A stretch of DNA of 64,000 nucleotides from Candidatus Baltobacteraceae bacterium. Its GTDB lineage: Bacteria > Vulcanimicrobiota > Vulcanimicrobiia > Vulcanimicrobiales > Vulcanimicrobiaceae. The position numbers and the translations under genes were made by a program. The stretch covers positions 124,001-188,000 of the forward strand of contig DASXGW010000003.1 of NCBI GenBank assembly GCA_036488875.1, given 5' to 3'. Shown piece by piece: positions 1 to 64,000 of the stretch (position 1 is the stretch's first letter; every line of letters begins with the position of its first letter). The notes under the pieces are model-generated. The model had not been told where the DNA came from. It saw nothing but the letters and a program-made list of their open reading frames with translations, and made no database searches.

Positions 1-1570
1 GCGGAAACGTGTTGACGGCGTCGTCGGGAATCTCCGCATCGGTTGCGGGAATCGGCGGTGTCGCGCCGCTCAGGCGCGCCGGATCGAATGCGCCGCTGAG
101 ATCGGTGATCGCCGAATTGCCGTCGCGCGGGCCTTCCGGCATGTACGGCTTTTCGTCCGGAAGCGTCGACAGCGGCGGCAGGCCGAAGAGCGTTTCCGCG
201 AACTTCACCACCGACGCGGTATCGCCGGCGTCGTGAACGACCACGCCGCTGCGCGCGTAGGGTGAGATGAGAATGAACGGCACGCGCGGGCCGTCGCCGC
301 ACGGCTTGCCGTCCGGACAGGTCTCGAACGCCGTGGGCACGACGTGGTCGTAGAATCCGCCCGGGTCGTCCCACGTGATGATGATGGCGGAGTCGTTCCA
401 GTACGGGCTGCGCGCGATCGCGTTGACGAACGTCGCGACGAACGCTTCGGCAACCTGATGGTCGGAGTACCTAGGCCCCGGATGATCGTCGTCGCCGCGA
501 TACTGCGCTTGCACGTAGGGATCGGGGTTGGCCGGTTTCCAGCCGAACTCGTTGCGCGACGCGCCTTTGACGTAGAAGATACCGCGATCGCCCAGCGAGC
601 CGTTCTTGAGCGCGTCGAGCAGCGCTTGCGTCCCGTGGACGTTGTTCCAGAAGACGTCGTTGTTGCGCAGGTAGCCGAAGTACTGCGGCCCGTTGTGGTG
701 CTCTTCGTAACCCGGCAGCGCTACGGTTGGCGAAACGTAACCCTCCTGATACCATCCCCACGGAACCGCGGCGCGTCCCGATGCTATCGTTGCGCCGAGG
801 TCCTCTGATACGCCGGCGGTGTCTTGCGTCGCTCGGGAATCGCTGGTGCCGCCGAGGGTCAGCATCAGTGTCGCATACGTTTGCGGAATCTGCGCGCCTT
901 CATACAACTCCGTGCGCGGACCATAAGCGGGGTTCAGGTCGTTGGCCAGCGGAACGCCCTGGCCTTTGTCGTTGGGTTTGGCGAGCTGTGCGGGGCTGCG
1001 CGCACCCTGCGTTTGGCCGGCTTGCGCCGCTATGACCGCGACGTTGCCCGGCGTCGACGGTCCCGTCATCGCCTCGAAGATATGGTCGAACAGCGCGAAC
1101 GAGTGCGCGTACTTCCAGAGATACGGGATCGTGTCGCAGTCGTAGTAGGCCATCGTTTGCATGCCGGCAACCCGTGCGCCGGCACTGTTCCCCGCGAACT
1201 TCTTGGCCGCCAAGCGCTCCTGCTCGGCAACGAACCCGTCCATCTTGCCGCCGTTCATCTTGATCTCGAGAGCCTTGCGGGCTTGCGACGGGCTCTCGAT
1301 GTCCGGATCGGTGATGCGGAAGGGCGTTATCCAGGTGTTGCCGATCGGGTCGAACTGCCGGAACCCATGGCTTTGGGCCTCGGCGCCGGCCAGATTATCG
1401 GCTCCCGGAAACGTTCCGAAGTAGTTATCGAATGAGTGATTTTCCTGAAAGATCACAAAGACGTGTTTGATGCGGGACTGCAGCGCCGTTGGCGGGGCGA
1501 TCGGCGCGGCGCCGACGGCGAGCGATAAAGCGGCAACGGCCGCGAGCCGGAGCGACGTCACAGAAAACAC
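1..1570 (-). CDS. Phosphoesterase family protein (acid phosphatase / phospholipase C type), 3' end outside window
   Basis: The reading frame is open from a GTG at 1570 to the left edge, about 523 codons without a stop. An AAAGG sits six bases upstream of that GTG. The N-terminus is a signal peptide (alanine-rich hydrophobic stretch ending near VGAAPIAPP), followed by the family hallmark FQENHSFDNYFGTFPGA. Further on are TGPSTPGN and the metal-site segment NDSAIIITWDDPGG, then HDAGDTASV. These are the conserved blocks of the PF04185 phosphoesterases, which hydrolyse phosphate monoesters or phospholipids outside the cytoplasm. The exact substrate cannot be read from sequence. The C-terminus is missing because the window ends. 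A second in-frame GTG at 1561 is possible but poorly spaced from the Shine-Dalgarno. Confidence 0.9.
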   Translation of the reverse strand, partial: MFSVTSLRLAAVAALSLAVGAAPIAPPTALQSRIKHVFVIFQENHSFDNYFGTFPGADNLAGAEAQSHGFRQFDPIGNTWITPFRITDPDIESPSQARKALEIKMNGGKMDGFVAEQERLAAKKFAGNSAGARVAGMQTMAYYDCDTIPYLWKYAHSFALFDHIFEAMTGPSTPGNVAVIAAQAGQTQGARSPAQLAKPNDKGQGVPLANDLNPAYGPRTELYEGAQIPQTYATLMLTLGGTSDSRATQDTAGVSEDLGATIASGRAAVPWGWYQEGYVSPTVALPGYEEHHNGPQYFGYLRNNDVFWNNVHGTQALLDALKNGSLGDRGIFYVKGASRNEFGWKPANPDPYVQAQYRGDDDHPGPRYSDHQVAEAFVATFVNAIARSPYWNDSAIIITWDDPGGFYDHVVPTAFETCPDGKPCGDGPRVPFILISPYARSGVVVHDAGDTASVVKFAETLFGLPPLSTLPDEKPYMPEGPRDGNSAITDLSGAFDPARLSGATPPIPATDAEIPDDAVNTFP

Positions 1571-1660
1571 AGTCTACCTTTCTAAAATGAACCCAACATG
1601 AACCCAATTCCAACTACTTCCGTTAATGCGTATATAAGGCTGCGATAAGATTGGCGACGG

Positions 1661-1666
1661 TATGCT
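1661..1666 (+). promoter_or_regulatory. -10-like hexamer TATGCT, six bases before the start codon
   Basis: TATGCT is followed by exactly six bases and then the ATG of the TonB receptor at 1673. No Shine-Dalgarno is visible. Transcription would start at or next to the A of ATG, so the mRNA is predicted leaderless. No convincing -35 element is seen. Confidence 0.5.
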
Positions 1667-1672
1667 TGTGCC

Positions 1673-4477
1673 ATGAAGCGCATTTATACGTTTGCATTGC
1701 TGTTGGTCGTGTCCAGCTGCCTCTCCCTGCCGACGGCCGGCTTTGCCGCCGAAGGCAGCACGGTCATCGCGCGAGTACTCGATACGCAAGGCGGCTTGCC
1801 GATACCCGGCGCGACCGTCGAACTCCAGCGCGCGGGCGGTAAAGTGAAGAGCGCGCAGACCGACGCCTACGGTACCGCGACGTTAAAAGATATGGATCCG
1901 GGAACGTACGTCGTGCTCATCCGCGCGAACGGTTATCAAACCGCGCGGCTAGCTCCGGACCTCATCGTTGCCGGCGGCGTACCTGAGATCGGCTTCCAGA
2001 CCGGTTTGAGCCGCGCGCACGGCCTCAGGACGATCGGCTACGTGGCGACGGCCGGCCGTTTATCGCTGCAAACGACGTCGACGATCAACACGCCCGTCGA
2101 CACGAGCATGCTTCAGAGCGAAAACTACGGCCGCTTGGCCGACCTGCTCACTACGGTGCCCGGCGTGACGACGTCGACCAGCTCGTCGGTTGGTGACGAC
2201 ATGTCGCTCTCCATCCGTGGTTTCGACTCGACGGAAACCGCGACGCTTCTCGACGGGCATCCGATCGGTCCGGTCGGTGCGTTCGGCGGCGGCTACAACT
2301 ATAACGTCTCGCCGTTCTGGGGACTCAGCGGCACCGACGTGGTCTTCGGCTCGGGCGCTTCGGGATTATTCGGCGCGACCACGATCGCCGGTGCGGTCAA
2401 CATGGAAACGGTCAATCCGACCCGCGATCCGCATTTCTCGCTTACGCAGGGTGTTGGAACCAATGACAAGCTGATGACCGGATTCCTGGGAACGGGGACG
2501 GCCGGTAATCTCGGTTACGCTTTTGCGTGGGGTGTCCAGGGAACCAACGGTAACTTCCCCGGCGGGTACATCACGCAGAATGCTTTGCTTCAAGGCAGCG
2601 CAACGCACGTCAACTGTGCTAACCCGGCGCAGCCAAACTCCAAGTCGTGTCAAAACACGCTGCTCAATCCGGCGCCGGATTTGACCAGCGCAAACGTGAA
2701 CAACAATCTCAACACCTATTGGGTCACCGGACAGTACTCGCAGTATAACTTCGTCGGCAAGCTCAAGTACGATTTCTCGCCGCGCACCAGCCTCCAGTTG
2801 ACCGCGTACTCGGCGAACGACTGGTCGAACTCCACCGGCGAGGGCGACAACGATTATCAAACGTACCCGTACGCCCTCTACGGCGCCCAGACGACAATCG
2901 CGGGCAACGGTAAGGCGGGCTCTCAGGCCTACGTCAACGGAGTCCTCAAGACGTGCCATAACGCGATCACCGTGCTCACCGACACGCCCGGTGGTTACAC
3001 GTGCATGACGGCCAAACAGTACGCCGTGAACTTTTACGGGCCGTTCGGAGGCGGCATCGATCGCTGGCGATCGCTGGGCAATCAAGACTACGACGCCCGT
3101 CTCAACCAGAAGTTGGGAATGGGTACGATCACGCTCGAAGGCTTCGCCGATACGTACAACTACAACGAGCAAAAAGGTCCCGGCTCCGTCATCGGGGTCG
3201 CGACGCCGTATGGCCCGGGACCGTTCTATCTCAACCTCTATAAGAATCGCGGATACCTACTCAGCGACGACTTCTCGTGGTCGAAGAACGATTTCGGCTT
3301 CGGCTATTCGTGGCTGCACGAGGGCATCAGCAACGGTTATTCCAATACGAACAGCGCCGGGACGCAGATTGCGTATTTCACGTACAATCCCGAGCTCTAC
3401 CTGAGCACCGGCAGCTACTTCCTTCGCGACACGTACACACCCAACGATCGCCTGCAGATGTTCGGCAATCTCTGGGTTCAGCGGTCGCAGGATACGTCGA
3501 CGACCTACGTCGATCCGCGCTTCTCGGTCGTGTATCATCTGACGCCGGGCGACGTTCTTCGTGCGACCACGGGACGTTCGTATAGCGAACCCGATCCGTC
3601 GCTGCTCGCGCTCGCGCCGCCCGTTTACGGCGCGCCCACGAGCGTCAACTGCCCGTCGAATACGACCGGCAGCGGTGCGCTGGTTTCGATTGCCTCCGAA
3701 GCCGATCCCGACCTCAAGCCCGAGACGGCAAACGACATCGAGCTGGCCTACGGTCACCGCTTCACCTCGACCACCAACTTTCAGGCCGACGTGTATCAGT
3801 CGTGGGAGAACCAAGCACTGCTTAGCGGCAACACGCAAATCACGAATATTCCGCAAGTAACGGTGCCTCAGCACTTGATCGATCAGTATCTCGCGCGGTT
3901 GTCGAAGTGTCCGGGGCTCAACCCCACGATCGATAACCTCGCGTTCAGCTCAACGTTCAACGCCTCGGGCGCGCGTTATCGCGGCATCGTGCTGTCGACG
4001 AACGTGGGCATCACGCGCAGCGTGCAGTTCAACGCCTCCTACACGGCTCAGTCGGCAGCCTACATCGGGATTCCGCAAGACATCCTGCAGCAGAATACCG
4101 GTCTGATCGACGGCGCCCAAATCTACGGCATCCCGCTGCATCAGGCAACGGCCGGCCTCTCATACCAGAACCGCACCGGCTTCGGAGCGCGCATCGACAC
4201 GACGTACGTCGGCAATAACAACAGCTGGAACCGTCCGGCGTTCTGGTTTGCCAACGGCAGCGTTTCACAAGGCAGCTCCGACGGCAAGACGGTCGTGACG
4301 CTCGGCGTCAATAACATCTTCAATAGCGCCGCGCAGCAATATGGTTTGATCGGTGCCGGCGTGTATCAACCGCAGAACTATTACGGGCTCGGCCCGGCGA
4401 GCGGTCTTACGCAAGGGCAAGAAGAGTACGGCCTGCCGTTCCGTCAATATTGGCTCACCGTTAAGGTCGGTATTTAA
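1673..4477 (+). CDS. TonB-dependent receptor with N-terminal carboxypeptidase-regulatory-like domain
   Basis: A 934-residue outer-membrane protein. Residues 1-26 form a signal peptide ending AGFAA. Residues 28-105 form a carboxypeptidase-regulatory-like beta-sandwich (GGLPIPGATVEL ... TYVVLIRANGYQ), common at the N-terminus of these receptors. The plug domain follows (GRLADLLTTVPGV ... LSIRGFDSTETATLLDG, near residues 148-200). The rest is a long beta-barrel rich in aromatic and Asn/Tyr strands, ending in YWLTVKVGI. Such receptors import large substrates such as siderophores, cobalamin or glycans, driven by TonB; the substrate here is unknown. There is no Shine-Dalgarno; a -10-like hexamer lies six bases upstream. 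It is divergent from the secreted phosphoesterase gene. Confidence 0.92.
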   Translation: MKRIYTFALLLVVSSCLSLPTAGFAAEGSTVIARVLDTQGGLPIPGATVELQRAGGKVKSAQTDAYGTATLKDMDPGTYVVLIRANGYQTARLAPDLIVAGGVPEIGFQTGLSRAHGLRTIGYVATAGRLSLQTTSTINTPVDTSMLQSENYGRLADLLTTVPGVTTSTSSSVGDDMSLSIRGFDSTETATLLDGHPIGPVGAFGGGYNYNVSPFWGLSGTDVVFGSGASGLFGATTIAGAVNMETVNPTRDPHFSLTQGVGTNDKLMTGFLGTGTAGNLGYAFAWGVQGTNGNFPGGYITQNALLQGSATHVNCANPAQPNSKSCQNTLLNPAPDLTSANVNNNLNTYWVTGQYSQYNFVGKLKYDFSPRTSLQLTAYSANDWSNSTGEGDNDYQTYPYALYGAQTTIAGNGKAGSQAYVNGVLKTCHNAITVLTDTPGGYTCMTAKQYAVNFYGPFGGGIDRWRSLGNQDYDARLNQKLGMGTITLEGFADTYNYNEQKGPGSVIGVATPYGPGPFYLNLYKNRGYLLSDDFSWSKNDFGFGYSWLHEGISNGYSNTNSAGTQIAYFTYNPELYLSTGSYFLRDTYTPNDRLQMFGNLWVQRSQDTSTTYVDPRFSVVYHLTPGDVLRATTGRSYSEPDPSLLALAPPVYGAPTSVNCPSNTTGSGALVSIASEADPDLKPETANDIELAYGHRFTSTTNFQADVYQSWENQALLSGNTQITNIPQVTVPQHLIDQYLARLSKCPGLNPTIDNLAFSSTFNASGARYRGIVLSTNVGITRSVQFNASYTAQSAAYIGIPQDILQQNTGLIDGAQIYGIPLHQATAGLSYQNRTGFGARIDTTYVGNNNSWNRPAFWFANGSVSQGSSDGKTVVTLGVNNIFNSAAQQYGLIGAGVYQPQNYYGLGPASGLTQGQEEYGLPFRQYWLTVKVGI

Positions 4478-4528
4478 GCGCTAAGAAAACCTGGGGATTT
4501 CGCGAGTTCTTATCGACGGCGTCTGTGC

Positions 4529-4534
4529 TAGGCT
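4529..4534 (+). promoter_or_regulatory. -10-like hexamer TAGGCT, six bases before the start codon
   Basis: TAGGCT, six bases, then ATG at 4541. No Shine-Dalgarno precedes the gene, consistent with a leaderless transcript. Confidence 0.45.
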
Positions 4535-4540
4535 AGGGCC

Positions 4541-4843
4541 ATGGCTGAGAGATACCAACTCGTCTTACAGTTCGCGTTAGCGCCGCGAGACGTGGCTCGG
4601 TTCGATCGCATTACCGAGTTCGAAAATCGTCTCGAGCGTCACTGCCAACATCCCGTCGGTGAAGCCGAGGGCGTCTATACACTCGAAGGCAGCGACTGCA
4701 AGTTGGGACACATGGAAGTGCGCTTGCTTACCGACGATCCGCCTCGCACACTGGAAGTCATCCGCGATATCATCCCGCCCGCCTGCCCCTATGACGCGGG
4801 TTATCGAAACGCGCACACGCAGGAGCCGCTGAACTCCCTCTAA
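4541..4843 (+). CDS. Conserved-looking small hypothetical protein (100 aa)
   Basis: A short cytoplasmic protein with no signal peptide or membrane segment. I do not recognise a family. It has alternating hydrophobic strands (YQLVLQFALA, MEVRLLTDDP), two Cys-containing turns (HCQHP, SDCKLG) and PPACPYDAGYRN near the end. The small alpha/beta pattern resembles an immunity-type or ferredoxin-like fold, but that is only an impression. A -10-like hexamer exactly six bases before the ATG and high-GC third positions support it as a real gene. It lies between a TonB receptor and a lipoprotein gene without overlap. Confidence 0.65.
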   Translation: MAERYQLVLQFALAPRDVARFDRITEFENRLERHCQHPVGEAEGVYTLEGSDCKLGHMEVRLLTDDPPRTLEVIRDIIPPACPYDAGYRNAHTQEPLNSL

Positions 4844-4891
4844 CCTCGCCGTGGACGGTAAATGGACGCTTCGTCCGTACCGTCCACAACG

Positions 4892-6493
4892 ATGGTAACG
4901 ACAAAACGGACGTTCGCGCTTCTCGCTGCGCTGACGATGGCAGGATGCAGTGGCGCCGGCGCGGCGGGCAACCCGATTCCGGGGTTCGGCACCGCGCCGG
5001 CGCCGGCGACCAACGCGGCGGAGAGAGCGCGACTGACCGTACGCGTGCGGATTCCCAAACGGCGGCGCGGCGCGCGGCGCGCACGCTACATCTCGCCGGC
5101 GACGAAGGGGATGACGCTTGCGTTTAGCGGGGCGTCGTCGTTAACCGATACCGTCGGCCTCACACCGTCGAGCCCGGGCTGCAAAGGTTCGCCCTTGGAG
5201 TGCACGGTCGAGCTTTCGCTACGTCCCGGCAGCTACTTGCTCACGGTGCGGGCGTACGACAAGGCGCCGGCAGCACACGCGATTCCAACCGGAGCAAACC
5301 TGCTGTCTTCTGCGTCGAACCTTCCGGTCAAGGTTGCCGCCGGGACGCAGAATCATTTGGGCCTCACGCTCGACGGCGTCCCGGCGAAGCTGACGATCGG
5401 CACGTTTGCGTTTGGCACCGCCGGCACCGGATTTTTAGCGAGCTCGTTTACCATCGGAGCGCAAGACGCGGATAGCGACACGATCGTCGGTACCTATGCA
5501 ACGCCCGTGAAGTTGAGCGACAGCGATACCTCCGGCGCAATCGCCGTCGCGACATCGGGGACCGACGGTCCGCCGGCGCAAACGCTTCTGGGCTCTAGCG
5601 ATACCGCCGCCTTGAGTTACAGCGGCGCGCCGCTGGGAGCGGTGACGATCGTCGCTGCGGCCGGAAACGTAAAAGCCAGCCGCGTGTTTGCCGTGACGAA
5701 TCCCATCTTCGTCGCTGACGGCAGTGGAACAAACCTGAAGGAAATCGCGCCCGACTGCTTCCTTGCCGGGTGCACCAAGACGCTTTCGCCGGGCGGATAC
5801 GGCGATATCGTCGGACTTGCCAGCGCTGCGAACGGCGATCTGTATGTTGCCGACGCGCCGAGCCAGACGATCTACCATTACCAGTCGTGCCCCGAGGGAG
5901 AGTGTCTCGTCGATACTCCAGCGACGGGCGTGCCGTCGCTCAAGGGCCTTGCGATCGACTCCGGAGCGCACCACGTCTACGCGTCGAGCGGCAGTTACGT
6001 GTACGAGTTTTCGCCGCCGTCGTGCGAGACCACGTCGTGCGCGTCGAACGTCGCCCAGGGCGCGTTTTTCAATCCGGCCGGCGTCGCCGTCGACGCTTCG
6101 GAAAACCTCTACGTCGCCGATCCAAGCCTCGGCGCGGTTTACAAAGTGCCTTCCGGATGCACGTCGCCAACGTGCGTCGTTGCGCTTGGCGGCACGGCGT
6201 CTAACACGCCGCAGGGCGTAGCCGTCGACAACGCGGGCCACGTCTACGTCGCCGACACGTTCGGCAGCATCTTCGAGATGCCGGATACGTGTCAGTCGCA
6301 ATCGTGTGCGACCGCGATCGGAGCGGGCTTCCTCGAGCCGTACAACGTTGCGATCGACGACTTGGGCAACGTTAACGTTACCGATGTCACGGCAAACAAG
6401 GTCTATCAGTTTGTGCCGCAGTGCAGCGTCGAATCGTGCACCTTCAGCGTAGGCGGCGGATTCAGCGGCCCCAGTGCCGTCAGCATCCCGTAA
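4892..6493 (+). CDS. Lipoprotein with NHL/SMP-30-type beta-propeller repeats
   Basis: The ATG at 4892 gives a compact lipoprotein signal (MVTTKRTFALLAALTMAGC) with lipobox LTMAGC; an upstream in-frame ATG at 4862 would add ten polar residues. After the lipidated Cys comes a short Arg-rich stretch (RIPKRRRGARRAR) and then about 230 residues of beta-rich sequence. From about residue 270 there are repeated blades of the form GVAVD..ENLYVADPS..AVYKV (ENLYVADPS, GHVYVADTF, GNVNVTDVT), each about 45 residues and each with paired cysteines (SCETTSC, GCTSPTC, TCQSQSC, QCSVESC). This is an NHL-like six- or seven-bladed propeller on the periplasmic or outer-membrane surface. Ligand or enzymatic role is unknown. 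Confidence 0.82.
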   Translation: MVTTKRTFALLAALTMAGCSGAGAAGNPIPGFGTAPAPATNAAERARLTVRVRIPKRRRGARRARYISPATKGMTLAFSGASSLTDTVGLTPSSPGCKGSPLECTVELSLRPGSYLLTVRAYDKAPAAHAIPTGANLLSSASNLPVKVAAGTQNHLGLTLDGVPAKLTIGTFAFGTAGTGFLASSFTIGAQDADSDTIVGTYATPVKLSDSDTSGAIAVATSGTDGPPAQTLLGSSDTAALSYSGAPLGAVTIVAAAGNVKASRVFAVTNPIFVADGSGTNLKEIAPDCFLAGCTKTLSPGGYGDIVGLASAANGDLYVADAPSQTIYHYQSCPEGECLVDTPATGVPSLKGLAIDSGAHHVYASSGSYVYEFSPPSCETTSCASNVAQGAFFNPAGVAVDASENLYVADPSLGAVYKVPSGCTSPTCVVALGGTASNTPQGVAVDNAGHVYVADTFGSIFEMPDTCQSQSCATAIGAGFLEPYNVAIDDLGNVNVTDVTANKVYQFVPQCSVESCTFSVGGGFSGPSAVSIP

Positions 6494-6526
6494 AGGACCG
6501 GCGCATCGTTTGGGGTAGACCGCCCC

Positions 6527-8461
6527 ATGGCGCTCTATGACGATGTTTGGGAGTATTTTCGCCGCGCGCACGAATCCGGGTTAGGACGGCTCCGCAACGC
6601 GGTCGCGCTCGCGCCGTCGCCCGACGGCAAGCGCATCGTGTTTACCGGTCGCATGCTCGAAAAGCTCGAAGGTACGCCGGTGTTGGCGCTCGGCATCGTC
6701 GACGTTGCCGGCGGCGTACCGCACAATCTCGACACACGTCCCGGAACGGCGTCCGCTGCGGCCTGGTCGCCGGACGGAACCCTGGCGTACGTTTCGGGTG
6801 GTACGGCGATCGTCGTCGGCGCCCAGAAGATCGAAACCGGAATCGACGGCACCGTGGAAGAGATTGCGTGGAACGCCGATTCGAAGCGGCTGCTCGTGCG
6901 CGTCGCGGGCCGCGGTGCCGATGCGTCGGGTGCTGCGGGCTCGGGCATGGCCGGCAACGGGATCGACGGCGTGCCGTCGTGGCATCCGTACGTCGAGCGC
7001 GCGCGCGACGACGAAGCGTGGCGGCGCGCGTACGTCGTCGACGCTAAAACCGGTAAAACGCTGTGGCAGTCGCCGAGTTCGGACAACGTCTGGGAAGCCG
7101 TGTGGTGCGGCGGCGACGGTATTGCGGCAATCGTTTCGAACGATCCGACGGAATCGTCGTGGTACAGCTCGGCGCTCGTCACCTATGCGCTCGGCGGCGC
7201 GCGCCGCACGCTGTTCACGCCCCATGAAGAGATCGGCCTGCCCGCGGCATCACCCGACGCGAGATACGTCACGGCAATCGTTGCGTGCTGCAGCGATCGA
7301 ACCATCGTCGCGGGCGACCTGGTGCTATTCGACACCCAGAGTGCGACACCGCAGCCGCAGCCCGTCGCGACCGCTATCGACGTCACGCACGCCGTCTGGC
7401 GCGACGCGCACCGGTTGTTGTACGCCGGTATCCAGCGTATGGACGTCGTCGCCGGAGAGTTCGACGTACGCACGGGGCGCACGCGCGAGCTCTGGCGTAC
7501 GAGCGAATCGGCCGGCAGCGATTGGCCGCTCGTGTGGCCGATCGGCGACGGCGACGCGTTCCTGACGGTCGTCGATTCGTACGGCCGCTACCAACGTATC
7601 GTCGCGGTCGAAAACGCCCGCGAACGCGTGATCTGCGATCTCAGCCACGACGGCACCGACTTCATCGCGCAAGCCGGGGGACACGCGGAACGCGTGACGT
7701 GGAAGGGCCGCGATGGCCTCGAGATCGACGGAATGCTCGTCCGTCCGGAAGGCGACGGGCCGTATCCTTTGGTGGTCAACGTACACGGCGGTCCCGTGTT
7801 TTCGTTTCGCAACGACTGGTCGCTTCACTATTTCTACGTTCCGATCTTCGCGCGGCACGGCTACGCGGTGCTCAATCCCAATCCGCGCGGCAGCCGCGGT
7901 CGCGGCCAAGATTTCGCGCGCATGGTGCGCGGCGATATGTGCGGCGAGGACACGCACGACATTCTGCTCGGCGTCGAAGCGATGGTCGAGCGCGGCATCG
8001 CCGATCCCGACCGCATTGCCGTGACCGGACGCAGCTACGGCGGCTACATGTCGAGCTGGCTCGTCACGCAAACCGATCGCTTCGCCGCCGCCATTCCCAC
8101 ATCGCCCGTCACCAACAACTTCAGCCATCATTGGACGGCGAACATTCCCGAGTTTAACCGGCGCTTTCTCAAGGACGATCCCTATAGCACCAACGGCATG
8201 TACCACGCGCGCAGCCCGGTGTTTTTCGCGAATCGCGCCAAGACGCCGACGCTGTCGATGGCGGGTGCGCGCGATCGCTGCACGCCGGCCGGACAAGCGA
8301 CCGAGTTTCACCGCGCGTTAGCGGAGAACGGCGTTGCCTGCGAGCTGGTGATCTATCCGGAAGAAGGCCATCACGTCGACCGCCTGGAGGCGCAAGCCGA
8401 TCAGATGGCGCGCATGCTCGATTGGCTGAACCGGTTTATGCCCAAGAAGCCGATGTCGTGA
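6527..8461 (+). CDS. S9-family serine peptidase (acylaminoacyl-peptidase / oligopeptidase type)
   Basis: A 644-residue protein. Residues 1-370 form a WD40/PD40-like propeller (SPDGKRIVFTGR, AAWSPDGTLAYVSGG). Residues 380-640 form the alpha/beta-hydrolase domain, with the oxyanion-side HGGPVFSF, nucleophile GRSYGGYM (Ser about 503), Asp in AGARDRCTP and His in PEEGHH. This is the normal layout of the S9C group, which cleaves short peptides or acylated N-termini. No signal peptide is evident, so it is probably cytoplasmic. The start has no Shine-Dalgarno; TAGACC lies five bases before the ATG. The last 61 bases overlap the convergent flavoenzyme gene. Confidence 0.93.
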   Translation: MALYDDVWEYFRRAHESGLGRLRNAVALAPSPDGKRIVFTGRMLEKLEGTPVLALGIVDVAGGVPHNLDTRPGTASAAAWSPDGTLAYVSGGTAIVVGAQKIETGIDGTVEEIAWNADSKRLLVRVAGRGADASGAAGSGMAGNGIDGVPSWHPYVERARDDEAWRRAYVVDAKTGKTLWQSPSSDNVWEAVWCGGDGIAAIVSNDPTESSWYSSALVTYALGGARRTLFTPHEEIGLPAASPDARYVTAIVACCSDRTIVAGDLVLFDTQSATPQPQPVATAIDVTHAVWRDAHRLLYAGIQRMDVVAGEFDVRTGRTRELWRTSESAGSDWPLVWPIGDGDAFLTVVDSYGRYQRIVAVENARERVICDLSHDGTDFIAQAGGHAERVTWKGRDGLEIDGMLVRPEGDGPYPLVVNVHGGPVFSFRNDWSLHYFYVPIFARHGYAVLNPNPRGSRGRGQDFARMVRGDMCGEDTHDILLGVEAMVERGIADPDRIAVTGRSYGGYMSSWLVTQTDRFAAAIPTSPVTNNFSHHWTANIPEFNRRFLKDDPYSTNGMYHARSPVFFANRAKTPTLSMAGARDRCTPAGQATEFHRALAENGVACELVIYPEEGHHVDRLEAQADQMARMLDWLNRFMPKKPMS

Positions 8462-9546
8462 CGCGTGCCCCCGTCGACCGCGAGATCGGCGACGATCTCC
8501 CCGACGACGGGACAGAACTTATAGCCGTGTCCTGAGAAACCGCAGGCGATCGTCACCGACGAATCGTTCGGGTGTTTGTCGATGATGAAGTTCCCGTCCG
8601 GAGTGAGCGTATAGGTGCAAACGCGTCCGCGCAAGTAGCTGCCGGCGGCGCCTTCGAGCCAGTCGTCGAGCGCGCCGCCGACGATGGTCGCGTCGTCGTC
8701 GTGAATGCGCCGCTCGACCTTCTCGGGATCGACGAAGTTCCCGAACTTGTGCAAGGCAGATTTGAGCGCGCCGTTAATCGCCGGAAAGCCGTAGAGCGGC
8801 GCCGGCAGATCGGCGCGTTCGATGAAAAACGTCGGAAAGATGCCGCGGTCAAAGTGTGCGTTGAGCGGCTCGAACCAGATCTGCACGTTGCGCTGCACGC
8901 GCAGCGGCAATTCGAGATCGGCGAGCAGTGGCTGCGCCCACATGCCGGGACAGATGACGAGATTCGTCGCTTCGATCTCCGTGCCGTCGTCGAGATAGAC
9001 GTGGTGCACGCCGTCGCGCTTGTCGATCGACTCGACGCGCGTGTTGAAGCGCATGTCGGCGCCGTGCGCCGCGGCAACGTTGAGATGCGCGTCCAGCGCC
9101 GACTCGGGAAAAACGATGCCGGCTTGATGCTCGAGCAGTCCGACTTCGTCGCGTCGCGGGAGCGTGCCGGGGAAGCGCCGCGCGATCTGGTCCGCATCGA
9201 ACTGCTCGAGCGGCAGATCGTACTCGTTGGCGGCGCGTAACGTGCCGGCGATTCCTTCGCGGTCGGGGGTTCCGACCATCAGGATGCCGACGAAATCGAC
9301 CAGCTCGCGTCCGGATTGCATTTCCAACTCGTGCCAGAGCTCGTAGCTGCGCTGGAGAAGCGGGACGTACGCGGGGTTTTCGAAGTAGGCTTTGCGGATA
9401 ATGCGCGACTCGCCGGTCGACGAGCCCTTTTGATGAAGGCGCTCGAACCGCTCGAGCCCGATCGCGCTCACGCCGCGGGTCGCAAGATGCGCGAGCGCGG
9501 CGCCTCCCATCCCGCCAAGACCGACTACCGCGACGTCGTAGCGCAC
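8401..9546 (-). CDS. solA: FAD-dependent oxidoreductase, N-methyltryptophan/sarcosine oxidase type
   Basis: A 381-residue flavoenzyme of the DAO superfamily. The start GTG at 9546 is preceded by GGAGG four bases upstream and gives the N-terminus MRYDVAVVGLGGMGGAALAHL, a Rossmann FAD-binding motif. Other hallmarks are the STGESRIIRKAYFE segment, NLVICPGMW and, near the C-terminus, ACGFSGHGYKFCPVVGE, which holds the Cys that binds FAD covalently in sarcosine and N-methyltryptophan oxidases. Length matches that family (about 370-390). It would oxidise an N-methyl amino acid to amino acid plus formaldehyde and H2O2; the specific substrate is not determined. The gene follows a three-hairpin leader and overlaps the S9 peptidase gene tail-to-tail. 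Confidence 0.9.
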   Translation of the reverse strand: MRYDVAVVGLGGMGGAALAHLATRGVSAIGLERFERLHQKGSSTGESRIIRKAYFENPAYVPLLQRSYELWHELEMQSGRELVDFVGILMVGTPDREGIAGTLRAANEYDLPLEQFDADQIARRFPGTLPRRDEVGLLEHQAGIVFPESALDAHLNVAAAHGADMRFNTRVESIDKRDGVHHVYLDDGTEIEATNLVICPGMWAQPLLADLELPLRVQRNVQIWFEPLNAHFDRGIFPTFFIERADLPAPLYGFPAINGALKSALHKFGNFVDPEKVERRIHDDDATIVGGALDDWLEGAAGSYLRGRVCTYTLTPDGNFIIDKHPNDSSVTIACGFSGHGYKFCPVVGEIVADLAVDGGTRHDIGFLGINRFSQSSMRAI

Positions 9547-9566
9547 GCAACCTCCAGAAAATAAGA

Positions 9567-9589
9567 GAGCCTTCCTTTCTGGAAGGCTC
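9567..9589 (-). terminator. Rho-independent terminator/attenuator hairpin before the sarcosine-oxidase-like gene
   Basis: On the minus strand a 9-bp stem (GAGCCTTCC / GGAAGGCTC) with loop AGAAA is followed by TCTTATTTTC. It ends only about 10 bases before the GGAGG of the downstream gene. It can terminate the cfa-like gene upstream, or act as the switchable terminator of a leader. Confidence 0.7.
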
Positions 9590-9591
9590 CC

Positions 9592-9652
9592 GCGGTTCCC
9601 ATCATGGTCCAACCGCTGCGACAGGCCCGAGCAGAGAGAGAAGGCCGGTCGC
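9592..9652 (-). promoter_or_regulatory. Structured leader (two hairpins) upstream of the terminator hairpin
   Basis: Reading the minus strand, a hairpin at 9652-9618 pairs GCGAC and GGCC with their complements around a purine/pyrimidine loop. A 6-bp hairpin GCGGTT/AACCGC at 9616-9592 encloses a 13-base loop. Together with the terminator at 9567-9589 this gives three consecutive hairpins ending in a T-tract, as in riboswitches and attenuators. I could not match it to a known class. Confidence 0.4.
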
Positions 9653-9674
9653 TCCGTTGTGCACCCTGATGGTC

Positions 9675-10970
9675 TTATCGGCAGTAAAGGCTCCGGCGCG
9701 TAGGGGGAAGATCCACCTTGCCGCCCACCGGCTTGGCAAGCACCGATTGGAAGATGCCGAGCCGCCCCGTCGCAAAGCCCTGTGCGCTGCCGGCCATATA
9801 GAGCCGCCACGCGCGATAGCTCTGTTCGCCGGCGGCCGCGATCGCCGCGCGGCGGTTGGCTTCCAGACCGGCCCCCCACGCGCGCAAGGTCCGCGCGTAG
9901 TGCTCGCGCAGGCTCTCGACGTCGCGCACTTCGAAGCCGGTGCGCTCGGCGATCCCGAGCGCGTCGGATACTGCGACGAGCTCGCCGTCGGGAAAGATGA
10001 AGCGCTCCATGAAGCCGTTCGCACGTCCGCCCTTACGGCCGTCGCTCTGATCGGCGATGCCGTGGTTGAGAAAGAGGCCGCCCGGACGCAGCGCTTCGTA
10101 GGCCGCGCGAAAGTATTCGGGCAGTCGCGCGCGGCCGACGTGTTCGAACATGCCGACGCTGACGATCTTGTCGAACTGCTCGCCCGCAAGCTCGCGATAA
10201 TCGCGCAGCTCCACCCGCGCGCGATTCCCGACGAAAGCGGCGGCGATTCGGCGCTGCGCCTCGTCGTATTGCGTCTGCGACAGCGTGATGCCGAGCACGT
10301 GAGCGCCGTAGCGTTCGGCCGCGCGCACGACCAGCGCGCCCCAGCCGCAGCCAATGTCCAATAGCCGCTCGCCGGGCCGAAGATGAAGCTTGTCGAGCGT
10401 GTAGTCGAGCTTGGCCGATTGGGCCGCATCGAGCGTCTCGACGCCGTCGTCCCAATACGCACACGAATACACCATTTCACGATCGAGAAAGGTCCGGTAA
10501 AACGCAATCGGCTGATCGTAATGAAAACCGATCGCCAGACGATCGCGCTCTTGCGAGTGAACGCGGCCGTGCAGTTTAGCTTCGCGCAGCGACGGCAGGT
10601 CGCATTTTGGAAGCCGGCGCAGCAAGCGCAGCAGTCCCACGGTATGCGGCAGCGAGATCCCGCTGCTCGCGTTGAGCAGCGCGTCGACGGCCCGTTCGAC
10701 GTCACCCTCCACGTCGAGAATGCCGGCGGCGAACGCGCGTCCGGGGTTGAGATCGACCGGGGGCGAGAACGCCATCCGCAGCGCGCCCGGATCGTTGACG
10801 CACAGCACGAAACGCTCCGAGCCCGTCGCCGGCAACCGGGTTCCGTCCCAAAACGCCACGCCGAAATCCTTGAGGTAGGCGTCGCCGAAAAGCTCGCGCA
10901 GTGCCCCATCGGCCACGTCGACGTGGGGATCGGAATGTGTGGTATCGGCGAGGGCGAAGGGCTGGCGCAT
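9675..10970 (-). CDS. cfa: Cyclopropane-fatty-acyl-phospholipid synthase family SAM-dependent methyltransferase
   Basis: The start ATG at 10970 has a GGAG seven bases upstream; longer upstream extensions to 11177 run through the divergent gene and are not needed. The 431-residue product has an N-terminal lipid-binding-like region (about 1-130) and a class I methyltransferase core. The core shows LLDIGCGWGALVVRAAERYGAHVLGITLS (SAM motif I) and FDKIVSVGMFEHVG, and the characteristic run GLFLNHGIADQ. These are diagnostic of the CFA synthase/MycA family (PF02353), which adds a methylene or methyl group to unsaturated acyl chains of membrane phospholipids. It is divergent from the large membrane protein at 10972, with starts only two bases apart. 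Confidence 0.92.
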   Translation of the reverse strand: MRQPFALADTTHSDPHVDVADGALRELFGDAYLKDFGVAFWDGTRLPATGSERFVLCVNDPGALRMAFSPPVDLNPGRAFAAGILDVEGDVERAVDALLNASSGISLPHTVGLLRLLRRLPKCDLPSLREAKLHGRVHSQERDRLAIGFHYDQPIAFYRTFLDREMVYSCAYWDDGVETLDAAQSAKLDYTLDKLHLRPGERLLDIGCGWGALVVRAAERYGAHVLGITLSQTQYDEAQRRIAAAFVGNRARVELRDYRELAGEQFDKIVSVGMFEHVGRARLPEYFRAAYEALRPGGLFLNHGIADQSDGRKGGRANGFMERFIFPDGELVAVSDALGIAERTGFEVRDVESLREHYARTLRAWGAGLEANRRAAIAAAGEQSYRAWRLYMAGSAQGFATGRLGIFQSVLAKPVGGKVDLPPTRRSLYCR

Positions 10971-10971
10971 A

Positions 10972-13900
10972 GTGGTGCTCCAGAGTTTCTTACCCGAACT
11001 GGCGCAAACGCTCGCGGGTGTTTTCAGGCTATCGCCCGACGCCTTTATCACTGCGTCGACATTGACGCACGAGGCGATGGCCCTAGGAATCACCATCGTG
11101 CTGCTGGCCGGATTCAGCGAGGCGGTCGCCGCCAGCATCGTGCTCTTCGCCAATCGCGTGAAGCCGGCGCGCTTCATCTTTACCTGGGCGATCGGCGCGC
11201 TATTGTTTGCGTTCAGTTACTCGTTCCTGGTCGGCAGCACGTGGGTCGTTCTGCGGGTGCTGCACGCCCCGCCGGTCCCGTTTCGCGAGCTAGCCGCGAT
11301 TTTTGCGGTATCGTACGCGCCGCTGCTGTTTTCGTTTCTCGGGGCGCTGCCCTATTTCGGCCCCGGTGTGCTCAACGTGCTTCGCGTTTGGCATTTCCTC
11401 GCGTTGATCGTCGGGTTCGCCGCGGTGGATCACGTGACGTTCGTCGCGGCGGCATGCTACGTCGCGCTCGGATGGATCGGCGTGCTGGTCGCGCAGCAGA
11501 GCTTCGGAAAGCCGATTGCAGAGTTGGGAACGCGCGTCCTCGACGCCGTTGCGGGCGTGCGCTTAGTCGCCGACGAGGATATGGTCATCGGTCGTGCGAC
11601 CACTGGTTCGTCACTGGTTAAACGCACGCGCGACACCGCGCCGGTCGTACCGAGTCCAAAGCCGGTTCATCCGGCGGTTTGGCAAGCAGCGGTTGGTTTA
11701 GCGTGCGTCGGTCTGTTGACCGTCGTCGTCGCGCTCGCGCTCGATCCGGTGCGCGGCGCCGTTTTCGGGTGGGAGAGTCACCTGCCGCGTATAGCACGCG
11801 TTCCCATCGATCTCTTTTGGCTCGGCGTGCTCGCAATTATCGTTTCGGGATTCATGGCGCCCGTCGAGACGCTGGGCTGGTGGGCCGGCTGGTACGGCGA
11901 TCGCATCGACGCCACCGTCGACGTGCAGCCTTCTGACGATAAGGCTCCGCCGCAGGACGTGTCGCGCTACGTCGTCTACCTCGACGGCGTCGCGCAATCG
12001 AGCTCGCATTACACACCCGACATCGAGACGTTCCTCGACGCGCTCGCCGCGGAGCTGCCCGACGGCGTGCGGCTGATCCGCGGCGTCATGTCGTACTCGG
12101 TGATGAACCGCCCGCTCGAAGACGACCCGCTGTTTTCCCGATTGTGGTCGTTCATCGACAGCGAGAGACTTGGGGGCCCCAGCGGCTCTGCCGATGGGGG
12201 GCGCGTAGGCGCGAAGCGCCGGAGTGCCTTTTCAATGTTAGGGGTCCCCGGCGCGCGAAGCGCGTTGGGGATGGTCGTGAACTTGCGCAACATGCTGATC
12301 GTCGCGGTTTCCGCCGATCCGCGCTACGGGCCGATGTATAACTTCGGCATCGCGCAGATCGTCGTGAAATCGCTCGTGGCCAACGGCTATAAGCCGCGCA
12401 GCGGCGTGCCCTTGACGTTGATCGGCTACAGCGGCGGCGGCCAAATGGCGTGCGGCTCGGCGCGCTTCGTCAAACAGGCCATCGACGGCCCTATCGACGT
12501 CATCTCCCTGGGCGGCGTGATCAGCGGGGACGATCCGATTCTCGATTTGGAGCACCTCTACCATTTCGTCGGCGATCGCGACAACGTCGAACGCATCGGC
12601 CCGGTGCTGTTTGCATCGCGCTGGAAGATCGCGGTGCTCTCCAACTGGAATCGCGCCAGACGCTTGGGGCGCTTGACGGAAATTTCGCTCGGTCCGGTGG
12701 GACATCAAGTGCCCGGCGGGATGCTCGATCCGAATCTCGAGCTTCACGACGGACGCACCGCGCTGCGTCAAACACTCGACTACATCGAGCACGTGCTCGA
12801 CGGAACGATTCAGGTCGCCGAACCCTGGCTGAAGAAGAAAGAAAGCGCGTACGAGCGGTACTCGAGCGCGCCGTGGAATCGCGCCGAGTTCTATCCCGTA
12901 TCGCGGACGTGCACGGAGTTCACTCCGGTGGCCGATTGGGCCGGCCGCCTGATTCTGCCCGATCGCAACGCGCGCTTCGGCGGCGCGTTGCTCGAGCTGC
13001 GCTGCACGCCCGCCGATCGACGAGATCTTCTGGGAACGACGATACGTTTGCAGTGGAACGAATCGTCGCCGGGCGTGCGCGAGATGCTGCGAGCGGTGCG
13101 CCGCGACGTGAACTTCGGTGCGCAAGCGTACTACACGAGCACGTACGGCGGATTCGTTCATCCGGTGCGCTTGAATCGCTGGCGGTTGGTCGACCCGCTC
13201 GAGTCGCTGGCCGCCGCGCATCCCGTCGACGACGTTTTCGTCAAACTCGCAGGGACGATCGACGTCGCGACGGACGGCAAGGAGACGGTACTGCGCATCG
13301 AGCGAGAGCCCGTGCAGATAACGGGATGTTTCTACGGACTCGTGCGGTTCTTGGAGCCTCAAAACGACGGGGTCGTGACGGTCGCGCATTACGACTCGTC
13401 GACGCATCGCTGCAACGGGAAACGCACCGCCGTGCGCGTTCTGCCGGCGATCGATCGTCCGCTCGGCTCGTATCCCGGCGACGAGTGGTACGTCTACGGC
13501 TTACCGGGCGCGGACGGGACGCTGGTGGTGCAGGCGATGGCGCCGCGCGACGAACTGCTGGCGCGTGAAAACGGCATCCCGTGGAGGGCCGGTGACCGCG
13601 CGCTCATCGTGCAGATTACGGACGGAGGGTTCGGGCACTATGCCTACGGGACGGCCAGCATCGTCCACGATGCGACGACCGGCGACTTGCGTGTCGAAAA
13701 GACCTACTACCATCTCTACGCACACAACCCCGAGGGACTCGTCTCCGGCGCGGTGGATTGGTCGCGCGCGATGGGCGATCGCCAGTTCGGCTGGGGCGGA
13801 CGTCGCACGGTCTCGGAGCTCGTCATCAAAGACGCGCGCTTAGCGCCGCTCTTCGGAAGTGTCGCGCTGCAGCTCGGCGCTATGGCGGCGCGCTATCGCA

Positions 13901-14256
13901 TCGGCGACGGTACCGGCGGCACCTACGCGGGCATCGCGCACAACTCGACGCAAGACTCGAATCGCGCGTTCGTGAAGGCAGTGCCGCAGCTGCGCAAGCG
14001 ACTGGAACCCTTCGGCGCGCTCTACGCGGGCTGGACGCCGAACGAGTTTAGCTTGGGAAGCACGTTCGAAGACGCGCCGTTGCGCAACTTGGCAGTGGCG
14101 TTGAGTAACTGGCCGTGTATCGTGCCGGCCCTCGCGCGCGAAGCGATCGTCCACGCCCTCGCGCGCGACGGCGCACACGTTACATCGACGAAATCTGACT
14201 CAGCATCCTTCCGGCTTGGTCCGCCGGAACGGACTGAGCAATATCGGCTTGACTGA
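10972..14256 (+). CDS. Large protein: Yip1-like membrane domain, alpha/beta-hydrolase-like domain, unknown C-terminal domain
   Basis: About 1094 residues if GTG 10972 is the start (a GTG at 10939 would run into the divergent gene). Residues 1-200 carry several transmembrane segments resembling Yip1-type membrane domains. Two more lie around residues 225-310. A soluble hydrolase-like part follows, with LTLIGYSGGGQM (nucleophile elbow near residue 485), VGDRDNVER and LGPVGHQVPGG supplying a plausible Ser/Asp/His set. The last 450 residues (ending near PNEFSLGSTFEDAP) match nothing I know confidently. Between the membrane and hydrolase halves is a Gly/Arg/Ser-rich insert encoded by a palindromic repeat. 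It overlaps the convergent CBS gene by 77 bases. Confidence 0.8.
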   Translation: MVLQSFLPELAQTLAGVFRLSPDAFITASTLTHEAMALGITIVLLAGFSEAVAASIVLFANRVKPARFIFTWAIGALLFAFSYSFLVGSTWVVLRVLHAPPVPFRELAAIFAVSYAPLLFSFLGALPYFGPGVLNVLRVWHFLALIVGFAAVDHVTFVAAACYVALGWIGVLVAQQSFGKPIAELGTRVLDAVAGVRLVADEDMVIGRATTGSSLVKRTRDTAPVVPSPKPVHPAVWQAAVGLACVGLLTVVVALALDPVRGAVFGWESHLPRIARVPIDLFWLGVLAIIVSGFMAPVETLGWWAGWYGDRIDATVDVQPSDDKAPPQDVSRYVVYLDGVAQSSSHYTPDIETFLDALAAELPDGVRLIRGVMSYSVMNRPLEDDPLFSRLWSFIDSERLGGPSGSADGGRVGAKRRSAFSMLGVPGARSALGMVVNLRNMLIVAVSADPRYGPMYNFGIAQIVVKSLVANGYKPRSGVPLTLIGYSGGGQMACGSARFVKQAIDGPIDVISLGGVISGDDPILDLEHLYHFVGDRDNVERIGPVLFASRWKIAVLSNWNRARRLGRLTEISLGPVGHQVPGGMLDPNLELHDGRTALRQTLDYIEHVLDGTIQVAEPWLKKKESAYERYSSAPWNRAEFYPVSRTCTEFTPVADWAGRLILPDRNARFGGALLELRCTPADRRDLLGTTIRLQWNESSPGVREMLRAVRRDVNFGAQAYYTSTYGGFVHPVRLNRWRLVDPLESLAAAHPVDDVFVKLAGTIDVATDGKETVLRIEREPVQITGCFYGLVRFLEPQNDGVVTVAHYDSSTHRCNGKRTAVRVLPAIDRPLGSYPGDEWYVYGLPGADGTLVVQAMAPRDELLARENGIPWRAGDRALIVQITDGGFGHYAYGTASIVHDATTGDLRVEKTYYHLYAHNPEGLVSGAVDWSRAMGDRQFGWGGRRTVSELVIKDARLAPLFGSVALQLGAMAARYRIGDGTGGTYAGIAHNSTQDSNRAFVKAVPQLRKRLEPFGALYAGWTPNEFSLGSTFEDAPLRNLAVALSNWPCIVPALAREAIVHALARDGAHVTSTKSDSASFRLGPPERTEQYRLD
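12170..12272 (+). repeat. Palindromic repeat element inserted in frame within a coding sequence
   Basis: This roughly 100-bp tract contains GGGGGCCCC, the perfect hairpin GGCGC-GAA-GCGCC (12208-12220), GGGGTCCCC and CGCGC-GAA-GCGCG. It encodes a low-complexity Gly/Arg/Ser peptide between two conserved-looking segments (LWSFIDSERL and VVNLRNMLI) and keeps the frame. Its composition is unlike the flanking coding sequence. It is best read as a REP-like or MITE-like insertion. Confidence 0.6.
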
Positions 14257-14608
14257 TCATGCCGACGAGTTTGCCGTCTTCGACGACCGGAATGCGCCGG
14301 ATTTGTTTTTCCGCCATGATGTCGATGACGCGCTCTACCGGGTCTTCGGGAGTGACGGTCACCGGGTTGGGCGTAACGATCTCGCCGACGGTCGTTTTGC
14401 GCGGGTCTTTTCCCTGTGCTATCCCGTGAATGACGATGTCGCGGTCGGTGACGATTCCCTGTACGCGCTGCTGTTCGTCGCAGATCGGGAGCGCGCCCAC
14501 GTCGTGTTGCGCCAAGCGTTCCGCGGCGGTTTGAAGCGAATCATCCTCGCGCAACGCTTCAACGTTCTCGGTCATAATGTCGGAAGCGGTCGATGCTTTC
14601 AATGCCAT
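14180..14608 (-). CDS. CBS-domain protein
   Basis: A 142-residue protein made of two tandem CBS motifs: TASDIMTENVEALREDDSL ... VGALPICDEQQRVQGIVTDRDI and TVGEIVTPNPVTVTPEDPV ... RRIPVVEDGKLVGMISQADIA. This is a complete Bateman module with no attached enzyme or channel domain. Such stand-alone modules bind adenosine nucleotides and regulate partner proteins; the partner is not evident here. The ATG has no Shine-Dalgarno but TACTTT lies exactly six bases upstream. The 3' end overlaps the convergent large membrane-protein gene. Confidence 0.95.
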   Translation of the reverse strand: MALKASTASDIMTENVEALREDDSLQTAAERLAQHDVGALPICDEQQRVQGIVTDRDIVIHGIAQGKDPRKTTVGEIVTPNPVTVTPEDPVERVIDIMAEKQIRRIPVVEDGKLVGMISQADIAQSVPADQAGRMLSQISSM

Positions 14609-14614
14609 GGGCCG

Positions 14615-14620
14615 AAAGTA
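14615..14620 (-). promoter_or_regulatory. -10-like hexamer TACTTT, six bases before the CBS gene start
   Basis: On the minus strand TACTTT-CGGCCC-ATG gives the same hexamer-N6-start spacing as seen at several other genes here that lack a Shine-Dalgarno. Confidence 0.45.
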
Positions 14621-14688
14621 CCCAACAAACAGACGTTCGAACGTTGCTGCCGCAGGGTCGGCGGCTCTACAGGCGGAGGACCCCCATA

Positions 14689-15627
14689 ATGCGCGCGCTG
14701 CAATACCAAAAGTTCGGCGAGCCTGACGAAGTCGTCAGTCCGGTCACGATTGATACGCCTCAACCCGATGACGGAGAAGTGTTGGTGCGCGTCTCGCTGT
14801 CGCCTATTCACAATCACGACTTGGCGACGATTCGCGGCGTCTACGGCGTGAAGCCCCCGCTGCCGGCAATCGGTGGAAGCGAGCTGGTCGGCACGGTCGA
14901 CGGCAAGCGCGTCGCCGTTCTCGCGCGTGGCGCGTGGGCCGAGTACGCGCTCGCGCACCCCGACGGGCTCGTGCCGATTCCCGACGGGATCCCCGACGAA
15001 GTCGCCGCGCAGCTGTTGGCGATGCCGTTGTCGGCGATCGTGCTCTTCGACGAGCTGCGCGTTTCCAAAGGCGATTGGATCGTGCAGAACGCCGCCAACG
15101 GTGCGGTCGGACGCACGCTGACGACCGCCGCGCAGAAAGCCGGCGTCAACGTGATGAACCTCGTGCGGCGCGAGGCTGCAGCGCAAGAACTGCGCGCGCG
15201 CGGCGCCAAGCACGCCGTCGTTCAAGAAGGCGATTGGGTCAAGCGCGTGCGCGAAGACATCGCCGGCGCGCCGATCGCCCGGGTCGTCGACTCGGTCTGC
15301 GATGAAAACTCGATCGCGCTCAACGGCTTGCTCGCACCCGACGGCGAGCACGTCGTCTTCGGTGCCTTGGCCAAGCGCCCGCTCTGCGTCAACCCGGGCA
15401 CGCTCATCTATGGGCAGACGCACGTACGCGGGTTCTGGATGATCGCGTGGATGAACAAGGCGAGCGCGCAGCAGAAAGCCGACGTCGTCGGCCGCTGCCT
15501 TGGCATGGCGCTCGCGGGCGAGCTCTGGCTTCCCGTCGCCGGAACCTATCCTTTAGAGGATGCGACGCAGGCGCTGCGCGCCGCCGAAACCGCCGGCCGC
15601 CCGGGCAAAGTCCTCATTGCCCCGTAG
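14689..15627 (+). CDS. Zinc-independent MDR-family NADPH:quinone / trans-2-enoyl-CoA reductase-like oxidoreductase
   Basis: A 312-residue protein starting at ATG 14689, with GGAGGA eight bases upstream. The N-terminal GroES-like domain has SPIHNHDLATIRGVYGVKPPLPAIGGSELVG; the nucleotide-binding domain has WIVQNAANGAVGRTLTTAAQKAG, an AxxGxxG-type motif typical of zinc-free MDR enzymes. Zinc-ligand cysteines are absent. The closest functional classes are quinone oxidoreductases and mitochondrial-type trans-2-enoyl-CoA reductases, both NADPH-dependent. The substrate cannot be assigned. It starts divergently from the CBS gene. Confidence 0.88.
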   Translation: MRALQYQKFGEPDEVVSPVTIDTPQPDDGEVLVRVSLSPIHNHDLATIRGVYGVKPPLPAIGGSELVGTVDGKRVAVLARGAWAEYALAHPDGLVPIPDGIPDEVAAQLLAMPLSAIVLFDELRVSKGDWIVQNAANGAVGRTLTTAAQKAGVNVMNLVRREAAAQELRARGAKHAVVQEGDWVKRVREDIAGAPIARVVDSVCDENSIALNGLLAPDGEHVVFGALAKRPLCVNPGTLIYGQTHVRGFWMIAWMNKASAQQKADVVGRCLGMALAGELWLPVAGTYPLEDATQALRAAETAGRPGKVLIAP

Positions 15628-15646
15628 TTAGGGCACCGGTAACCGC

Positions 15647-15904
15647 ATGCAGATCACGTGGCGACCCACCAAGCATGCGGATGCGCCGCGTTCGCAACTC
15701 CCCGCGAGCGCCTTCGCCTTCCCGGCCGAGCGCAAAGAACCGCTGGTGGACGCATCGCAAGTGCGCAGCGCGGTCGCTCGGTTCGCCCAGGTCCAGGACG
15801 TCTCCGAAGCCGAGCGTGCCCAGGCCTTCGCCAACATCAAGGCGGCCGCGGCCTACTTCGGCGTGACGGTCGGAGCCAAGAGTTGGCACGACCTCGTGGG
15901 TTAA
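15647..15904 (+). CDS. DUF6582-like small protein
   Basis: An 85-residue protein with the pattern LPASAFAFPAERKEPLVDASQVRSAVARFAQV ... VSEAERAQAFANIKAAAAYFGV. This is the signature of a small conserved family (DUF6582 in my memory) found alone or next to phage capsid/portal proteins; no phage genes are nearby here. Function is unknown. It follows the quinone reductase by 19 bases and could be cotranscribed with it. Its last bases overlap the convergent HATPase gene. Confidence 0.7.
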   Translation: MQITWRPTKHADAPRSQLPASAFAFPAERKEPLVDASQVRSAVARFAQVQDVSEAERAQAFANIKAAAAYFGVTVGAKSWHDLVG

Positions 15905-16281
15905 TCGCCGAACGGCAGCGACACTTCGATATTCGGCGACGCGCCATCCGTGACGCGAATCGTTGCGCCGAGTTGCTCGACGATGTGAAACCCGCGTCCT
16001 CGCTCGCCCCGCGGATCGTACGGAAGCGTGTTGCGGACGAAGCCGGAACCGCAATCGCTAACGGATAGCTGCCAACGCCTTCCAGAAGGACGCAGCTCGA
16101 CGGCAATCGGCAGACGGCCGTGCTCGCACGCGTTGGCGAGCAGCTCTCCGAGAATGATTTCTCCGTCGGAAATCTCAGCCTCGGTGCGCCCCAATCGGCG
16201 CAGCTCGTGCACGAACGACCGGCGCATTAGGCGCACGTTCGGCGAATCGACCGTCCCGGTGCTCCACGACATCGCCGTCAT
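15901..16281 (-). CDS. RsbW-like ATP-binding anti-sigma / switch kinase
   Basis: A 126-residue GHKL ATPase domain on its own. The N-box is GELLANACEHG, the G1 box VSDCGSGFV and the G2 box RGRGFHIVEQLG. It has no histidine-phosphotransfer domain, so it fits the serine-kinase/anti-sigma class that phosphorylates STAS antagonists or sequesters a sigma factor. The ATG at 16281 overlaps the stop of the phosphatase gene (ATGA), indicating translational coupling. With the next two genes it forms a complete partner-switching set. Confidence 0.87.
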   Translation of the reverse strand: MTAMSWSTGTVDSPNVRLMRRSFVHELRRLGRTEAEISDGEIILGELLANACEHGRLPIAVELRPSGRRWQLSVSDCGSGFVRNTLPYDPRGERGRGFHIVEQLGATIRVTDGASPNIEVSLPFGD

Positions 16282-17633
16282 GCGCACATCAGTCGGAGCG
16301 ATCGTGCCGGCGCTCGCGAGAACGTCAACGTCAGGATCGCGACGTCGTCGGCCGGAGGCAAGCCCGAAAGAATTCTTGCGAGCAATGCCGCCGCCGGATC
16401 GTCGCAGCTCAGAAAATCGATCGCACCAACGGTTTCGATCAACATCCGTTCGCCCTCGACCGTGTCGCGCGTGTGCTCGGTCAATCCGTCGGTGTACAGC
16501 ACGAGCGCGGCGCCCGCTTCGATCGGTACGCTGGCGAATCGGTACGGCGGTTCCATTATCGCGCCCAGCGGCGGTCCACCGGTAGCGAGCAACTCTAGCG
16601 GCGCGCCCGGCCGGACGAAGATGATCGGCGGATGTCCCGCGGTCGCGAACGTTACCCGGCCTTTGCCCAGGTCGACTAGCCCGCACGCGACCGTCACCAT
16701 GCGCCCCTCTTGGAGCAGAAGGACGTCGTTTGCGATTTGCAACACCTCGGCGGGATCGGCCCCGGTCATTGCGGCCGTAGTAATCGATTGCCGCACGCGG
16801 CTCATGGCGACGGCGGCTTCGAGCCCGTGGCCGGAGACGTCGCCGATCGAGAACAGCAGCTGGCGATCGTCGATGGCATATGCATCGTACCAATCGCCGC
16901 CGACCCGCGTCTCGTCGCGCGCGGGAACGTACGCTCCGTGCAATACGACGTTCGGGAACGAGGGAAGCTGCGGGCGCAAGAAGGCGTTCTGAAGTACCTC
17001 GACGGCGCGACGTTCTTTCTCGTATGCGACTTCGCTGCGCTCGAGCCGGCGCCGTAAGCGGCTTTGCGCGAAGCCGTATCCGATCACCACGAAAGCGATG
17101 ACGACGCCCAGCGCAATCGATCCGAACATGACCCGCGAGATCAAACCGTTCGTGGCAGCGGTCACTGCGGTGGCGCGACCTTGAATCACCACGGTTAACT
17201 CGTTATCGTTTTCGCGAAATGCGTCAACTAGGAACTTGCCCAGTTTTTGCGTCTTCGGTTGTGCGGCATGAGGACTGCGCAGCAAAGGCTTGGCGACGGT
17301 GGCGAGCCACAGCGCGTTAATCCGTTGCTCGCGGCGCACCGGCTCGTCGTCGATTTGCAAGCTGACAACCGTCTCGTCGAGCCGCGCGTACATCGTTGGA
17401 AAGGTGAGGCGCGCCGAATCGTAGGGCTGAAGGAAGACGCGCAAATCGGTCGCGAGATAGCCGCGCAGCCCGGTCTCTTCATCGAGTTGAAGCTTGAGAA
17501 GCCTTCCGCGTTCGAACTGAGCGTTTTGCAGGCGTTGCTGCGTCTGCGCGTTTCTTGCAATCGCAGCGCGTACCCACAAGGTCGACCCGAGGAAAATGAC
17601 GAGCAGAACGACGGCCAGCGCGGCGTGCCTCAA
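16278..17633 (-). CDS. SpoIIE/RsbU-type PP2C phosphatase with N-terminal CHASE3-like sensor
   Basis: A 451-residue membrane protein. Residues 1-25 form a transmembrane helix. Residues 30-165 form a periplasmic four-helix sensor with the CHASE3-like motif LDEETGLRGYLATD. A second helix lies near 168-190, then a short coiled coil, then the PP2C core with VGGDWYDAYAIDDRQLLFSIGDVSGHGLEAA, TFATAGHPPI and VLYTDGLTE, which carry the metal-binding Asp residues. It dephosphorylates the STAS antagonist in response to an external signal. It starts with TTG at 17633 overlapping the STAS stop codon and ends overlapping the HATPase start. Confidence 0.92.
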   Translation of the reverse strand: MRHAALAVVLLVIFLGSTLWVRAAIARNAQTQQRLQNAQFERGRLLKLQLDEETGLRGYLATDLRVFLQPYDSARLTFPTMYARLDETVVSLQIDDEPVRREQRINALWLATVAKPLLRSPHAAQPKTQKLGKFLVDAFRENDNELTVVIQGRATAVTAATNGLISRVMFGSIALGVVIAFVVIGYGFAQSRLRRRLERSEVAYEKERRAVEVLQNAFLRPQLPSFPNVVLHGAYVPARDETRVGGDWYDAYAIDDRQLLFSIGDVSGHGLEAAVAMSRVRQSITTAAMTGADPAEVLQIANDVLLLQEGRMVTVACGLVDLGKGRVTFATAGHPPIIFVRPGAPLELLATGGPPLGAIMEPPYRFASVPIEAGAALVLYTDGLTEHTRDTVEGERMLIETVGAIDFLSCDDPAAALLARILSGLPPADDVAILTLTFSRAPARSLRLMCA

Positions 17634-17938
17634 CCGGTCTGTGCCTCCGAAACCGAGGGGTAGGGCGGCATGATCATTGCGATCCCCGAGATCTCATAAA
17701 GCCGGGCGATCCGCTGGCCGACGACCACGCGGGGAGCCGAACGGCCGGCGTTCTGCCGCACCCGGTGTAATAGAACGAGCTCGGCCAATGCCAGGGAATC
17801 CATATAGTCGACCTGGGTGAGGTCGACGATGGCGGGGTCTCCCTCGGCTAGCTCCGCTAGCCGGGCACGCAAGGTCTCCCGCACGGTAAAATCGAGATCA
17901 CCGATAAAGGCGACGACGACTGGGTTGCTGCCGGACAC
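17630..17938 (-). CDS. STAS-domain anti-sigma factor antagonist (RsbV-like)
   Basis: A 102-residue single STAS domain: VAFIGDLDFTVRETLRARL, then AIVDLTQVDYMDSLALAELVLLHR. The Ser in DYMDSLAL is at the usual phospho-acceptor position. Unphosphorylated, it would bind the HATPase switch protein and release the target. It starts with GTG; TAATCC lies seven bases upstream and no well-spaced Shine-Dalgarno is seen, so it may be leaderless. It is the first gene of the three-gene module and faces away from rpoB across a 270-bp intergenic region. Confidence 0.9.
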   Translation of the reverse strand: MSGSNPVVVAFIGDLDFTVRETLRARLAELAEGDPAIVDLTQVDYMDSLALAELVLLHRVRQNAGRSAPRVVVGQRIARLYEISGIAMIMPPYPSVSEAQTG

Positions 17939-18028
17939 TGCCCTTGGATTACCCCCCTACCCCGGCAGATAAACGGTAGGTCCGCGTGAGCTCCTGCCCC
18001 GACAAAAGAAGGAATCAGTACGCGGGCG

Positions 18029-18057
18029 TTGACGCTCCCCCTGGCGGGTGCTAAACT
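18029..18057 (+). promoter_or_regulatory. Sigma70-type promoter of rpoB
   Basis: TTGACG (18029-18034), a 17-base spacer, then TAAACT (18052-18057). This is close to consensus and is the only such match in the 270-bp region upstream of rpoB. It predicts a leader of about 145 bases. Confidence 0.75.
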
Positions 18058-18101
18058 CGTAACCTATGCCCCGCGGCTCATAAGGCCACCATAGAGAAGG
18101 G

Positions 18102-18146
18102 CGAGTCACCTCCGGCCACGTTACCGGAGCCGTTGCTCGTCTTTTT
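18102..18146 (+). terminator. Leader hairpin with T-tract (putative attenuator) upstream of rpoB
   Basis: In the predicted rpoB leader, CGAG/CTCG closes an internal loop and a CTCCGG/CCGGAG stem, followed by CTTTTT. It lies between promoter and start codon, so it could attenuate rpoB transcription or bind a regulator. Confidence 0.5.
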
Positions 18147-18208
18147 GGTGTGCCCGCGAGTTTCGTGGCATGCGCGCATCCACGATTCATAGCAACAGAA
18201 AGAGAGTA

Positions 18209-21200
18209 ATGGCGAAAACGACAGCTCCGAAGGCCCCCGCGAAGAGCTCAGCGGGAGCGAAGGGCAAGTCGAAGCGCGCCGCGTCCGCCAAAGGCGGCGC
18301 GGCCGTAGGCAACGGCGCCTCGAGAGTCATGCCCGCGACGTTCCCCATGCCGACGGGGGCGTTCACGGTCGAGCAACCCCCCGATCCCGGCGCGAAGCGC
18401 AGCCGGTATACCTTTGCCAAAATTCCCCACGTTCTGGAAGTACCCAACCTCATCGAACTGCAAAAGGCGAGCTTCGAGTGGTTCAAGACGGAGGGTTTGG
18501 CGGAAGCGTTTAATTCGATCTCGCCGATCAAGGACTTTACCGGCAACTTGATCCTGGAGTTCGGCGAGCACAGCCTCGGCGAGCCCAAATATACAATTGA
18601 AGAGTGCCGCGAGCGCGACATGACGTACAGCGCCCCGTTGCGGGTACGCGTGCGCTTGATCACGGCCGAGTCAGGCGAAATCAAAGGCATCCCCGACCAA
18701 GAGATCTTCATGGGCGATTTTCCGCTCATGACCGACAAGGGCACGTTCATGATCAACGGCGCCGAGCGCGTGATCGTGAGCCAGCTCGTCCGTTCGCCCG
18801 GCGTGTACTACAGCCAAGACGTCGACACGAACGCGCGTCCCACGTTCAATGCGACGATCATTCCGAATCGCGGCGCTTGGATCGAGTTCGAAACCGACAA
18901 CGGCACGAAGAACGACGAGACCGAGGGCACGATCGGCGTTCGCATCGACAAGAACCGTAAGATCTACGTCTCGACGTTCATCCGCGCGCTTTCGCGTCCG
19001 GATCTTGGGCTGAACTGGGAGACCGACGAGGCGATCCTCGCGCTCTTCAACGACAGCCCGCTCGTTCGCAACTCCATCGAAAAAGACAAGGATATCAAGA
19101 CGCGCGAAGACGCGCTCAAAGAGATCTATAAGAAGCTGCGTCCCGGCGAACCCGAAAATGCGGAGAACGCCGAGAAGCTGCTCGAGTCGCTGTTCTTCGA
19201 CGAGAAGCGCTACGATCTCGCGGGCGTCGGCCGCTATAAGTTAAACGGTAAGTTCCACTATCGCATCGAGAACCCGGATCCCGACGCGCGCACCGAGCAG
19301 CCGACGGTTGCCGTCGACGAGTACGCCGATGCGGGCCTGGAGATGCCGGCGATCGAGACGCGGTGCCTAACGCGTGCCGACATGATCGCGGTGATCCGCC
19401 GTCTGATCAAGGTCGCGACGCGCGTCGTTCCCAAGGATGACATCGACCATCTCGGCAACCGCCGCGTTCGCAGCGTCGGCGAGCTGCTGCAGAATCAGTT
19501 CCGCGTCGGCCTGCTCCGCTTGGAGCGCGTCGTTCGCGAGCGCATGACGGTGCAAGACATCGAAACCGTCACGCCGCAAGCGCTGATCAACATCCGTCCG
19601 GTGGTGGCGGCGATCAAGGAGTTCTTCGGCTCCTCGCAGCTTTCGCAGTTCATGGATCAAACGAACTCGCTGGCCGAGCTGACGCACAAACGGCGTCTGT
19701 CGGCGTTGGGTCCGGGCGGTCTGTCGCGCGAGCGTGCGGGCTTCGAAGTCCGCGACGTTCACCACTCACACTACGGACGTATCTGCCCGATCGAAACGCC
19801 GGAAGGTCCGAACATCGGATTGATCGGTTCGCTGGCGACCTACGGCCGCGTCAACCGGTTCGGTTTCATCGAAACGCCGTACCGCGTCGTGCGCGACAGC
19901 AACGTCACCACCGAGATCGTCTACCTCACGGCCGATCGCGAAGACGAGTACATCATCGCGCAGGCCAACACGCCGGTCGATCCCGAGGGCGGCCAGATTA
20001 TGGCCGATTCGGTCGTCTGTCGTTACGCCGAAGAGTACATCGAAGAGCCGGCGGCGCGAGTCCAGCTGATGGACGTTTCGCCCAAGCAAATCGTCTCGGT
20101 CGCAACGGCGCTCATTCCGTTCCTGGAGCACGACGACGCAAACCGCGCGCTCATGGGCGCAAACATGCAGCGGCAAGCCGTGCCGTTGCTGCGTCCCGAC
20201 GCGCCGATCGTCGGCACGGGCATGGAGTACCGCGCCGCTAAGGACTCGGGCAGTCTCATCGTCGCCGACGAGGGCGGCGTGGTCACGTCGGTCGATGCGA
20301 AGGGGATTCTGATTCGCAACGACGAGGGTGTGGAGAAGCCGTACGACCTGCTCAAGTTCGTCCGCAGCAACGCGGGCACGTGCATCAACCAGCGCCCGAT
20401 CGTGTCGCTGGGCGACGACGTCGTCGCCGGCCAAGTGCTCGCCGACGGTCCGTCGTCCGACGAAGGCGAGCTCGCGCTCGGTCAAAACGTTCTGGTCGCG
20501 TTCATGCCATGGGAAGGCTACAACTACGAAGACGCCATCCTCATCAGCGAGCGCATGGTTAAGGAAGATCGCTTCACCTCGATTCACATCGAAGAGTACG
20601 AATGCGAGGCCCGCGACACCAAGCTCGGTCCTGAGGAAATCACCCGCGACATTCCCAACGTCGGAGAAGACGCGCTCAAGGATCTCGACGAGCGCGGCAT
20701 CATCCGCATCGGTGCGGAAGTTCGTCCGGAAGACATTCTCGTCGGCAAAGTGACGCCGAAGGGCGAAACCGAGCTGACGGCGGAAGAGCGCCTGCTGCGC
20801 GCGATCTTCGGCGAGAAATCGCGCGAAGTGCGCGACACGAGCCTCAAAGTGCCGCACGGTGAGAAGGGCAAGATCATCGACGTCAAGGTGTTCTCGCGCG
20901 AGAACGGCGACGAGCTGTCGCCGGGCGTGAACCACCTCGTGCGCGTCTACGTCGCGCAGAAGCGTAAGATTCTGCAAGGCGACAAGATGGCGGGACGTCA
21001 CGGCAACAAGGGCGTTATCGCCAAAGTGCTGCCCGAAGAAGACATGCCGTATCTGGAAGACGGTACGCCGGTCGACATCGTCCTCAATCCGCTCGGCGTT
21101 CCGTCGCGTATGAACCTCGGGCAGATCATGGAGACGCATCTCGGCTGGGCCGCGCGCATGCTCGGCATGAGCGTGGCGACGCCCGTCTTCGACGGCGCGC

Positions 21201-22111
21201 ACGCCGAGGATATCTCTGAGTGGCTGCAAGATGCCGGTCTGCCGTCCGACGGCAAGACGTGGCTTCGAGACGGCCGCAGCGGCGAGCGCTTCTCGCGTCC
21301 GATCACGGTCGGCTTGATCTACATGCTCAAGCTGGCGCACTTGGTCGACGACAAGATCCACGCGCGTTCGACGGGTCCGTACTCGATGATCACGCAACAG
21401 CCGCTCGGCGGTAAGGCACAGTTCGGCGGCCAGCGCTTCGGCGAAATGGAAGTCTGGGCGCTGGAAGCTTACGGTGCCGCGTACACGCTGCAAGAGCTGT
21501 TGACGGTCAAGTCCGACGACGTCGTCGGTCGCGTGAAGACCTACGAAGCGATCGTCAAGGGCGAGAACGTGATGGAGCCCGGCGTTCCCGAATCGTTCAA
21601 GGTGTTGATCAAGGAACTGCAATCGCTGGCACTCGACGTCAAAGTATTGACGGAGAACCGCGAAGAGGTCGAGATCAAGACGCCTGAAGACGAGATGGGC
21701 GAAACCGAGCGCCGTGAATACGGTCTGCTCATGGGCGACGAGCAGCCCGCGGTATCGCAAACGGTGGTGGCTACGCACGAAGCGGTTGCCGAAGCCGATG
21801 TGGCCGAGGGCGAAGCTCCGGTTGAGGAAGAGGAAGAGGAAGAAGAGGAAATCGACGACAGCAAACCGCTGGACGCGACGACTCCGCTGCCGACGCCTCC
21901 GCCGATGCCGCGGCCGGCCGAAGCCGAGGGCGAAGGGGTCTTCGAAGAAGAGGAAGAGCAGCCCGAAGAGGAGGTCGAGGAAGGCGCGCAGGGTTACGAA
22001 CTCGAGGAAGAAGACGAAGAGACCTACGAGGAAGACAAGCCCTACGAAGAAGACGAGGAAGAATCGACCTTCGCCGAAGGCACCAACAACAACGAAGAAG
22101 ACTCGTACTAG
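18209..22111 (+). CDS. rpoB: DNA-directed RNA polymerase beta subunit
   Basis: The ATG at 18209 (after purine-rich AGAAAGAGAG) is preferred to an in-frame ATG at 18170. The product has about 1300 residues. All expected beta-subunit blocks are present, for example [47 protein letters not shown] and [25 protein letters not shown] (cut here into short runs), and [23 protein letters not shown] near the C-terminus. Two additions are unusual: an Ala/Lys-rich basic head of about 35 residues and an acidic tail of about 125 residues. It is transcribed alone: own promoter, strong terminator, and no rplL upstream or rpoC downstream. Confidence 0.98.
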
Positions 22112-22132
22112 TTCTCGCTCCGTATCAAAACG

Positions 22133-22164
22133 AAAGGCCGCGCTCACCGCGCGGCCTTTTCTTT
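22133..22164 (+). terminator. Rho-independent terminator after rpoB
   Basis: The stem AAAGGCCGCGC / GCGCGGCCTTT with loop TCACC is followed by a T-rich tail (TTTTCTTT). It lies 21 bases after the rpoB stop and closes the rpoB transcript before any other gene. Confidence 0.9.
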
Positions 22165-22357
22165 ATGCTATGTTCGTCGACGATCTCGACACCCGGGGGC
22201 AGCGGCACAGCGAAGAAAGCAAGCCTTCAGGGACCGCCGATAAGCGCTTTACCGGCGATTCGTTCGGCGCCGCAGGACGCACCGGCTAACGCCAAGGAAC
22301 CGCCCCGGCCGCGCGTAACTCCCCATATCCCGCAGAACCAGGACCTGGAGGAAGCTC

Positions 22358-23266
22358 GTGAGCACGCAGCCCAAAATCGGTCTCGTCGGCACCGGACGCA
22401 TGGGTGCCAACATGGCCAAACGTTTGCACGACGTCGGATATGAAATTGCGGCGCTCTTCGATGTGAATCCTGAATCGGCGCTGGAAACGGCGAAGGAAAC
22501 GGGCGGCGAAGTCACGCCGGCCCTCGCACGCGTTACCGAACTTTCCGACGTCGTCATCACGGTCGTTCCCGACGACGCCGCCATGTACAAGATCTTCGCA
22601 ATGTCCGGAGACTCGCTATTGACCAATGCGCGAGGGCGCATTTTCATCAACTGCGCGACGATCACGCCGAAAGTGCACGTCGACGTTGAGAAGTTGGCCG
22701 AGGAGCGCGGCGCGCATTCACTCGAAGCGTGTATGGCCAGCTCGATTCCGCAAGCGCGCAACGGCACGCTGTACTTGATGATCGGCGGCCGCAAGGAAAT
22801 CTTCGACCAGGTCAAGCCGATGCTCGAGAAGATGAGCGCGTCGCTCAAGTACGTCGGCGAAGCCGGCCGCGCCGCGCAGGTCAAAGCGCTGGTCAACATG
22901 GTGATGAACATCAACACGGCCGGTCTGGCCGAGGGCCTCGGCCTCGGCGACGCGCTGGGCCTCGATCTCGACGTTCTGCGCGAAGTCTTCTCGCAGACGG
23001 GCGCCAACTCGCGCGTGCTCGAGACCGACGGTGCCGACATGCAGAACCGCGAGCACGACGTGTACTTCTCCGCCGAGCACGCCGCCAAGGATTCCGGCAT
23101 CGCGCTTTCGCTCGCAAAAGACGTCGACCTAACGCTCCCGCTAGCGCGCGCGACCTACGAGCAGTTCGAGCTCATGAAGAAGCTCGGGTTGGGTCAACTC
23201 GATAAATCCGGTGTCTCCGAACTCACTTTCGCCTCACGTCACGGAAAGGAACTCGCCAATGCCTGA
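22358..23266 (+). CDS. NAD(P)-dependent oxidoreductase of the 3-hydroxyisobutyrate dehydrogenase family
   Basis: A 302-residue protein starting at GTG 22358 with GGAGG six bases upstream. The Rossmann motif GLVGTGRMGANMAKRLHDVGY leads. The family substrate block appears as EACMASSIPQARNGTLYLMIGG, where the usual DAPVSGG is changed to EACMASS, and the catalytic-lysine segment as AAQVKALVNMVMNINTAGLAEGL. This places it among beta-hydroxyacid dehydrogenases / 6-phosphogluconate-like enzymes with unassigned substrate. The divergent substrate loop argues against a simple HIBADH assignment. It is the first gene of the block separating rpoB from rpoC and overlaps the next gene by eight bases. Confidence 0.88.
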   Translation: MSTQPKIGLVGTGRMGANMAKRLHDVGYEIAALFDVNPESALETAKETGGEVTPALARVTELSDVVITVVPDDAAMYKIFAMSGDSLLTNARGRIFINCATITPKVHVDVEKLAEERGAHSLEACMASSIPQARNGTLYLMIGGRKEIFDQVKPMLEKMSASLKYVGEAGRAAQVKALVNMVMNINTAGLAEGLGLGDALGLDLDVLREVFSQTGANSRVLETDGADMQNREHDVYFSAEHAAKDSGIALSLAKDVDLTLPLARATYEQFELMKKLGLGQLDKSGVSELTFASRHGKELANA

Positions 23267-23705
23267 GACTGCCACCAAAGAGAAGATCCCCTACGTCAGT
23301 TCGCAAACGACGGGCCCGCTCGGCGCCGCACATCTGCCGCGCCTATGGACGAAGCTCACGCTTGGTTATGCCGGTCAACTCGCCGATGGTTGGGACCATT
23401 GCGGTGCCGGATTCGATCAAATGACGATCGACAATCTCGGACTGAACCGCGACAAGGTCATGGAGTTCGTGCGCACGACCAAGCCGACGTACGTGCAGTT
23501 CGAGCAATACGTCGTCGACAACGGCACGACCGATGCCGACACGATCAAGAAGCACAACGCTTCGATCCACGGCTATAACCATTCTCCCGAGACCGCCAAG
23601 TCGATGCGCGACGGCATGGGCCTCAAAAACCAGAACGTCAACGATGCGGTGACGCTCAATATGCTCGACGATCTGCACGAGCTGCACAAGCAGGTTCACA
23701 GCTAG
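23259..23705 (+). CDS. DUF5069-like protein
   Basis: A 148-residue cytoplasmic protein starting at ATG 23259, with GGAAAGGA upstream. The sequence GPLGAAHLPRLWTKLTLGYAG ... HCGAGFDQMTIDNLGL ... YVQFEQYVVDNG follows the pattern I associate with DUF5069 proteins, a family of unknown function that often sits near sugar or redox enzymes. No membrane segment. The start overlaps the dehydrogenase stop, so translation is probably coupled and the two may act together. The family call is from memory of the pattern. Confidence 0.72.
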   Translation: MPETATKEKIPYVSSQTTGPLGAAHLPRLWTKLTLGYAGQLADGWDHCGAGFDQMTIDNLGLNRDKVMEFVRTTKPTYVQFEQYVVDNGTTDADTIKKHNASIHGYNHSPETAKSMRDGMGLKNQNVNDAVTLNMLDDLHELHKQVHS

Positions 23706-23712
23706 ACCAAGC

Positions 23713-24507
23713 TTGAGCAGCGTTGCGCTGGTCGCGCTCGACGACGGAGCGCAGACGACCGTCGAGACCTGGGGTTCGCGCGGGCCCGTGGTGCTGTGCG
23801 TGCACGGCATGACGAGCTCGCGCTTTTCTTGGCAGCGTCTTGCCGAGCACTTGCAAGACCGGTTTCGCGTGGTCGCTTACGATCAGCGCGGGCACGGCGA
23901 TAGCGCGAGAGTGCACGGGCCGATGGAGCTCAAGCGCGGCATCCGCGACGTGGAAAACGTCGCCACGGCGCTGGGCGAACCCATCGATTTGCTGATCGGC
24001 CACTCGTGGGGCGGCGCGATTGCGATTCAAGCGGGTCTACGGATGCCGGTATGGCGCGTTGGAGCCATCGATCCGATGATCCAGCAAGTCAGCCCCGAGT
24101 GGTACGAAGAGTATCTCGAAGAACTGCGGGCGCAGTTCGCGCACGACGGCGACGCGCGCGCGGCGCTGATTCGCGAAGAGTACGCCGACTGGCATCCTAC
24201 CGATGTCGCGGCGAAAGTGCACGCCGTCGCAACGATGACGCTCGATCCAATCGAAGGGCTTATGCGCGAGAATCCGCCCGCGTCGTGGGACATGCGCCCC
24301 GCAATCGCTGCGTACGACAAACCGTTGTGGCTCGGGATGGCCGCGCCCGGCGAATCGATCAACGACGATGCCATGCTCGCCGAGATCGTCGACCGGCATT
24401 CACCCAACGTCGATATCGCCGTCTTCCCCGGAGCCGGTCACAACATCCATCGCACGGCCTTCGATGCGATGGTCAAATCACTTGACGATTGGATGGCCCG
24501 CACGTGA
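23713..24507 (+). CDS. Alpha/beta-fold hydrolase
   Basis: A 264-residue protein, probable TTG start at 23713, seven bases after the previous stop. It has the oxyanion motif VLCVHGMTSSRFSW, DQRGHGDS, the nucleophile elbow LLIGHSWGGA (Ser near residue 98) and a C-terminal GAGHNIHR with the catalytic His. An Asp is available in VGAIDPMIQ or before the final strand. This is a typical small esterase/lactonase/epoxide-hydrolase-like fold, and the substrate cannot be assigned. It sits in the rpoB-rpoC gap and overlaps the lipocalin-like gene by four bases (GTGA). Confidence 0.9.
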   Translation: MSSVALVALDDGAQTTVETWGSRGPVVLCVHGMTSSRFSWQRLAEHLQDRFRVVAYDQRGHGDSARVHGPMELKRGIRDVENVATALGEPIDLLIGHSWGGAIAIQAGLRMPVWRVGAIDPMIQQVSPEWYEEYLEELRAQFAHDGDARAALIREEYADWHPTDVAAKVHAVATMTLDPIEGLMRENPPASWDMRPAIAAYDKPLWLGMAAPGESINDDAMLAEIVDRHSPNVDIAVFPGAGHNIHRTAFDAMVKSLDDWMART

Positions 24508-25016
24508 ACGAAGAACGCCTTAGCCGCAAGAATCTGCTCGGCATCGCCGCATCGTTCGGCATATTCACTGCACTGGGCACGCCGCCGGCGGGCGCGACGA
24601 GCCTACCCGTGATCGGGGCGTGGAAGCTCGAGAGTTTCAACGTCGACGAGGGCAAGGGCGGAGAGAAGCCGCGGTTCGGTCCCGAGCCGGCCGGTTACTT
24701 GATGTACACCGAAAACGAGCGCATGGCGGCGGTGCTGATGGGAACGCATCGCCCGTCGCTCAACCCGCCGAAGTCGGTCGGGGGTCCCGCGAGCGGTCAG
24801 TGTATCGAGTCGGTCGCCGACTTCCTCGCGTACGCCGGACGCTACGAAATCAAAGGCGATCGCGTCTTCCATCACGTCGAAGTCTGTGTGTTCACCAATC
24901 TCGTTGGGACGACGCTCGAGCGCCAGTTCACGATCGCCGGCGACACGCTGACTATTCGCACCGTGCCGCCGGAGATCTGGGGCTCGTCTAACGTATTGGT
25001 GTGGAAGAGGGCGTAG
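24504..25016 (+). CDS. Lipocalin-like domain protein, exported
   Basis: Starting at GTG 24504, which overlaps the hydrolase stop, the product has 170 residues. The N-terminus RLSRKNLLGIAASFGIFTALG is a signal with an Arg-Lys pair in a Tat-like context. The mature part follows the lipocalin_5-like pattern: VIGAWKLESF, GYLMYTENERMAAVLMG, YAGRYEIKGDRVFHHVE and LERQFTIAGDTLTI, strands of a small beta-barrel. Such proteins bind small hydrophobic ligands or act as allene-oxide-cyclase-like enzymes; the role here is unknown. It overlaps the convergent gene at 24988 by 29 bases. Confidence 0.83.
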   Translation: MNEERLSRKNLLGIAASFGIFTALGTPPAGATSLPVIGAWKLESFNVDEGKGGEKPRFGPEPAGYLMYTENERMAAVLMGTHRPSLNPPKSVGGPASGQCIESVADFLAYAGRYEIKGDRVFHHVEVCVFTNLVGTTLERQFTIAGDTLTIRTVPPEIWGSSNVLVWKRA

Positions 25017-25551
25017 TCGCGTCGATCGTACCCTGCTCCGACGTCTGCGGCGGCGGATAGAGTTCGGCCGCGTTCGTAAGCGGGCCGCGATCGGTGACGA
25101 CGCAGTTGCATGCCGCGAACGCCTGCTCGACCAGCGTCTTCGCGATCGGATCGTCTCCGCAGATCGGGATGTTGGCGCCGGCCTGCGGTAGCACGATGAG
25201 CGCCCGTACGACCGAGTGCGAGTCCAATTTCTTGGCAAGGCACTCGGCATCGGTTATATCGTCACCCGTGGGCCGCGAGTTTCCGGCTTCGACGATTGCC
25301 TGCGGCGTCTGCAACGTACCGATGGCCGCGAGGGCGGCGTCGATTTCGTCATGCGGCACTGCAAAGATCAAGATTTCCATGGTGCTTGCTAACGCGTACG
25401 GAATGTCCGCCTCAGCGCCTGCCTTGCTCGCCGCTTCCTCTGCAGCGCGCCTGTCGCGAGGGTCGCTAAACTCTACCTCATGACCGCCCTCCGTGAAGAG
25501 CTTGCCGATAGCAACCGCGCGGTCGTCTGAACCGATGATGCCAATCTTCAT
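24988..25551 (-). CDS. NADPH-dependent F420-reductase-like / NAD-binding domain protein
   Basis: The ATG at 25551 is preceded by GAGAGAG and gives MKIGIIGSDDRAVAIGKLFTEGGHEVEFSDP. The product has 187 residues. It has the length and order of the F420:NADP oxidoreductase family (Rossmann domain only: ILIFAVPHDEID, IVEAGNSRP, VVRALIVLP). The glycine motif is degenerate: GSDDRA replaces the expected GxGxxG, so cofactor use is doubtful. F420 use in this organism is not otherwise shown by the window. It points towards the lipocalin gene and away from rpoC. Confidence 0.7.
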   Translation of the reverse strand: MKIGIIGSDDRAVAIGKLFTEGGHEVEFSDPRDRRAAEEAASKAGAEADIPYALASTMEILIFAVPHDEIDAALAAIGTLQTPQAIVEAGNSRPTGDDITDAECLAKKLDSHSVVRALIVLPQAGANIPICGDDPIAKTLVEQAFAACNCVVTDRGPLTNAAELYPPPQTSEQGTIDATTPSSTPIR

Positions 25552-25700
25552 GACTCTCTCATACCCTTGTCCGATAGCCACTGCTCGATTGGTCGCAAGC
25601 CAAAGGACAACGCCGGCTGTGGCGGGGCCGGGCTTGAACGGCCCAGCCGCCGCGGTTTCGGCGCCCGCGGGGGCTCTCGGCGGGCGCCGCTCGGACGGTC

Positions 25701-25729
25701 GTGACAGGCGGAGCCGGCCGTGATAAAAT
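25701..25729 (+). promoter_or_regulatory. Sigma70-type promoter of rpoC
   Basis: GTGACA (25701-25706), a 17-base spacer ending in TGA, then TAAAAT (25724-25729) with an upstream TG. It gives rpoC its own transcription start, about 150 bases before the coding sequence. Confidence 0.65.
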
Positions 25730-25816
25730 AGCCGTCTGTGCCCCGGCCCCGGCGACGGTGGGAGCTCCTTACGTGACCCCGTGAGAAGAGCGTCCCTGCG
25801 TAAGCCGCCGGCCTTG

Positions 25817-25859
25817 TGTCCTTCGACTTCGCGGCTACGCCGCTACACTCAGGATGACA
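25817..25859 (-). repeat. Dispersed palindromic repeat, copy 1
   Basis: Read on the minus strand it has a TGTCATCCTGAG head, a GTAGCGGCGTAGCCGC central palindrome and a GAAGTCGAAGGACA tail. The same head and tail occur at 59831-59880, and a shorter variant at 55454-55492. It lies inside the rpoC leader. Confidence 0.7.
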
Positions 25860-25885
25860 GCACAGGCTTTGAGGAAGCGTCCCAC

Positions 25886-29698
<3,813 letters not shown>

Positions 29699-29705
29699 GG
29701 CACCC

Positions 29706-29734
29706 AAGGGCCTCGCGAAAGCGGGGCCCTTCTT
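29706..29734 (+). terminator. Terminator hairpin after rpoC
   Basis: A stem AAGGGCC..CGC / GCG..GGCCCTT with a GAAA loop is followed by CTTGCT. The hairpin is strong but the T-tract is weak. It starts seven bases after the rpoC stop codon and abuts the next gene's -10 element. Confidence 0.65.
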
Positions 29735-29736
29735 GC

Positions 29737-29742
29737 TACAAT
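29737..29742 (+). promoter_or_regulatory. -10 hexamer TACAAT, six bases before the start codon
   Basis: TACAAT-GGCGGC-ATG: a near-consensus -10 with exactly six bases to the start at 29749, predicting a leaderless transcript immediately after the rpoC terminator. Confidence 0.55.
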
Positions 29743-29748
29743 GGCGGC

Positions 29749-30495
29749 ATGAGGCCGCTTTTCTTTTTCTTTGTGCTGACCGCGTTAGGTGCGTTGCCGG
29801 CGAGCGCCGACACGATGTTGGACCGGACGCTCGATCGGAACGGCGCAAAAGTGCTTCAGGTGGAAGCCGGCGGCGCGGCGATCGTGCTGAGGCCGAGTTC
29901 GGACGTCTCGTCGATCGAGGTCCGAGTCGATCAAGACAAGTCGGCGCCGGTGCCGAACCTGCAGTCGGTTCGGCAAGGCAATCGCCTTGCGTTAGCGATT
30001 AAACCGCCAAGCGGAGCACCGTTGCTGCCGTTCATACCGTCCAATGGGGCGACGTATACCGTGACGTATCCAGCCGGCATGCGGCTCGACTTGCGTTTCT
30101 CCAGCGGCGACGTGCACATTGACAAACCGTCCGCCGGCGTCGAGATCTACGATGAGGACGGCAACATCGTCATCGATTCACCGCGCGCCTCCATTACCGC
30201 TGAGAACGCGCACGGCGACATTACCGTCACCGGTGCGCTCGCGCCCGTCGATCTCGCGGCCGACGACGGAAGCGTCACCGCTACGCTCGCGTCGGGATGG
30301 TCGGGCAACGAAGTTCGCATGCAAAGCGGCACCGGCACCGTCCGGCTCACCGTCCCCAAGAGTTTTCGCGCCAAGATCGACGCATCGGCCGATGGCGGCA
30401 TGGTGCACAACACGTTCGGCAGCTCGAACGCCCGCGCGCCGTTTCTGTGGCTCTACGCGCTCAAAGGCGACGTCTATCTAACCCCCGAACACTGA
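29749..30495 (+). CDS. Exported DUF4097-like beta-helix protein
   Basis: A 248-residue protein with a signal peptide (MRPLFFFFVLTALGALPASA). The mature part is beta-rich with repeated short strands (GDVHIDKPSAGVEIYDEDGNIVIDSPRASITAEN, GDITVTG, DGSVTAT), the pattern of the DUF4097/adhesin-like right-handed beta-helix family. Function is unknown; in other bacteria such proteins sit near anti-sigma factors or envelope stress genes. It comes right after the rpoC terminator and about 50 bases before the first M61 peptidase, so it could be the first gene of a periplasmic-protein cluster. Confidence 0.78.
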   Translation: MRPLFFFFVLTALGALPASADTMLDRTLDRNGAKVLQVEAGGAAIVLRPSSDVSSIEVRVDQDKSAPVPNLQSVRQGNRLALAIKPPSGAPLLPFIPSNGATYTVTYPAGMRLDLRFSSGDVHIDKPSAGVEIYDEDGNIVIDSPRASITAENAHGDITVTGALAPVDLAADDGSVTATLASGWSGNEVRMQSGTGTVRLTVPKSFRAKIDASADGGMVHNTFGSSNARAPFLWLYALKGDVYLTPEH

Positions 30496-30545
30496 CGCGT
30501 TCGCAGCCCGTCTTTCTCGTTTCTCGTCCTCGCGTTGGAGGCGTA

Positions 30546-32477
30546 ATGCAGGCTTTTCCGCGCTTTCGGGCCGCTGCGTGCGGCGCGTTCCTTAGCATGC
30601 TGCTGGGCATGGCGGTACCGGTTCCGGCTCGAAGCGCCGGTCTTGCGCCGTCGCTGGCAACGGCGAACAATCCGATGACCGTGGTTCTCGACGAGCGCAT
30701 GGCACCGCGCGGGATCGCCTACACGCATATGACGATTCCGGTTGAGGCGGGGGCCTTCACGTTGGACTATCCCGAATGGATACCCGGCGAGCACGGGCCG
30801 ACGGGTCCGCTGCACGACATGTCGGAGTTGCGCGTCAGCGCCAACGGGCAGCCGATCAGCTGGCAGCGCGATCCCGTCGACATGTACGCCTTCCATATCA
30901 CCGTGCCGCCCGGCGTTCATCGCGTCAACGTTGATTTCACCGTCCTGGTCAATCAGCAAAACAACTTCACCGACGGTCAACTCGCGACGCGCCACATCAT
31001 GGTCGGGAACTGGAACCGTTACATCCTGTACCAGCGCAACATCGATAACACGAAGTACTTCGCGACCGCGAGCTTGATCTTACCGTCGGGTTGGGACTAT
31101 GCCAGCGCGCTGCCGGTCCGCTCGCGCAACGGCAACCGCGTCGATTTCAAGACGGTGACGCTCGAGACGCTGGTCGATTCGCCGACCGACTCCGGGCGCT
31201 ACTACCGGCACATTCTTACGTGGAGCCAAGGTAACGCCAAATCGTATCTCGACATGTTCGCCGACCACCCCGAAGATCTCGACATGCCGGCGTGGGAAGT
31301 GCAGGCCTACAAGCGCATGACGCCCGAGGCCATGGCAATCTACGGCGGACGGCACTGGAACGTCTATCACTCCGAACTGACGCTGAGCGATCTCATTCCC
31401 GGACAAGGCATCGAGCATCACCAGTCGAGCGACGACCGGGCCGACGACGACTTCGTCACCAAAGAAGACGAAGAAATGGCCGGCGGCGATCTGCTCACGC
31501 ACGAGTTCTCGCACTCGTGGAACGGGAAATACCGGCGGCCGTTCGACCTGCAGCAGCCGAACTTCAACTTGCCGCATCCCGAGCACACCGAACTGCTTTG
31601 GCAGTACGAAGGCATGAATCAGTACATCGGCGACATGTTGTCGTTCCGCTGCGGTATCAAAGGTAAGGCTGCGGACTTCCCCGAGTATCTGGCGTCGACG
31701 TACGCGCAACTCGCCTACGAGCCCGGGCGCCGCACGACGCCGATCATCGACGTTACGACGGGCGCGCCGTACTATTATGCCACCGGCGGCGCCTATCCGT
31801 CGCTGCGCCGGACGTCGGGCGACTTCTACTCCGAAGGCGAGCTGATGTGGCTCGACGCCGACACGATCATTCGCCAGGTCACGGGTGAGCGCAAGTCGCT
31901 CGACGATTATACGAGAATCTTTGCCGGCGGCGTCTCCTCGCCGCGCGTCGTGACCTATACGCGTGCCGACCTCGAGCACTACTTAAACGAAGTCGTGCCC
32001 TACGACTGGCACGGATTCTTCCAAAAGTACGTGTACTCCATTGCCGTCCAACCCCCGACTGACGAAATTCAGCGCGCGGGCTACAAGTTCGTCTTCACCG
32101 ACAAGCCCAATAAGTACGACCAGGCCAATGAATCGACGGGCAAGTTCGTCGGTTCGTGGTACGACGTGGGTCTCACGGCGACCGATGAGGGGAAGATCAT
32201 CGACGTCCTCGAGGGATCGCCGGCGTGGAACGACGGCCTAGGTGTCGGCATGACGATCGTCTCGATCAACGATCGCGAGTTCAACGCGGACGCCTGGTAC
32301 GCCGCCGTCAAGGCGACGTCGTCGAGCTTCGCGCCCCTGCGGCTGATCGCCGAACAGGACGGCTACTACCGCGATATCACGGTGCACTATCACGGCGGTG
32401 CGAAGTATCCGCATCTCGTGCGAGTAAAGGGCACGACGGATATGCTCACCCTCATCATGCGGCCGCACGCGAAATGA
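30546..32477 (+). CDS. M61-family metallopeptidase with PDZ domain, exported (copy 1)
   Basis: A 643-residue protein; the ATG at 30546 has GGAG five bases upstream. Signal peptide ending near PARSA. An N-terminal beta-sandwich comes first (PVEAGAFTLDYPEWIPGEHGPTGP). The zinc site is HEFSH at about residues 319-323, with the third ligand expected in QYEGMNQYIGD. A C-terminal PDZ-like region follows (GKIIDVLEGSPAWNDGLGVGMTIVSIND). M61 enzymes are glycyl/acidic-preferring aminopeptidases. It ends 11 bases before a paralogue of the same architecture. Confidence 0.93.
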   Translation: MQAFPRFRAAACGAFLSMLLGMAVPVPARSAGLAPSLATANNPMTVVLDERMAPRGIAYTHMTIPVEAGAFTLDYPEWIPGEHGPTGPLHDMSELRVSANGQPISWQRDPVDMYAFHITVPPGVHRVNVDFTVLVNQQNNFTDGQLATRHIMVGNWNRYILYQRNIDNTKYFATASLILPSGWDYASALPVRSRNGNRVDFKTVTLETLVDSPTDSGRYYRHILTWSQGNAKSYLDMFADHPEDLDMPAWEVQAYKRMTPEAMAIYGGRHWNVYHSELTLSDLIPGQGIEHHQSSDDRADDDFVTKEDEEMAGGDLLTHEFSHSWNGKYRRPFDLQQPNFNLPHPEHTELLWQYEGMNQYIGDMLSFRCGIKGKAADFPEYLASTYAQLAYEPGRRTTPIIDVTTGAPYYYATGGAYPSLRRTSGDFYSEGELMWLDADTIIRQVTGERKSLDDYTRIFAGGVSSPRVVTYTRADLEHYLNEVVPYDWHGFFQKYVYSIAVQPPTDEIQRAGYKFVFTDKPNKYDQANESTGKFVGSWYDVGLTATDEGKIIDVLEGSPAWNDGLGVGMTIVSINDREFNADAWYAAVKATSSSFAPLRLIAEQDGYYRDITVHYHGGAKYPHLVRVKGTTDMLTLIMRPHAK

Positions 32478-32488
32478 AGGAGTCAACC

Positions 32489-34390
32489 GTGAAGCAGTTT
32501 TTGATTATCGCGGCCGCGGCACTCGCCTTCATAGGTGCGGATCGTCTCGATACGCCGCTGGCAACAGCGAACAACCCGATGACGATTGTGCTCGATGCGC
32601 GTAAGGCATCGGTTGGACTGGCCTATAGCCACATGACGATTCCGGTGGCACCGGGACCGTTTACGATCGTCTATCCCGAGTGGATTCCCGGCGAGCACTC
32701 GCCCGACGGACCACTCAACGATATCTCCCAACTGGTGATTCGCGCCAACGGGCACCCGATCGCGTGGCATCGGGATCAAGTCGATATGTACGCGTTTCAC
32801 GTCGACGTGCCGCAGGGCGTCCGCACGATTAACGCCGATTTCACCGTGCTCCTCAACGGTCCCGGCGAGGAAGTGATGGCGTCGCGCAACATCCTCGTCG
32901 GCAACTGGAACCGGTACGTGCTGTACCAGCGCAACATCGACAACGAGCAGTACTACGTTCGTCCAAGTCTGATTTTGCCCGACGGTTGGGATTATGCATC
33001 GGCGCTCCCGGGGGCGCAGCGCGCGGGGAATCGGATCAACTTCAACGCGGTCACGCTCGAAACGCTCGTCGACTCACCGACCGACATGGGGCGCTTCGTT
33101 AAACACGTTACGACCTGGACCGGCGACGGAGCGACGTCGTACCTCGATCTCTTCGCCGAAAACCCCGAGGATCTCGACATCAAAGCCGACGTCATTGACG
33201 CGTACAAACGGCTCACACCCGAAGCGATGGCCTTTTACGGCGGCCGGCATTGGAACGTCTATCATGCCGAGCTTACCTTAAGCGAAGCGATCGGTCCCGA
33301 AGGCATCGAGCACCACCAGTCGAGCGACGACCGCGCGTGGGAGTCGTATCTGATCGATCCCAAAGGTTTGTTGACGTTCGGCGATCTGATTCCGCACGAG
33401 TTCTCGCACTCGTGGAACGGCAAATACCGCCGCCCGTACTTGCTCCAAGAACCCAACTTCAACGAGCCCTATCCCGAGCAAACCGAGTTGCTGTGGCAGT
33501 ACGAGGGCATGAACCAATACGTCGGCGACATGCTGTCGTTCCGCTCGGGGCTGCGCGATCCGAAAGACTATCCCGAATACCTCGCTTACCTCTACGCGCG
33601 GTTTGCCTACGAGCCCGGCCGAAATACGACGCCGTTGAGCGATACCACCATCGGAGCGCCTTACTACTATTGCTGCGCGAGCGGCTGGTACTCGAGTCTG
33701 CGGCGAACCGCCGGCGACTTCTATGGTGAGGGCGAGCTGGTCTGGCTCGACGTCGACACGATCATTCGCGAGCAGTCGCACGGAGCCAAGTCGCTCGACG
33801 ATTACGCGAAGGTGTTTGCCGGCGGCATCTCGGCGCCGAAAGTCGTCACCTACACGCGCGCGGATATCGAAAGCTATCTCAACTCGGTGCAGCCGTACGA
33901 TTGGCACGCGTTCTTCCAGAAGTACATCTACTCGATCGCGCCGGTCCCGCCCACCGACGAGCTGGCGAGAGCCGGTTATAAGCTCGTCTACAACGATACG
34001 CCGAACAAGTTCGTCGGCGAGCGCGGCGAGACTCATTCGGTGTATTCGTGGTTTGACGCCGGCGTCAACCTGACCTCAAAGGGACACGTGCAAGACGTCC
34101 GCGAGGGCTCGGCCGCGTGGAAGGCCGGACTTGCGCCGATGATGATGGTCGTTGCGGTCGACGGACGGGCGTTTACCCAGAAGATCTGGACGGCCGCGCT
34201 TAAGAGCGCGAAAATGAGCAATGCCAATATCGACCTGCTCGTCAATCAGGGCGGCTGGTATTCACACCTGTCTTTGGATTACCACGACGGCGTAAAGGTC
34301 CCGCATCTCGAGCGCATCCCGGGGACGACCGACATGCTCGAAGCGATCATGAAGCCGCACGCAACGGCGTCGGCGGCGCCGGCACGCTAG
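32489..34390 (+). CDS. M61-family metallopeptidase with PDZ domain, exported (copy 2)
   Basis: The start is taken as GTG 32489 because AAGGAG lies six bases upstream; an in-frame ATG at 32474 overlaps the previous stop and would add five residues. The product has 633 residues. It shares with copy 1 the opening ATANNPMT.VLD, the IPGEH block, HEFSH at about residues 303-307, QYEGMNQYVGDM and a PDZ-like tail (VQDVREGSAAWKAGLAPMMMVVAVDG). The high similarity and adjacency show a tandem duplication. It overlaps the convergent nuclease-helicase gene by 44 bases. Confidence 0.92.
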   Translation: MKQFLIIAAAALAFIGADRLDTPLATANNPMTIVLDARKASVGLAYSHMTIPVAPGPFTIVYPEWIPGEHSPDGPLNDISQLVIRANGHPIAWHRDQVDMYAFHVDVPQGVRTINADFTVLLNGPGEEVMASRNILVGNWNRYVLYQRNIDNEQYYVRPSLILPDGWDYASALPGAQRAGNRINFNAVTLETLVDSPTDMGRFVKHVTTWTGDGATSYLDLFAENPEDLDIKADVIDAYKRLTPEAMAFYGGRHWNVYHAELTLSEAIGPEGIEHHQSSDDRAWESYLIDPKGLLTFGDLIPHEFSHSWNGKYRRPYLLQEPNFNEPYPEQTELLWQYEGMNQYVGDMLSFRSGLRDPKDYPEYLAYLYARFAYEPGRNTTPLSDTTIGAPYYYCCASGWYSSLRRTAGDFYGEGELVWLDVDTIIREQSHGAKSLDDYAKVFAGGISAPKVVTYTRADIESYLNSVQPYDWHAFFQKYIYSIAPVPPTDELARAGYKLVYNDTPNKFVGERGETHSVYSWFDAGVNLTSKGHVQDVREGSAAWKAGLAPMMMVVAVDGRAFTQKIWTAALKSAKMSNANIDLLVNQGGWYSHLSLDYHDGVKVPHLERIPGTTDMLEAIMKPHATASAAPAR

Positions 34391-37300
34391 AACGCGCGGC
34401 GCTTTCGACGTAAGCGCAGAGCAGGTTCACCAGCGCCATCTCTTCAGGCGTTCTGCAGCGCAGCTCGAGGAGGCGCGGCGAGCAGACGAGCACCGTCATG
34501 CATTGCGCGCGGGAGATCGCGACGTTGAGCCGGTTCTTTTCGAACAGAAATTCGAGGTCGCGCGGCAGCGTTGCGCCGCTCGACGTGGCCATCGAGTAGA
34601 AGACCACCGGTGCCTCCTGTCCCTGGAACTTGTCGACGGTGCCGACGCGAATCTCCCCTAGTCCAGCGGCCGCGAGTTGTTCGCGAATGCGTTTGCGCTG
34701 TCCGTTGTAGGGCGAGACGACCAGAATGTCGTGCTCCGTCAGAGCGCGCGGCGGTTGCGTGCCCACCGTGACGGTGCCGTGTAACAGGTCGCCGGCCGCG
34801 GCCACGATTGCCGCGGCTTCTTCGGACGACGCCCGATAGTTCGCGTCGTGATCGACGGGCATATAGCGCAGTCCGCTGCCGCTCAAACCCGGCGATGCCA
34901 CGGCGTTGCGTGCGCAGTCGGGAGCCGCGTGCAGACGATCGTCGTACACGGCGTGTGAAATGAAGGCGCAGATCTCCGGGTGCATGCGATACGACACGTC
35001 GAGGAAGATCCCGCACGACGGATCGATCGTCTCGTCTTCGCCGAGCGCGTGCTGCAGCACCGAGAGTCCGGTGCCGGTCGGATGCGCGCCTTGCGACACC
35101 TGTGCGAGTTGCAACGGGTCGCCCAGCAGTACGACGTTGCGCGCCGCCGCGGAGCACGCGATCGCGTCGGCCAGCGAAACTTGCCCCGCCTCGTCGATGA
35201 CGAGATAGTCGTAGGCGCCTGCCAACTCTTCGCGCGCGAATAGCCACGACGTTCCCGCGGCGAGCGCGTGCGAAATCGACGCAAACGCTGCGGCGTTGTC
35301 GACGGGCAGCACCATGGGATCGTCGAGCGGCGACTCGTACGCGGAACCTTCGTTTCCGGCCGTGTACTTCTGCAGCCCGATAAACCGGGCGCCGGCCGCC
35401 TGCGCGGCTTGCTCGACCTTGCGCAAGAGGTTGTGAATCGCTTTGTGACCGTTAGCCAAAATGCCGACGCGTTTGCCGTCGGCGAGCAGCTCGACGATGG
35501 CCGCGGCGCCGATCGTGCTCTTGCCCGATCCCGGAGGCCCTTGGACGACGAGGTGGCTGCCGTCGAGATCGTGGACGACCTCCGACACCGAAGCTGCGTC
35601 GACGCGCCCAGGCTGAACCAGCAGGCGCGGATGCAACAGATGTGGTTTTCGGGCGAGCAGAAGCGACTGCGTGCCGGGAAACCGCTGGGCCAGCGTGCCG
35701 TCGAGATAGGCGTTGGCGATGCGCACCAGCGCGTCGCGTTTGCTCTTGGTCTCGATCGGCTTGCCCGGAATGAGTGCGCGCAGCGTATGGGGCACGATAT
35801 TGCGGGTAAGCTTGATTCGCAGCAGTCCGCGTTCGTCGTCGATCTCAACGATCGTGCCGGCGGGCGCGCAGTGGTGCGGGCTATACGGGGTTTCGGTGCC
35901 CAAGTTGTGCTGCTGATCGGGAAACGCGTAGGTGTAGACGTACGACTGCTTCACCTTCGTCGGCTCGATGTCGTCGCGCAGCCGCAGGCCGCCGATCGCC
36001 TCGTGGTCGAATTCGAGCAGCCGGTCGGGATTGGCGCAGCGATCGAAGAGCCGCCAGTACGCGGGCTTGGCTTCGCGCGCGTGATACGAAATGAGATGTC
36101 CCAACAGCCACCGTTCCCGTACCGTTGCGGCCGATTGGCGCAACTCGAGCAGCGAACGCGGCGCGGAAAGTCCGTCGAGCAGCCGGTGTGCGAGTTCGCT
36201 GCGGCCGTCGTCTTCGGGCGTCTCCTCGTTGCGCAGGGCGCGCCATGCGAGCGCGCGGCCGAATTGCCCTTCCCATTCGAAGCGGCGCTCGATCAGCCAC
36301 TCGCGCAGCCGGTGCGTCGAACGGCAATCGTCCTCGTTATAGCGCTCGATGTCGGCAAGGATCGCGTCGTCGCCTCCGGTCAGCCACGATTCGAACATGA
36401 CGATGGAATCGTCGCCGCGCCGCACGTCGGTCGCGCGCGTCATTCCGTAGAATGCCTCGAGCTTCTTGATCGAGTAACTGGGCTGCGAGATTCGCAGCGA
36501 TTGGCGGACGACCGCATAGAGATCGACGAAGGCTTCGTTGCGCAGCAGGTCGTCGAGCTCGCGTTCGCGCGTCGCGTAAAAACCCATCAAGCGCCGCAGC
36601 GCCGTCGTCTCGTACGGCGCGTAGTGGTAAACGTGCATACCCGGATACGCGTGGCGGCGTTCGACCAGGAAGTCGATGGCATCTTCGAACGCGGCGCGTT
36701 CCTGACGGTCGTCGCGCGCCCAGAACGCGCGATACTCCCGTTCCTTCGGCAGATAGAAGCCGAAGAGGTATTCGAGTCCGCGTTCGGGCGCGTACAGCGG
36801 ATCGCCCTCGATGTCGAAGAAGAGGTCGCCCTCGTCGGGTTCGGGCAGCCGTTCGAGTCCGTCGCCTTCGTCGTGCGGCAGCAGATCGTAGACGTAACGG
36901 TGCTCGGTTCTGCCGACGTGTTGCAGGCGCGCTTGGTGGCACAGCTTGTCGAACGTCGACTCGACCATCCCGAACGGACGCTGCTCCGCCGTCGCGGCTG
37001 CGAGTGCCGCGAGCGTCGTCGTGCCGCCGGCCTCGAGCTTGGCAATCTGGTCTTTGCGAATGTTGGCAACCAAACTCAAGTGGTCGTCGGCATCGCGCCG
37101 CTGCGCGCAGGCCTTACTCCACGAACAGACCGTACAGTGCGACTTCTCAAAAGGATACGTGTCGTGGGAAGCGACCCCCATCCATTGGAGAAAGCGCGAC
37201 TTGAGATTGCGATAGTATGCTGCGAAGTCGTCGACGCGAAAGTGCCGTTCCTCGCCGCTGCCGAGCACGACGTGCATCTCGTGCGGCATCGAGCCCTGCA

Positions 37301-37787
37301 GCCGTCCGATGTGGTCGCTGTAGTTGCAGAGCTGGACGAGATAGTACGGCTTCGGATTGAGCGCGAGCTTTGTGTCGATCGCTTCGTAACTCCACGGCCA
37401 GCGCGCGCACGGGCGTTCCACGCGGCGTAAGAAGTCGGCGCGGCCTAAGAACGTTCCGTCGAAAAACGTCGCCTGATAAATGACACGGCTGCCACGCTCC
37501 ATCGCAGCCAGGGCTTGGGCTTCGGCCGCGCGCCACGCCGCCACGGAGCGATCGCCGTTAGCCGAAAAGACGACGACGTCGCCGTCGGGCTGGGCCTGCA
37601 GCCGCTCGAGATGACGACGCTCGTGTTCGTCGCCTTTGCGCGCGAGCAGCGCGGTGGCGGGATCGGGCTCGGGACGGACCAGCTCGCCCAGCGCGACGCG
37701 GCGCTGCAACTCGACGAGATGGTCGCACTCGAGGAAATCGTTGAGGTCGGAAGCCGAGAAGACGAATTGTCCGTCGATCTGCTGCAT
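34347..37787 (-). CDS. TM0106-family RecB-like nuclease fused to an SF1 (Upf1/Dna2-like) helicase
   Basis: A 1146-residue protein. The N-terminal PD-(D/E)XK region has GRADFLRR and YEAIDTKLA, bracketed by cysteines typical of a Cas4/AddB-like Fe-S cluster (LECDH near residue 20, HCTVCSWSKAC near 218). A predicted DEDD-type exonuclease follows (LFFDIEGDPL, near 330). The helicase half carries Walker A GPPGSGKS (near 750), Walker B YLVIDEAGQ, the motif LLGDPLQL, VSYRMHPEI, GTVDKFQGQEAPVVF and NVAISRA. It should resect or process DNA ends, and it may belong to repair or defence. No partner genes of known defence systems are adjacent. Confidence 0.92.
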   Translation of the reverse strand: MQQIDGQFVFSASDLNDFLECDHLVELQRRVALGELVRPEPDPATALLARKGDEHERRHLERLQAQPDGDVVVFSANGDRSVAAWRAAEAQALAAMERGSRVIYQATFFDGTFLGRADFLRRVERPCARWPWSYEAIDTKLALNPKPYYLVQLCNYSDHIGRLQGSMPHEMHVVLGSGEERHFRVDDFAAYYRNLKSRFLQWMGVASHDTYPFEKSHCTVCSWSKACAQRRDADDHLSLVANIRKDQIAKLEAGGTTTLAALAAATAEQRPFGMVESTFDKLCHQARLQHVGRTEHRYVYDLLPHDEGDGLERLPEPDEGDLFFDIEGDPLYAPERGLEYLFGFYLPKEREYRAFWARDDRQERAAFEDAIDFLVERRHAYPGMHVYHYAPYETTALRRLMGFYATRERELDDLLRNEAFVDLYAVVRQSLRISQPSYSIKKLEAFYGMTRATDVRRGDDSIVMFESWLTGGDDAILADIERYNEDDCRSTHRLREWLIERRFEWEGQFGRALAWRALRNEETPEDDGRSELAHRLLDGLSAPRSLLELRQSAATVRERWLLGHLISYHAREAKPAYWRLFDRCANPDRLLEFDHEAIGGLRLRDDIEPTKVKQSYVYTYAFPDQQHNLGTETPYSPHHCAPAGTIVEIDDERGLLRIKLTRNIVPHTLRALIPGKPIETKSKRDALVRIANAYLDGTLAQRFPGTQSLLLARKPHLLHPRLLVQPGRVDAASVSEVVHDLDGSHLVVQGPPGSGKSTIGAAAIVELLADGKRVGILANGHKAIHNLLRKVEQAAQAAGARFIGLQKYTAGNEGSAYESPLDDPMVLPVDNAAAFASISHALAAGTSWLFAREELAGAYDYLVIDEAGQVSLADAIACSAAARNVVLLGDPLQLAQVSQGAHPTGTGLSVLQHALGEDETIDPSCGIFLDVSYRMHPEICAFISHAVYDDRLHAAPDCARNAVASPGLSGSGLRYMPVDHDANYRASSEEAAAIVAAAGDLLHGTVTVGTQPPRALTEHDILVVSPYNGQRKRIREQLAAAGLGEIRVGTVDKFQGQEAPVVFYSMATSSGATLPRDLEFLFEKNRLNVAISRAQCMTVLVCSPRLLELRCRTPEEMALVNLLCAYVESAARSSVPAPPTPLRAAS

Positions 37788-37812
37788 GCTTTCACAACTT
37801 TAGCCGCGGCGC

Positions 37813-37832
37813 GTGCCATACGCCTGGCACTC
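37813..37832. promoter_or_regulatory. Operator-like palindrome GTGCCA-N6-TGGCACTC, copy 1
   Basis: A perfect 6-bp inverted repeat with a 6-base spacer, followed by TC. It sits in the divergent region between the nuclease-helicase gene and the gene at 37900. The same motif recurs at 37860 and 42433. Confidence 0.5.
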
Positions 37833-37865
37833 AAAAATTCTTTCCGCAAGAATTTTAGGATGCCA
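37825..37865. repeat. 41-bp AT-rich imperfect palindrome between divergent genes
   Basis: Two 18-base arms around TCCGC pair at 15 of 18 positions; the inner nine (AAAATTCTT / AAGAATTTT, 37834-37842 and 37848-37856) are perfect. It is much more AT-rich than its surroundings. Both flanking genes read away from it, so an operator or cruciform is likelier than a terminator. Confidence 0.65.
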
Positions 37866-37879
37866 CCCACCTGGCACTC
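37860..37879. promoter_or_regulatory. Operator-like palindrome ATGCCA-N6-TGGCACTC, copy 2
   Basis: TGCCA-CCCACC-TGGCA followed by CTC. It ends eight bases before the TAGACT hexamer of the gene at 37900. Confidence 0.5.
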
Positions 37880-37887
37880 CGGTTGGC

Positions 37888-37893
37888 TAGACT
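37888..37893 (+). promoter_or_regulatory. -10-like hexamer TAGACT, six bases before the start codon
   Basis: TAGACT-ACGGGC-ATG at 37900. No Shine-Dalgarno is present, so the mRNA is predicted leaderless. Confidence 0.5.
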
Positions 37894-37899
37894 ACGGGC

Positions 37900-38412
37900 A
37901 TGTTCGATCCACTACTCGCCGCCGACCGCCTTCCCAAACTCGCGGAGCGCGCGATGCGCGCCGCCATCGTGACTCGCCGCTCGCGGCAGCTGCTCGTCGA
38001 CGACGCGCTTATCCGTTTCGAGCAGCTGGTGCAGCGGGGTGCCCGCGACGGCATTCGCCCGGCGCTGCTCTTCGCCGAGCGCGACCGGATCGTCCGCGAG
38101 TTGGGGCGATTCATGCAAAGCCGGCTGGCGACGCGGCTGTTTGCGATCGACCGGCGCGACGTTGCGTCGGTCGCGCGGGCGGCCCGTCCGTTCGACGCGA
38201 TCGTGCGGGGTAAGCGCGGAGGGCTGTACGGCGTCGTGTTCCGGCGCTTGGCGAGCGACGGCCGCCGGCTCGAATCGATGCGGACCATTCGCAATGCCGC
38301 CAACGGGTACGAACCGGAACGGCTGCGCGGCGTGCTGGTCTACGATTTCACGACGGGCGCCGTGCGCACGCTGCGCTGCGGCACCCGTCCGGTAGAGTTG
38401 ACCGCAGCTTAG
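37900..38412 (+). CDS. Hypothetical protein (170 aa)
   Basis: I do not recognise this protein. It is Arg-rich and mostly helical in its first 90 residues (FDPLLAADRLPKLAERAMRAAI, ALLFAERDRIVRELGRFMQSRL). A more beta-like C-terminal part follows (GGLYGVVFRRLASDGRRLES, RGVLVYDFTTGAVRTLRCG). It has no signal peptide or membrane helix. It begins with a leaderless-type start and two copies of the TGCCA-N6-TGGCA operator lie upstream, shared with the divergent nuclease-helicase gene, so a DNA-metabolism link is possible but unproven. Confidence 0.65.
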   Translation: MFDPLLAADRLPKLAERAMRAAIVTRRSRQLLVDDALIRFEQLVQRGARDGIRPALLFAERDRIVRELGRFMQSRLATRLFAIDRRDVASVARAARPFDAIVRGKRGGLYGVVFRRLASDGRRLESMRTIRNAANGYEPERLRGVLVYDFTTGAVRTLRCGTRPVELTAA

Positions 38413-38422
38413 TTGATGCGTC

Positions 38423-38845
38423 TTAGCAGAGTCCACCGCGAAGAGCTAAGACCGCTACTTGGGTGCGCGCCGTCAAGCCGAGTTTTCCGAGAATGTGTGA
38501 GATGTGGTTCTTGATCGTCTTGTCGCTGAGCTCGAGGTTCGCGCCGATCTGCTTGTTGGACAAGCCCTCGGCGATGAGCCGTACGACCTGAAGCTCGCGG
38601 GTCGAGAGCACCGCGCTCAAGTTCCACGCGCCGTCGCCGCCTGGAACGGGGCGAAGATGTCGCTTTGAGCTTTTCTTGGTCGACTTGCCGGCGTCAATGA
38701 GCGTTCCGACCGTAACCTCCCACAGATTGGGACGGTGGAGGATGACGGCCAGTTCGTTATCGTTACGAGCCAGGAGCGAGGCGGCGTAGCGTAAGATTTC
38801 GTCGCCTTGGTCGTCGGGGGTCCCGGGCATTGGTTGAGTATCCAT
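38423..38845 (-). CDS. LuxR/NarL-type HTH regulator without receiver domain
   Basis: A 140-residue protein. The C-terminal 65 residues are a clear GerE/LuxR helix-turn-helix: LSTRELQVVRLIAEGLSNKQIGANL then LSDKTIKNHISHILGKLG. The N-terminal 70 residues (ILRYAASLLARNDNELAVILHR) do not contain the Asp/Lys pattern of a receiver domain and are not a recognised sensor. A short Lys/Ser-rich linker (KSTKKSSKRH) separates them. It is divergent, by 96 bases, from the amidase/ABM/large-regulator operon, which is a natural candidate target. Confidence 0.88.
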   Translation of the reverse strand: MDTQPMPGTPDDQGDEILRYAASLLARNDNELAVILHRPNLWEVTVGTLIDAGKSTKKSSKRHLRPVPGGDGAWNLSAVLSTRELQVVRLIAEGLSNKQIGANLELSDKTIKNHISHILGKLGLTARTQVAVLALRGGLC

Positions 38846-38876
38846 AAAATAAGAGCGTCCTTTTGGAAGCCTTCGC

Positions 38877-38882
38877 TAGAAT
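38877..38882 (+). promoter_or_regulatory. -10 hexamer TAGAAT for the 38942 operon
   Basis: TAGAAT lies about 60 bases before the GTG at 38942. It predicts transcription from about 38889 and a short leader that is nearly filled by the hairpin at 38898-38940. No clear -35 is seen. Confidence 0.4.
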
Positions 38883-38897
38883 GGAAGGTACCAAAGG

Positions 38898-38940
38898 CCC
38901 AGGCGAGCGGCATCGGGGGAAACCCCTAGAAGAGCCTAGG
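38898..38940 (+). promoter_or_regulatory. Structured 5' leader with GNRA-capped stem
   Basis: An outer stem (CCCAGGC with GCCTAGG, one mismatch) encloses a 10/7-base internal loop and a GGGG-GAAA-CCCC hairpin. It ends one base before the GTG start and includes the only purine-rich segment (AGAAGAG) that could serve as Shine-Dalgarno. Translation could therefore be controlled by folding. Confidence 0.45.
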
Positions 38941-38941
38941 C

Positions 38942-39544
38942 GTGCACGTAGCGCTCTTGCTAGCCGCCCTCATGTTCGACGTCCTAATCTCCGCCGGCCA
39001 CGAAGGGCGGCCGGAAAGTTGCGTCAAGTTCCCTCACCATAAATGCAACCTCGGCGCGGCCGGCGAGCGCGATTGGACGCCAATCGTCGCCGATGCCGCG
39101 GCGCGCGTTCTGCGCGAGCACGGCCTGCGGGTTGCGCGCCTTCCCGCCGATTTCGACGGCGAATATCGCGTGAAAGCCGCCGCCTTCATTCACTTCGACG
39201 GATCGGCGCCGCCGTGTCGGAGCGGCGCGTCGATCGGGTACCATCGCGCGGAGGATACCGCGGCCGCCGACGCGTGGCGGCGTTTGTACTCGCGCTACTT
39301 CCCGTTTCGCTTTCAGCCGGATAACTTCACGACGAGCCTCCACGATTATTACGGCTTCCGGCAAGTCGACGCGAGCGAGGGGAGCCTCGTCCTCGAGCTC
39401 GGCGAAATCACGTGCCCCGATCAGCGCGCCTGGTTGGCGCCGCGGCTGCAATGGGAGGGCGAACTGCTGGCTTATTTCCTGAGCCGCCTAGCCGGGAAGG
39501 GGAACGTCCCCGACCCGGGTCCAAGTCCGGCCGTCGAGCCATGA
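38942..39544 (+). CDS. N-acetylmuramoyl-L-alanine-amidase-like (amidase_3-type) protein
   Basis: A 200-residue protein starting at GTG 38942. The spacing of motifs resembles zinc amidases of the amidase_3 fold: ISAGHEG (first His ligand), NLGAAGERDWT (Glu ligand), AAAFIHFDGS (second His) and, near the C-terminus, LVLELGEIT (catalytic Glu). A hydrophobic N-terminus (HVALLLAALMFDVL) may be a short signal or simply the first strand. It would cleave the amide between muramic acid and the stem peptide, though the divergence leaves another amide substrate possible. First gene of a tightly overlapping operon. Confidence 0.65.
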   Translation: MHVALLLAALMFDVLISAGHEGRPESCVKFPHHKCNLGAAGERDWTPIVADAAARVLREHGLRVARLPADFDGEYRVKAAAFIHFDGSAPPCRSGASIGYHRAEDTAAADAWRRLYSRYFPFRFQPDNFTTSLHDYYGFRQVDASEGSLVLELGEITCPDQRAWLAPRLQWEGELLAYFLSRLAGKGNVPDPGPSPAVEP

Positions 39545-39873
39545 TCGAGGTGTTCTTCCGGTACCGCGTGCATCCTCAACAAGTGCGCGCCTTCGAACAC
39601 GCCTACGGACCCAGCGGTCCGTGGGTCGAGATGTTTCGGCAGCACCCCGGTTTCCGGCGGACGCGCCTGTTCCGGCACAAGTCCGAGGCGCAGATCTACA
39701 TCACGGTCGACGTGTGGGATTCCAAGGAGTCCTACGATCAGTTTCGCGCCATGTACGCCGACGAATACAACCGGCTCGACGCCCAGCTTGCCATGCTCAA
39801 GCTGGAAGAACACTTACTAGGTTACTACGAAGGGCCCGAAGAGTATCGCGCGCCCCTCGACACAATGGCGTGA
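39541..39873 (+). CDS. ABM/NIPSNAP-like dimeric alpha-beta-barrel protein
   Basis: The ATG at 39541 overlaps the previous stop (ATGA). The 110-residue product looks like a ferredoxin-like dimeric alpha-beta barrel: MIEVFFRYRVHPQQVRAFEHAY, then HPGFRRTRLFRHKSEAQIYITVDVWDSKESYDQFR. Members include antibiotic-biosynthesis monooxygenases and NIPSNAP-type proteins; catalytic residues vary, so activity cannot be inferred. The stop overlaps the start of the large regulator (GTGA), placing it firmly in the same operon. Confidence 0.75.
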   Translation: MIEVFFRYRVHPQQVRAFEHAYGPSGPWVEMFRQHPGFRRTRLFRHKSEAQIYITVDVWDSKESYDQFRAMYADEYNRLDAQLAMLKLEEHLLGYYEGPEEYRAPLDTMA

Positions 39874-42206
39874 AACGTTCGCGCGTCGTCGCGCTGATCG
39901 CCGCGGCCGCTGCTTCCCCGCTGACGCTCATCGTTGCGCCGGCCGGCAGCGGTAAATCGCGCGCGATTAGCGAGTTTCTGGCCGAAGCAACCGGGAGCTT
40001 CGACGTCGTCGATGCCGTCGATCGGCTCGACGCCGTGGAACGGGCAGCCGCCGTCGCGGCGATCGACCGGGCCGATCCAACGCAGCGTTGGATTCTTGCG
40101 ACCCGCTCGAGCGAAGGACTGCCGATTGGTTCGTGGCTGGCCTACGGGCGTGCGCGTCGCGTGATCGGCGTTGCGGATCTGAGTTTCACCGCGTCGGAAA
40201 CGCGCGAGGAAGTCGTGGCGTTTACGGGTGGCTGGGCGGTCGCGGCATCGTTTGCGCACGCTCTGGCCGAAAGCGGCGTCGAGTTGCGCGCGGTACGCGA
40301 ACAAACGCGAGAGATGATGCGTTCGTTTCTGGACGAGCGCTTCTACGGCGAACTCAACGACGAGCAGCGCGAGCTGCTGGAAGCAGCGTCGGTGCTCCCC
40401 GCGATGGACGTTGCGCTGTTGGAGGGGGCGGGGTTTCCCGACGCATACGGCGCAATGCAGCGGATTGCCGCGCGAACCGCGATGGTGTGGGAAACGGGCG
40501 CCGCGCGTTTTGCCTGCAACGACATCACGGCCGACTACTTGCGACGCCGTATCGCGATGCGCGAGCGCGGGCAGCGTGCGCAGCTGTACGAACGCGCGGC
40601 GTCGGCGCTCGAGAGCAGCGGCGCCATCGGCGCGGCGCTCGACGCATACGTCGCCGCCGAACGGCGCGACGGCGTCGTTCGGCTGCTGCACGAGCGCGGC
40701 TTACAGCTCGTCGATCGCGCGCACGTGGATGTGGTGCACCGTGCTATCGATGCGCTCGACGACAAGATCAAGCGCGAAGACTCGGTTATCCTGACCTTAC
40801 GCGCCGTTGCTCACGCTGCCAAAGGCCGGCCGGTGCGCGCCGAAGGATTGCTCAAACGCGCCTTAACGCGAGCCGGCAACGATAAGGCTGCGCACGCCGC
40901 GGCTACGCTGCGCTTGTCGCTCCTGCTGGCCAACCGCGGCGAAGATGCCGGAAGTCATCTGGAATTGCTTGCGGCCGACGGCGATCAGGCGGCCGAAGCG
41001 CGCGCGGAAGCGTGGTCGATTCTCGCCGCGCATCGGGCTCTGTCGGGCGACACTCCTGCGGCAACGTCGGCGATCCAGCGCGCGAGCGAACTGCTGCCGT
41101 CGATCGAGCGTGATGACGTTCGCGCAAAAGTGCTGCAGCGAATCGGAGTTGCGGCGATCAATAGCGGTGACGTCGAGCTCGCCCGCAGCTCGCTAGAAGA
41201 AGCCGCCGAACTGGCGATGGAGTTGGAACTCTTCAGCCTCGCCAGCCGCGCGTATGTAAGTCTCTGTCGACTAGTCCTAGACAAGGACGATAACGTGGAG
41301 CAGCACCGTCTCTACTCCCAATCTGCGGTTGTCGCGGCTAAACGGGCGGACAATGCCTTCGACGTTCAAACTGCACTTATTGTTGGACTGCGTGCCGAGA
41401 TGCTTCGCGGGAATGAAGACGGAAGTTGCGCCTTTGAGGCTGAGTTGAAGGCGCTGCGCACTGCAGACGAGGCGCGCGTCCACGCTGTGAGTTCCTTAAA
41501 AGCCGTGCGAATGGCCTGGAACGGCAAGTTTTCTGAAGCGCACTATATCTTGGGACGAACCTGGGATCGGTTATATCTCGATTTCGATCGAGTGATGGCT
41601 GGCGCACTGTGCGGTTTATTCCTCGCTGTAGACGGACGTCGTACCGAATCTTCGCGTCTAATCACCGACGTTGTGCGCAAAGCAAATGGGGTGAGCGCTA
41701 ACGGACTGTTCGCAAAACGCCGCGTAGCGGTGGCGCGTCTCTACTGTGCAGTTGCCGAGAGCGTCAACGGGCGTTCGCTTCAGGCCGCAACGATCGTCCG
41801 ACAGATCGCCGTTTCTGATGACGATCCGATTATCGGGTTGGTGACAAATCTAGCCGCCAATATAACGACCTCCGTTCGCCAAGCGGCAACTGCCGACGCG
41901 GAACTGGAAAGGGTCGCACTCGCCAGACTAATGGCGCACGGATATGGCGATGCCGTACGTGTCCTTGAGGCGATTCGGGGCGCGCTCGAAGAACGGAAAT
42001 TCCTTAAGCGAATGAGCATAACGCCGGCCGAAGTCATAGTGCTGCGGCACCTCAACCACGGGCTGAGCCCGAAGGAGATCGCTGCTAGGACCGGCCGAAG
42101 CGTGTTTACCGTGCGAGCTCATATCGCAAATGCGATCGGGAAGCTCAGATGCAACGGTCGGGCCGAGGCCGTCGCTGTGGCGCGACGCCTAGGCCTTCTT
42201 GACTAA
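39870..42206 (+). CDS. Large STAND/LuxR (LAL, MalT-like) transcriptional regulator
   Basis: The GTG at 39870 overlaps the previous stop. The 778-residue protein has a P-loop near its N-terminus (LIVAPAGSGKSRAISEF), a reduced NTPase region (RWILATRSSEGLP), a long alpha-helical repeat region resembling TPR/MalT repeats (about 240-690) and a C-terminal LuxR HTH (MSITPAEVIVLRHLNHGLSPKEIAARTGRSVFTVRAHIANAIGKL, seen in pieces). LAL regulators use ATP and bind an inducer through the repeats. From about 41230 the codon usage becomes visibly less GC-biased (more ATA, CTA, TTA), unlike the first half. A tiny peptide gene follows. Confidence 0.88.
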   Translation: MKRSRVVALIAAAAASPLTLIVAPAGSGKSRAISEFLAEATGSFDVVDAVDRLDAVERAAAVAAIDRADPTQRWILATRSSEGLPIGSWLAYGRARRVIGVADLSFTASETREEVVAFTGGWAVAASFAHALAESGVELRAVREQTREMMRSFLDERFYGELNDEQRELLEAASVLPAMDVALLEGAGFPDAYGAMQRIAARTAMVWETGAARFACNDITADYLRRRIAMRERGQRAQLYERAASALESSGAIGAALDAYVAAERRDGVVRLLHERGLQLVDRAHVDVVHRAIDALDDKIKREDSVILTLRAVAHAAKGRPVRAEGLLKRALTRAGNDKAAHAAATLRLSLLLANRGEDAGSHLELLAADGDQAAEARAEAWSILAAHRALSGDTPAATSAIQRASELLPSIERDDVRAKVLQRIGVAAINSGDVELARSSLEEAAELAMELELFSLASRAYVSLCRLVLDKDDNVEQHRLYSQSAVVAAKRADNAFDVQTALIVGLRAEMLRGNEDGSCAFEAELKALRTADEARVHAVSSLKAVRMAWNGKFSEAHYILGRTWDRLYLDFDRVMAGALCGLFLAVDGRRTESSRLITDVVRKANGVSANGLFAKRRVAVARLYCAVAESVNGRSLQAATIVRQIAVSDDDPIIGLVTNLAANITTSVRQAATADAELERVALARLMAHGYGDAVRVLEAIRGALEERKFLKRMSITPAEVIVLRHLNHGLSPKEIAARTGRSVFTVRAHIANAIGKLRCNGRAEAVAVARRLGLLD

Positions 42207-42214
42207 TCAACTTT

Positions 42215-42247
42215 GACTAGAGACGACTTGGCCGTCTCCAGGTAGTC
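42215..42247 (+). promoter_or_regulatory. Hairpin between the regulator and the peptide ORF
   Basis: GACTA-GAGACG, a 7-base loop, CGTCTC, a CAGG bulge, then TAGTC: an 11-bp interrupted stem without a T-tract. The direct repeat TTGACTA occurs just upstream (42200 and 42213). It may be an mRNA-processing element or an operator. Confidence 0.4.
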
Positions 42248-42285
42248 TCGGGCTAGCTACTTCCGCTGTGCTTCTGGGAGGAACG

Positions 42286-42357
42286 ATGCACCATCTAGCG
42301 CTTCTGTTGAGTCTGTTGCTGCCGCTCGTCATATCGGCTCCAGATCCAATAGGGTAG
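42286..42357 (+). CDS. 23-residue hydrophobic peptide (MHHLALLL...APDPIG)
   Basis: The ORF starts at ATG 42286, with GGGAGGA ending three bases upstream, and stops at 42357 (TAG). The peptide has a His-His start, a Leu-rich hydrophobic core (residues 4-16) and a short polar tail APDPIG, like a miniature signal peptide or a membrane micro-protein. A strong terminator follows after 28 bases, so it is the last gene of the transcript containing the LAL regulator. Size, position and shape resemble pheromone precursors placed next to TPR-type receptors in other bacteria. That parallel is only an inference. Confidence 0.55.
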   Translation: MHHLALLLSLLLPLVISAPDPIG

Positions 42358-42385
42358 GGGTCCGGGGAACTGGGTGTGGGTTACG

Positions 42386-42415
42386 TGGAGGCGCGGGGCG
42401 CCTCCATTCTTTTTT
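42386..42415 (+). terminator. Strong Rho-independent terminator after the peptide ORF
   Basis: GGAGGCGC-GGG-GCGCCTCC, extended by a T/A pair, followed by TTCTTTTTT. It is one of the strongest terminators in the window and marks the end of the 38942 operon. Confidence 0.92.
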
Positions 42416-42432
42416 GGCCCCCGATTTCACAC

Positions 42433-42460
42433 GGCCACCCAGTTGGCACTCTCGGGTGGC
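42433..42460. promoter_or_regulatory. Operator-like palindrome GGCCA-N6-TGGCACTC, copy 3, inside a second inverted repeat
   Basis: The same module as at 37813 and 37860, with one mismatch in the left arm. GCCACCC (42434-42440) also pairs with GGGTGGC (42454-42460). It abuts the -10-like CAGACT of the gene at 42472, and the whole 45-bp block closely resembles 37860-37900. Confidence 0.5.
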
Positions 42461-42465
42461 AGACT
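42460..42465 (+). promoter_or_regulatory. -10-like hexamer CAGACT, six bases before the start codon
   Basis: CAGACT-AGGCCC-ATG at 42472. It aligns base for base with the TAGACT-N6-ATG at 37888. Confidence 0.4.
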
Positions 42466-42471
42466 AGGCCC

Positions 42472-42927
42472 ATGAGCGAATATCTGATCGGAGCCGGGGC
42501 GGTCCTGACGGCGGGAGCGGCGGCCTCCATCACCGGCGCCACCCTGCACGCCCAGACCGACTCGCCGGCGGCCGGAGAGATTCGGGCGGCGGTCATCGAC
42601 TTCGAAGCCGGCTCGCCCCAAGAGCTCTCCCGCATCGTCCTCGTGGCCGCGGGTTGGTCGCCCAGCCGCTTCGAGTCCGGCGTGATCGAGCCGCTCCTCG
42701 CGCGCCGCGACTGTACCTTGGCCGACGTCATGGAGCGTCTCTCGGCGGCAACCGATGCCAGCGAGCTGCACCTGTTCGCGCGGTGGCTGCCCGACGTGAA
42801 CCTGGCCGCGGCGCTGCGGGAGAAGGGAGTTTCGCTGGTCGGTCATCCTATCGAGGCGATCGAGCAAGCGGCGCTGGTCTGCGGCCAGCGGCTCAACCGT
42901 TGGCGCGCGCCGTTTCGCGCGGCGTAG
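42472..42927 (+). CDS. Hypothetical protein (151 aa)
   Basis: The ATG at 42472 is preferred; an open frame to 42376 would read through the terminator hairpin. The N-terminus (YLIGAGAVLTAGAAASITGA) is a Gly/Ala-rich hydrophobic segment. The rest is a soluble helical domain (SPQELSRIVLVAAGW, TLADVMERLSAATDASELHLFARWLPDVNLAAALREKG). No family is recognised. It is monocistronic by its own operator/promoter block and sits just before a two-component system. Confidence 0.65.
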   Translation: MSEYLIGAGAVLTAGAAASITGATLHAQTDSPAAGEIRAAVIDFEAGSPQELSRIVLVAAGWSPSRFESGVIEPLLARRDCTLADVMERLSAATDASELHLFARWLPDVNLAAALREKGVSLVGHPIEAIEQAALVCGQRLNRWRAPFRAA

Positions 42928-42990
42928 AGCAGGCGAGCCGCCAACGGTTCAGCCGCTTCCAAGGGTGAGGCCTGACGATGCAGCGTAGAC

Positions 42991-43677
42991 ATGATGATCA
43001 TGCCCAACGCCCGCGTCGCGGTGATCGACGACGACCGTCTGGTCCGCGAGATGCTCGAACTCGGCCTTTCACGGGAAGGCTACGAGGTTCGTACCGCTAC
43101 TGACGGTCAAGGCGCCCTCGCACTCGTGAAAACCTTCGACCCTGAAGTCATCGTGCTCGATATCATGATGCCGAAGATCGACGGACTCACGCTATTGCCA
43201 ATGCTGCGCGAAATCACTCAGGCGCCGATCCTAATGCTCACGGCGAAAGGCGGCACCGAAGACAAGGTTCGTTCCTTGAGTACCGGTGCCGACGACTATC
43301 TCGTCAAGCCGTTCGTCTTCGAAGAGCTCATCGCTCGGTTGCAAGCCAAGCTGCGCCGGCCGCAGCTCATCGAGGAACACGTGCTGCGCTGGCGCGATGT
43401 CTCGATCAATCCTGAGACTCGCGAAGCGTGGCGAGGCAAGGATCCGCTGGAGTTCACGCAACGCGAGTTCGATCTGCTCGAGGTCTTCATGCGCGAGCCG
43501 CGCCGCGTTTTCAGCAAAGACCATTTGCTTGAGATCGTCTGGGGACACGACTTCGAGGGCGGTCCGAACATCGTCGAGACCTACATTTCCTATCTGCGCG
43601 CGAAGATCGATCGTCCGGGCGAACCCGGTTCGTTTATCCGCACCGTTCGCGGTGTGGGTTACGGCCTCTCCCAGTAG
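42991..43677 (+). CDS. OmpR/PhoB-family response regulator
   Basis: A 228-residue protein. The receiver domain has VAVIDDDRLVREML (acidic pair), VIVLDIMMPKIDG (phospho-acceptor Asp), ILMLTAKGG and DDYLVKPFVFEEL (conserved Lys). The winged-helix output domain has EFTQREFDLLEVFMREPRRVFSKDHLLEIVWG and TYISYLRAKI.RPGEP, ending RTVRGVGYGL. Alternative starts at 42994 or 43000 exist, downstream of TAGACA. It is followed after six bases by its sensor kinase. A 10-bp tandem repeat upstream of the TonB receptor at 45187 is a likely binding site. Confidence 0.95.
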   Translation: MMIMPNARVAVIDDDRLVREMLELGLSREGYEVRTATDGQGALALVKTFDPEVIVLDIMMPKIDGLTLLPMLREITQAPILMLTAKGGTEDKVRSLSTGADDYLVKPFVFEELIARLQAKLRRPQLIEEHVLRWRDVSINPETREAWRGKDPLEFTQREFDLLEVFMREPRRVFSKDHLLEIVWGHDFEGGPNIVETYISYLRAKIDRPGEPGSFIRTVRGVGYGLSQ

Positions 43678-43683
43678 CATTTT

Positions 43684-45126
43684 ATGAAGCTCGCATCGCG
43701 ACTCTCGGCGCTGTATGCGGGCTTACTCGGCGTTACCGTGCTCATCGTCATCATCGCTTCATCGCTAGCGCTCGTCTTCGAGCTGTGGAGTTTTAGCGGC
43801 GATATTCTGATCGCCAAACACGAAGAAGCTCGCGTTCTCGTCGATCAACTGCGCCGCGAAGGCATGACGTTGCAGCAAGCGGCGCCGGAGATCGTGCACG
43901 CGCTCAGCGGCATCGGCCTGCGCGTTGCCGTGTACGACGATCGCGGTCGCTACGTCGCGGGCGATCGCGAAGTGCATCCCCGTGCCCTAGATCGAGTTCT
44001 CAGTGTCGGCGGCATGTCGCACTACGTTCCGCCGACGGCGCGCAACCGCGACGCGGTCGGCCCGATTCGGTCCCAAATCCGCTCGAACCTCATACCGGTC
44101 GGTCCCCCGCCCGAATTGATCGACGCTCGGCTCGAACCCGCCGTGCTGGCCGCCGTCGACGGCGGATACATTGCATTCTCGCCATCGTTTCCGCTGATCT
44201 TCGTGTCGCTCGTGCCGTATTGGCGTATCGTGCTGGCAATCGCCGTTGTGGCAATGGCGTTGTCGTGGCTGGTAGGGCGCGGATTTGCCGCGCAGCTGCT
44301 GCGACCGATTAATGAGGTCAGCGATTCGCTGCGCGCCCTCGCCGGCGGGGATTATACGCAGCGACGATTCGTTACGGCCAGTGGCGACGAGGTAGCCGAG
44401 CTGACCGCGGCGTACAACGGGGCCGCCGCCAATGTTGCGACGGCGATGGAAGAACGCCGCCGTGGCGAGGATCGAATGCGCCAGTTCGCCGCCGACGCGG
44501 GCCATGAGTTGCGCACGCCACTGACGGTCATCGGCGGTTACATCGACGTGTTGCGTCGCGGCGCGATCGAAGAGCCGCACATTGCTCGGCAGATTCTGGC
44601 CACCATGTCGCTCGAGAAGGAGCACATGCGCGGACTCATCGACCGGTTGATGCGTCTGGCGCGTCTGGATTCCGAAGAGCTGCCGCGTCCAGAGAAGATC
44701 GACATCGCGGAATTCTTGCGCATGCAGTGCGATGCAGCGCGGCGTCTCGACGATCGCCGCGTCATCGACTATCGCGTCGAAGGGGTAGACGCCATCCAAG
44801 CCGACCGCAGCGAGCTCGGCGAAGCGATGTGGAATATCATCGAGAACGCGCTCAAGTACGCGCCTGACGCTCCGATTCACGTCAGTGCGGCACGCAACAA
44901 CGGTCACGTCATCCTCTCGGTGCGCGACGAAGGTCCGGGGATGTCGGAATCGGAGCGTTTACACGCCTTCGAGCGTTTTTATCGCGGGGATCAGCGCGGC
45001 GAGATCACCGGCAGCGGCTTGGGCCTGGCTATAGCCAAGCGCGCCGTCGAACGCGCCGGCGGCGACATCGCCATCGACAGTGCTCCCGGCCACGGAACCG
45101 AAGTGACGATTTCTCTTCCTTCTTAG
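43684..45126 (+). CDS. Sensor histidine kinase
   Basis: A 480-residue membrane kinase. A transmembrane helix at 12-35, a periplasmic domain of about 140 residues without a known fold, a second helix near 178-198, then HAMP (RPINEVSDSLRALAGGDYTQR). The H-box is DAGHELRTPLTVIGGYIDVL. The ATPase part has the N-box EAMWNIIENALKYAP, G1 VRDEGPGMSESE and G2 GSGLGLAIAKRAVERAGG. Together with the preceding response regulator it makes a complete two-component pair; the signal is unknown. A TonB receptor follows and is probably the regulated target. Confidence 0.95.
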   Translation: MKLASRLSALYAGLLGVTVLIVIIASSLALVFELWSFSGDILIAKHEEARVLVDQLRREGMTLQQAAPEIVHALSGIGLRVAVYDDRGRYVAGDREVHPRALDRVLSVGGMSHYVPPTARNRDAVGPIRSQIRSNLIPVGPPPELIDARLEPAVLAAVDGGYIAFSPSFPLIFVSLVPYWRIVLAIAVVAMALSWLVGRGFAAQLLRPINEVSDSLRALAGGDYTQRRFVTASGDEVAELTAAYNGAAANVATAMEERRRGEDRMRQFAADAGHELRTPLTVIGGYIDVLRRGAIEEPHIARQILATMSLEKEHMRGLIDRLMRLARLDSEELPRPEKIDIAEFLRMQCDAARRLDDRRVIDYRVEGVDAIQADRSELGEAMWNIIENALKYAPDAPIHVSAARNNGHVILSVRDEGPGMSESERLHAFERFYRGDQRGEITGSGLGLAIAKRAVERAGGDIAIDSAPGHGTEVTISLPS

Positions 45127-45140
45127 CGGTTCTTAGCGTT
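45121..45140 (+). promoter_or_regulatory. Tandem 10-bp direct repeat, probable response-regulator box
   Basis: TCTTAGCGGT is followed immediately by TCTTAGCGTT, overlapping the kinase stop codon. The repeats lie about 30 bases before TACAAT (45170-45175) of the TonB receptor gene, where an OmpR-family activator would bind. The promoter lacks a good -35, as expected for an activated promoter. Confidence 0.55.
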
Positions 45141-45169
45141 TTCCCAGGCCCGCACAAGCAATCGTCCCG

Positions 45170-45175
45170 TACAAT
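45170..45175 (+). promoter_or_regulatory. -10 hexamer TACAAT of the second TonB receptor gene
   Basis: Near-consensus -10, eleven bases before the ATG at 45187. No Shine-Dalgarno is visible in the short predicted leader. Confidence 0.5.
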
Positions 45176-45186
45176 CTATCGAACCG

Positions 45187-48100
45187 ATGCGTAAAGCCTT
45201 TGCCCTAGCGCTGGTCGCGATAGCGCTGTTGGTTCCTGTGGTCGCGCCGGCGCAATCGGATAGCGGTGAGATCCATATCGTCGTGACCGACGCGGCAACC
45301 AAGGCGCCCATCGGTCTCGCACGAGTCCTGCTCGACGGGGCGGTTATGGCGTCGGAACTTACGTCGGCCAACGGCCAGGTGGTCTTCACCGACGTTCCCG
45401 ACGGTATCTATCGCGCGCGCATCGTCAAACGCGGCTACGGAAGTCTCACCTCGAAATCGTTTGAAGTGCTCGACGGACGCGTCGTTACCGTCAGCGTCGC
45501 ACTGGTCGAAGAGACCAACGGCCTCAAAGTTATCGGCACGGTGTCGGTCAAAGCCTCGGCAACGATCTCGAGCACGAGCATCAATCAAGATTCAGCGCAG
45601 CGCCGCCTCTCCGACGATCTCGCCGGCGCGCTCAACAAACTCTCGGGTGTGAGCGTCAGCACGTCGGGCGACGACAGCGACTCCACGCAGACGATTTCGC
45701 TCGAAGGCCACGATGCCAGTCAAACGCAGCTCACGCTCGACGGCATTCCGCTCAACGCGCCGGGGTCGGCGGGTAATCTGCGCGGCTTCGCAAGCGACCT
45801 GTTCATGGGCGCGTCGGTGCACATGGGACCGTCGCTGGGCGGCCTCGGCGGATCGGTCAACTTCACGACCTTGCAGCCGACACTGAGTTGGCTCTCGCAA
45901 GCATCGCTCACCGGCGGCAGCAACGGTAAGTACAACTATTCGTTTGCCGAGAGCGGATCGTTCGGCAAGCTCGGCATCGCGGTGCAAAACGTCTATCGCA
46001 GCGTCCCGAGCCTGGCCGACGGCGATCTCTTTCTCGACGCCAGCGGACAAGATTACGTCCACGACGGCGATGCGAGCTATTCGGGCAACCTGTTCAAGCT
46101 GCGCTATCAGTTCAGCGATTCGCAGACGATCACCGGGACGTTTTTGAACTCGGCGCGCAGCACGCAGCTCGTCTGCCTGCGCGAGTATTCGGCGCCGGCG
46201 TTGCCCTGCGGCTATGGGCCCGGCAGCACCAGCGATTCGAGCGTTCAACTCTACTCGCTCGTCGACAACGCGCTGATCGGCGCGACTCAGCTCCAAGCGT
46301 CGGTGTACTCGAGCACCTCGACCAACCTCTACGACTCGCTCGATCGCACGGTTGCGGTCCTGGCGCCGTACTCGAGCCAATCGATCCCCGACGTGCCCGA
46401 CGCCATCGTGCCCAGTCCCGACCCGATCGGTTATTCCTCGGTGGGTAAGACGCAGGGCTTCATGCTCAACGCGACCCTGCCGGCCAAAGAGAAGCACACC
46501 TTCTCGATCCAAGCGTTTGCAACGTCGTCGACCCAGTCGACGACGCCGCTGGTGCCCGAGGCGATACCATTTTATAACGGAACGACGCAGACGAACTACG
46601 ATCAGGCCCAGGTCACCGATACGATCCATTCCAACGACAAGCTCTCGTTGCAAGAAGCGGTCGGGATCAGCGGTGCGACCGGCAGCGGCGGCGGGAGCGT
46701 GCTTGCGAGCTCGGGTCTTACGTGGCGTCCGACCAACGCCGACACGTACGCGGCGTCCTATGCGCTCGGTGGCGTTGCCGCGACGGCGGGACACTCGACG
46801 ATTCTCACCGATCCGGCGTCGCTGCGCTTCGATTGCAACGGCGACGTGGCTTACGGAAACGCGCCGGGTCAGTCACCAACTCGAAGCTCGTCGAACTCCG
46901 CGCGGGTGAGCTACACGCGCAATCTCAAGCACGGCAACGTGTCGTTTCAATTGTATCGGCAAGTGCAAAACGGCATTCTGCTGCCCATTTACGTAAACGG
47001 TAAGGAGCTGTCGCTCGCGAATCAGTTCCCGTTTGGCTATCTGGCCCAAGTGCGGCAGCTCTACGATTCGCCGGCCGGATGCAATCAGCCGTTGGGAACG
47101 CCGTTCTATGCGCGGCAGCTGTACTTTTCGACGCCCGTTGCGAACATGCAGCGCGTCTATCAAGGCGGTTCGCTTACGGGATACCTTTCGCTCGGCGAGC
47201 TCGTCGTTCAGCCGTATTACAACGTCAACGTCTCCGAGGCGGTCGGCAACAACCAGTACCTGTACGAACCCTATTCGATTACGATTTCGGGTAATCAACT
47301 GCCGAACGTGCCGTTGCAGCGCGCCGGCGTCGTCTTCGACTACAAAGCGCCGCACTCGATACTCGAGTGGCTGGCCGACGCGCAGTACACCGGCCGCAAC
47401 AACCCCAACAACCTTCCTGCCTACACGACGTTTGACGCCGGCGTGACGGCGCAGTTGCAAACCGGCACGCTGACCGTTGCGGCCAGCAACGTCACCAACA
47501 CGTACGCCGGCGTGTTCTCGGGTCCGGACAACGCCGTGCCCTACACCACGTATGGCGGCTACCTGGTCGGCACGACCGCGCGGCCGCTGACGCCGCGCAC
47601 CTTTTCGGTGACGTACGCGCTGAAGTTCGGGCAAGGCGCGACGTCGACGCAAACCGGCTCGGCATTTAATCTGCCGCGCGGTGCCGGCGGTGGGCCTGGC
47701 GGTCAAGGTCCGGGCGGCCGCGGTTCGGGCGGCGGGGGTTTCCGCAACCTCTTGGCACCGTTGCCCGCCACGCCGCCGCCCGATCCGCTAGCGGTGGGCG
47801 CCGCCTCGGAGCGCTGCACCGGCGACGCACAAAAGAACGCCGAGAAGCTGTCGGGTGAAGTCAAAGCCTTCGTCGCGCAAATTGAGGCCGCGAAAACCAC
47901 GGCGGGTTATCCGGCGACGATGGCGGCACCCGTGCAGACCGATGCGAGCCTCACGTATCACGGTTTGGGCGACACCTACGCCGTGACGATCGTGCCGCGC
48001 GGAAGCGGCATGCGCGGGCTGTTCGGCTGCTTCACCTTGCACGTCGCGCGTCCCGATGACGTCGCGCAGCGTAAGCTGTACGCGCCCGAAAACGTCGGCT

Positions 48101-48549
48101 TCTTCATTCCGCAGATCACGTTCATGCCCAGCGTCGGCCTCTACTTTACGCCGCGGCCGCCGCAAGCGGGACAAGAACAGTTCCGCGTGTACAAGCTGCC
48201 GGCGTCAGCGCCGGCCGATCCGTTCGCCGTGCGCGCGGGTACGACGTGCACCGCGCAAGCGCAGGCGCTCGCGAAGCAGTCGCTCCAAGAACTGAGCGCG
48301 CACTTTGCGAGCAACGCCCCGGCGCCGAGTTGGACGATCGTCGCGCACGCCGCGGCGAAGGGAACGTGGTATCAGCTCGATCCCGCCGATCCGACGGTAG
48401 TGGCCGCCGTCGTCATGTGCGCGCGCGTTGCGGCCACAACGCAGGATGAGCTCACCACGCGCGGTTTCGGCGGCGCCGGGATTCCGTCGCTGAACTACGC
48501 CGCGCCGCTGGGTCTCTACGTGGTCCGCAACAGGTTGCCAACCCCTTAG
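45187..48549 (+). CDS. TonB-dependent receptor with carboxypeptidase-regulatory-like domain and C-terminal extension
   Basis: A 1120-residue outer-membrane protein. Signal peptide to about residue 21 (VVAPAQ). A regulatory-like domain at 25-115 (TDAATKAPIGLARVLLDG). The plug has LAGALNKLSGVSVSTSGDDSDSTQTISLEGHDASQTQLTLDG, here in Q-rich form. The barrel runs to about residue 820 (RTFSVTYALKFGQG). Unusually, a Gly/Pro-rich linker (GGGPGGQGPGGRGSGGGG) leads to about 290 extra residues with paired cysteines (ASERCTGDAQ, GLFGCFT, AGTTCTAQ), probably a surface or periplasmic domain. Substrate unknown. It follows a two-component system and its putative box. Confidence 0.9.
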   Translation: MRKAFALALVAIALLVPVVAPAQSDSGEIHIVVTDAATKAPIGLARVLLDGAVMASELTSANGQVVFTDVPDGIYRARIVKRGYGSLTSKSFEVLDGRVVTVSVALVEETNGLKVIGTVSVKASATISSTSINQDSAQRRLSDDLAGALNKLSGVSVSTSGDDSDSTQTISLEGHDASQTQLTLDGIPLNAPGSAGNLRGFASDLFMGASVHMGPSLGGLGGSVNFTTLQPTLSWLSQASLTGGSNGKYNYSFAESGSFGKLGIAVQNVYRSVPSLADGDLFLDASGQDYVHDGDASYSGNLFKLRYQFSDSQTITGTFLNSARSTQLVCLREYSAPALPCGYGPGSTSDSSVQLYSLVDNALIGATQLQASVYSSTSTNLYDSLDRTVAVLAPYSSQSIPDVPDAIVPSPDPIGYSSVGKTQGFMLNATLPAKEKHTFSIQAFATSSTQSTTPLVPEAIPFYNGTTQTNYDQAQVTDTIHSNDKLSLQEAVGISGATGSGGGSVLASSGLTWRPTNADTYAASYALGGVAATAGHSTILTDPASLRFDCNGDVAYGNAPGQSPTRSSSNSARVSYTRNLKHGNVSFQLYRQVQNGILLPIYVNGKELSLANQFPFGYLAQVRQLYDSPAGCNQPLGTPFYARQLYFSTPVANMQRVYQGGSLTGYLSLGELVVQPYYNVNVSEAVGNNQYLYEPYSITISGNQLPNVPLQRAGVVFDYKAPHSILEWLADAQYTGRNNPNNLPAYTTFDAGVTAQLQTGTLTVAASNVTNTYAGVFSGPDNAVPYTTYGGYLVGTTARPLTPRTFSVTYALKFGQGATSTQTGSAFNLPRGAGGGPGGQGPGGRGSGGGGFRNLLAPLPATPPPDPLAVGAASERCTGDAQKNAEKLSGEVKAFVAQIEAAKTTAGYPATMAAPVQTDASLTYHGLGDTYAVTIVPRGSGMRGLFGCFTLHVARPDDVAQRKLYAPENVGFFIPQITFMPSVGLYFTPRPPQAGQEQFRVYKLPASAPADPFAVRAGTTCTAQAQALAKQSLQELSAHFASNAPAPSWTIVAHAAAKGTWYQLDPADPTVVAAVVMCARVAATTQDELTTRGFGGAGIPSLNYAAPLGLYVVRNRLPTP

Positions 48550-48557
48550 CCTCCGGG

Positions 48558-48563
48558 TAGAAT
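48558..48563 (+). promoter_or_regulatory. -10 hexamer TAGAAT, six bases before a GTG start
   Basis: TAGAAT-CAGGCG-GTG at 48570. This supports a small ORF that would otherwise be easy to dismiss. Confidence 0.5.
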
Positions 48564-48569
48564 CAGGCG

Positions 48570-48758
48570 GTGAACGGGAAGTCCCGGGAAACAATCGAGC
48601 GCTTGAAACACGCGCTCACGCGCCTTAAGCGCGACCCGCGCTGCAACGGCGACCGCCGCCAGGCTGAACGTCGCAGGGCTGCCCTCGTGCTCCTGCCGGC
48701 CGGTCAAGAACGCCGCTCCTATGCCGAGCGGCGCCGCTTCGAACGCCGCGCAGCCTAG
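48570..48758 (+). CDS. Small arginine-rich protein with ERR repeats (62 aa)
   Basis: The product is strongly basic. It carries DRRQAERRR near residue 28 and ERRSYAERRRFERR at the C-terminus, separated by a short hydrophobic segment (ALVLLPAG). I do not know the family. The same two-block arrangement occurs in the next ORF at 48794, so the two look like tandem paralogues. A consensus -10 six bases upstream supports expression. Nucleic-acid binding is plausible from the charge but not shown. Confidence 0.6.
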   Translation: MNGKSRETIERLKHALTRLKRDPRCNGDRRQAERRRAALVLLPAGQERRSYAERRRFERRAA

Positions 48759-48793
48759 CAGGCAAGACCAACCTACTGCGCGTATCAGCGCGC

Positions 48794-48961
48794 ATGGAGC
48801 CGAACAACAACTTACGGATCGTAAGCGACCGCCGCCACCTCCAACGGCGCAAGGTCGTCCCAGATTCTTTGAAGCCTTTCCTGGGTTGGTTAATCGCCGA
48901 AGAGCGCCGCCTCAACGAGCGCCGCTCGGAAGAACGGCGCCAACTCGCTTACAGCCTCTAA
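48794..48961 (+). CDS. Small arginine-rich protein with ERR repeats (55 aa), paralogue of the preceding ORF
   Basis: It starts at ATG 48794 (TATCAG five bases upstream) and stops with TAA at 48961. The sequence has DRRHLQRRK, then a hydrophobic linker (LKPFLGWLIA), then ERRLNERRSEERR. The block order DRRxxxRR - linker - ERR(N)ERR(N)ERR matches the upstream protein, although the linker is longer. The frame ends four bases into the convergent glycosylase gene. Function unknown. Confidence 0.55.
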   Translation: MEPNNNLRIVSDRRHLQRRKVVPDSLKPFLGWLIAEERRLNERRSEERRQLAYSL

Positions 48962-49632
48962 AATTCTTTCGAGCGGCCGAGTTCTCGCGCTCGTTCGACC
49001 ATCTCGCGCATCCGAGGGTGTGTCCCCGGAATGCTCGTTACCCACGTCTCGAACCGCGGTACGGGTTCGCCCACGCGAAACAGAAAGTACCAAACGTTCA
49101 TATCGCCCATGAACGCAAACCGCTTCTTGAAATCTTTTGCGAACGCCGCGTACGACTCGAAGCTGCGCAGGTAGGCAGCGATTCCACCGTCTTGGCTTTG
49201 GATGCGCGTGAGTTCCCGCGCGTTTTTGATCGTGGCGTGCACCTTGCGCGGCATGCGTAAAATGCCCGGCGTTTGAAGGACGCGTTCGACGTCGAGATCG
49301 TCGTAGCGTGCCACGACGGACGGATCGAAGCCCGCGAAGGCCGCGCGATAAGCGTCCCAATGGGCCGCAATCTGTTTCCAGGCAACGCCCGCCTGAAAGA
49401 CGGCGCGCGTCATCACTTCGAAGTAGTCGTTCGGACTTTTCGGCTCGATGACGTCGGGTACGAAATCTTCGCTCAGGGCGCGTTCGACGGCGCGTGAAAC
49501 GCCAGCGCCGTCATCATCGCGACGCCGGTCGGCAGCGAGCGTTCGTCGATATCGAAGAGGCTGGAGTGGTGTGGGTGTGCCGAGTCGGCCCCCGCCTGAC
49601 ATCCCAACGTGTAGAAGCACGCCGGCACGCAC
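48958..49632 (-). CDS. 3-methyladenine DNA glycosylase I-like (Tag family) protein
   Basis: The conserved part is clear: DYFEVMTRAVFQAGVAWKQIAAHWDAYRAAFAGFDP, then ILRMPRKVHATIKNARELTRIQ and WYFLFRVGEPVP, matching the HhH-like Tag family (PF03352) that excises alkylated adenine. The start is unclear. The frame is open to GTG 49632 and ATG 49602, but these lie inside the upstream amidohydrolase gene, and between 49602 and the conserved core no ATG, GTG or TTG occurs. A CTG overlapping the amidohydrolase stop (near 49474) may be used instead. The canonical Zn-binding residues of E. coli Tag are not seen. Confidence 0.8.
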   Translation of the reverse strand: MRAGVLLHVGMSGGGRLGTPTPLQPLRYRRTLAADRRRDDDGAGVSRAVERALSEDFVPDVIEPKSPNDYFEVMTRAVFQAGVAWKQIAAHWDAYRAAFAGFDPSVVARYDDLDVERVLQTPGILRMPRKVHATIKNARELTRIQSQDGGIAAYLRSFESYAAFAKDFKKRFAFMGDMNVWYFLFRVGEPVPRFETWVTSIPGTHPRMREMVERARELGRSKEF

Positions 49633-50651
49633 TGCGCGTAAAACGAGAAATCTTCGGCTCCCATGAGTTGCGTTGCGTCGACGACACGTTCGTCGCCGAT
49701 CGTCTGCTTCGCAAGCACGCGCGCGTACTGCGTCTGGTCGACGTCGTTCGACGTCACCGGATAACGGTCGAAATAGGCAAACTCATAGCGCGCACCAGAG
49801 GCTTCGCAGCACGAACGTAAGACTCGCTCGATGCGTTCGGACATCTTCGTGCGAACGTCTTCGGAAAACGTGCGCACGGTTCCAAGCATCTGGCACGTCC
49901 GCGGAATGACGTTGTGAATCGTGCCGCCGTGAATCGCGCCGATGGTCACGACCGCCGGCTCCAGGGGATCGATCTGACGCGTAATCACTTGCTGCACGGA
50001 ACTGATGAACTGCGCGGCGGTGTAGATCGGATCGATCGCGTCGTGCGGCGCCGATCCGTGGCCGCCGATTCCCAGCACCTTGATTTCGATGGAGTCGCTC
50101 GACGCGTACATCGGGCCCTCGCGAAATCCCAGCGTGCCGCTGGGATACTTGGAGGAAAGGTGGAGTCCGTACGCTCGCTCGATACCAAACCGCTCGAACA
50201 AGCCGTCGTGAATCATGGCGCGCGCACCGCCTTGCCCTTCCTCGGCTGGTTGAAAAACCAAGCACACCGTGCCCGCGAGATGGTCGCGTCCGTCGGCGAT
50301 GAGCGCCGCGGCGCCCAAGAGGATTGCGACGTGCCCGTCGTGACCGCAGGCGTGCATGACGCCCTCGAACTGCGAGCGATAACCGTGCGAGGTCTCCTCG
50401 ACGATGGGCAGCGCATCCATGTCGGCGCGCAGCATGATGGTGCGTCCGGGGCGGCTGCCGCGCATCACGCCCACCACGCCGGTGCCGCCGACGCCTTCGG
50501 CAACGTCGTAGCCAAGATGACGCAAGCGGGCCGCAACGATCGAGGCGGTCCGGTGTTCGGCAAAGCCGAGCTCCGGATGCATATGCAGATCGCGACGAAT
50601 CAGAACGACGTCGTCGGCCACGCGCTCGGGGACGGTGATTGTCGATCCCAT
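49473..50651 (-). CDS. M20-family amidohydrolase (hippurate / IAA-amino-acid hydrolase type)
   Basis: The start is placed at ATG 50651 (MGSTITVPERV); longer frames run into the divergent Mpo1-like gene. The product has 392 residues. Motifs are RRDLHMHPELGFAEHRTA, MLRADMDALPIVEET, MHACGHDGHVAILLGAA, FQPAEEGQGGARAMI and, near the C-terminus, QLMGAEDFSFYAQCVPACFYTLG and HHSSLFDIDE. These include the dimetal ligands (Cys-Gly-His-Asp, Glu-Glu). Enzymes of this group cleave N-acyl amino acids. No signal peptide, so cytoplasmic. Confidence 0.94.
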   Translation of the reverse strand: MGSTITVPERVADDVVLIRRDLHMHPELGFAEHRTASIVAARLRHLGYDVAEGVGGTGVVGVMRGSRPGRTIMLRADMDALPIVEETSHGYRSQFEGVMHACGHDGHVAILLGAAALIADGRDHLAGTVCLVFQPAEEGQGGARAMIHDGLFERFGIERAYGLHLSSKYPSGTLGFREGPMYASSDSIEIKVLGIGGHGSAPHDAIDPIYTAAQFISSVQQVITRQIDPLEPAVVTIGAIHGGTIHNVIPRTCQMLGTVRTFSEDVRTKMSERIERVLRSCCEASGARYEFAYFDRYPVTSNDVDQTQYARVLAKQTIGDERVVDATQLMGAEDFSFYAQCVPACFYTLGCQAGADSAHPHHSSLFDIDERSLPTGVAMMTALAFHAPSNAP

Positions 50652-50732
50652 CACCCATGCCGATTCGCGAGCGGCAGGGACGGGTCCCCGCCAGGTCGCA
50701 GAAGCGGGGCAGGTCGATCGGGGAACCATGAC

Positions 50733-51200
50733 GTGACCAGAACGGAACTCTTTACCGAATACGGTTCGTACCACGCAGACCCGCGCAATCGGGTTTGTCA
50801 TAGCATTGGCATCCCATTGATCGTTCTGGGGATTTTGGGACTTTTGCACCTGGTGCATCTCGGTCCGGTCGATCTCGCGGTTGTGGCTGCGATCGCCGTC
50901 CTCATTTACTACGTCGCTATCGATGTACGCGGCGCCCTGCTCTCGCTCGTCGTCTTCGCCATCCTGTATCTCGTGGCAGTGCGGCTCGTGTGGCAGGTTA
51001 ATTTGGCGGCCTTCATCCTCGGATGGGGTTTCCAGTTCGTCGGTCACAAGCTCGAAGGTACCAAGCCCAAGTTTTTCGAGAATCTGGTCTATCTCCTGAT
51101 CGGCCCGCTTTATATTTTCGAAGAGCTCTTTGGCTCGCTGGTGCGTTCGAAAACACCCCCCATGGAGTCTAAGGAGCTCTCGTTTCGTGTACGTAGATGA
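50733..51200 (+). CDS. Mpo1-like (DUF962) membrane protein
   Basis: The GTG at 50733 gives a 155-residue protein beginning TRTELFTEYGSYHADPRNRVCHSIGIP. The Y..YH....N...H pattern with two or more later helices and GHKLEG is typical of Mpo1/YGL010w-like proteins. In yeast this family is an Fe(II)-dependent dioxygenase that shortens 2-hydroxy fatty acids. Four to five transmembrane helices are predicted by eye. The end overlaps the zinc-ribbon gene. It is divergent from the amidohydrolase. Confidence 0.85.
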   Translation: MTRTELFTEYGSYHADPRNRVCHSIGIPLIVLGILGLLHLVHLGPVDLAVVAAIAVLIYYVAIDVRGALLSLVVFAILYLVAVRLVWQVNLAAFILGWGFQFVGHKLEGTKPKFFENLVYLLIGPLYIFEELFGSLVRSKTPPMESKELSFRVRR

Positions 51201-51504
51201 AATGCTCAACTGTGTCGACTGTGGACGCGAGTTCGCCTTCACTTCGGGCGAACAACGCTTTTACGAGCAAAAAGGCTTCCAGAACAAGCCCAACCGCTGT
51301 CCCGATTGCCGTCAGGCGCGCAAGGCCATGCGCTCCAGCAATCAAGGCGGCGGCGAACGCGGCGGCGGAGGCGGCCGTCCGCGGGAAATGTTCCAGGCGA
51401 CGTGCAGTCAGTGCGGCGCCGTAGCCGAAGTCCCGTTCAACCCTCGCGGCGATAAACCGGTATACTGCCGCGACTGCTTCCAAACTCGGCCCAGTTACCG
51501 CTAA
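51187..51504 (+). CDS. Zinc-ribbon protein (two CxxC pairs at each end)
   Basis: The GTG at 51187 (AAGGAG upstream) gives 105 residues; a start at ATG 51202 is possible. It has LNCVDCGREFAFTSGEQRFYEQKGFQNKPNRCPDCRQARK, a Gly/Arg-rich linker (GGGERGGGGGRP) and TCSQCGAVAEVPFNPRGDKPVYCRDC. There are four cysteines in each half, so two zinc sites. This is a widespread small CxxC family of unknown function, suspected to be RNA- or ribosome-related because of its RGG-like linker. The start overlaps the Mpo1-like gene's end by 14 bases. Confidence 0.9.
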   Translation: MYVDEMLNCVDCGREFAFTSGEQRFYEQKGFQNKPNRCPDCRQARKAMRSSNQGGGERGGGGGRPREMFQATCSQCGAVAEVPFNPRGDKPVYCRDCFQTRPSYR

Positions 51505-51513
51505 AACACAACA

Positions 51514-52962
51514 TCAAGAGCTCGCTACCGCGGGCTCTTTTTCTTTATAGGTCGCCAACGAAACGACGATCATCACGACGACGTTGGCGGCGAGCGCCGC
51601 AAAGCCGGGATTGATTCCCCACACCAGTTCGCTCGCGTTGGCAAAGACGATCGCGAGTACGAGCCCGACCGCGATGCCGGCGGTCACGCCCCAGACCGTG
51701 ATCCGTCGCCAAACAAACGTTCCGATCGTCGCCGGCGCGAACTGCGTCATGCCGTTGTAGTAGATCAGCAGCAGCTCGACGATGGTGCGCTGCTCTTCGA
51801 GCCACAAGCCGAGTGCCAACAGTGCGACGACCACCACCAGAATGCGCGTCGCCAGCGTCCGGGCCGCATCGCTCGTCGCGATGCCGAACTCGCCCAGCAC
51901 GTTCTTGGCGAACACGCTTGCGGCCGCGAGCAGCAGCGCCGACGCCGGGACCAGCGCCGCAAGCGAGCCGGCCGCCGCGATGAACCCGATATCCCACGGC
52001 GGATAGTAGCGCTGCACGACGAGCAGGAACGATTGGTCGACGTTGGAACCGGTCAATCCCGGAACGATCAGCAGCGCCGCCAGTCCGGCGAAGAAGACGA
52101 GCAGCAGCACGATGCTGGCATAAACCGGCAAGAAGACGGCGTTGCGCCGCAGCGCGTTGTCGCTGCGTGCGCTGTACGTGGCGGCAAACGATTGCGGCCC
52201 CATGAAGAAACCGATCGCGGTGAGCAGCACGGTCGAGACGTACCACACCGTGCCGTTGGGTGCGGTCGGGGGCTGCAGCGTCAAAAAGCCCGGATGGCGG
52301 CGCAGCACTTGATCGATCATGTTATGGTGCGAACCGAAGAACTGCGTCGGAATCGTGATGCCGGCAAAGATCACGGCGCCGATCACGAGCACGTCTTTGA
52401 CGACGCTCGCCCACGCCGTACCGCGCAGGCCAGCGCTAAAGACGAAGAAGGAGATAAGGAGAAACGCGATCGCGACCGCGGCGGTCGCGTCGTACGTACC
52501 GTAACCGGCGATCTGGAGAATGTGCTGCAGGCCGCTGAGCTGCAAGGTGACGTAGGGCACGAGCAGCACGAACTGACAGATCGCGATCGCGACGCCGAGC
52601 GCGCGGCTGCCGAAGCGTTCGACGAAGAAGTCGGGACCGGTGAGCAAGTTGCGCTCTTTCCCGACGCGCCAAATCGCAGGCAGAAGAAAGTAGCCGATGA
52701 CGTATCCGCAGGTGCCGTAGGCCAAAATGTAATACGCCGGTGCGCCTTTCCCGTACGCCCACCCCGCCATGCCCAGGAACGTGAAGCTCGTGTAGATTTC
52801 CCCGGCGAGCAGCACCCACAGCAAAATCGTTCCAAAGGAGCGACCGCCCACGATGAATTGCTGCGGGTCCATCTTGATGCGTCCCACGCTCAAGAGCGCG
52901 AACGCAATGGTTGCGCCGACGACGACGGCGACGATCGAGAGTGCGACGGCCGGAGCGCTCAT
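51514..52962 (-). CDS. Sodium:solute symporter family transporter
   Basis: A 482-residue polytopic membrane protein with about 13 helices. Typical SSS features include the first helices (VALSIVAVVVGATIAFALLSVGRIKMDPQQFIVGGRSFG), LLAGEIYTSFTFLGMAGWAYGKGAPAYYILAYG and SVFAKNVLGEF. It uses the sodium gradient to import a small solute (pantothenate, proline, carboxylate or similar); the substrate is not assigned. The start shares a base with the stop of the upstream DUF3311 gene (TGATG). Its 3' end contains the hairpin that terminates the convergent zinc-ribbon transcript. Confidence 0.92.
   Translation of the reverse strand: MSAPAVALSIVAVVVGATIAFALLSVGRIKMDPQQFIVGGRSFGTILLWVLLAGEIYTSFTFLGMAGWAYGKGAPAYYILAYGTCGYVIGYFLLPAIWRVGKERNLLTGPDFFVERFGSRALGVAIAICQFVLLVPYVTLQLSGLQHILQIAGYGTYDATAAVAIAFLLISFFVFSAGLRGTAWASVVKDVLVIGAVIFAGITIPTQFFGSHHNMIDQVLRRHPGFLTLQPPTAPNGTVWYVSTVLLTAIGFFMGPQSFAATYSARSDNALRRNAVFLPVYASIVLLLVFFAGLAALLIVPGLTGSNVDQSFLLVVQRYYPPWDIGFIAAAGSLAALVPASALLLAAASVFAKNVLGEFGIATSDAARTLATRILVVVVALLALGLWLEEQRTIVELLLIYYNGMTQFAPATIGTFVWRRITVWGVTAGIAVGLVLAIVFANASELVWGINPGFAALAANVVVMIVVSLATYKEKEPAVASS
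51516..51546 (+). terminator. Rho-independent terminator after the zinc-ribbon gene
   Basis: A 10-bp stem AAGAGCTCGC / GCGGGCTCTT (one G-T pair) with loop TACC is followed by TTTTTCTTT. It lies within the last codons of the convergent symporter gene. Confidence 0.88.
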
Positions 52963-53150
52963 CACCAGCGGCGCTCCAGGCGCCCGATGGTCCACAGGAA
53001 CACGGGCGTCAAGAAGACCCATGCCAGAATCCAAAAGAGCACGAACGGGAGGCCGAGGATGCGGGGATCGACGCGGTTGACCAGCGGCACGGCAACCGTG
53101 AGTGCCGCGATCGGTATCGCGGCCAGCACCGCGCGCAATGGAACCATCAC
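52962..53150 (-). CDS. DUF3311-family small membrane protein, symporter partner
   Basis: A 62-residue protein with two transmembrane helices (LRAVLAAIPIAALTVAVPLV and PFVLFWILAWVFLTPVFLWTIG) joined by NRVDPRILG, the pattern of DUF3311. These proteins are frequently encoded next to SSS transporters and are assumed to be accessory subunits. Its stop overlaps the symporter start, so production is coupled. Either the GTG at 53150 or the ATG next to it can start; TATACT lies eight bases upstream. Confidence 0.88.
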   Translation of the reverse strand: MMVPLRAVLAAIPIAALTVAVPLVNRVDPRILGLPFVLFWILAWVFLTPVFLWTIGRLERRW

Positions 53151-53160
53151 GAACTAATAG

Positions 53161-53166
53161 TATAGG
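53161..53166 (+). promoter_or_regulatory. -10 hexamer TATAGG, overlapping a divergent TATACT
   Basis: TATAGG-GGTGCT-ATG on the plus strand. The adjacent AGTATA reads TATACT on the minus strand towards the DUF3311 gene. The two divergent promoters therefore share a few bases. Confidence 0.5.
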
Positions 53167-53172
53167 GGTGCT

Positions 53173-54696
53173 ATGGAAACCTATGACGTCGTCGTCATCG
53201 GCGCCGGGCATAACGGTCTGGTCTGTGCGGCGCTCTTAGCCAAGTCCGGCCGGTCGGTGGCCGTCTTCGAGCGTGAGCCCGAGATCGGCGGGGCGGCCGT
53301 CAGCCAAACCGACGTGTGGCCGGGCTACACGCTGTCGATGGCGTCGTACGTGCTCAGCACGTTCGATCCGTGGCTGATCGAAGAGCTCGGGCTGCGTTCG
53401 TACGGCCTCGAGTTCTATCGCAAAGATCCCTACGCGTTTACACCATTGCTCGACGGACGATCGCTGCTGCTAGGCAGCGACGGCGCCGCCAACGCGCGCG
53501 AGATTGCGGCTTTCGATCCGTCCGACGTCGCGGGGTTTCAAGCATACGGCGACGTCACCGATCGCGCCGGCAAAGCGCTGTTCGATTCGTTCTCCGATCC
53601 GGAGCCGTGCTTCGATAACTTTGACGGCGATACGCAGGCGCTGCTGCGCGGTTCGGCAGCCGAACTTGTCGAGAAGTACGTCAAGACGCCCGTACTTCAA
53701 GCCGAGCTCGTCAACGACGGATTGATCGGCACGTACCTCGGTCCGCGCGATCCCGGCACGGGATACGTGCTGGCGCACCATCTTGCGGGACGCGTGTTGG
53801 GCATTCAGGGCGCGTGGGCGTTCGTGCGCGGCGGCATGGGCTCGGTGACCGGCGCAATTGCGTCGGCTGCGCGCGCCCACGGCGCTAAAATCGTTAGTGG
53901 CCGTCGCGTCGCCAAGGTGCTCACCTTCGGCGAGCGCGCGATCGGCGTGGTGCTCGACGACGGCACCGAAATCGCCGCCAAAGCCGTCGCTTCCAACGCC
54001 CATCCGCGCACGACATTTCTCGACTTGCTCGACGGCGGCCAACTCCCGCTTGACCTCGTGGACAAAGTCTTGGGTTGGAAAACCGTCGGACCGTCGCTCA
54101 AGCTCAACCTCGCGCTGGGCGAACTGCCGAACTTTACGGCGCGTCCGGGAACCAATCCGCAGCCGCATCATCGCGCGACGATTCACGTCGCCCCGACCAT
54201 CGAGTATTTGCAGCGCGCCTACGAAGACGCGCGCGCCGGCGGGGTAAGCAAGGAACCGTTGATCGAATGTTTCCTGCAAACGCCGACGGATCCGTCGCTC
54301 GCTCCCCCGGGCAAACACATTCTCTCGATTTTCGCGCAGTGGTTTCCGTGCGATCGCCCCGACGGCTGGTCGCCGAACGCGCGCGAGTCGGCCGCCGATT
54401 CGATCGTCGAAATCCTCGGACGCTTTGCGCCGAATCTTCCCAACGCCATCGAACACCGCGTCATCCTTGCGGCTCCCGATCTCGAGCGGCGCTTCGGTTT
54501 GATCGGCGGGCACATTTTCCACGGCGAGTTGCTGCCGGGACAGATCTTCGAAGATCGCTTCGCCACGCGCACGCCGATCGAGAATCTCTATCTCTGCGGT
54601 TCGGGCGCGCATCCCGGCGGCTGCGTCAGCGGCTTCCCCGGCAAACGCGCCGCCGCAGCCATTCACCACGATCTGCGACAGAAGGTAGGAGCATGA
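53173..54696 (+). CDS. Phytoene-desaturase-like FAD-dependent oxidoreductase (PYROXD2-like)
   Basis: A 507-residue flavoprotein. FAD motif VVVIGAGHNGLVCAALLAKSGRSVAVFERE and GGAAVSQTDVWPGY. The C-terminal FAD motif is IENLYLCGSGAHPGGCVSGFPGKRAA, close to phytoene desaturase/PYROXD2-type proteins. The second half contains KSLKLNLALGELPNFTA-like carotenoid-oxidoreductase segments. No signal peptide. Substrate unknown; no carotenoid genes are nearby. It overlaps the O-methyltransferase by four bases (ATGA), suggesting a shared pathway. Confidence 0.9.
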   Translation: METYDVVVIGAGHNGLVCAALLAKSGRSVAVFEREPEIGGAAVSQTDVWPGYTLSMASYVLSTFDPWLIEELGLRSYGLEFYRKDPYAFTPLLDGRSLLLGSDGAANAREIAAFDPSDVAGFQAYGDVTDRAGKALFDSFSDPEPCFDNFDGDTQALLRGSAAELVEKYVKTPVLQAELVNDGLIGTYLGPRDPGTGYVLAHHLAGRVLGIQGAWAFVRGGMGSVTGAIASAARAHGAKIVSGRRVAKVLTFGERAIGVVLDDGTEIAAKAVASNAHPRTTFLDLLDGGQLPLDLVDKVLGWKTVGPSLKLNLALGELPNFTARPGTNPQPHHRATIHVAPTIEYLQRAYEDARAGGVSKEPLIECFLQTPTDPSLAPPGKHILSIFAQWFPCDRPDGWSPNARESAADSIVEILGRFAPNLPNAIEHRVILAAPDLERRFGLIGGHIFHGELLPGQIFEDRFATRTPIENLYLCGSGAHPGGCVSGFPGKRAAAAIHHDLRQKVGA

Positions 54697-55355
54697 CCGT
54701 AGGCAAGAGCGATTTCATCGACCAATCGGTGCAAGAGTACATCCTGTCACAGACCGTGCACGAGACGGCGATTCAGCGCGCGCTGCGTGAGGAGACGTCG
54801 CACCGCTCCAACGCGCAGATGCAAATCGGTCCCGATCAAGCGCAGTTCATGGCGCTGCTTGCGCATATTATCGGCGCCCGGCGCTATTTGGAGATCGGCG
54901 TATTCACCGGCTACAGCACGTTAGCGATGGCGCTCGCGCTGCCGTCGGACGGCCGGATCGTCGCCTGCGACGTCAGCGAAGAGTATACGTCGGTCGCTCG
55001 CCGGTATTGGGAGCAAGCAGGCGTAGCCGGCAAGATCGACCTGCGCCTTGCGCCCGCGCTGGAAACGCTCGAACGAATCGTTGGTGAAAAAACCGAGCCG
55101 TTCGACATGGCGTTCATCGACGCCGATAAGGAGAACGTCGCCAAGTATTTTGAGTACTGTCTGCAGCTCGTCCGTCCGGGCGGGCTAATCTTGGTCGATA
55201 ACGTACTCTGGAGCGGAAGAGTCGCGAACTCGTCCGTCAACGACGCCGACACGTGCGCACTCCGTAACGTGAGCGTTCGCGCCGCCAACGACGATCGCGT
55301 GGAAGTCTCGCTCGTCCCGATCTGCGACGGCATTCTGATCGCCCGCAAGCGCTAA
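54693..55355 (+). CDS. Class I SAM-dependent O-methyltransferase (CCoAOMT-like)
   Basis: The ATG at 54693 overlaps the previous stop. The 220-residue product has RRYLEIGVFTGYSTLAMALALP (SAM motif I), GRIVACDVSEEYTSVARRYWEQAG and FDMAFIDADKENVAKYFEYCLQLVRPGGLILVDNVLWSG, the latter with the metal-binding Asp/Asn set of catechol- and caffeoyl-CoA-type O-methyltransferases (PF01596). It methylates a hydroxyl on an unidentified small molecule. Coupling to the flavoprotein suggests a two-step modification. Confidence 0.93.
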   Translation: MTVGKSDFIDQSVQEYILSQTVHETAIQRALREETSHRSNAQMQIGPDQAQFMALLAHIIGARRYLEIGVFTGYSTLAMALALPSDGRIVACDVSEEYTSVARRYWEQAGVAGKIDLRLAPALETLERIVGEKTEPFDMAFIDADKENVAKYFEYCLQLVRPGGLILVDNVLWSGRVANSSVNDADTCALRNVSVRAANDDRVEVSLVPICDGILIARKR

Positions 55356-55453
55356 TCTTGGAAACGCTTTGGAGAAAGACGCACTCATGGGCGACGTGTC
55401 GCTCTACTCGCGCCCAGTCTGTGATTACTTCATGCTCGCCGGGCGGCGGACAT

Positions 55454-55492
55454 GCTTCGCTCGCTCAGGATAACGAAGTCGAGGGGCAGGCG
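55454..55492 (-). repeat. Dispersed palindromic repeat, copy 2 (variant)
   Basis: On the minus strand: a CGCCTGCCCCTCGACTTCG block followed by TTATCCTGAGCGAGCGAAGC. It shares the CGACTTCG and ATCCTGAGCG modules with the copies at 25817 and 59831, but the modules are in a different arrangement. Confidence 0.6.
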
Positions 55493-55515
55493 AATCCAAC
55501 GCGAAACGAGAGCGC

Positions 55516-56019
55516 ATGCGCTTACTCTTGACAGGCCTTTTGCTTTTTATATTTCCGCTGACGGCGGTTGCCGCTGACTCGCCGTGGCCGCCGATTCCCC
55601 AAGGACAGCCCTACGCCGCGCCGCCTGTCGTCCCAACGCCATCCGCGACGGCGTTGAAGAAGGCCCCGGTGACCGACGCGCACGGCGTCACGATTGTGTT
55701 CTTCCCTCCGGGAAGCGAGGGGTTGGAATCGCAGATCGATGGCGCCTACACGAGCGGTGGATATTTTGCTGGAGTGTGGGATGAACTCATTAAGGGCGGC
55801 GTAACTATGCAGTTGCAATGGTGGAAGTTTGCCGGTACGCACAACGGCGCTTATGGGACATTCGATCCGAATCGGCCCGGGCACAATATCAGCGTCGCGA
55901 TCGACCCGAACGATGCCTCCGGTAATCCGTATCCTCCCGGAATTCTGGAAACAAATATTGTTCGGGGGGTTTTCATGGCATACTTTGGATGGACTGCGTA
56001 CAAACGCTTCGCGCACTAG
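55516..56019 (+). CDS. Exported hypothetical protein (167 aa)
   Basis: Signal peptide MRLLLTGLLLFIFPLTAVAA. The mature protein starts with a Pro-rich segment (PWPPIPQGQPYAAPPVVPTP). A small domain follows with VTIVFFPPGSEGLES, GAYTSGGYFAGVWDELIKGG and NRPGHNISVAIDPNDASG. No family recognised. The last third is less GC-rich than neighbouring genes. It is preceded by a repeat-containing intergenic region and ends one base before the convergent aspartic protease gene. Confidence 0.7.
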   Translation: MRLLLTGLLLFIFPLTAVAADSPWPPIPQGQPYAAPPVVPTPSATALKKAPVTDAHGVTIVFFPPGSEGLESQIDGAYTSGGYFAGVWDELIKGGVTMQLQWWKFAGTHNGAYGTFDPNRPGHNISVAIDPNDASGNPYPPGILETNIVRGVFMAYFGWTAYKRFAH

Positions 56020-56020
56020 G

Positions 56021-56797
56021 CTATTGGAAACACATCCGGCGATTCGGGTAATCGATCGCGATTTGATGCACGGTCGGTAGGTTCGTTTCGACGAGGCCGT
56101 TGTAGCCATCGGGTCGCTGCGGCGAGGTGCACAGCTGCAGTTGGGCGACGGGACCGCCGTCGTAGAACGCGATACCGGCATTTTGGCCGCAACTCATGCC
56201 GTATTGCGCCGGCGTGAGGTTCGATCCGGCGCCGCTCCAGAGCACGCCGCCGCCGGTCGCGCCGGAATCGAGCACGACGTTGCCGATTTTCGTGCCGTTG
56301 ACGTCGATCGAGCCAAGTGGAACCCGCGGCGTCAGATCGACCGGCTCGCAGTGCATGCGATCGACCGCGGCGGTCGCAGGGAAGAGCGTCACCTGGTTAT
56401 GATCGCGATCGATCAAGGTCGGGACGCGCGACAGAAAATCGTAGCCGCAGAGGATGACGTTGCTCGGCAAATTCGACGAAATCCGCGCCGGCATGCCGTG
56501 AGCGGTATACGATCCTGCCGTGAAATCGGTGATGGTCGTCTGATAGTCGGCGTAGCGCCGCCCGTCGGGTGCGATCTCTTCGAGCGGCGCGCCGAACTGC
56601 AGGCCCGCGTTGCGCGCGGCATCCGCGGAAAGCAGCATGACCGACGCACCGGTGTCGATCACGCAACGCTCCGTGCGCCCGTCGACCTGAACCGGAATCG
56701 TCGCGCGCGTTCCGTCGAGGCCGCTGCCGATCACGACCGGCGCCGTGGCTCCCAAGAGAAAAAGGGCGAAAACCGCGGCTCTCATAACTCCCCGCAT
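56021..56797 (-). CDS. Exported retropepsin-like aspartic protease with two active-site halves
   Basis: A 258-residue protein with a signal peptide ([20 protein letters not shown]). Two aspartic-protease motifs are present in one chain: [23 protein letters not shown] near residue 46 and [14 protein letters not shown] near 178, so it can form a pseudo-dimeric active site. The intervening sequence ([28 protein letters not shown]) is typical of gag-pol-like/retropepsin-like bacterial proteases. Start choice between 56797 and an ATG four codons later is open. It is divergent from the monooxygenase gene. Confidence 0.85.
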
Positions 56798-56802
56798 ACC
56801 CC

Positions 56803-59085
56803 ATGCACCTCAACTGTATCGGCGGCGGACCCGCGGGGCTGTATTTCAGCCTCCTCGTCAAGCAGCGCTTCCCGGACTGGAAGATCCGCGTCGTCGAGCG
56901 CAACCGGCCTCTCGACACGTTCGGCTGGGGCGTGGTCTTCTCGGACGCGACCTTGGATAATCTGCGCGTCGCCGACGAGCCGACGCACCGCGCGATCACG
57001 CAGGCCTTCGCCCACTGGGACGACATCGACATCTTTTTCAAGGGCCGCAAGATCACGTCGGGCGGCCACGGCTTCTCCGGTATCGCGCGCAAACGGCTGC
57101 TGCAGATTCTGCAAGAACGCGCGGCCGGGGTCGGCGTCGACGTCGCTTTCCAAACCGAAGCCGACGACATCGAGAAGTATCGCGACTGCGATCTGCTCGT
57201 CGGCGCCGACGGTATCAACAGCCGCGTTCGCCAAACGTACGCGGCGACGTTCCAGCCCGATCTCGACAAGCGCCTCTGCCGGTTCGTTTGGCTGGGAACG
57301 ACCTGGCCGATCGACGCGTTTACGTTCCTTTTCGAGGAGACCGAGCACGGCTGGTTCACCGTGCACGCCTATCGGTTCGACGAGCAGCTGAGCACGTTCA
57401 TCGTCGAGTGCCGTGAGGAGACCTGGCTCGCGCACGGTCTCGACTCGGCCGGCACGGACGAGACGATCGCGTTCTGCCAGCGGCTGTTCGGACAGTACCT
57501 CGGGGGCCACACGCTGATGGCCAACTCCGCGCACCTGCGCGGCCGCGACTGGCTCAACTTCACCCGCGTGAGCAATGCGAGCTGGATCCATGAAAATGTG
57601 GTCCTGTTGGGCGATGCGGCGCACACGGCCCACTTCTCGGTCGGCTCGGGAACCAAGCTAGCGATGGAAGACGCCATCGGCCTCGCCGACGCCCTGACCT
57701 CGCGGCGGGACCTCGGCGTCGCGCTCGAGGAGTACGTTAGCGCTCGGCGGCTTGAAGTGCTGAAACTTCAGAACGCCGCACGCAACTCGACGGAGTGGTT
57801 CGAAAACGTCGCTCGCTACGCCAGCTTGCCTGCCGAGCAGTTCGCGTACAGTCTGTTGACGCGCAGCCAGCGGATCGGTCACGAAAACCTGCGCCTGCGC
57901 GATACAACCTATGTCGAGGCAGTGGAACGCTGGTTCGCCGGTGAGAACGTAACCGAAGGGCGAGTTCCACCGATGTTCACGCCCATTGCTTTGCGTGGCC
58001 TCGAACTGCGCAACCGCGTTGTCGTGTCACCCATGGATATGTACAGCGCGGTCGACGGTTTTCCCAACGACTTCCACATGGTGCATCTCGGCACGCGAGC
58101 GCTTGGTGGGGCGGGGTTGGTCTTTACCGAGATGACGTGCGTGACGCGCGACGGCCGCATCTCTCCCGGGTGCACCGGCATGTATCTCGACGAGCACGTT
58201 CCGGCTTGGAAGCGCATCGTGCATTTCGTGCACGAGTTTTCCAATGCGAAGATCTGCCTGCAGCTGGGCCATTCCGGACCGAAAGGCTCGACCAAGCTCA
58301 TGTGGGAGGGCATGGACGAACCGCTCGAGGCCGGCAACTGGCCGGTGGTCGGCCCGTCGGCCGTTCCGTACGCGCAAAGCCATCAAGTGCCGCGCGAGCT
58401 CAGCCGCTCGGAGATGGACGAGATTCTGCGCGCGTTCGTGCGCGCGACCCAAATGGGCGTCGAGGCCGGCTTCGACATGGTCGAGCTGCACTGCGCGCAC
58501 GGCTACTTGTTGTCGTCGTTTATCACGCCGCTGCGCAACCATCGCACCGACGAATACGGCGGGTCGCTGGAGAACCGGCTGCGCTATCCGTTAGAAATAT
58601 TCGCGGCGATGCGCGCGGTATGGCCGCAAGAGCGTCCGATGTCGGTGCGCATTTCGGCAACCGATTGGGTCGACGGCGGCGTCGGCGGCGCCGATTCCGT
58701 CGAAATCGCACGCGCGTTCAAGGCGGCGGGTGCGGACCTCATCGACGTTTCGACCGGGCAAACCTCGCCCGACGCCAAACCCGTCTACGGCCGGATGTTT
58801 CAAACGCCGTACGCCGATCGCATTCGCAACGAGATCGGCATTGCCACGATGGCGGTCGGCAACATCACCGAAGCCGATCAAGTCAACGCGATTCTCGCCG
58901 CCGGCCGCGCCGACTTGGTCGCGCTCGGACGCCCGCATCTCGCCGATCCGTTCTGGACCTTGCACGCGGCGGCGCAGTTGGGTTACGAGCAGGCGCCGTG
59001 GCCGGTGCAGTACGTGCCCGGAAAACAACAGCTCGAACGGCTCGTGCAGCGCGCCAAGGAACAAGGATTGACGCATGCCATCTGA
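56803..59085 (+). CDS. Bifunctional acyl-CoA monooxygenase / OYE-type reductase (salicylyl- or anthraniloyl-CoA type)
   Basis: A 760-residue fusion. Residues 1-375 form a group A flavin monooxygenase ([59 protein letters not shown]). Residues 388-760 form an old-yellow-enzyme reductase ([48 protein letters not shown]). The same domain order occurs in 2-aminobenzoyl-CoA monooxygenase/reductase and related salicylyl-CoA 5-hydroxylases. They hydroxylate and then reduce the ring of a CoA-activated aromatic acid. The SDR gene that follows overlaps by 11 bases. No aromatic CoA-ligase is in the window. Confidence 0.9.
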
Positions 59086-59803
59086 GATTGCCGGCAAACA
59101 CGCGCTGGTGACGGGCGGCGGCCGGGGCATCGGCCAGGCAATCGCCAAGGCGTTGGCCGAACGCGGCGCGCGGATTAGCATCGTCAGCCGCACGGTGCAC
59201 GAACACGCCGGCGCGTCGGCCGACGTCACGAACGAAGATCAAGTCCGTCGCGCCTTCGAAGCCTGCCGCGAGAAGAACGGACCGATCGAGATTCTCGTCA
59301 ACAACTCCGGCATCGCCGAATCCGCACCGCTCATGCGCACGGGTCTGGCAATGTGGGAACGCATCATGGCGACCAACGTCACTGGGACGTTTCTGTGCAC
59401 GCGCGAGGCCGTCGAGGATATGCTGATCGCCAAGTGGGGACGCATCGTCAACGTTGCGAGCGTCGCGGGATTGGGGGGCGCCCCCTACGTCTCGGCGTAT
59501 TGCGCGAGCAAACACGCGGTCGTAGGATTCACGCGCTCGATCGCGGCCGAGTTCGAAGGCACGGGCGTCACCGCCAACGTCGTGTGTCCGGGCTACACCG
59601 AGACCGACATGATGCGCAAGGCCCTCGAGAACATCAAGAAGTTCACCGGCTGTACGGCAGAAGAAGCGCGCGAACGCCTCGCGAGCACCAACCCCGGCGG
59701 ACGCATCGCGACCGTCGACGAGGTCGCCGAAGCGACGCTGGAGTTCGTCACCGGCGACCATAACGGCGCAGCCATGGTCGTCCCCGGGAACGTACTGGTT
59801 TAG
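59075..59803 (+). CDS. SDR-family short-chain dehydrogenase
   Basis: A 242-residue protein with the SDR hallmarks: [25 protein letters not shown] (cofactor), [11 protein letters not shown], a catalytic Ser region [11 protein letters not shown] and [14 protein letters not shown] (Tyr-x3-Lys). The length and the C-terminal PGNVLV match FabG-like classical SDRs. Because it overlaps the fused acyl-CoA monooxygenase/reductase gene, it probably oxidises the hydroxyacyl-CoA intermediate of the same aromatic or acyl-CoA route. The substrate is an inference. Confidence 0.92.
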
Positions 59804-59830
59804 TCGCCACTCACGCGACAGCTCCGCCAC

Positions 59831-59880
59831 TGTCATCCTGAGCGTAGCGCCCAAAGGGCGCGAAGTCGAAGGGCAGGCGC
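59831..59880 (+). repeat. Dispersed palindromic repeat, copy 3
   Basis: TGTCATCCTGAG head, AGCGCCCAAAGGGCGC central palindrome (GCGCCC-AAA-GGGCGC) and a GAAGTCGAAGGGCAGGCGC tail. Intergenic, between the SDR and lipoprotein genes. Confidence 0.72.
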
Positions 59881-59905
59881 ATCTTCGCACGGTAAGGGAG
59901 TAGCA

Positions 59906-60883
59906 ATGAAGGGTCGGGTGTATCTCTTCGTATTGCTTGGTATTAGCGCGCTTTCAGCGTGCCAAAGCTCTACGCCGGCAACACCGGCAGTACCGTCGAT
60001 GGTCACGGATGCAACCGTGACAACCGCGTGGGGAAAACTCGTCGACGATCCGTCGGGCAAACCGTTACGCGGCGTACGCGTTGCGCTGGAACCGTGGAAG
60101 CCGTGCCGTGCGGAGCCGAACGTTCCATGGGCCTCCAAGACTCAGAAGCCGTGGAAGCAGCACGAGACGCTCGTGTGTCCGAACGCGCTCGCCACCGTCA
60201 AAACGCAAGTCGATGGGAGATTTTCCTTTAGGGCGCCTGCGGGACACTATTTGCTCGTCATCGGCAGCGACGATCCGAGCGATCTTACACGCCCAACGAT
60301 TCACGACCAGATTTGGCTTAAGGGCGGCTCGCAGCATCTGCTCGCGCCGACGCCTTGTCCGACGCTCTATCCGCCAGGAAAGGTTCCCGCGGGCGCGCGC
60401 TGCTTGCCGCCGATTCCGCAAATTACGTTTCCCTCGCCGGAACGCAGCACCGACTACCGTTTGGTGACGATATCCCACTGGGAGAAGCCCTGCATCCGCG
60501 CCTTCGACTCGTATCGCGCCAAATGGAATCTCGACCCGGCGGTCGTCGACGAATGGCTAACGGAAAACAATCGCGCCCAAATTAGGGAGGTGCGTTCGCC
60601 GCATTTCCATCCTTGGGACGGCAACGCAAATATCACAAGCGGTTTCGTATTCCAGCCTTCAGGAGATAAAGACTGCGCCTTAAGCTTAATGAAGCTCGCC
60701 GGCGCTTTCGAAGTCGGCGTCGCAGGAACGCTCAGCTACTCCGCTGATCCACGCTCGCGCTGGGTGGCTGCGCTCAACCAAGCTCTGATAAATGGAAGAC
60801 CGCAAGACGTCTGGATTAGCAACGGCGAGTATCCGCGAGATCCCCGCAACTGGAAAGACCGATTGTATCCAAGCTGGCCTTAG
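59906..60883 (+). CDS. Lipoprotein of unknown function (325 aa)
   Basis: Signal with lipobox ISALSAC at residues 13-19. The mature part starts with a Ser/Thr/Pro-rich linker. A carboxypeptidase-regulatory-like segment follows (VDDPSGKPLRGVRVALEPWKPC ... VDGRFSFRAPAGHYLLVIG). The C-terminal half shows DYRLVTISHWEKPCIRAFDSYRAKWNLDPAV and several tryptophans. No known domain in that half, which is also less GC-rich than the first. AAGGGAG upstream is a good Shine-Dalgarno. It converges on the large pseudopilin gene. Confidence 0.72.
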   Translation: MKGRVYLFVLLGISALSACQSSTPATPAVPSMVTDATVTTAWGKLVDDPSGKPLRGVRVALEPWKPCRAEPNVPWASKTQKPWKQHETLVCPNALATVKTQVDGRFSFRAPAGHYLLVIGSDDPSDLTRPTIHDQIWLKGGSQHLLAPTPCPTLYPPGKVPAGARCLPPIPQITFPSPERSTDYRLVTISHWEKPCIRAFDSYRAKWNLDPAVVDEWLTENNRAQIREVRSPHFHPWDGNANITSGFVFQPSGDKDCALSLMKLAGAFEVGVAGTLSYSADPRSRWVAALNQALINGRPQDVWISNGEYPRDPRNWKDRLYPSWP

Positions 60884-60886
60884 GTA

Positions 60887-63076
60887 TCAACCGCCATAGC
60901 CTGCACCCTGGTCGAACGTGCAGCCTGCCTTTACATTGGCAGGTAGTGTGCTTTCGCCGAGGGTCAAAGAAGATGTAGGCGTCCAGGCCAACAGCGGGTA
61001 ATCATCCTCTCCAGTCGACCCGGTATAGACATCGGCAGTGAAATTGATATTGTAGGGAACCGTTGCGCAGCCGGTTTGCCGGCCCGCGCTATCATATGTC
61101 GGGGTCTCGCGGTTTTGCCAAGTGCTCCACGTTCCCGCACTCGGGCTGTATTTGTATACCTCATCGGCGTAGTAGTATGTGATACAGTTATTGTTGCCGC
61201 AGGCGATAGGATTACTGCTGTTATCGTACTTCCACCATTGACCGATCGCTTCGGCGTAGCAAACGCTACCACTCGCGCAAGGCTGGATAACCTCTGCGGC
61301 AATCGTGTTTGTCGAACTTACCGTTCCGTTACTGTCCGTGAGAGCAAAGTAGCATTGTGACTGTGATGCCTCCGCGGACCCAATCAGGCTCGCGGTCGGC
61401 CCCGCGGCGCTATTGCCCTGCCATGACCAAGAGAGCGAGTTCGAGGGACAAAAGATCTGATCGGACACGCGCGAGGTCAAGAAACTGCCTGAGTAGCCCA
61501 CCTCGTTCACCAAAACGCTGACTGACTTGCCCGTGCCGAACTTCATATCGACGGCTGCTTCGCCACTTTGACCCTTGTTGTACACCATGCATCCGTTGCT
61601 GTCGGTGCCGTATGGTCCAGTTGAGCCTTGATTTGAGAATGGCGCCGTGTCGCTCGCGTCGGGCGTTCCGAACGTATCGTTCGTGTACGCGCGCGGCTGA
61701 TCGATCGCGCAGGGACCGACCGCAAATCCCGGCATCGGATAGCGTACCGCGCGCGGCCAGGTGTCGACCTCAGCGCTGCCGATGTTCGCGTTGAACGCGA
61801 TGCCTTCACCGCGCTGCGATCCGGGATACTGATCGTAAATCGTTCCGCCGCAGTCGATCGGCGATCCGGGCACGGTGACCAGCAGCAGCGTGATGCTCGC
61901 CGTCGCCGGTTTCGACGATGGCGCACCCGGGGTCGTTCCGCTTGCCGCCGACGCCTTGACGTAGGGCGAGCACGCCGCATCCAACGACACTGCCGGTACC
62001 AACGCTTCGCTATCGTACGTCTTTGATAGTGGAATCGTCACCGCGCTGCCCTTCGTGGGAAAATCAGTGCTCGGCAGCGACATCGGCGAGCTGAGATGGG
62101 TGTACGTCTTTGCGCCGTACGCCGCCGAGAGCCAGCCCATGACTTGTACGCTCGTATCCGCCTGCTGTCCGTAATCGTCGGCAATCGTCGCGGTGCAGAG
62201 TCCTTCACCGGCGGGATCGAGCGGAAAGGCCGCGGGTGCATCGTTCATGCTGTCCGACGAGTTCGGGTACGAATATGGCGTGCTCGGCGGCGGAGTGGGC
62301 GTTGCTTTGGCCTCGGCGGCCGAATACGCCGGCGAGTACGGCGACGGCAGGACGTTGGGAAACGCCGCGACGCCGCTTCCGCACGCAAAGCCCGTCGCCG
62401 CAAACCAGTGGGTGTATCCCCATTCGGTCGCGACGAACGTTTGCTGCGCGTCAGCGGGCCAATGATAGACCAACGCTGCCGGGGTTACGATCGGAACGTT
62501 CGGCGTCGGCGACGGATTCGGTAATCCGGGTGCGCTCGCCACGCTCGACGTGCAGGCCAAGGTGCGGGTTGCGGTCGCACCCGACGGCGCGGAGAACGTT
62601 AACACGAACCCGCCCGTCGGACACGCCGGCTCGGCCGCGATCGAGGTAAACGTCGCGTTTCCGTTCGCATCGACCGTGGGATACGCAGGCTTACCGCTGA
62701 CGTGTCCAGACGCGCCGAAGAAGATCGCGAACGGGGGCGCGCCTAGCGACTTCTCGGAAATGCTCGCATCGCTCGTGACCGGCATCGCGGTCGTGGGCTG
62801 TACGGCGTTGGTCGCACTCGGACGGCCGGCGTAGACGCGCAGTGTAAAGCCGCTGCGGCCGGTAATCGGCGCGAAGACGAGGGTCGCTCCGTTCGACGAC
62901 GTCGCCGCCAGCGCACGCGCAGTACTCATTGCCGCGTCGTAATCGTTTGTGGCTTGCGCGAGCGCCCCCGGATGCAGTCCCATCATCCAGAAGCCGCCGG
63001 CGACCAGCAGCGTCGCGACGATCGCACACGCGACGATTGTTTCGATCAGCGTGAAACCGCGTTGACCTTCTCGCAT
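60887..63076 (-). CDS. Very large type IV pseudopilin (prepilin-type N-terminal motif, about 729 aa)
   Basis: From ATG 63076 the protein begins MREGQRGFTLIETIVACAIVATLLVAGGFWMMG. The prepilin peptidase site is RG|FTLIE, followed by the hydrophobic helix. Ordinary pilins have 130-250 residues; here about 690 residues follow the helix, with Pro/Ser/Thr-rich stretches and several Cys (ATGFACGSG, SLDAACSPY, CGNNNCITYYY). It may be a minor pilin with an adhesin-like tip domain. The distal half (60887 to about 61660) is less GC-rich than the rest. A 9-bp perfect hairpin surrounds the start codon. Confidence 0.85.
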   Translation of the reverse strand: MREGQRGFTLIETIVACAIVATLLVAGGFWMMGLHPGALAQATNDYDAAMSTARALAATSSNGATLVFAPITGRSGFTLRVYAGRPSATNAVQPTTAMPVTSDASISEKSLGAPPFAIFFGASGHVSGKPAYPTVDANGNATFTSIAAEPACPTGGFVLTFSAPSGATATRTLACTSSVASAPGLPNPSPTPNVPIVTPAALVYHWPADAQQTFVATEWGYTHWFAATGFACGSGVAAFPNVLPSPYSPAYSAAEAKATPTPPPSTPYSYPNSSDSMNDAPAAFPLDPAGEGLCTATIADDYGQQADTSVQVMGWLSAAYGAKTYTHLSSPMSLPSTDFPTKGSAVTIPLSKTYDSEALVPAVSLDAACSPYVKASAASGTTPGAPSSKPATASITLLLVTVPGSPIDCGGTIYDQYPGSQRGEGIAFNANIGSAEVDTWPRAVRYPMPGFAVGPCAIDQPRAYTNDTFGTPDASDTAPFSNQGSTGPYGTDSNGCMVYNKGQSGEAAVDMKFGTGKSVSVLVNEVGYSGSFLTSRVSDQIFCPSNSLSWSWQGNSAAGPTASLIGSAEASQSQCYFALTDSNGTVSSTNTIAAEVIQPCASGSVCYAEAIGQWWKYDNSSNPIACGNNNCITYYYADEVYKYSPSAGTWSTWQNRETPTYDSAGRQTGCATVPYNINFTADVYTGSTGEDDYPLLAWTPTSSLTLGESTLPANVKAGCTFDQGAGYGG

Positions 63077-63089
63077 ACCACGAGAAGGT
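63065..63089 (-). promoter_or_regulatory. Perfect 9-bp hairpin around the pseudopilin start codon
   Basis: ACCTTCTCG and CGAGAAGGT flank the 7-base loop TGGTATG on the minus strand; the ATG is the last three bases of the loop. No Shine-Dalgarno is accessible. It could gate translation or, less likely, terminate the upstream transcript (no T-tract). Confidence 0.5.
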
Positions 63090-63111
63090 GCCCGCAATCA
63101 GCCCGGCGAGG

Positions 63112-64000
63112 CTAAGCGCCGTACCAGCGCAGGTGCGGCCAGATCTGGGAAAGCGGTGCGACCGGGTCGCGGCAGAGGTAAATCGGCGCCGGACCCTCGA
63201 CCACCCAGCGATACGGCTCGGACGACGTCGCGACCAGGGTGACGTTGCGGTAGTACTTGCGCAAAATGTCGATGCGCGACGCACCGATCGCAAGCATCGT
63301 CGAGCCGTCATAGCCGTGGATGCCCCACAGATAGTAGTTGTTCTGACTCGAGATGACCGTCGGCAATCCGTATCGCTGGCCGAAGAAATCGAGCGCGCCG
63401 GCATCACCGTACGTGTCGGCGTAAATCGCCGTGCGCCGGCGAACGTCGAGCGGCAGTTTGAAATACTGTACGGCCACGTCGTGCGCCAGGCGCCCCCAGC
63501 CGAACTCTTCGGCGAATACCGGCTGCACCAGATGTGCCGGCGTCCCGTTGGATCCGGTGAGTCCGAGGCGTTGACTGTACGTGACGAGCGCGTCGACCGG
63601 CAGAATCGGCAGCGAGAGCGGCATCGCAAGGATTCCGACGGCGATCACCGCGCCGAGCTGCGCGTACCGAAACGCGACGGCCGCGCGCTCGATCACGATC
63701 GCGCCGAAGGCAAAGAGCGATGCGTACATGCCGACGATGTAATAGCCTTTGGCGTTGAGCGCTGCCGCGACGATGAAGACGAAGATATAGGCATAGGTGA
63801 CGAATCGCATGTCGCGCACGCGCGAAAGCACGAACGGCGCGCACAGGCCGGCGATCCAAATCGGCGCCGAAACGGGATTGAGATAGAGCAGTTGCTCGAG
63901 CGCAAAGGCGCGTGCGTTGGTCCAGAAACTGACGTATTCTAGCGCGACGCCGTTTTGGAAGGTGGGCCGATGCGACGCGTCGCCCTGGAGAACGGTGACG
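63112..64000 (-). CDS. Polytopic membrane protein, GT39/PMT-like glycosyltransferase, 5' end outside window
   Basis: The frame is open from the right edge to a TAG at 63112 (about 296 codons). The N-terminal visible part (FQNGVALEYVSFWTNARAFALEQLLYLNPVSAPIWIAGLCAPFVL, in pieces) and the following helices (YAYIFVFIVAAALNAKGYYIVGMYASLFAFGAIVI) resemble the membrane half of ArnT/PMT_2-type glycosyltransferases, with AKGYYI as the characteristic segment. The C-terminal 150 residues are periplasmic. The sugar donor would be a polyprenyl-phosphate sugar. The start codon and catalytic loop lie beyond the window. The pseudopilin gene follows after about 35 bases. Confidence 0.75.
   Translation of the reverse strand, partial: VTVLQGDASHRPTFQNGVALEYVSFWTNARAFALEQLLYLNPVSAPIWIAGLCAPFVLSRVRDMRFVTYAYIFVFIVAAALNAKGYYIVGMYASLFAFGAIVIERAAVAFRYAQLGAVIAVGILAMPLSLPILPVDALVTYSQRLGLTGSNGTPAHLVQPVFAEEFGWGRLAHDVAVQYFKLPLDVRRRTAIYADTYGDAGALDFFGQRYGLPTVISSQNNYYLWGIHGYDGSTMLAIGASRIDILRKYYRNVTLVATSSEPYRWVVEGPAPIYLCRDPVAPLSQIWPHLRWYGA

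Follow-up and report, generated by a model that had tools for sequence, protein, structure and literature searches.

Does the short open reading frame (ORF) that follows a MalT-like (LAL) regulator gene in the 64,000-nucleotide stretch of DNA analyzed here (the window) encode a peptide, and could that peptide be the signal that the regulator reads? The window is part of a 3.7-Mb genome (G000), and its sequence bore out the genes and coordinates listed in the original prediction, namely an amidase-like protein, an ABM protein, a 778-residue regulator, a micro-ORF with its Shine-Dalgarno sequence, and a terminator (Table 1). The first three of these genes overlap one another and are followed by a separate small transcription unit that contains the micro-ORF. 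Our preference leans towards the peptide being the regulator's own exported ligand, the two constituting a receptor-pheromone pair built on a MalT-like chassis.

Table 1. Features of the regulator-peptide locus in the window
Feature	Position	Strand	Remarks
Amidase-fold ORF	38942..39544	+	First gene of upstream operon; translation may actually start at ATG 38972
ABM-domain protein	39541..39873	+	PF03992, E 3.9e-8; translational overlap with neighbors
LAL/MalT-like regulator, 778 aa	39870..42206	+	GerE HTH above cutoff; putative receptor
Palindrome CTAATCAA-CT-TTGACTAG, 18 bp	42203..42220	.	Putative operator; overlaps regulator stop codon
-10-like hexamer TAGTCT	42243..42248	+	Peptide promoter; 22 nt past palindrome
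Shine-Dalgarno sequence GGGAGGA of micro-ORF	42276..42282	+	Identified from sequence; good Shine-Dalgarno sequence also before most relatives' micro-ORFs
Micropeptide gene, MHHLALLLSLLLPLVISAPDPIG	42286..42357	+	23 aa plus stop; candidate autoinducing-peptide precursor
Intrinsic terminator after micro-ORF	42385..42415	+	10-bp stem and T-run
orf42472 (MSEYLIGAG...)	42472..42927	+	Downstream gene conserved in synteny; no Pfam hit
Divergent LuxR protein	38423-38845	divergent	Opposite to amidase, ABM, and regulator genes

The micro-ORF and its conservation

An alternative start codon, GTG at 42268, would give a 29-amino-acid (aa) peptide; the ATG at 42286 is favored because of its better Shine-Dalgarno sequence and its agreement with relatives. 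In G001, which belongs to the same genus, a micro-ORF encoding MTLLALALGVIVALFTAPGPIG and ending in a stop codon was found in the identical position behind a GGAGG site, with a hairpin-T terminator also seen at the corresponding place. A DNA search of the window's own genome found the 231-nt block of the locus to be single copy, and it is therefore not a repeat family. Searching the block against Rfam yielded nothing but subthreshold chance matches; thus, no known RNA element accounts for it.

Beyond G000 and G001, a phylum-wide search for micro-ORFs with the exact APxPIG motif returned a single site, in G030, that looks unrelated. As this motif was too narrow, the search was widened by anchoring it on the regulator. 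A total of 98 regulator homologues were collected in the family, 48 of them with a micro-ORF, while a 49th (G096), which comes with a perfect palindrome, was missed by the ribosome-site filter. Of the family's 99 genomes, 49, from 19 genera, have an ORF of 20 to 45 codons behind a relative of the regulator, usually about 65 to 130 nt downstream of it. A further micro-ORF, MITVAVIAALEAIAFTVIPPIG, is carried by locus L158 of the named collection. Named relatives (n = 45) were Candidatus Eremiobacterota, Eremiobacteria, or WPS-2 MAGs, with a few titled "bacterium" and one labeled Rhodospirillales, which is probably misnamed.

Using a scan with fixed criteria (ribosome site, length, hydrophobic stretch, and a Pro near the end), a micro-ORF was detected behind 43 of 93 regulators, compared with 9 of 3720 dinucleotide shuffles (0.24%), 1 of 93 reverse complements, and 0 of 305 upstream stretches; the Pro criterion was picked after the peptides were known, yet it was applied equally to the controls. 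Seven nonoverlapping close pairs showed 59.7 synonymous differences over 138 sites and 48.3 nonsynonymous differences over 357 sites (pS 0.43 versus pN 0.135; Fisher p = 4e-12), a synonymous excess pointing to purifying selection; such conservation with synonymous substitutions was the check suggested in the original prediction. The G028 peptide, MYASRISSISVVPVGGAVSVVPVGGAMSVVPVGGA, contains SVVPVGGA three times with every codon differing synonymously, as all eight variable nucleotides of the repeats lie at third positions (P = 1.4e-6). Judged by these comparisons of sequence, the micro-ORF is a real gene.

A real ORF in this position could also act through its translation. Pro-Pro motifs able to stall ribosomes are described in PMC8129111, and PP was identified within the last eight residues of 38 of the 49 peptides, with a terminator located downstream in the window. 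A leader peptide, in which arrest at such a motif near the stop codon would stall the ribosome and control the next gene or the terminator, is nevertheless highly improbable. PP is absent from several peptides (PITPVG and VPVGGA), folding of the leader RNA is less stable than that of shuffles (z, +1.8), and the following gene differs by clade (HD-GYP or orf42472) whereas the peptide stays. Moreover, arrest needs neither third-position-only changes over three internal repeats nor C-terminal linkers.

Palindrome, promoter, and neighboring genes

An 8-2-8 palindrome with at least six of its eight positions paired lies 59 to 75 nt upstream of the start codon in 36 loci and is followed by TANNNT in all 36 scored, at a distance of exactly 22 nt in 23 of them and of exactly 23 nt in the other 13. 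Several other loci have a half-degenerate site, and a recognizable palindrome was not found in a few micro-ORF loci (G067, G064, and G072). A sigma-70 scan of the window block identified no promoter; the peptide promoter is without a -35 element, as is expected if an activator replaces it. With its center at about -43, the palindrome would occupy the position of such an activator, and from this placement, where a protein contacting RNA polymerase would bind, it is proposed that the peptide gene is autoinduced.

Half-sites were of the types CTAGT/CTAAT, CTACTTAA, xTACCCAA, and CTCGTCCT. Recognition helices with A or V before His were found with a purine at half-site position 4 in 14 of 16 cases, and those with T were found with a C at this position in 16 of 16 (purine, 0 of 16). 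This association between HTH and operator gave a Fisher p of 5e-7, with lineages that are not independent and shared ancestry uncorrected. In G020, helix and half-site are both switched relative to the nearest relative clades.

Within the window's genome, the palindrome at 42203-42220 is the sole match at three or fewer mismatches. A single credible operator copy, located before the peptide gene, was present in all 11 genomes in which the site was found (G000, G001, G025, G099, G100, G028, G117, G114, G004, G111, and G120). G099 and G117 have one further match each, with three mismatches, and in G001 the second match is merely the first one again, on the opposite strand; the search was empty in G098, where the site is degenerate. 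As the single credible operator lies before the peptide gene, it is most likely this gene that the regulator controls. The regulator is predicted to bind the palindrome, with the peptide unit most likely its dedicated target. The original prediction had cast regulator and peptide as functional partners, and linkage, purifying selection, a palindromic promoter that covaries with the HTH, and the repeats in relatives all lend it strong comparative support; on sequence comparison, the two genes appear to form one conserved regulatory unit.

The wall amidase had been put forward as a plausible output of the system. This proposal was not supported, as the genome's one credible operator precedes the peptide gene, with none before the amidase gene, and many clades carry an HD-GYP protein after the peptide instead. 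The 38942 product had no match in Pfam or NCBIfam; its AF2 model (pLDDT 86) was matched by Foldseek to CwlV, AmiC2, Ami1, and other amidases (E, 1e-6 to 1e-7), and GHE, H20, E42, H84, and E152/E155 are invariant in 16 relatives. From the fold and these invariant residues, it is a protein of N-acetylmuramoyl-L-alanine amidase (Amidase_3-like) fold that has the H, E, and H residues of the Amidase_3 Zn site as well as the catalytic Glu. The start of its gene is uncertain, since conservation sets in near the ATG at 38972. The amidase gene is apparently cotranscribed with that of the regulator; it and the ABM gene are conserved upstream neighbors, with the ABM gene adjoining the regulator in many relatives. 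The micropeptide resembles the amidase N terminus (MHVALLLAALMFDVLISAGHEG), but an origin as a fragment of the amidase gene was rejected, as the relatives have their own divergent peptides without an amidase-like continuation.

The divergent LuxR gene is present as described earlier, but it fits poorly as a part of the system. The G001 locus leaves no room for such a gene, and it is therefore probably incidental. On the downstream side, orthologs of orf42472, 52 to 72% identical, adjoin the regulator in the window's genus, g12, and g36; orf42472 appears to be a syntenic neighbor rather than a demonstrated member of the unit. The downstream response regulator is, with orf42472, also a conserved neighbor. 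Encoded at 42991-43677, it lies in a fixed neighborhood and is 95% identical to its G001 ortholog, making it far better conserved than the LAL regulator (43%). Just before orf42472, an element beginning CAGTTGGCACTC (42433-42471) shares 91% identity over 47 nt with G001 and was also seen in several other genomes; it is partly palindromic and does not match sigma-54 spacing.

In most clades outside that of the window (g1, g12, and g36), the peptide gene is followed by an HD-GYP gene (PF13487; E, 1e-30 to 1e-40). This gene is absent from the place in the window's clade, and in g1 the peptide stands alone, followed by a terminator.

One point against a role as pheromone is that certain close relatives have the regulator but no peptide gene. 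Such relatives, regarded beforehand as potential evidence against the pairing, were indeed seen, in a minority (G061, G062, G075-G077, G012, and G119), and they resemble losses, as most of the relatives without a micro-ORF, with the exception of G119, are also without a recognizable operator. Mapped onto the tree of regulators, presence of the peptide requires 7 changes, compared with 31.5 in shuffles; the orthologous clade probably had the peptide from early on, with later loss in these relatives. In G119 (C265:11955 onward; locus L100), a diverged palindrome, CTCATCCTTTTGGACGAG, was identified along with a terminator-like hairpin but no recognizable micro-ORF, which also counts against a pheromone; the micro-ORF may have been lost naturally here, or this may be a version of the locus that yields only a small RNA.

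Regulator fold and peptide features

The C terminus of the regulator matched PF00196 (GerE) at 34.0 bits (cutoff, 23.5), and a Walker A motif, APAGSGKS, was recognized by eye in its N-terminal STAND/P-loop NTPase part, for which there was no Pfam NTPase match; TPR hits were weak in the profile search. Its NCBIfam MalT score was 63.6 bits against a cutoff of 537. The regulator is thus a LAL protein by architecture, yet it is not MalT. In the AF2 model (pLDDT 89; 41 sequences), the STAND NTPase is reduced and is accompanied by a long TPR superhelix and a LuxR HTH. The STAND-TPR protein 6mfv was the best fold match, and further matches were obtained to MalT (8bob, and for the TPR part domain III, 1hz4, Z 19.4), Rap (8rte, Z 19.9), NprR (4gpk, Z 18.1), and AimR (9f36). 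However, the TPR fold is equally close to APC/C subunits, LGN, and others, making the likeness of the superhelix generic, and fold searches of the PDB failed to separate peptide-binding TPRs from other TPRs. The modeled fold is compatible with peptide binding without proving it. The NTPase part (39870-40200) is shorter in the window's genus, where the protein has 778 aa compared with about 870 in most relatives, and from this shortening the STAND switch may be degenerate there.

The peptides consist of a hydrophobic segment and a Pro-rich C terminus, ending in APDPIG in the window and in PPGPVG, PPDPL, PPSIG, PPMGG, or PPAGVG in others. Among the 49 peptides, Pro occupies position -5 in 39 and Gly position -1 in 32, with conservation concentrated in the Pro/Gly C terminus while the hydrophobic part drifts. 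The linker between the hydrophobic part and the C-terminal motif varies in length (the peptides range from 20 to 45 aa overall), extending in genus g18 to about 25 residues before SPPAGVG or PPGSVG. This pattern fits a precursor with an important C terminus more than it fits a transmembrane microprotein.

Several features nonetheless count against a pheromone. A normal signal-peptide N-region is absent, there being one Lys or Arg in all 49 peptides, and Pro directly follows the most signal-peptidase-like site; export and cleavage are therefore left without explanation. Furthermore, the one credible operator of the window's species serves only the peptide gene, and an output gene was therefore not found. 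The missing N-region and the restriction of the operator to the peptide gene, together with the purely hydrophobic stretch of 12 to 14 residues in most of the peptides, favor the main rival, a membrane microprotein, which we regard as unlikely. Here, the LAL protein would sense something else, a metabolite or a partner protein, in the manner of MalT, and switch on a small membrane peptide as its output, which would act on a membrane protein or on the envelope. Conservation in the C terminus rather than in the drifting hydrophobic part speaks against it, as do the three copies of SVVPVGGA in G028, the lipoprotein-like ORF with a similar ending at the corresponding place in a sister family, and the repeat-bearing lipoproteins of neighboring LAL clades.

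Alternatively, the peptide could act as a corepressor or coactivator of the LAL protein inside the producing cell, giving feedback without cell-cell signaling. The autoregulatory layout and the lack of a recognized signal peptide would suit such a partner, but the hydrophobic N-terminal segment and the lipobox, present at the homologous position in G037 and in sister precursors, make it distinctly improbable.

As an exported ligand, the micropeptide would be a propeptide whose hydrophobic N terminus targets it to or across the membrane. Its Pro-rich C-terminal piece would be trimmed off and would reenter the cell via Opp-type importers; with 19 Opp-type binding proteins in the genome, peptide import is possible. 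The LAL protein would then serve as a cytoplasmic receptor, its TPR superhelix reading the C-terminal piece (in the window, the region near APDPIG), and binding of its LuxR-type HTH to the palindrome would boost the peptide promoter, resulting in autoinduction. In most clades the HD-GYP gene would be expressed from the shared promoter as well, which would link the signal to the turnover of cyclic dinucleotides; in the window's clade, that gene has disappeared from the locus. The presence of the product in the cell, its export, processing, import, and binding, and the sign of the regulation are points that we infer.

Relation to known systems and to sister LAL regulators

MalT responds to maltotriose. 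The window regulator shares with MalT and other LAL proteins the order of P-loop NTPase, helical repeats, and C-terminal LuxR HTH, and it differs in being accompanied by a peptide gene and in its NTPase part, which is shorter than in most relatives. To our knowledge, no LAL regulator paired with a peptide gene is known, and no description of such a pair was found in the literature searched, which comprised open-licence papers.

In the papers found, it is for Bacillota that cytoplasmic TPR receptors of peptide pheromones are described. In the SHP-Rgg and ComS-ComR systems of streptococci, as at the window locus, a cytoplasmic helical-repeat regulator lies beside a very small gene whose product is a hydrophobic peptide about 20 residues long, the signal is expected at the C terminus of the peptide, and the proposed regulator site is at the peptide promoter. 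NprR-NprX and Rap-Phr have TPR receptors for short linear peptides and, in some precursors, tandem repeats of the signal; the TPR region of the window regulator superposes on Rap and NprR, with no sequence relationship established. Repeated signal copies, as seen in relatives of the window peptide, are reported for Rap, NprR, AimR, and PlcR propeptides (PMC9765709 and PMC11343458), and a candidate propeptide gene adjacent to the receptor gene, a feature of RRNPP(A) systems, was found in 49 genomes. The receptors differ, however. Those of RRNPP(A) systems belong to Bacillota, fall within the 250- to 500-aa range used by RRNPP_detector (PMC10075063), and have an N-terminal XRE HTH or Rap-type three-helix bundle, whereas those of the window's family are STAND NTPase-TPR-LuxR proteins of 780 to 870 aa (778 in the window) with a C-terminal GerE HTH. 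The peptides here are nearly without Lys or Arg and unrelated in sequence, and the named relatives are Eremiobacterota-type MAGs, from a phylum whose cultured member stains Gram-negative (PMC9758169). As proposed, the window pair works like SHP-Rgg or NprR-NprX but falls outside the RRNPP definition in size, HTH type, and phylum.

Where a LAL paralogue lacks the micropeptide, the gene immediately behind it in many cases encodes a lipobox protein in which a short peptide is repeated in tandem. One such case is in G000 itself (C7, locus L008:3756-4940), and others are at loci L009, L110, L086, L095, L099, L104, L111, and L108. The repeats include EGANALPG (two copies), DSLSAMPG (three), and DAPATLPG, DGAAALPG, ESATGLPG, and GAGATGLPG (four each), and a small lipoprotein behind a sister LAL gene contains four copies of PFPVSI. 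Repeat copies vary at many synonymous sites; as exact copies were searched for, the missing amino acid change is partly by construction, and imperfect copies exist. The lipobox repeat proteins look like multicopy precursors of candidate pheromones, and they lend support to LAL proteins of this group pairing with exported peptides. In G037, from family f2, the palindrome CTACCTAA-TT-TTCGGTAG is followed by a 50-aa lipobox ORF, MTRVLAALALGASILGLAACSGGASSITPPTQSVTQQGQHPDSGGLPPNL, which ends in PPNL; both this ORF and the sister repeat lipoproteins appear as would be expected of exported precursors. A close relative of the regulator was not found in the sampled genomes of family f3, nor was any relative identified with three queries in G009, a single 3.5-Mb contig. 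The larger repeat lipoproteins appear sedolisin-like by eye, with a Pfam match in 0 of 3 tested.

A wider reading, to which we give an even chance, would make LAL (STAND-TPR-LuxR) proteins a second major class of pheromone receptors in the cytoplasm, each with an exported peptide precursor of its own. Linear-peptide quorum sensing would then have arisen separately in a diderm phylum and, in many lineages, would be wired to HD-GYP cyclic-dinucleotide enzymes. The precursors would be of three types, namely SHP-like micropeptides, small lipoproteins, and lipoproteins with repeated xxxxLPG octapeptides. For the poorly cultured phylum Eremiobacterota, little-studied soil bacteria, a conserved LAL-peptide pair would be the first cell-cell signal known, and it would hint at the kind of ligand that some of the numerous orphan LAL regulators respond to. 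The idea is testable at once, because the sequence itself gives the operator and promoter along with short peptides as candidates.

Two other arrangements of LAL genes were observed. In genus g25 (loci L085, L082, L070, L081, and L136), two tandem LAL genes precede one peptide gene; the upstream LAL protein falls in its own peptide-less clade and could be an eavesdropping receptor. In the window's genome, at C13:264588-267568 (L011 and L183), an HD-GYP gene comes after a LAL paralogue whose match does not include the HTH, as though a sensor were linked directly to a cyclic-dinucleotide enzyme.
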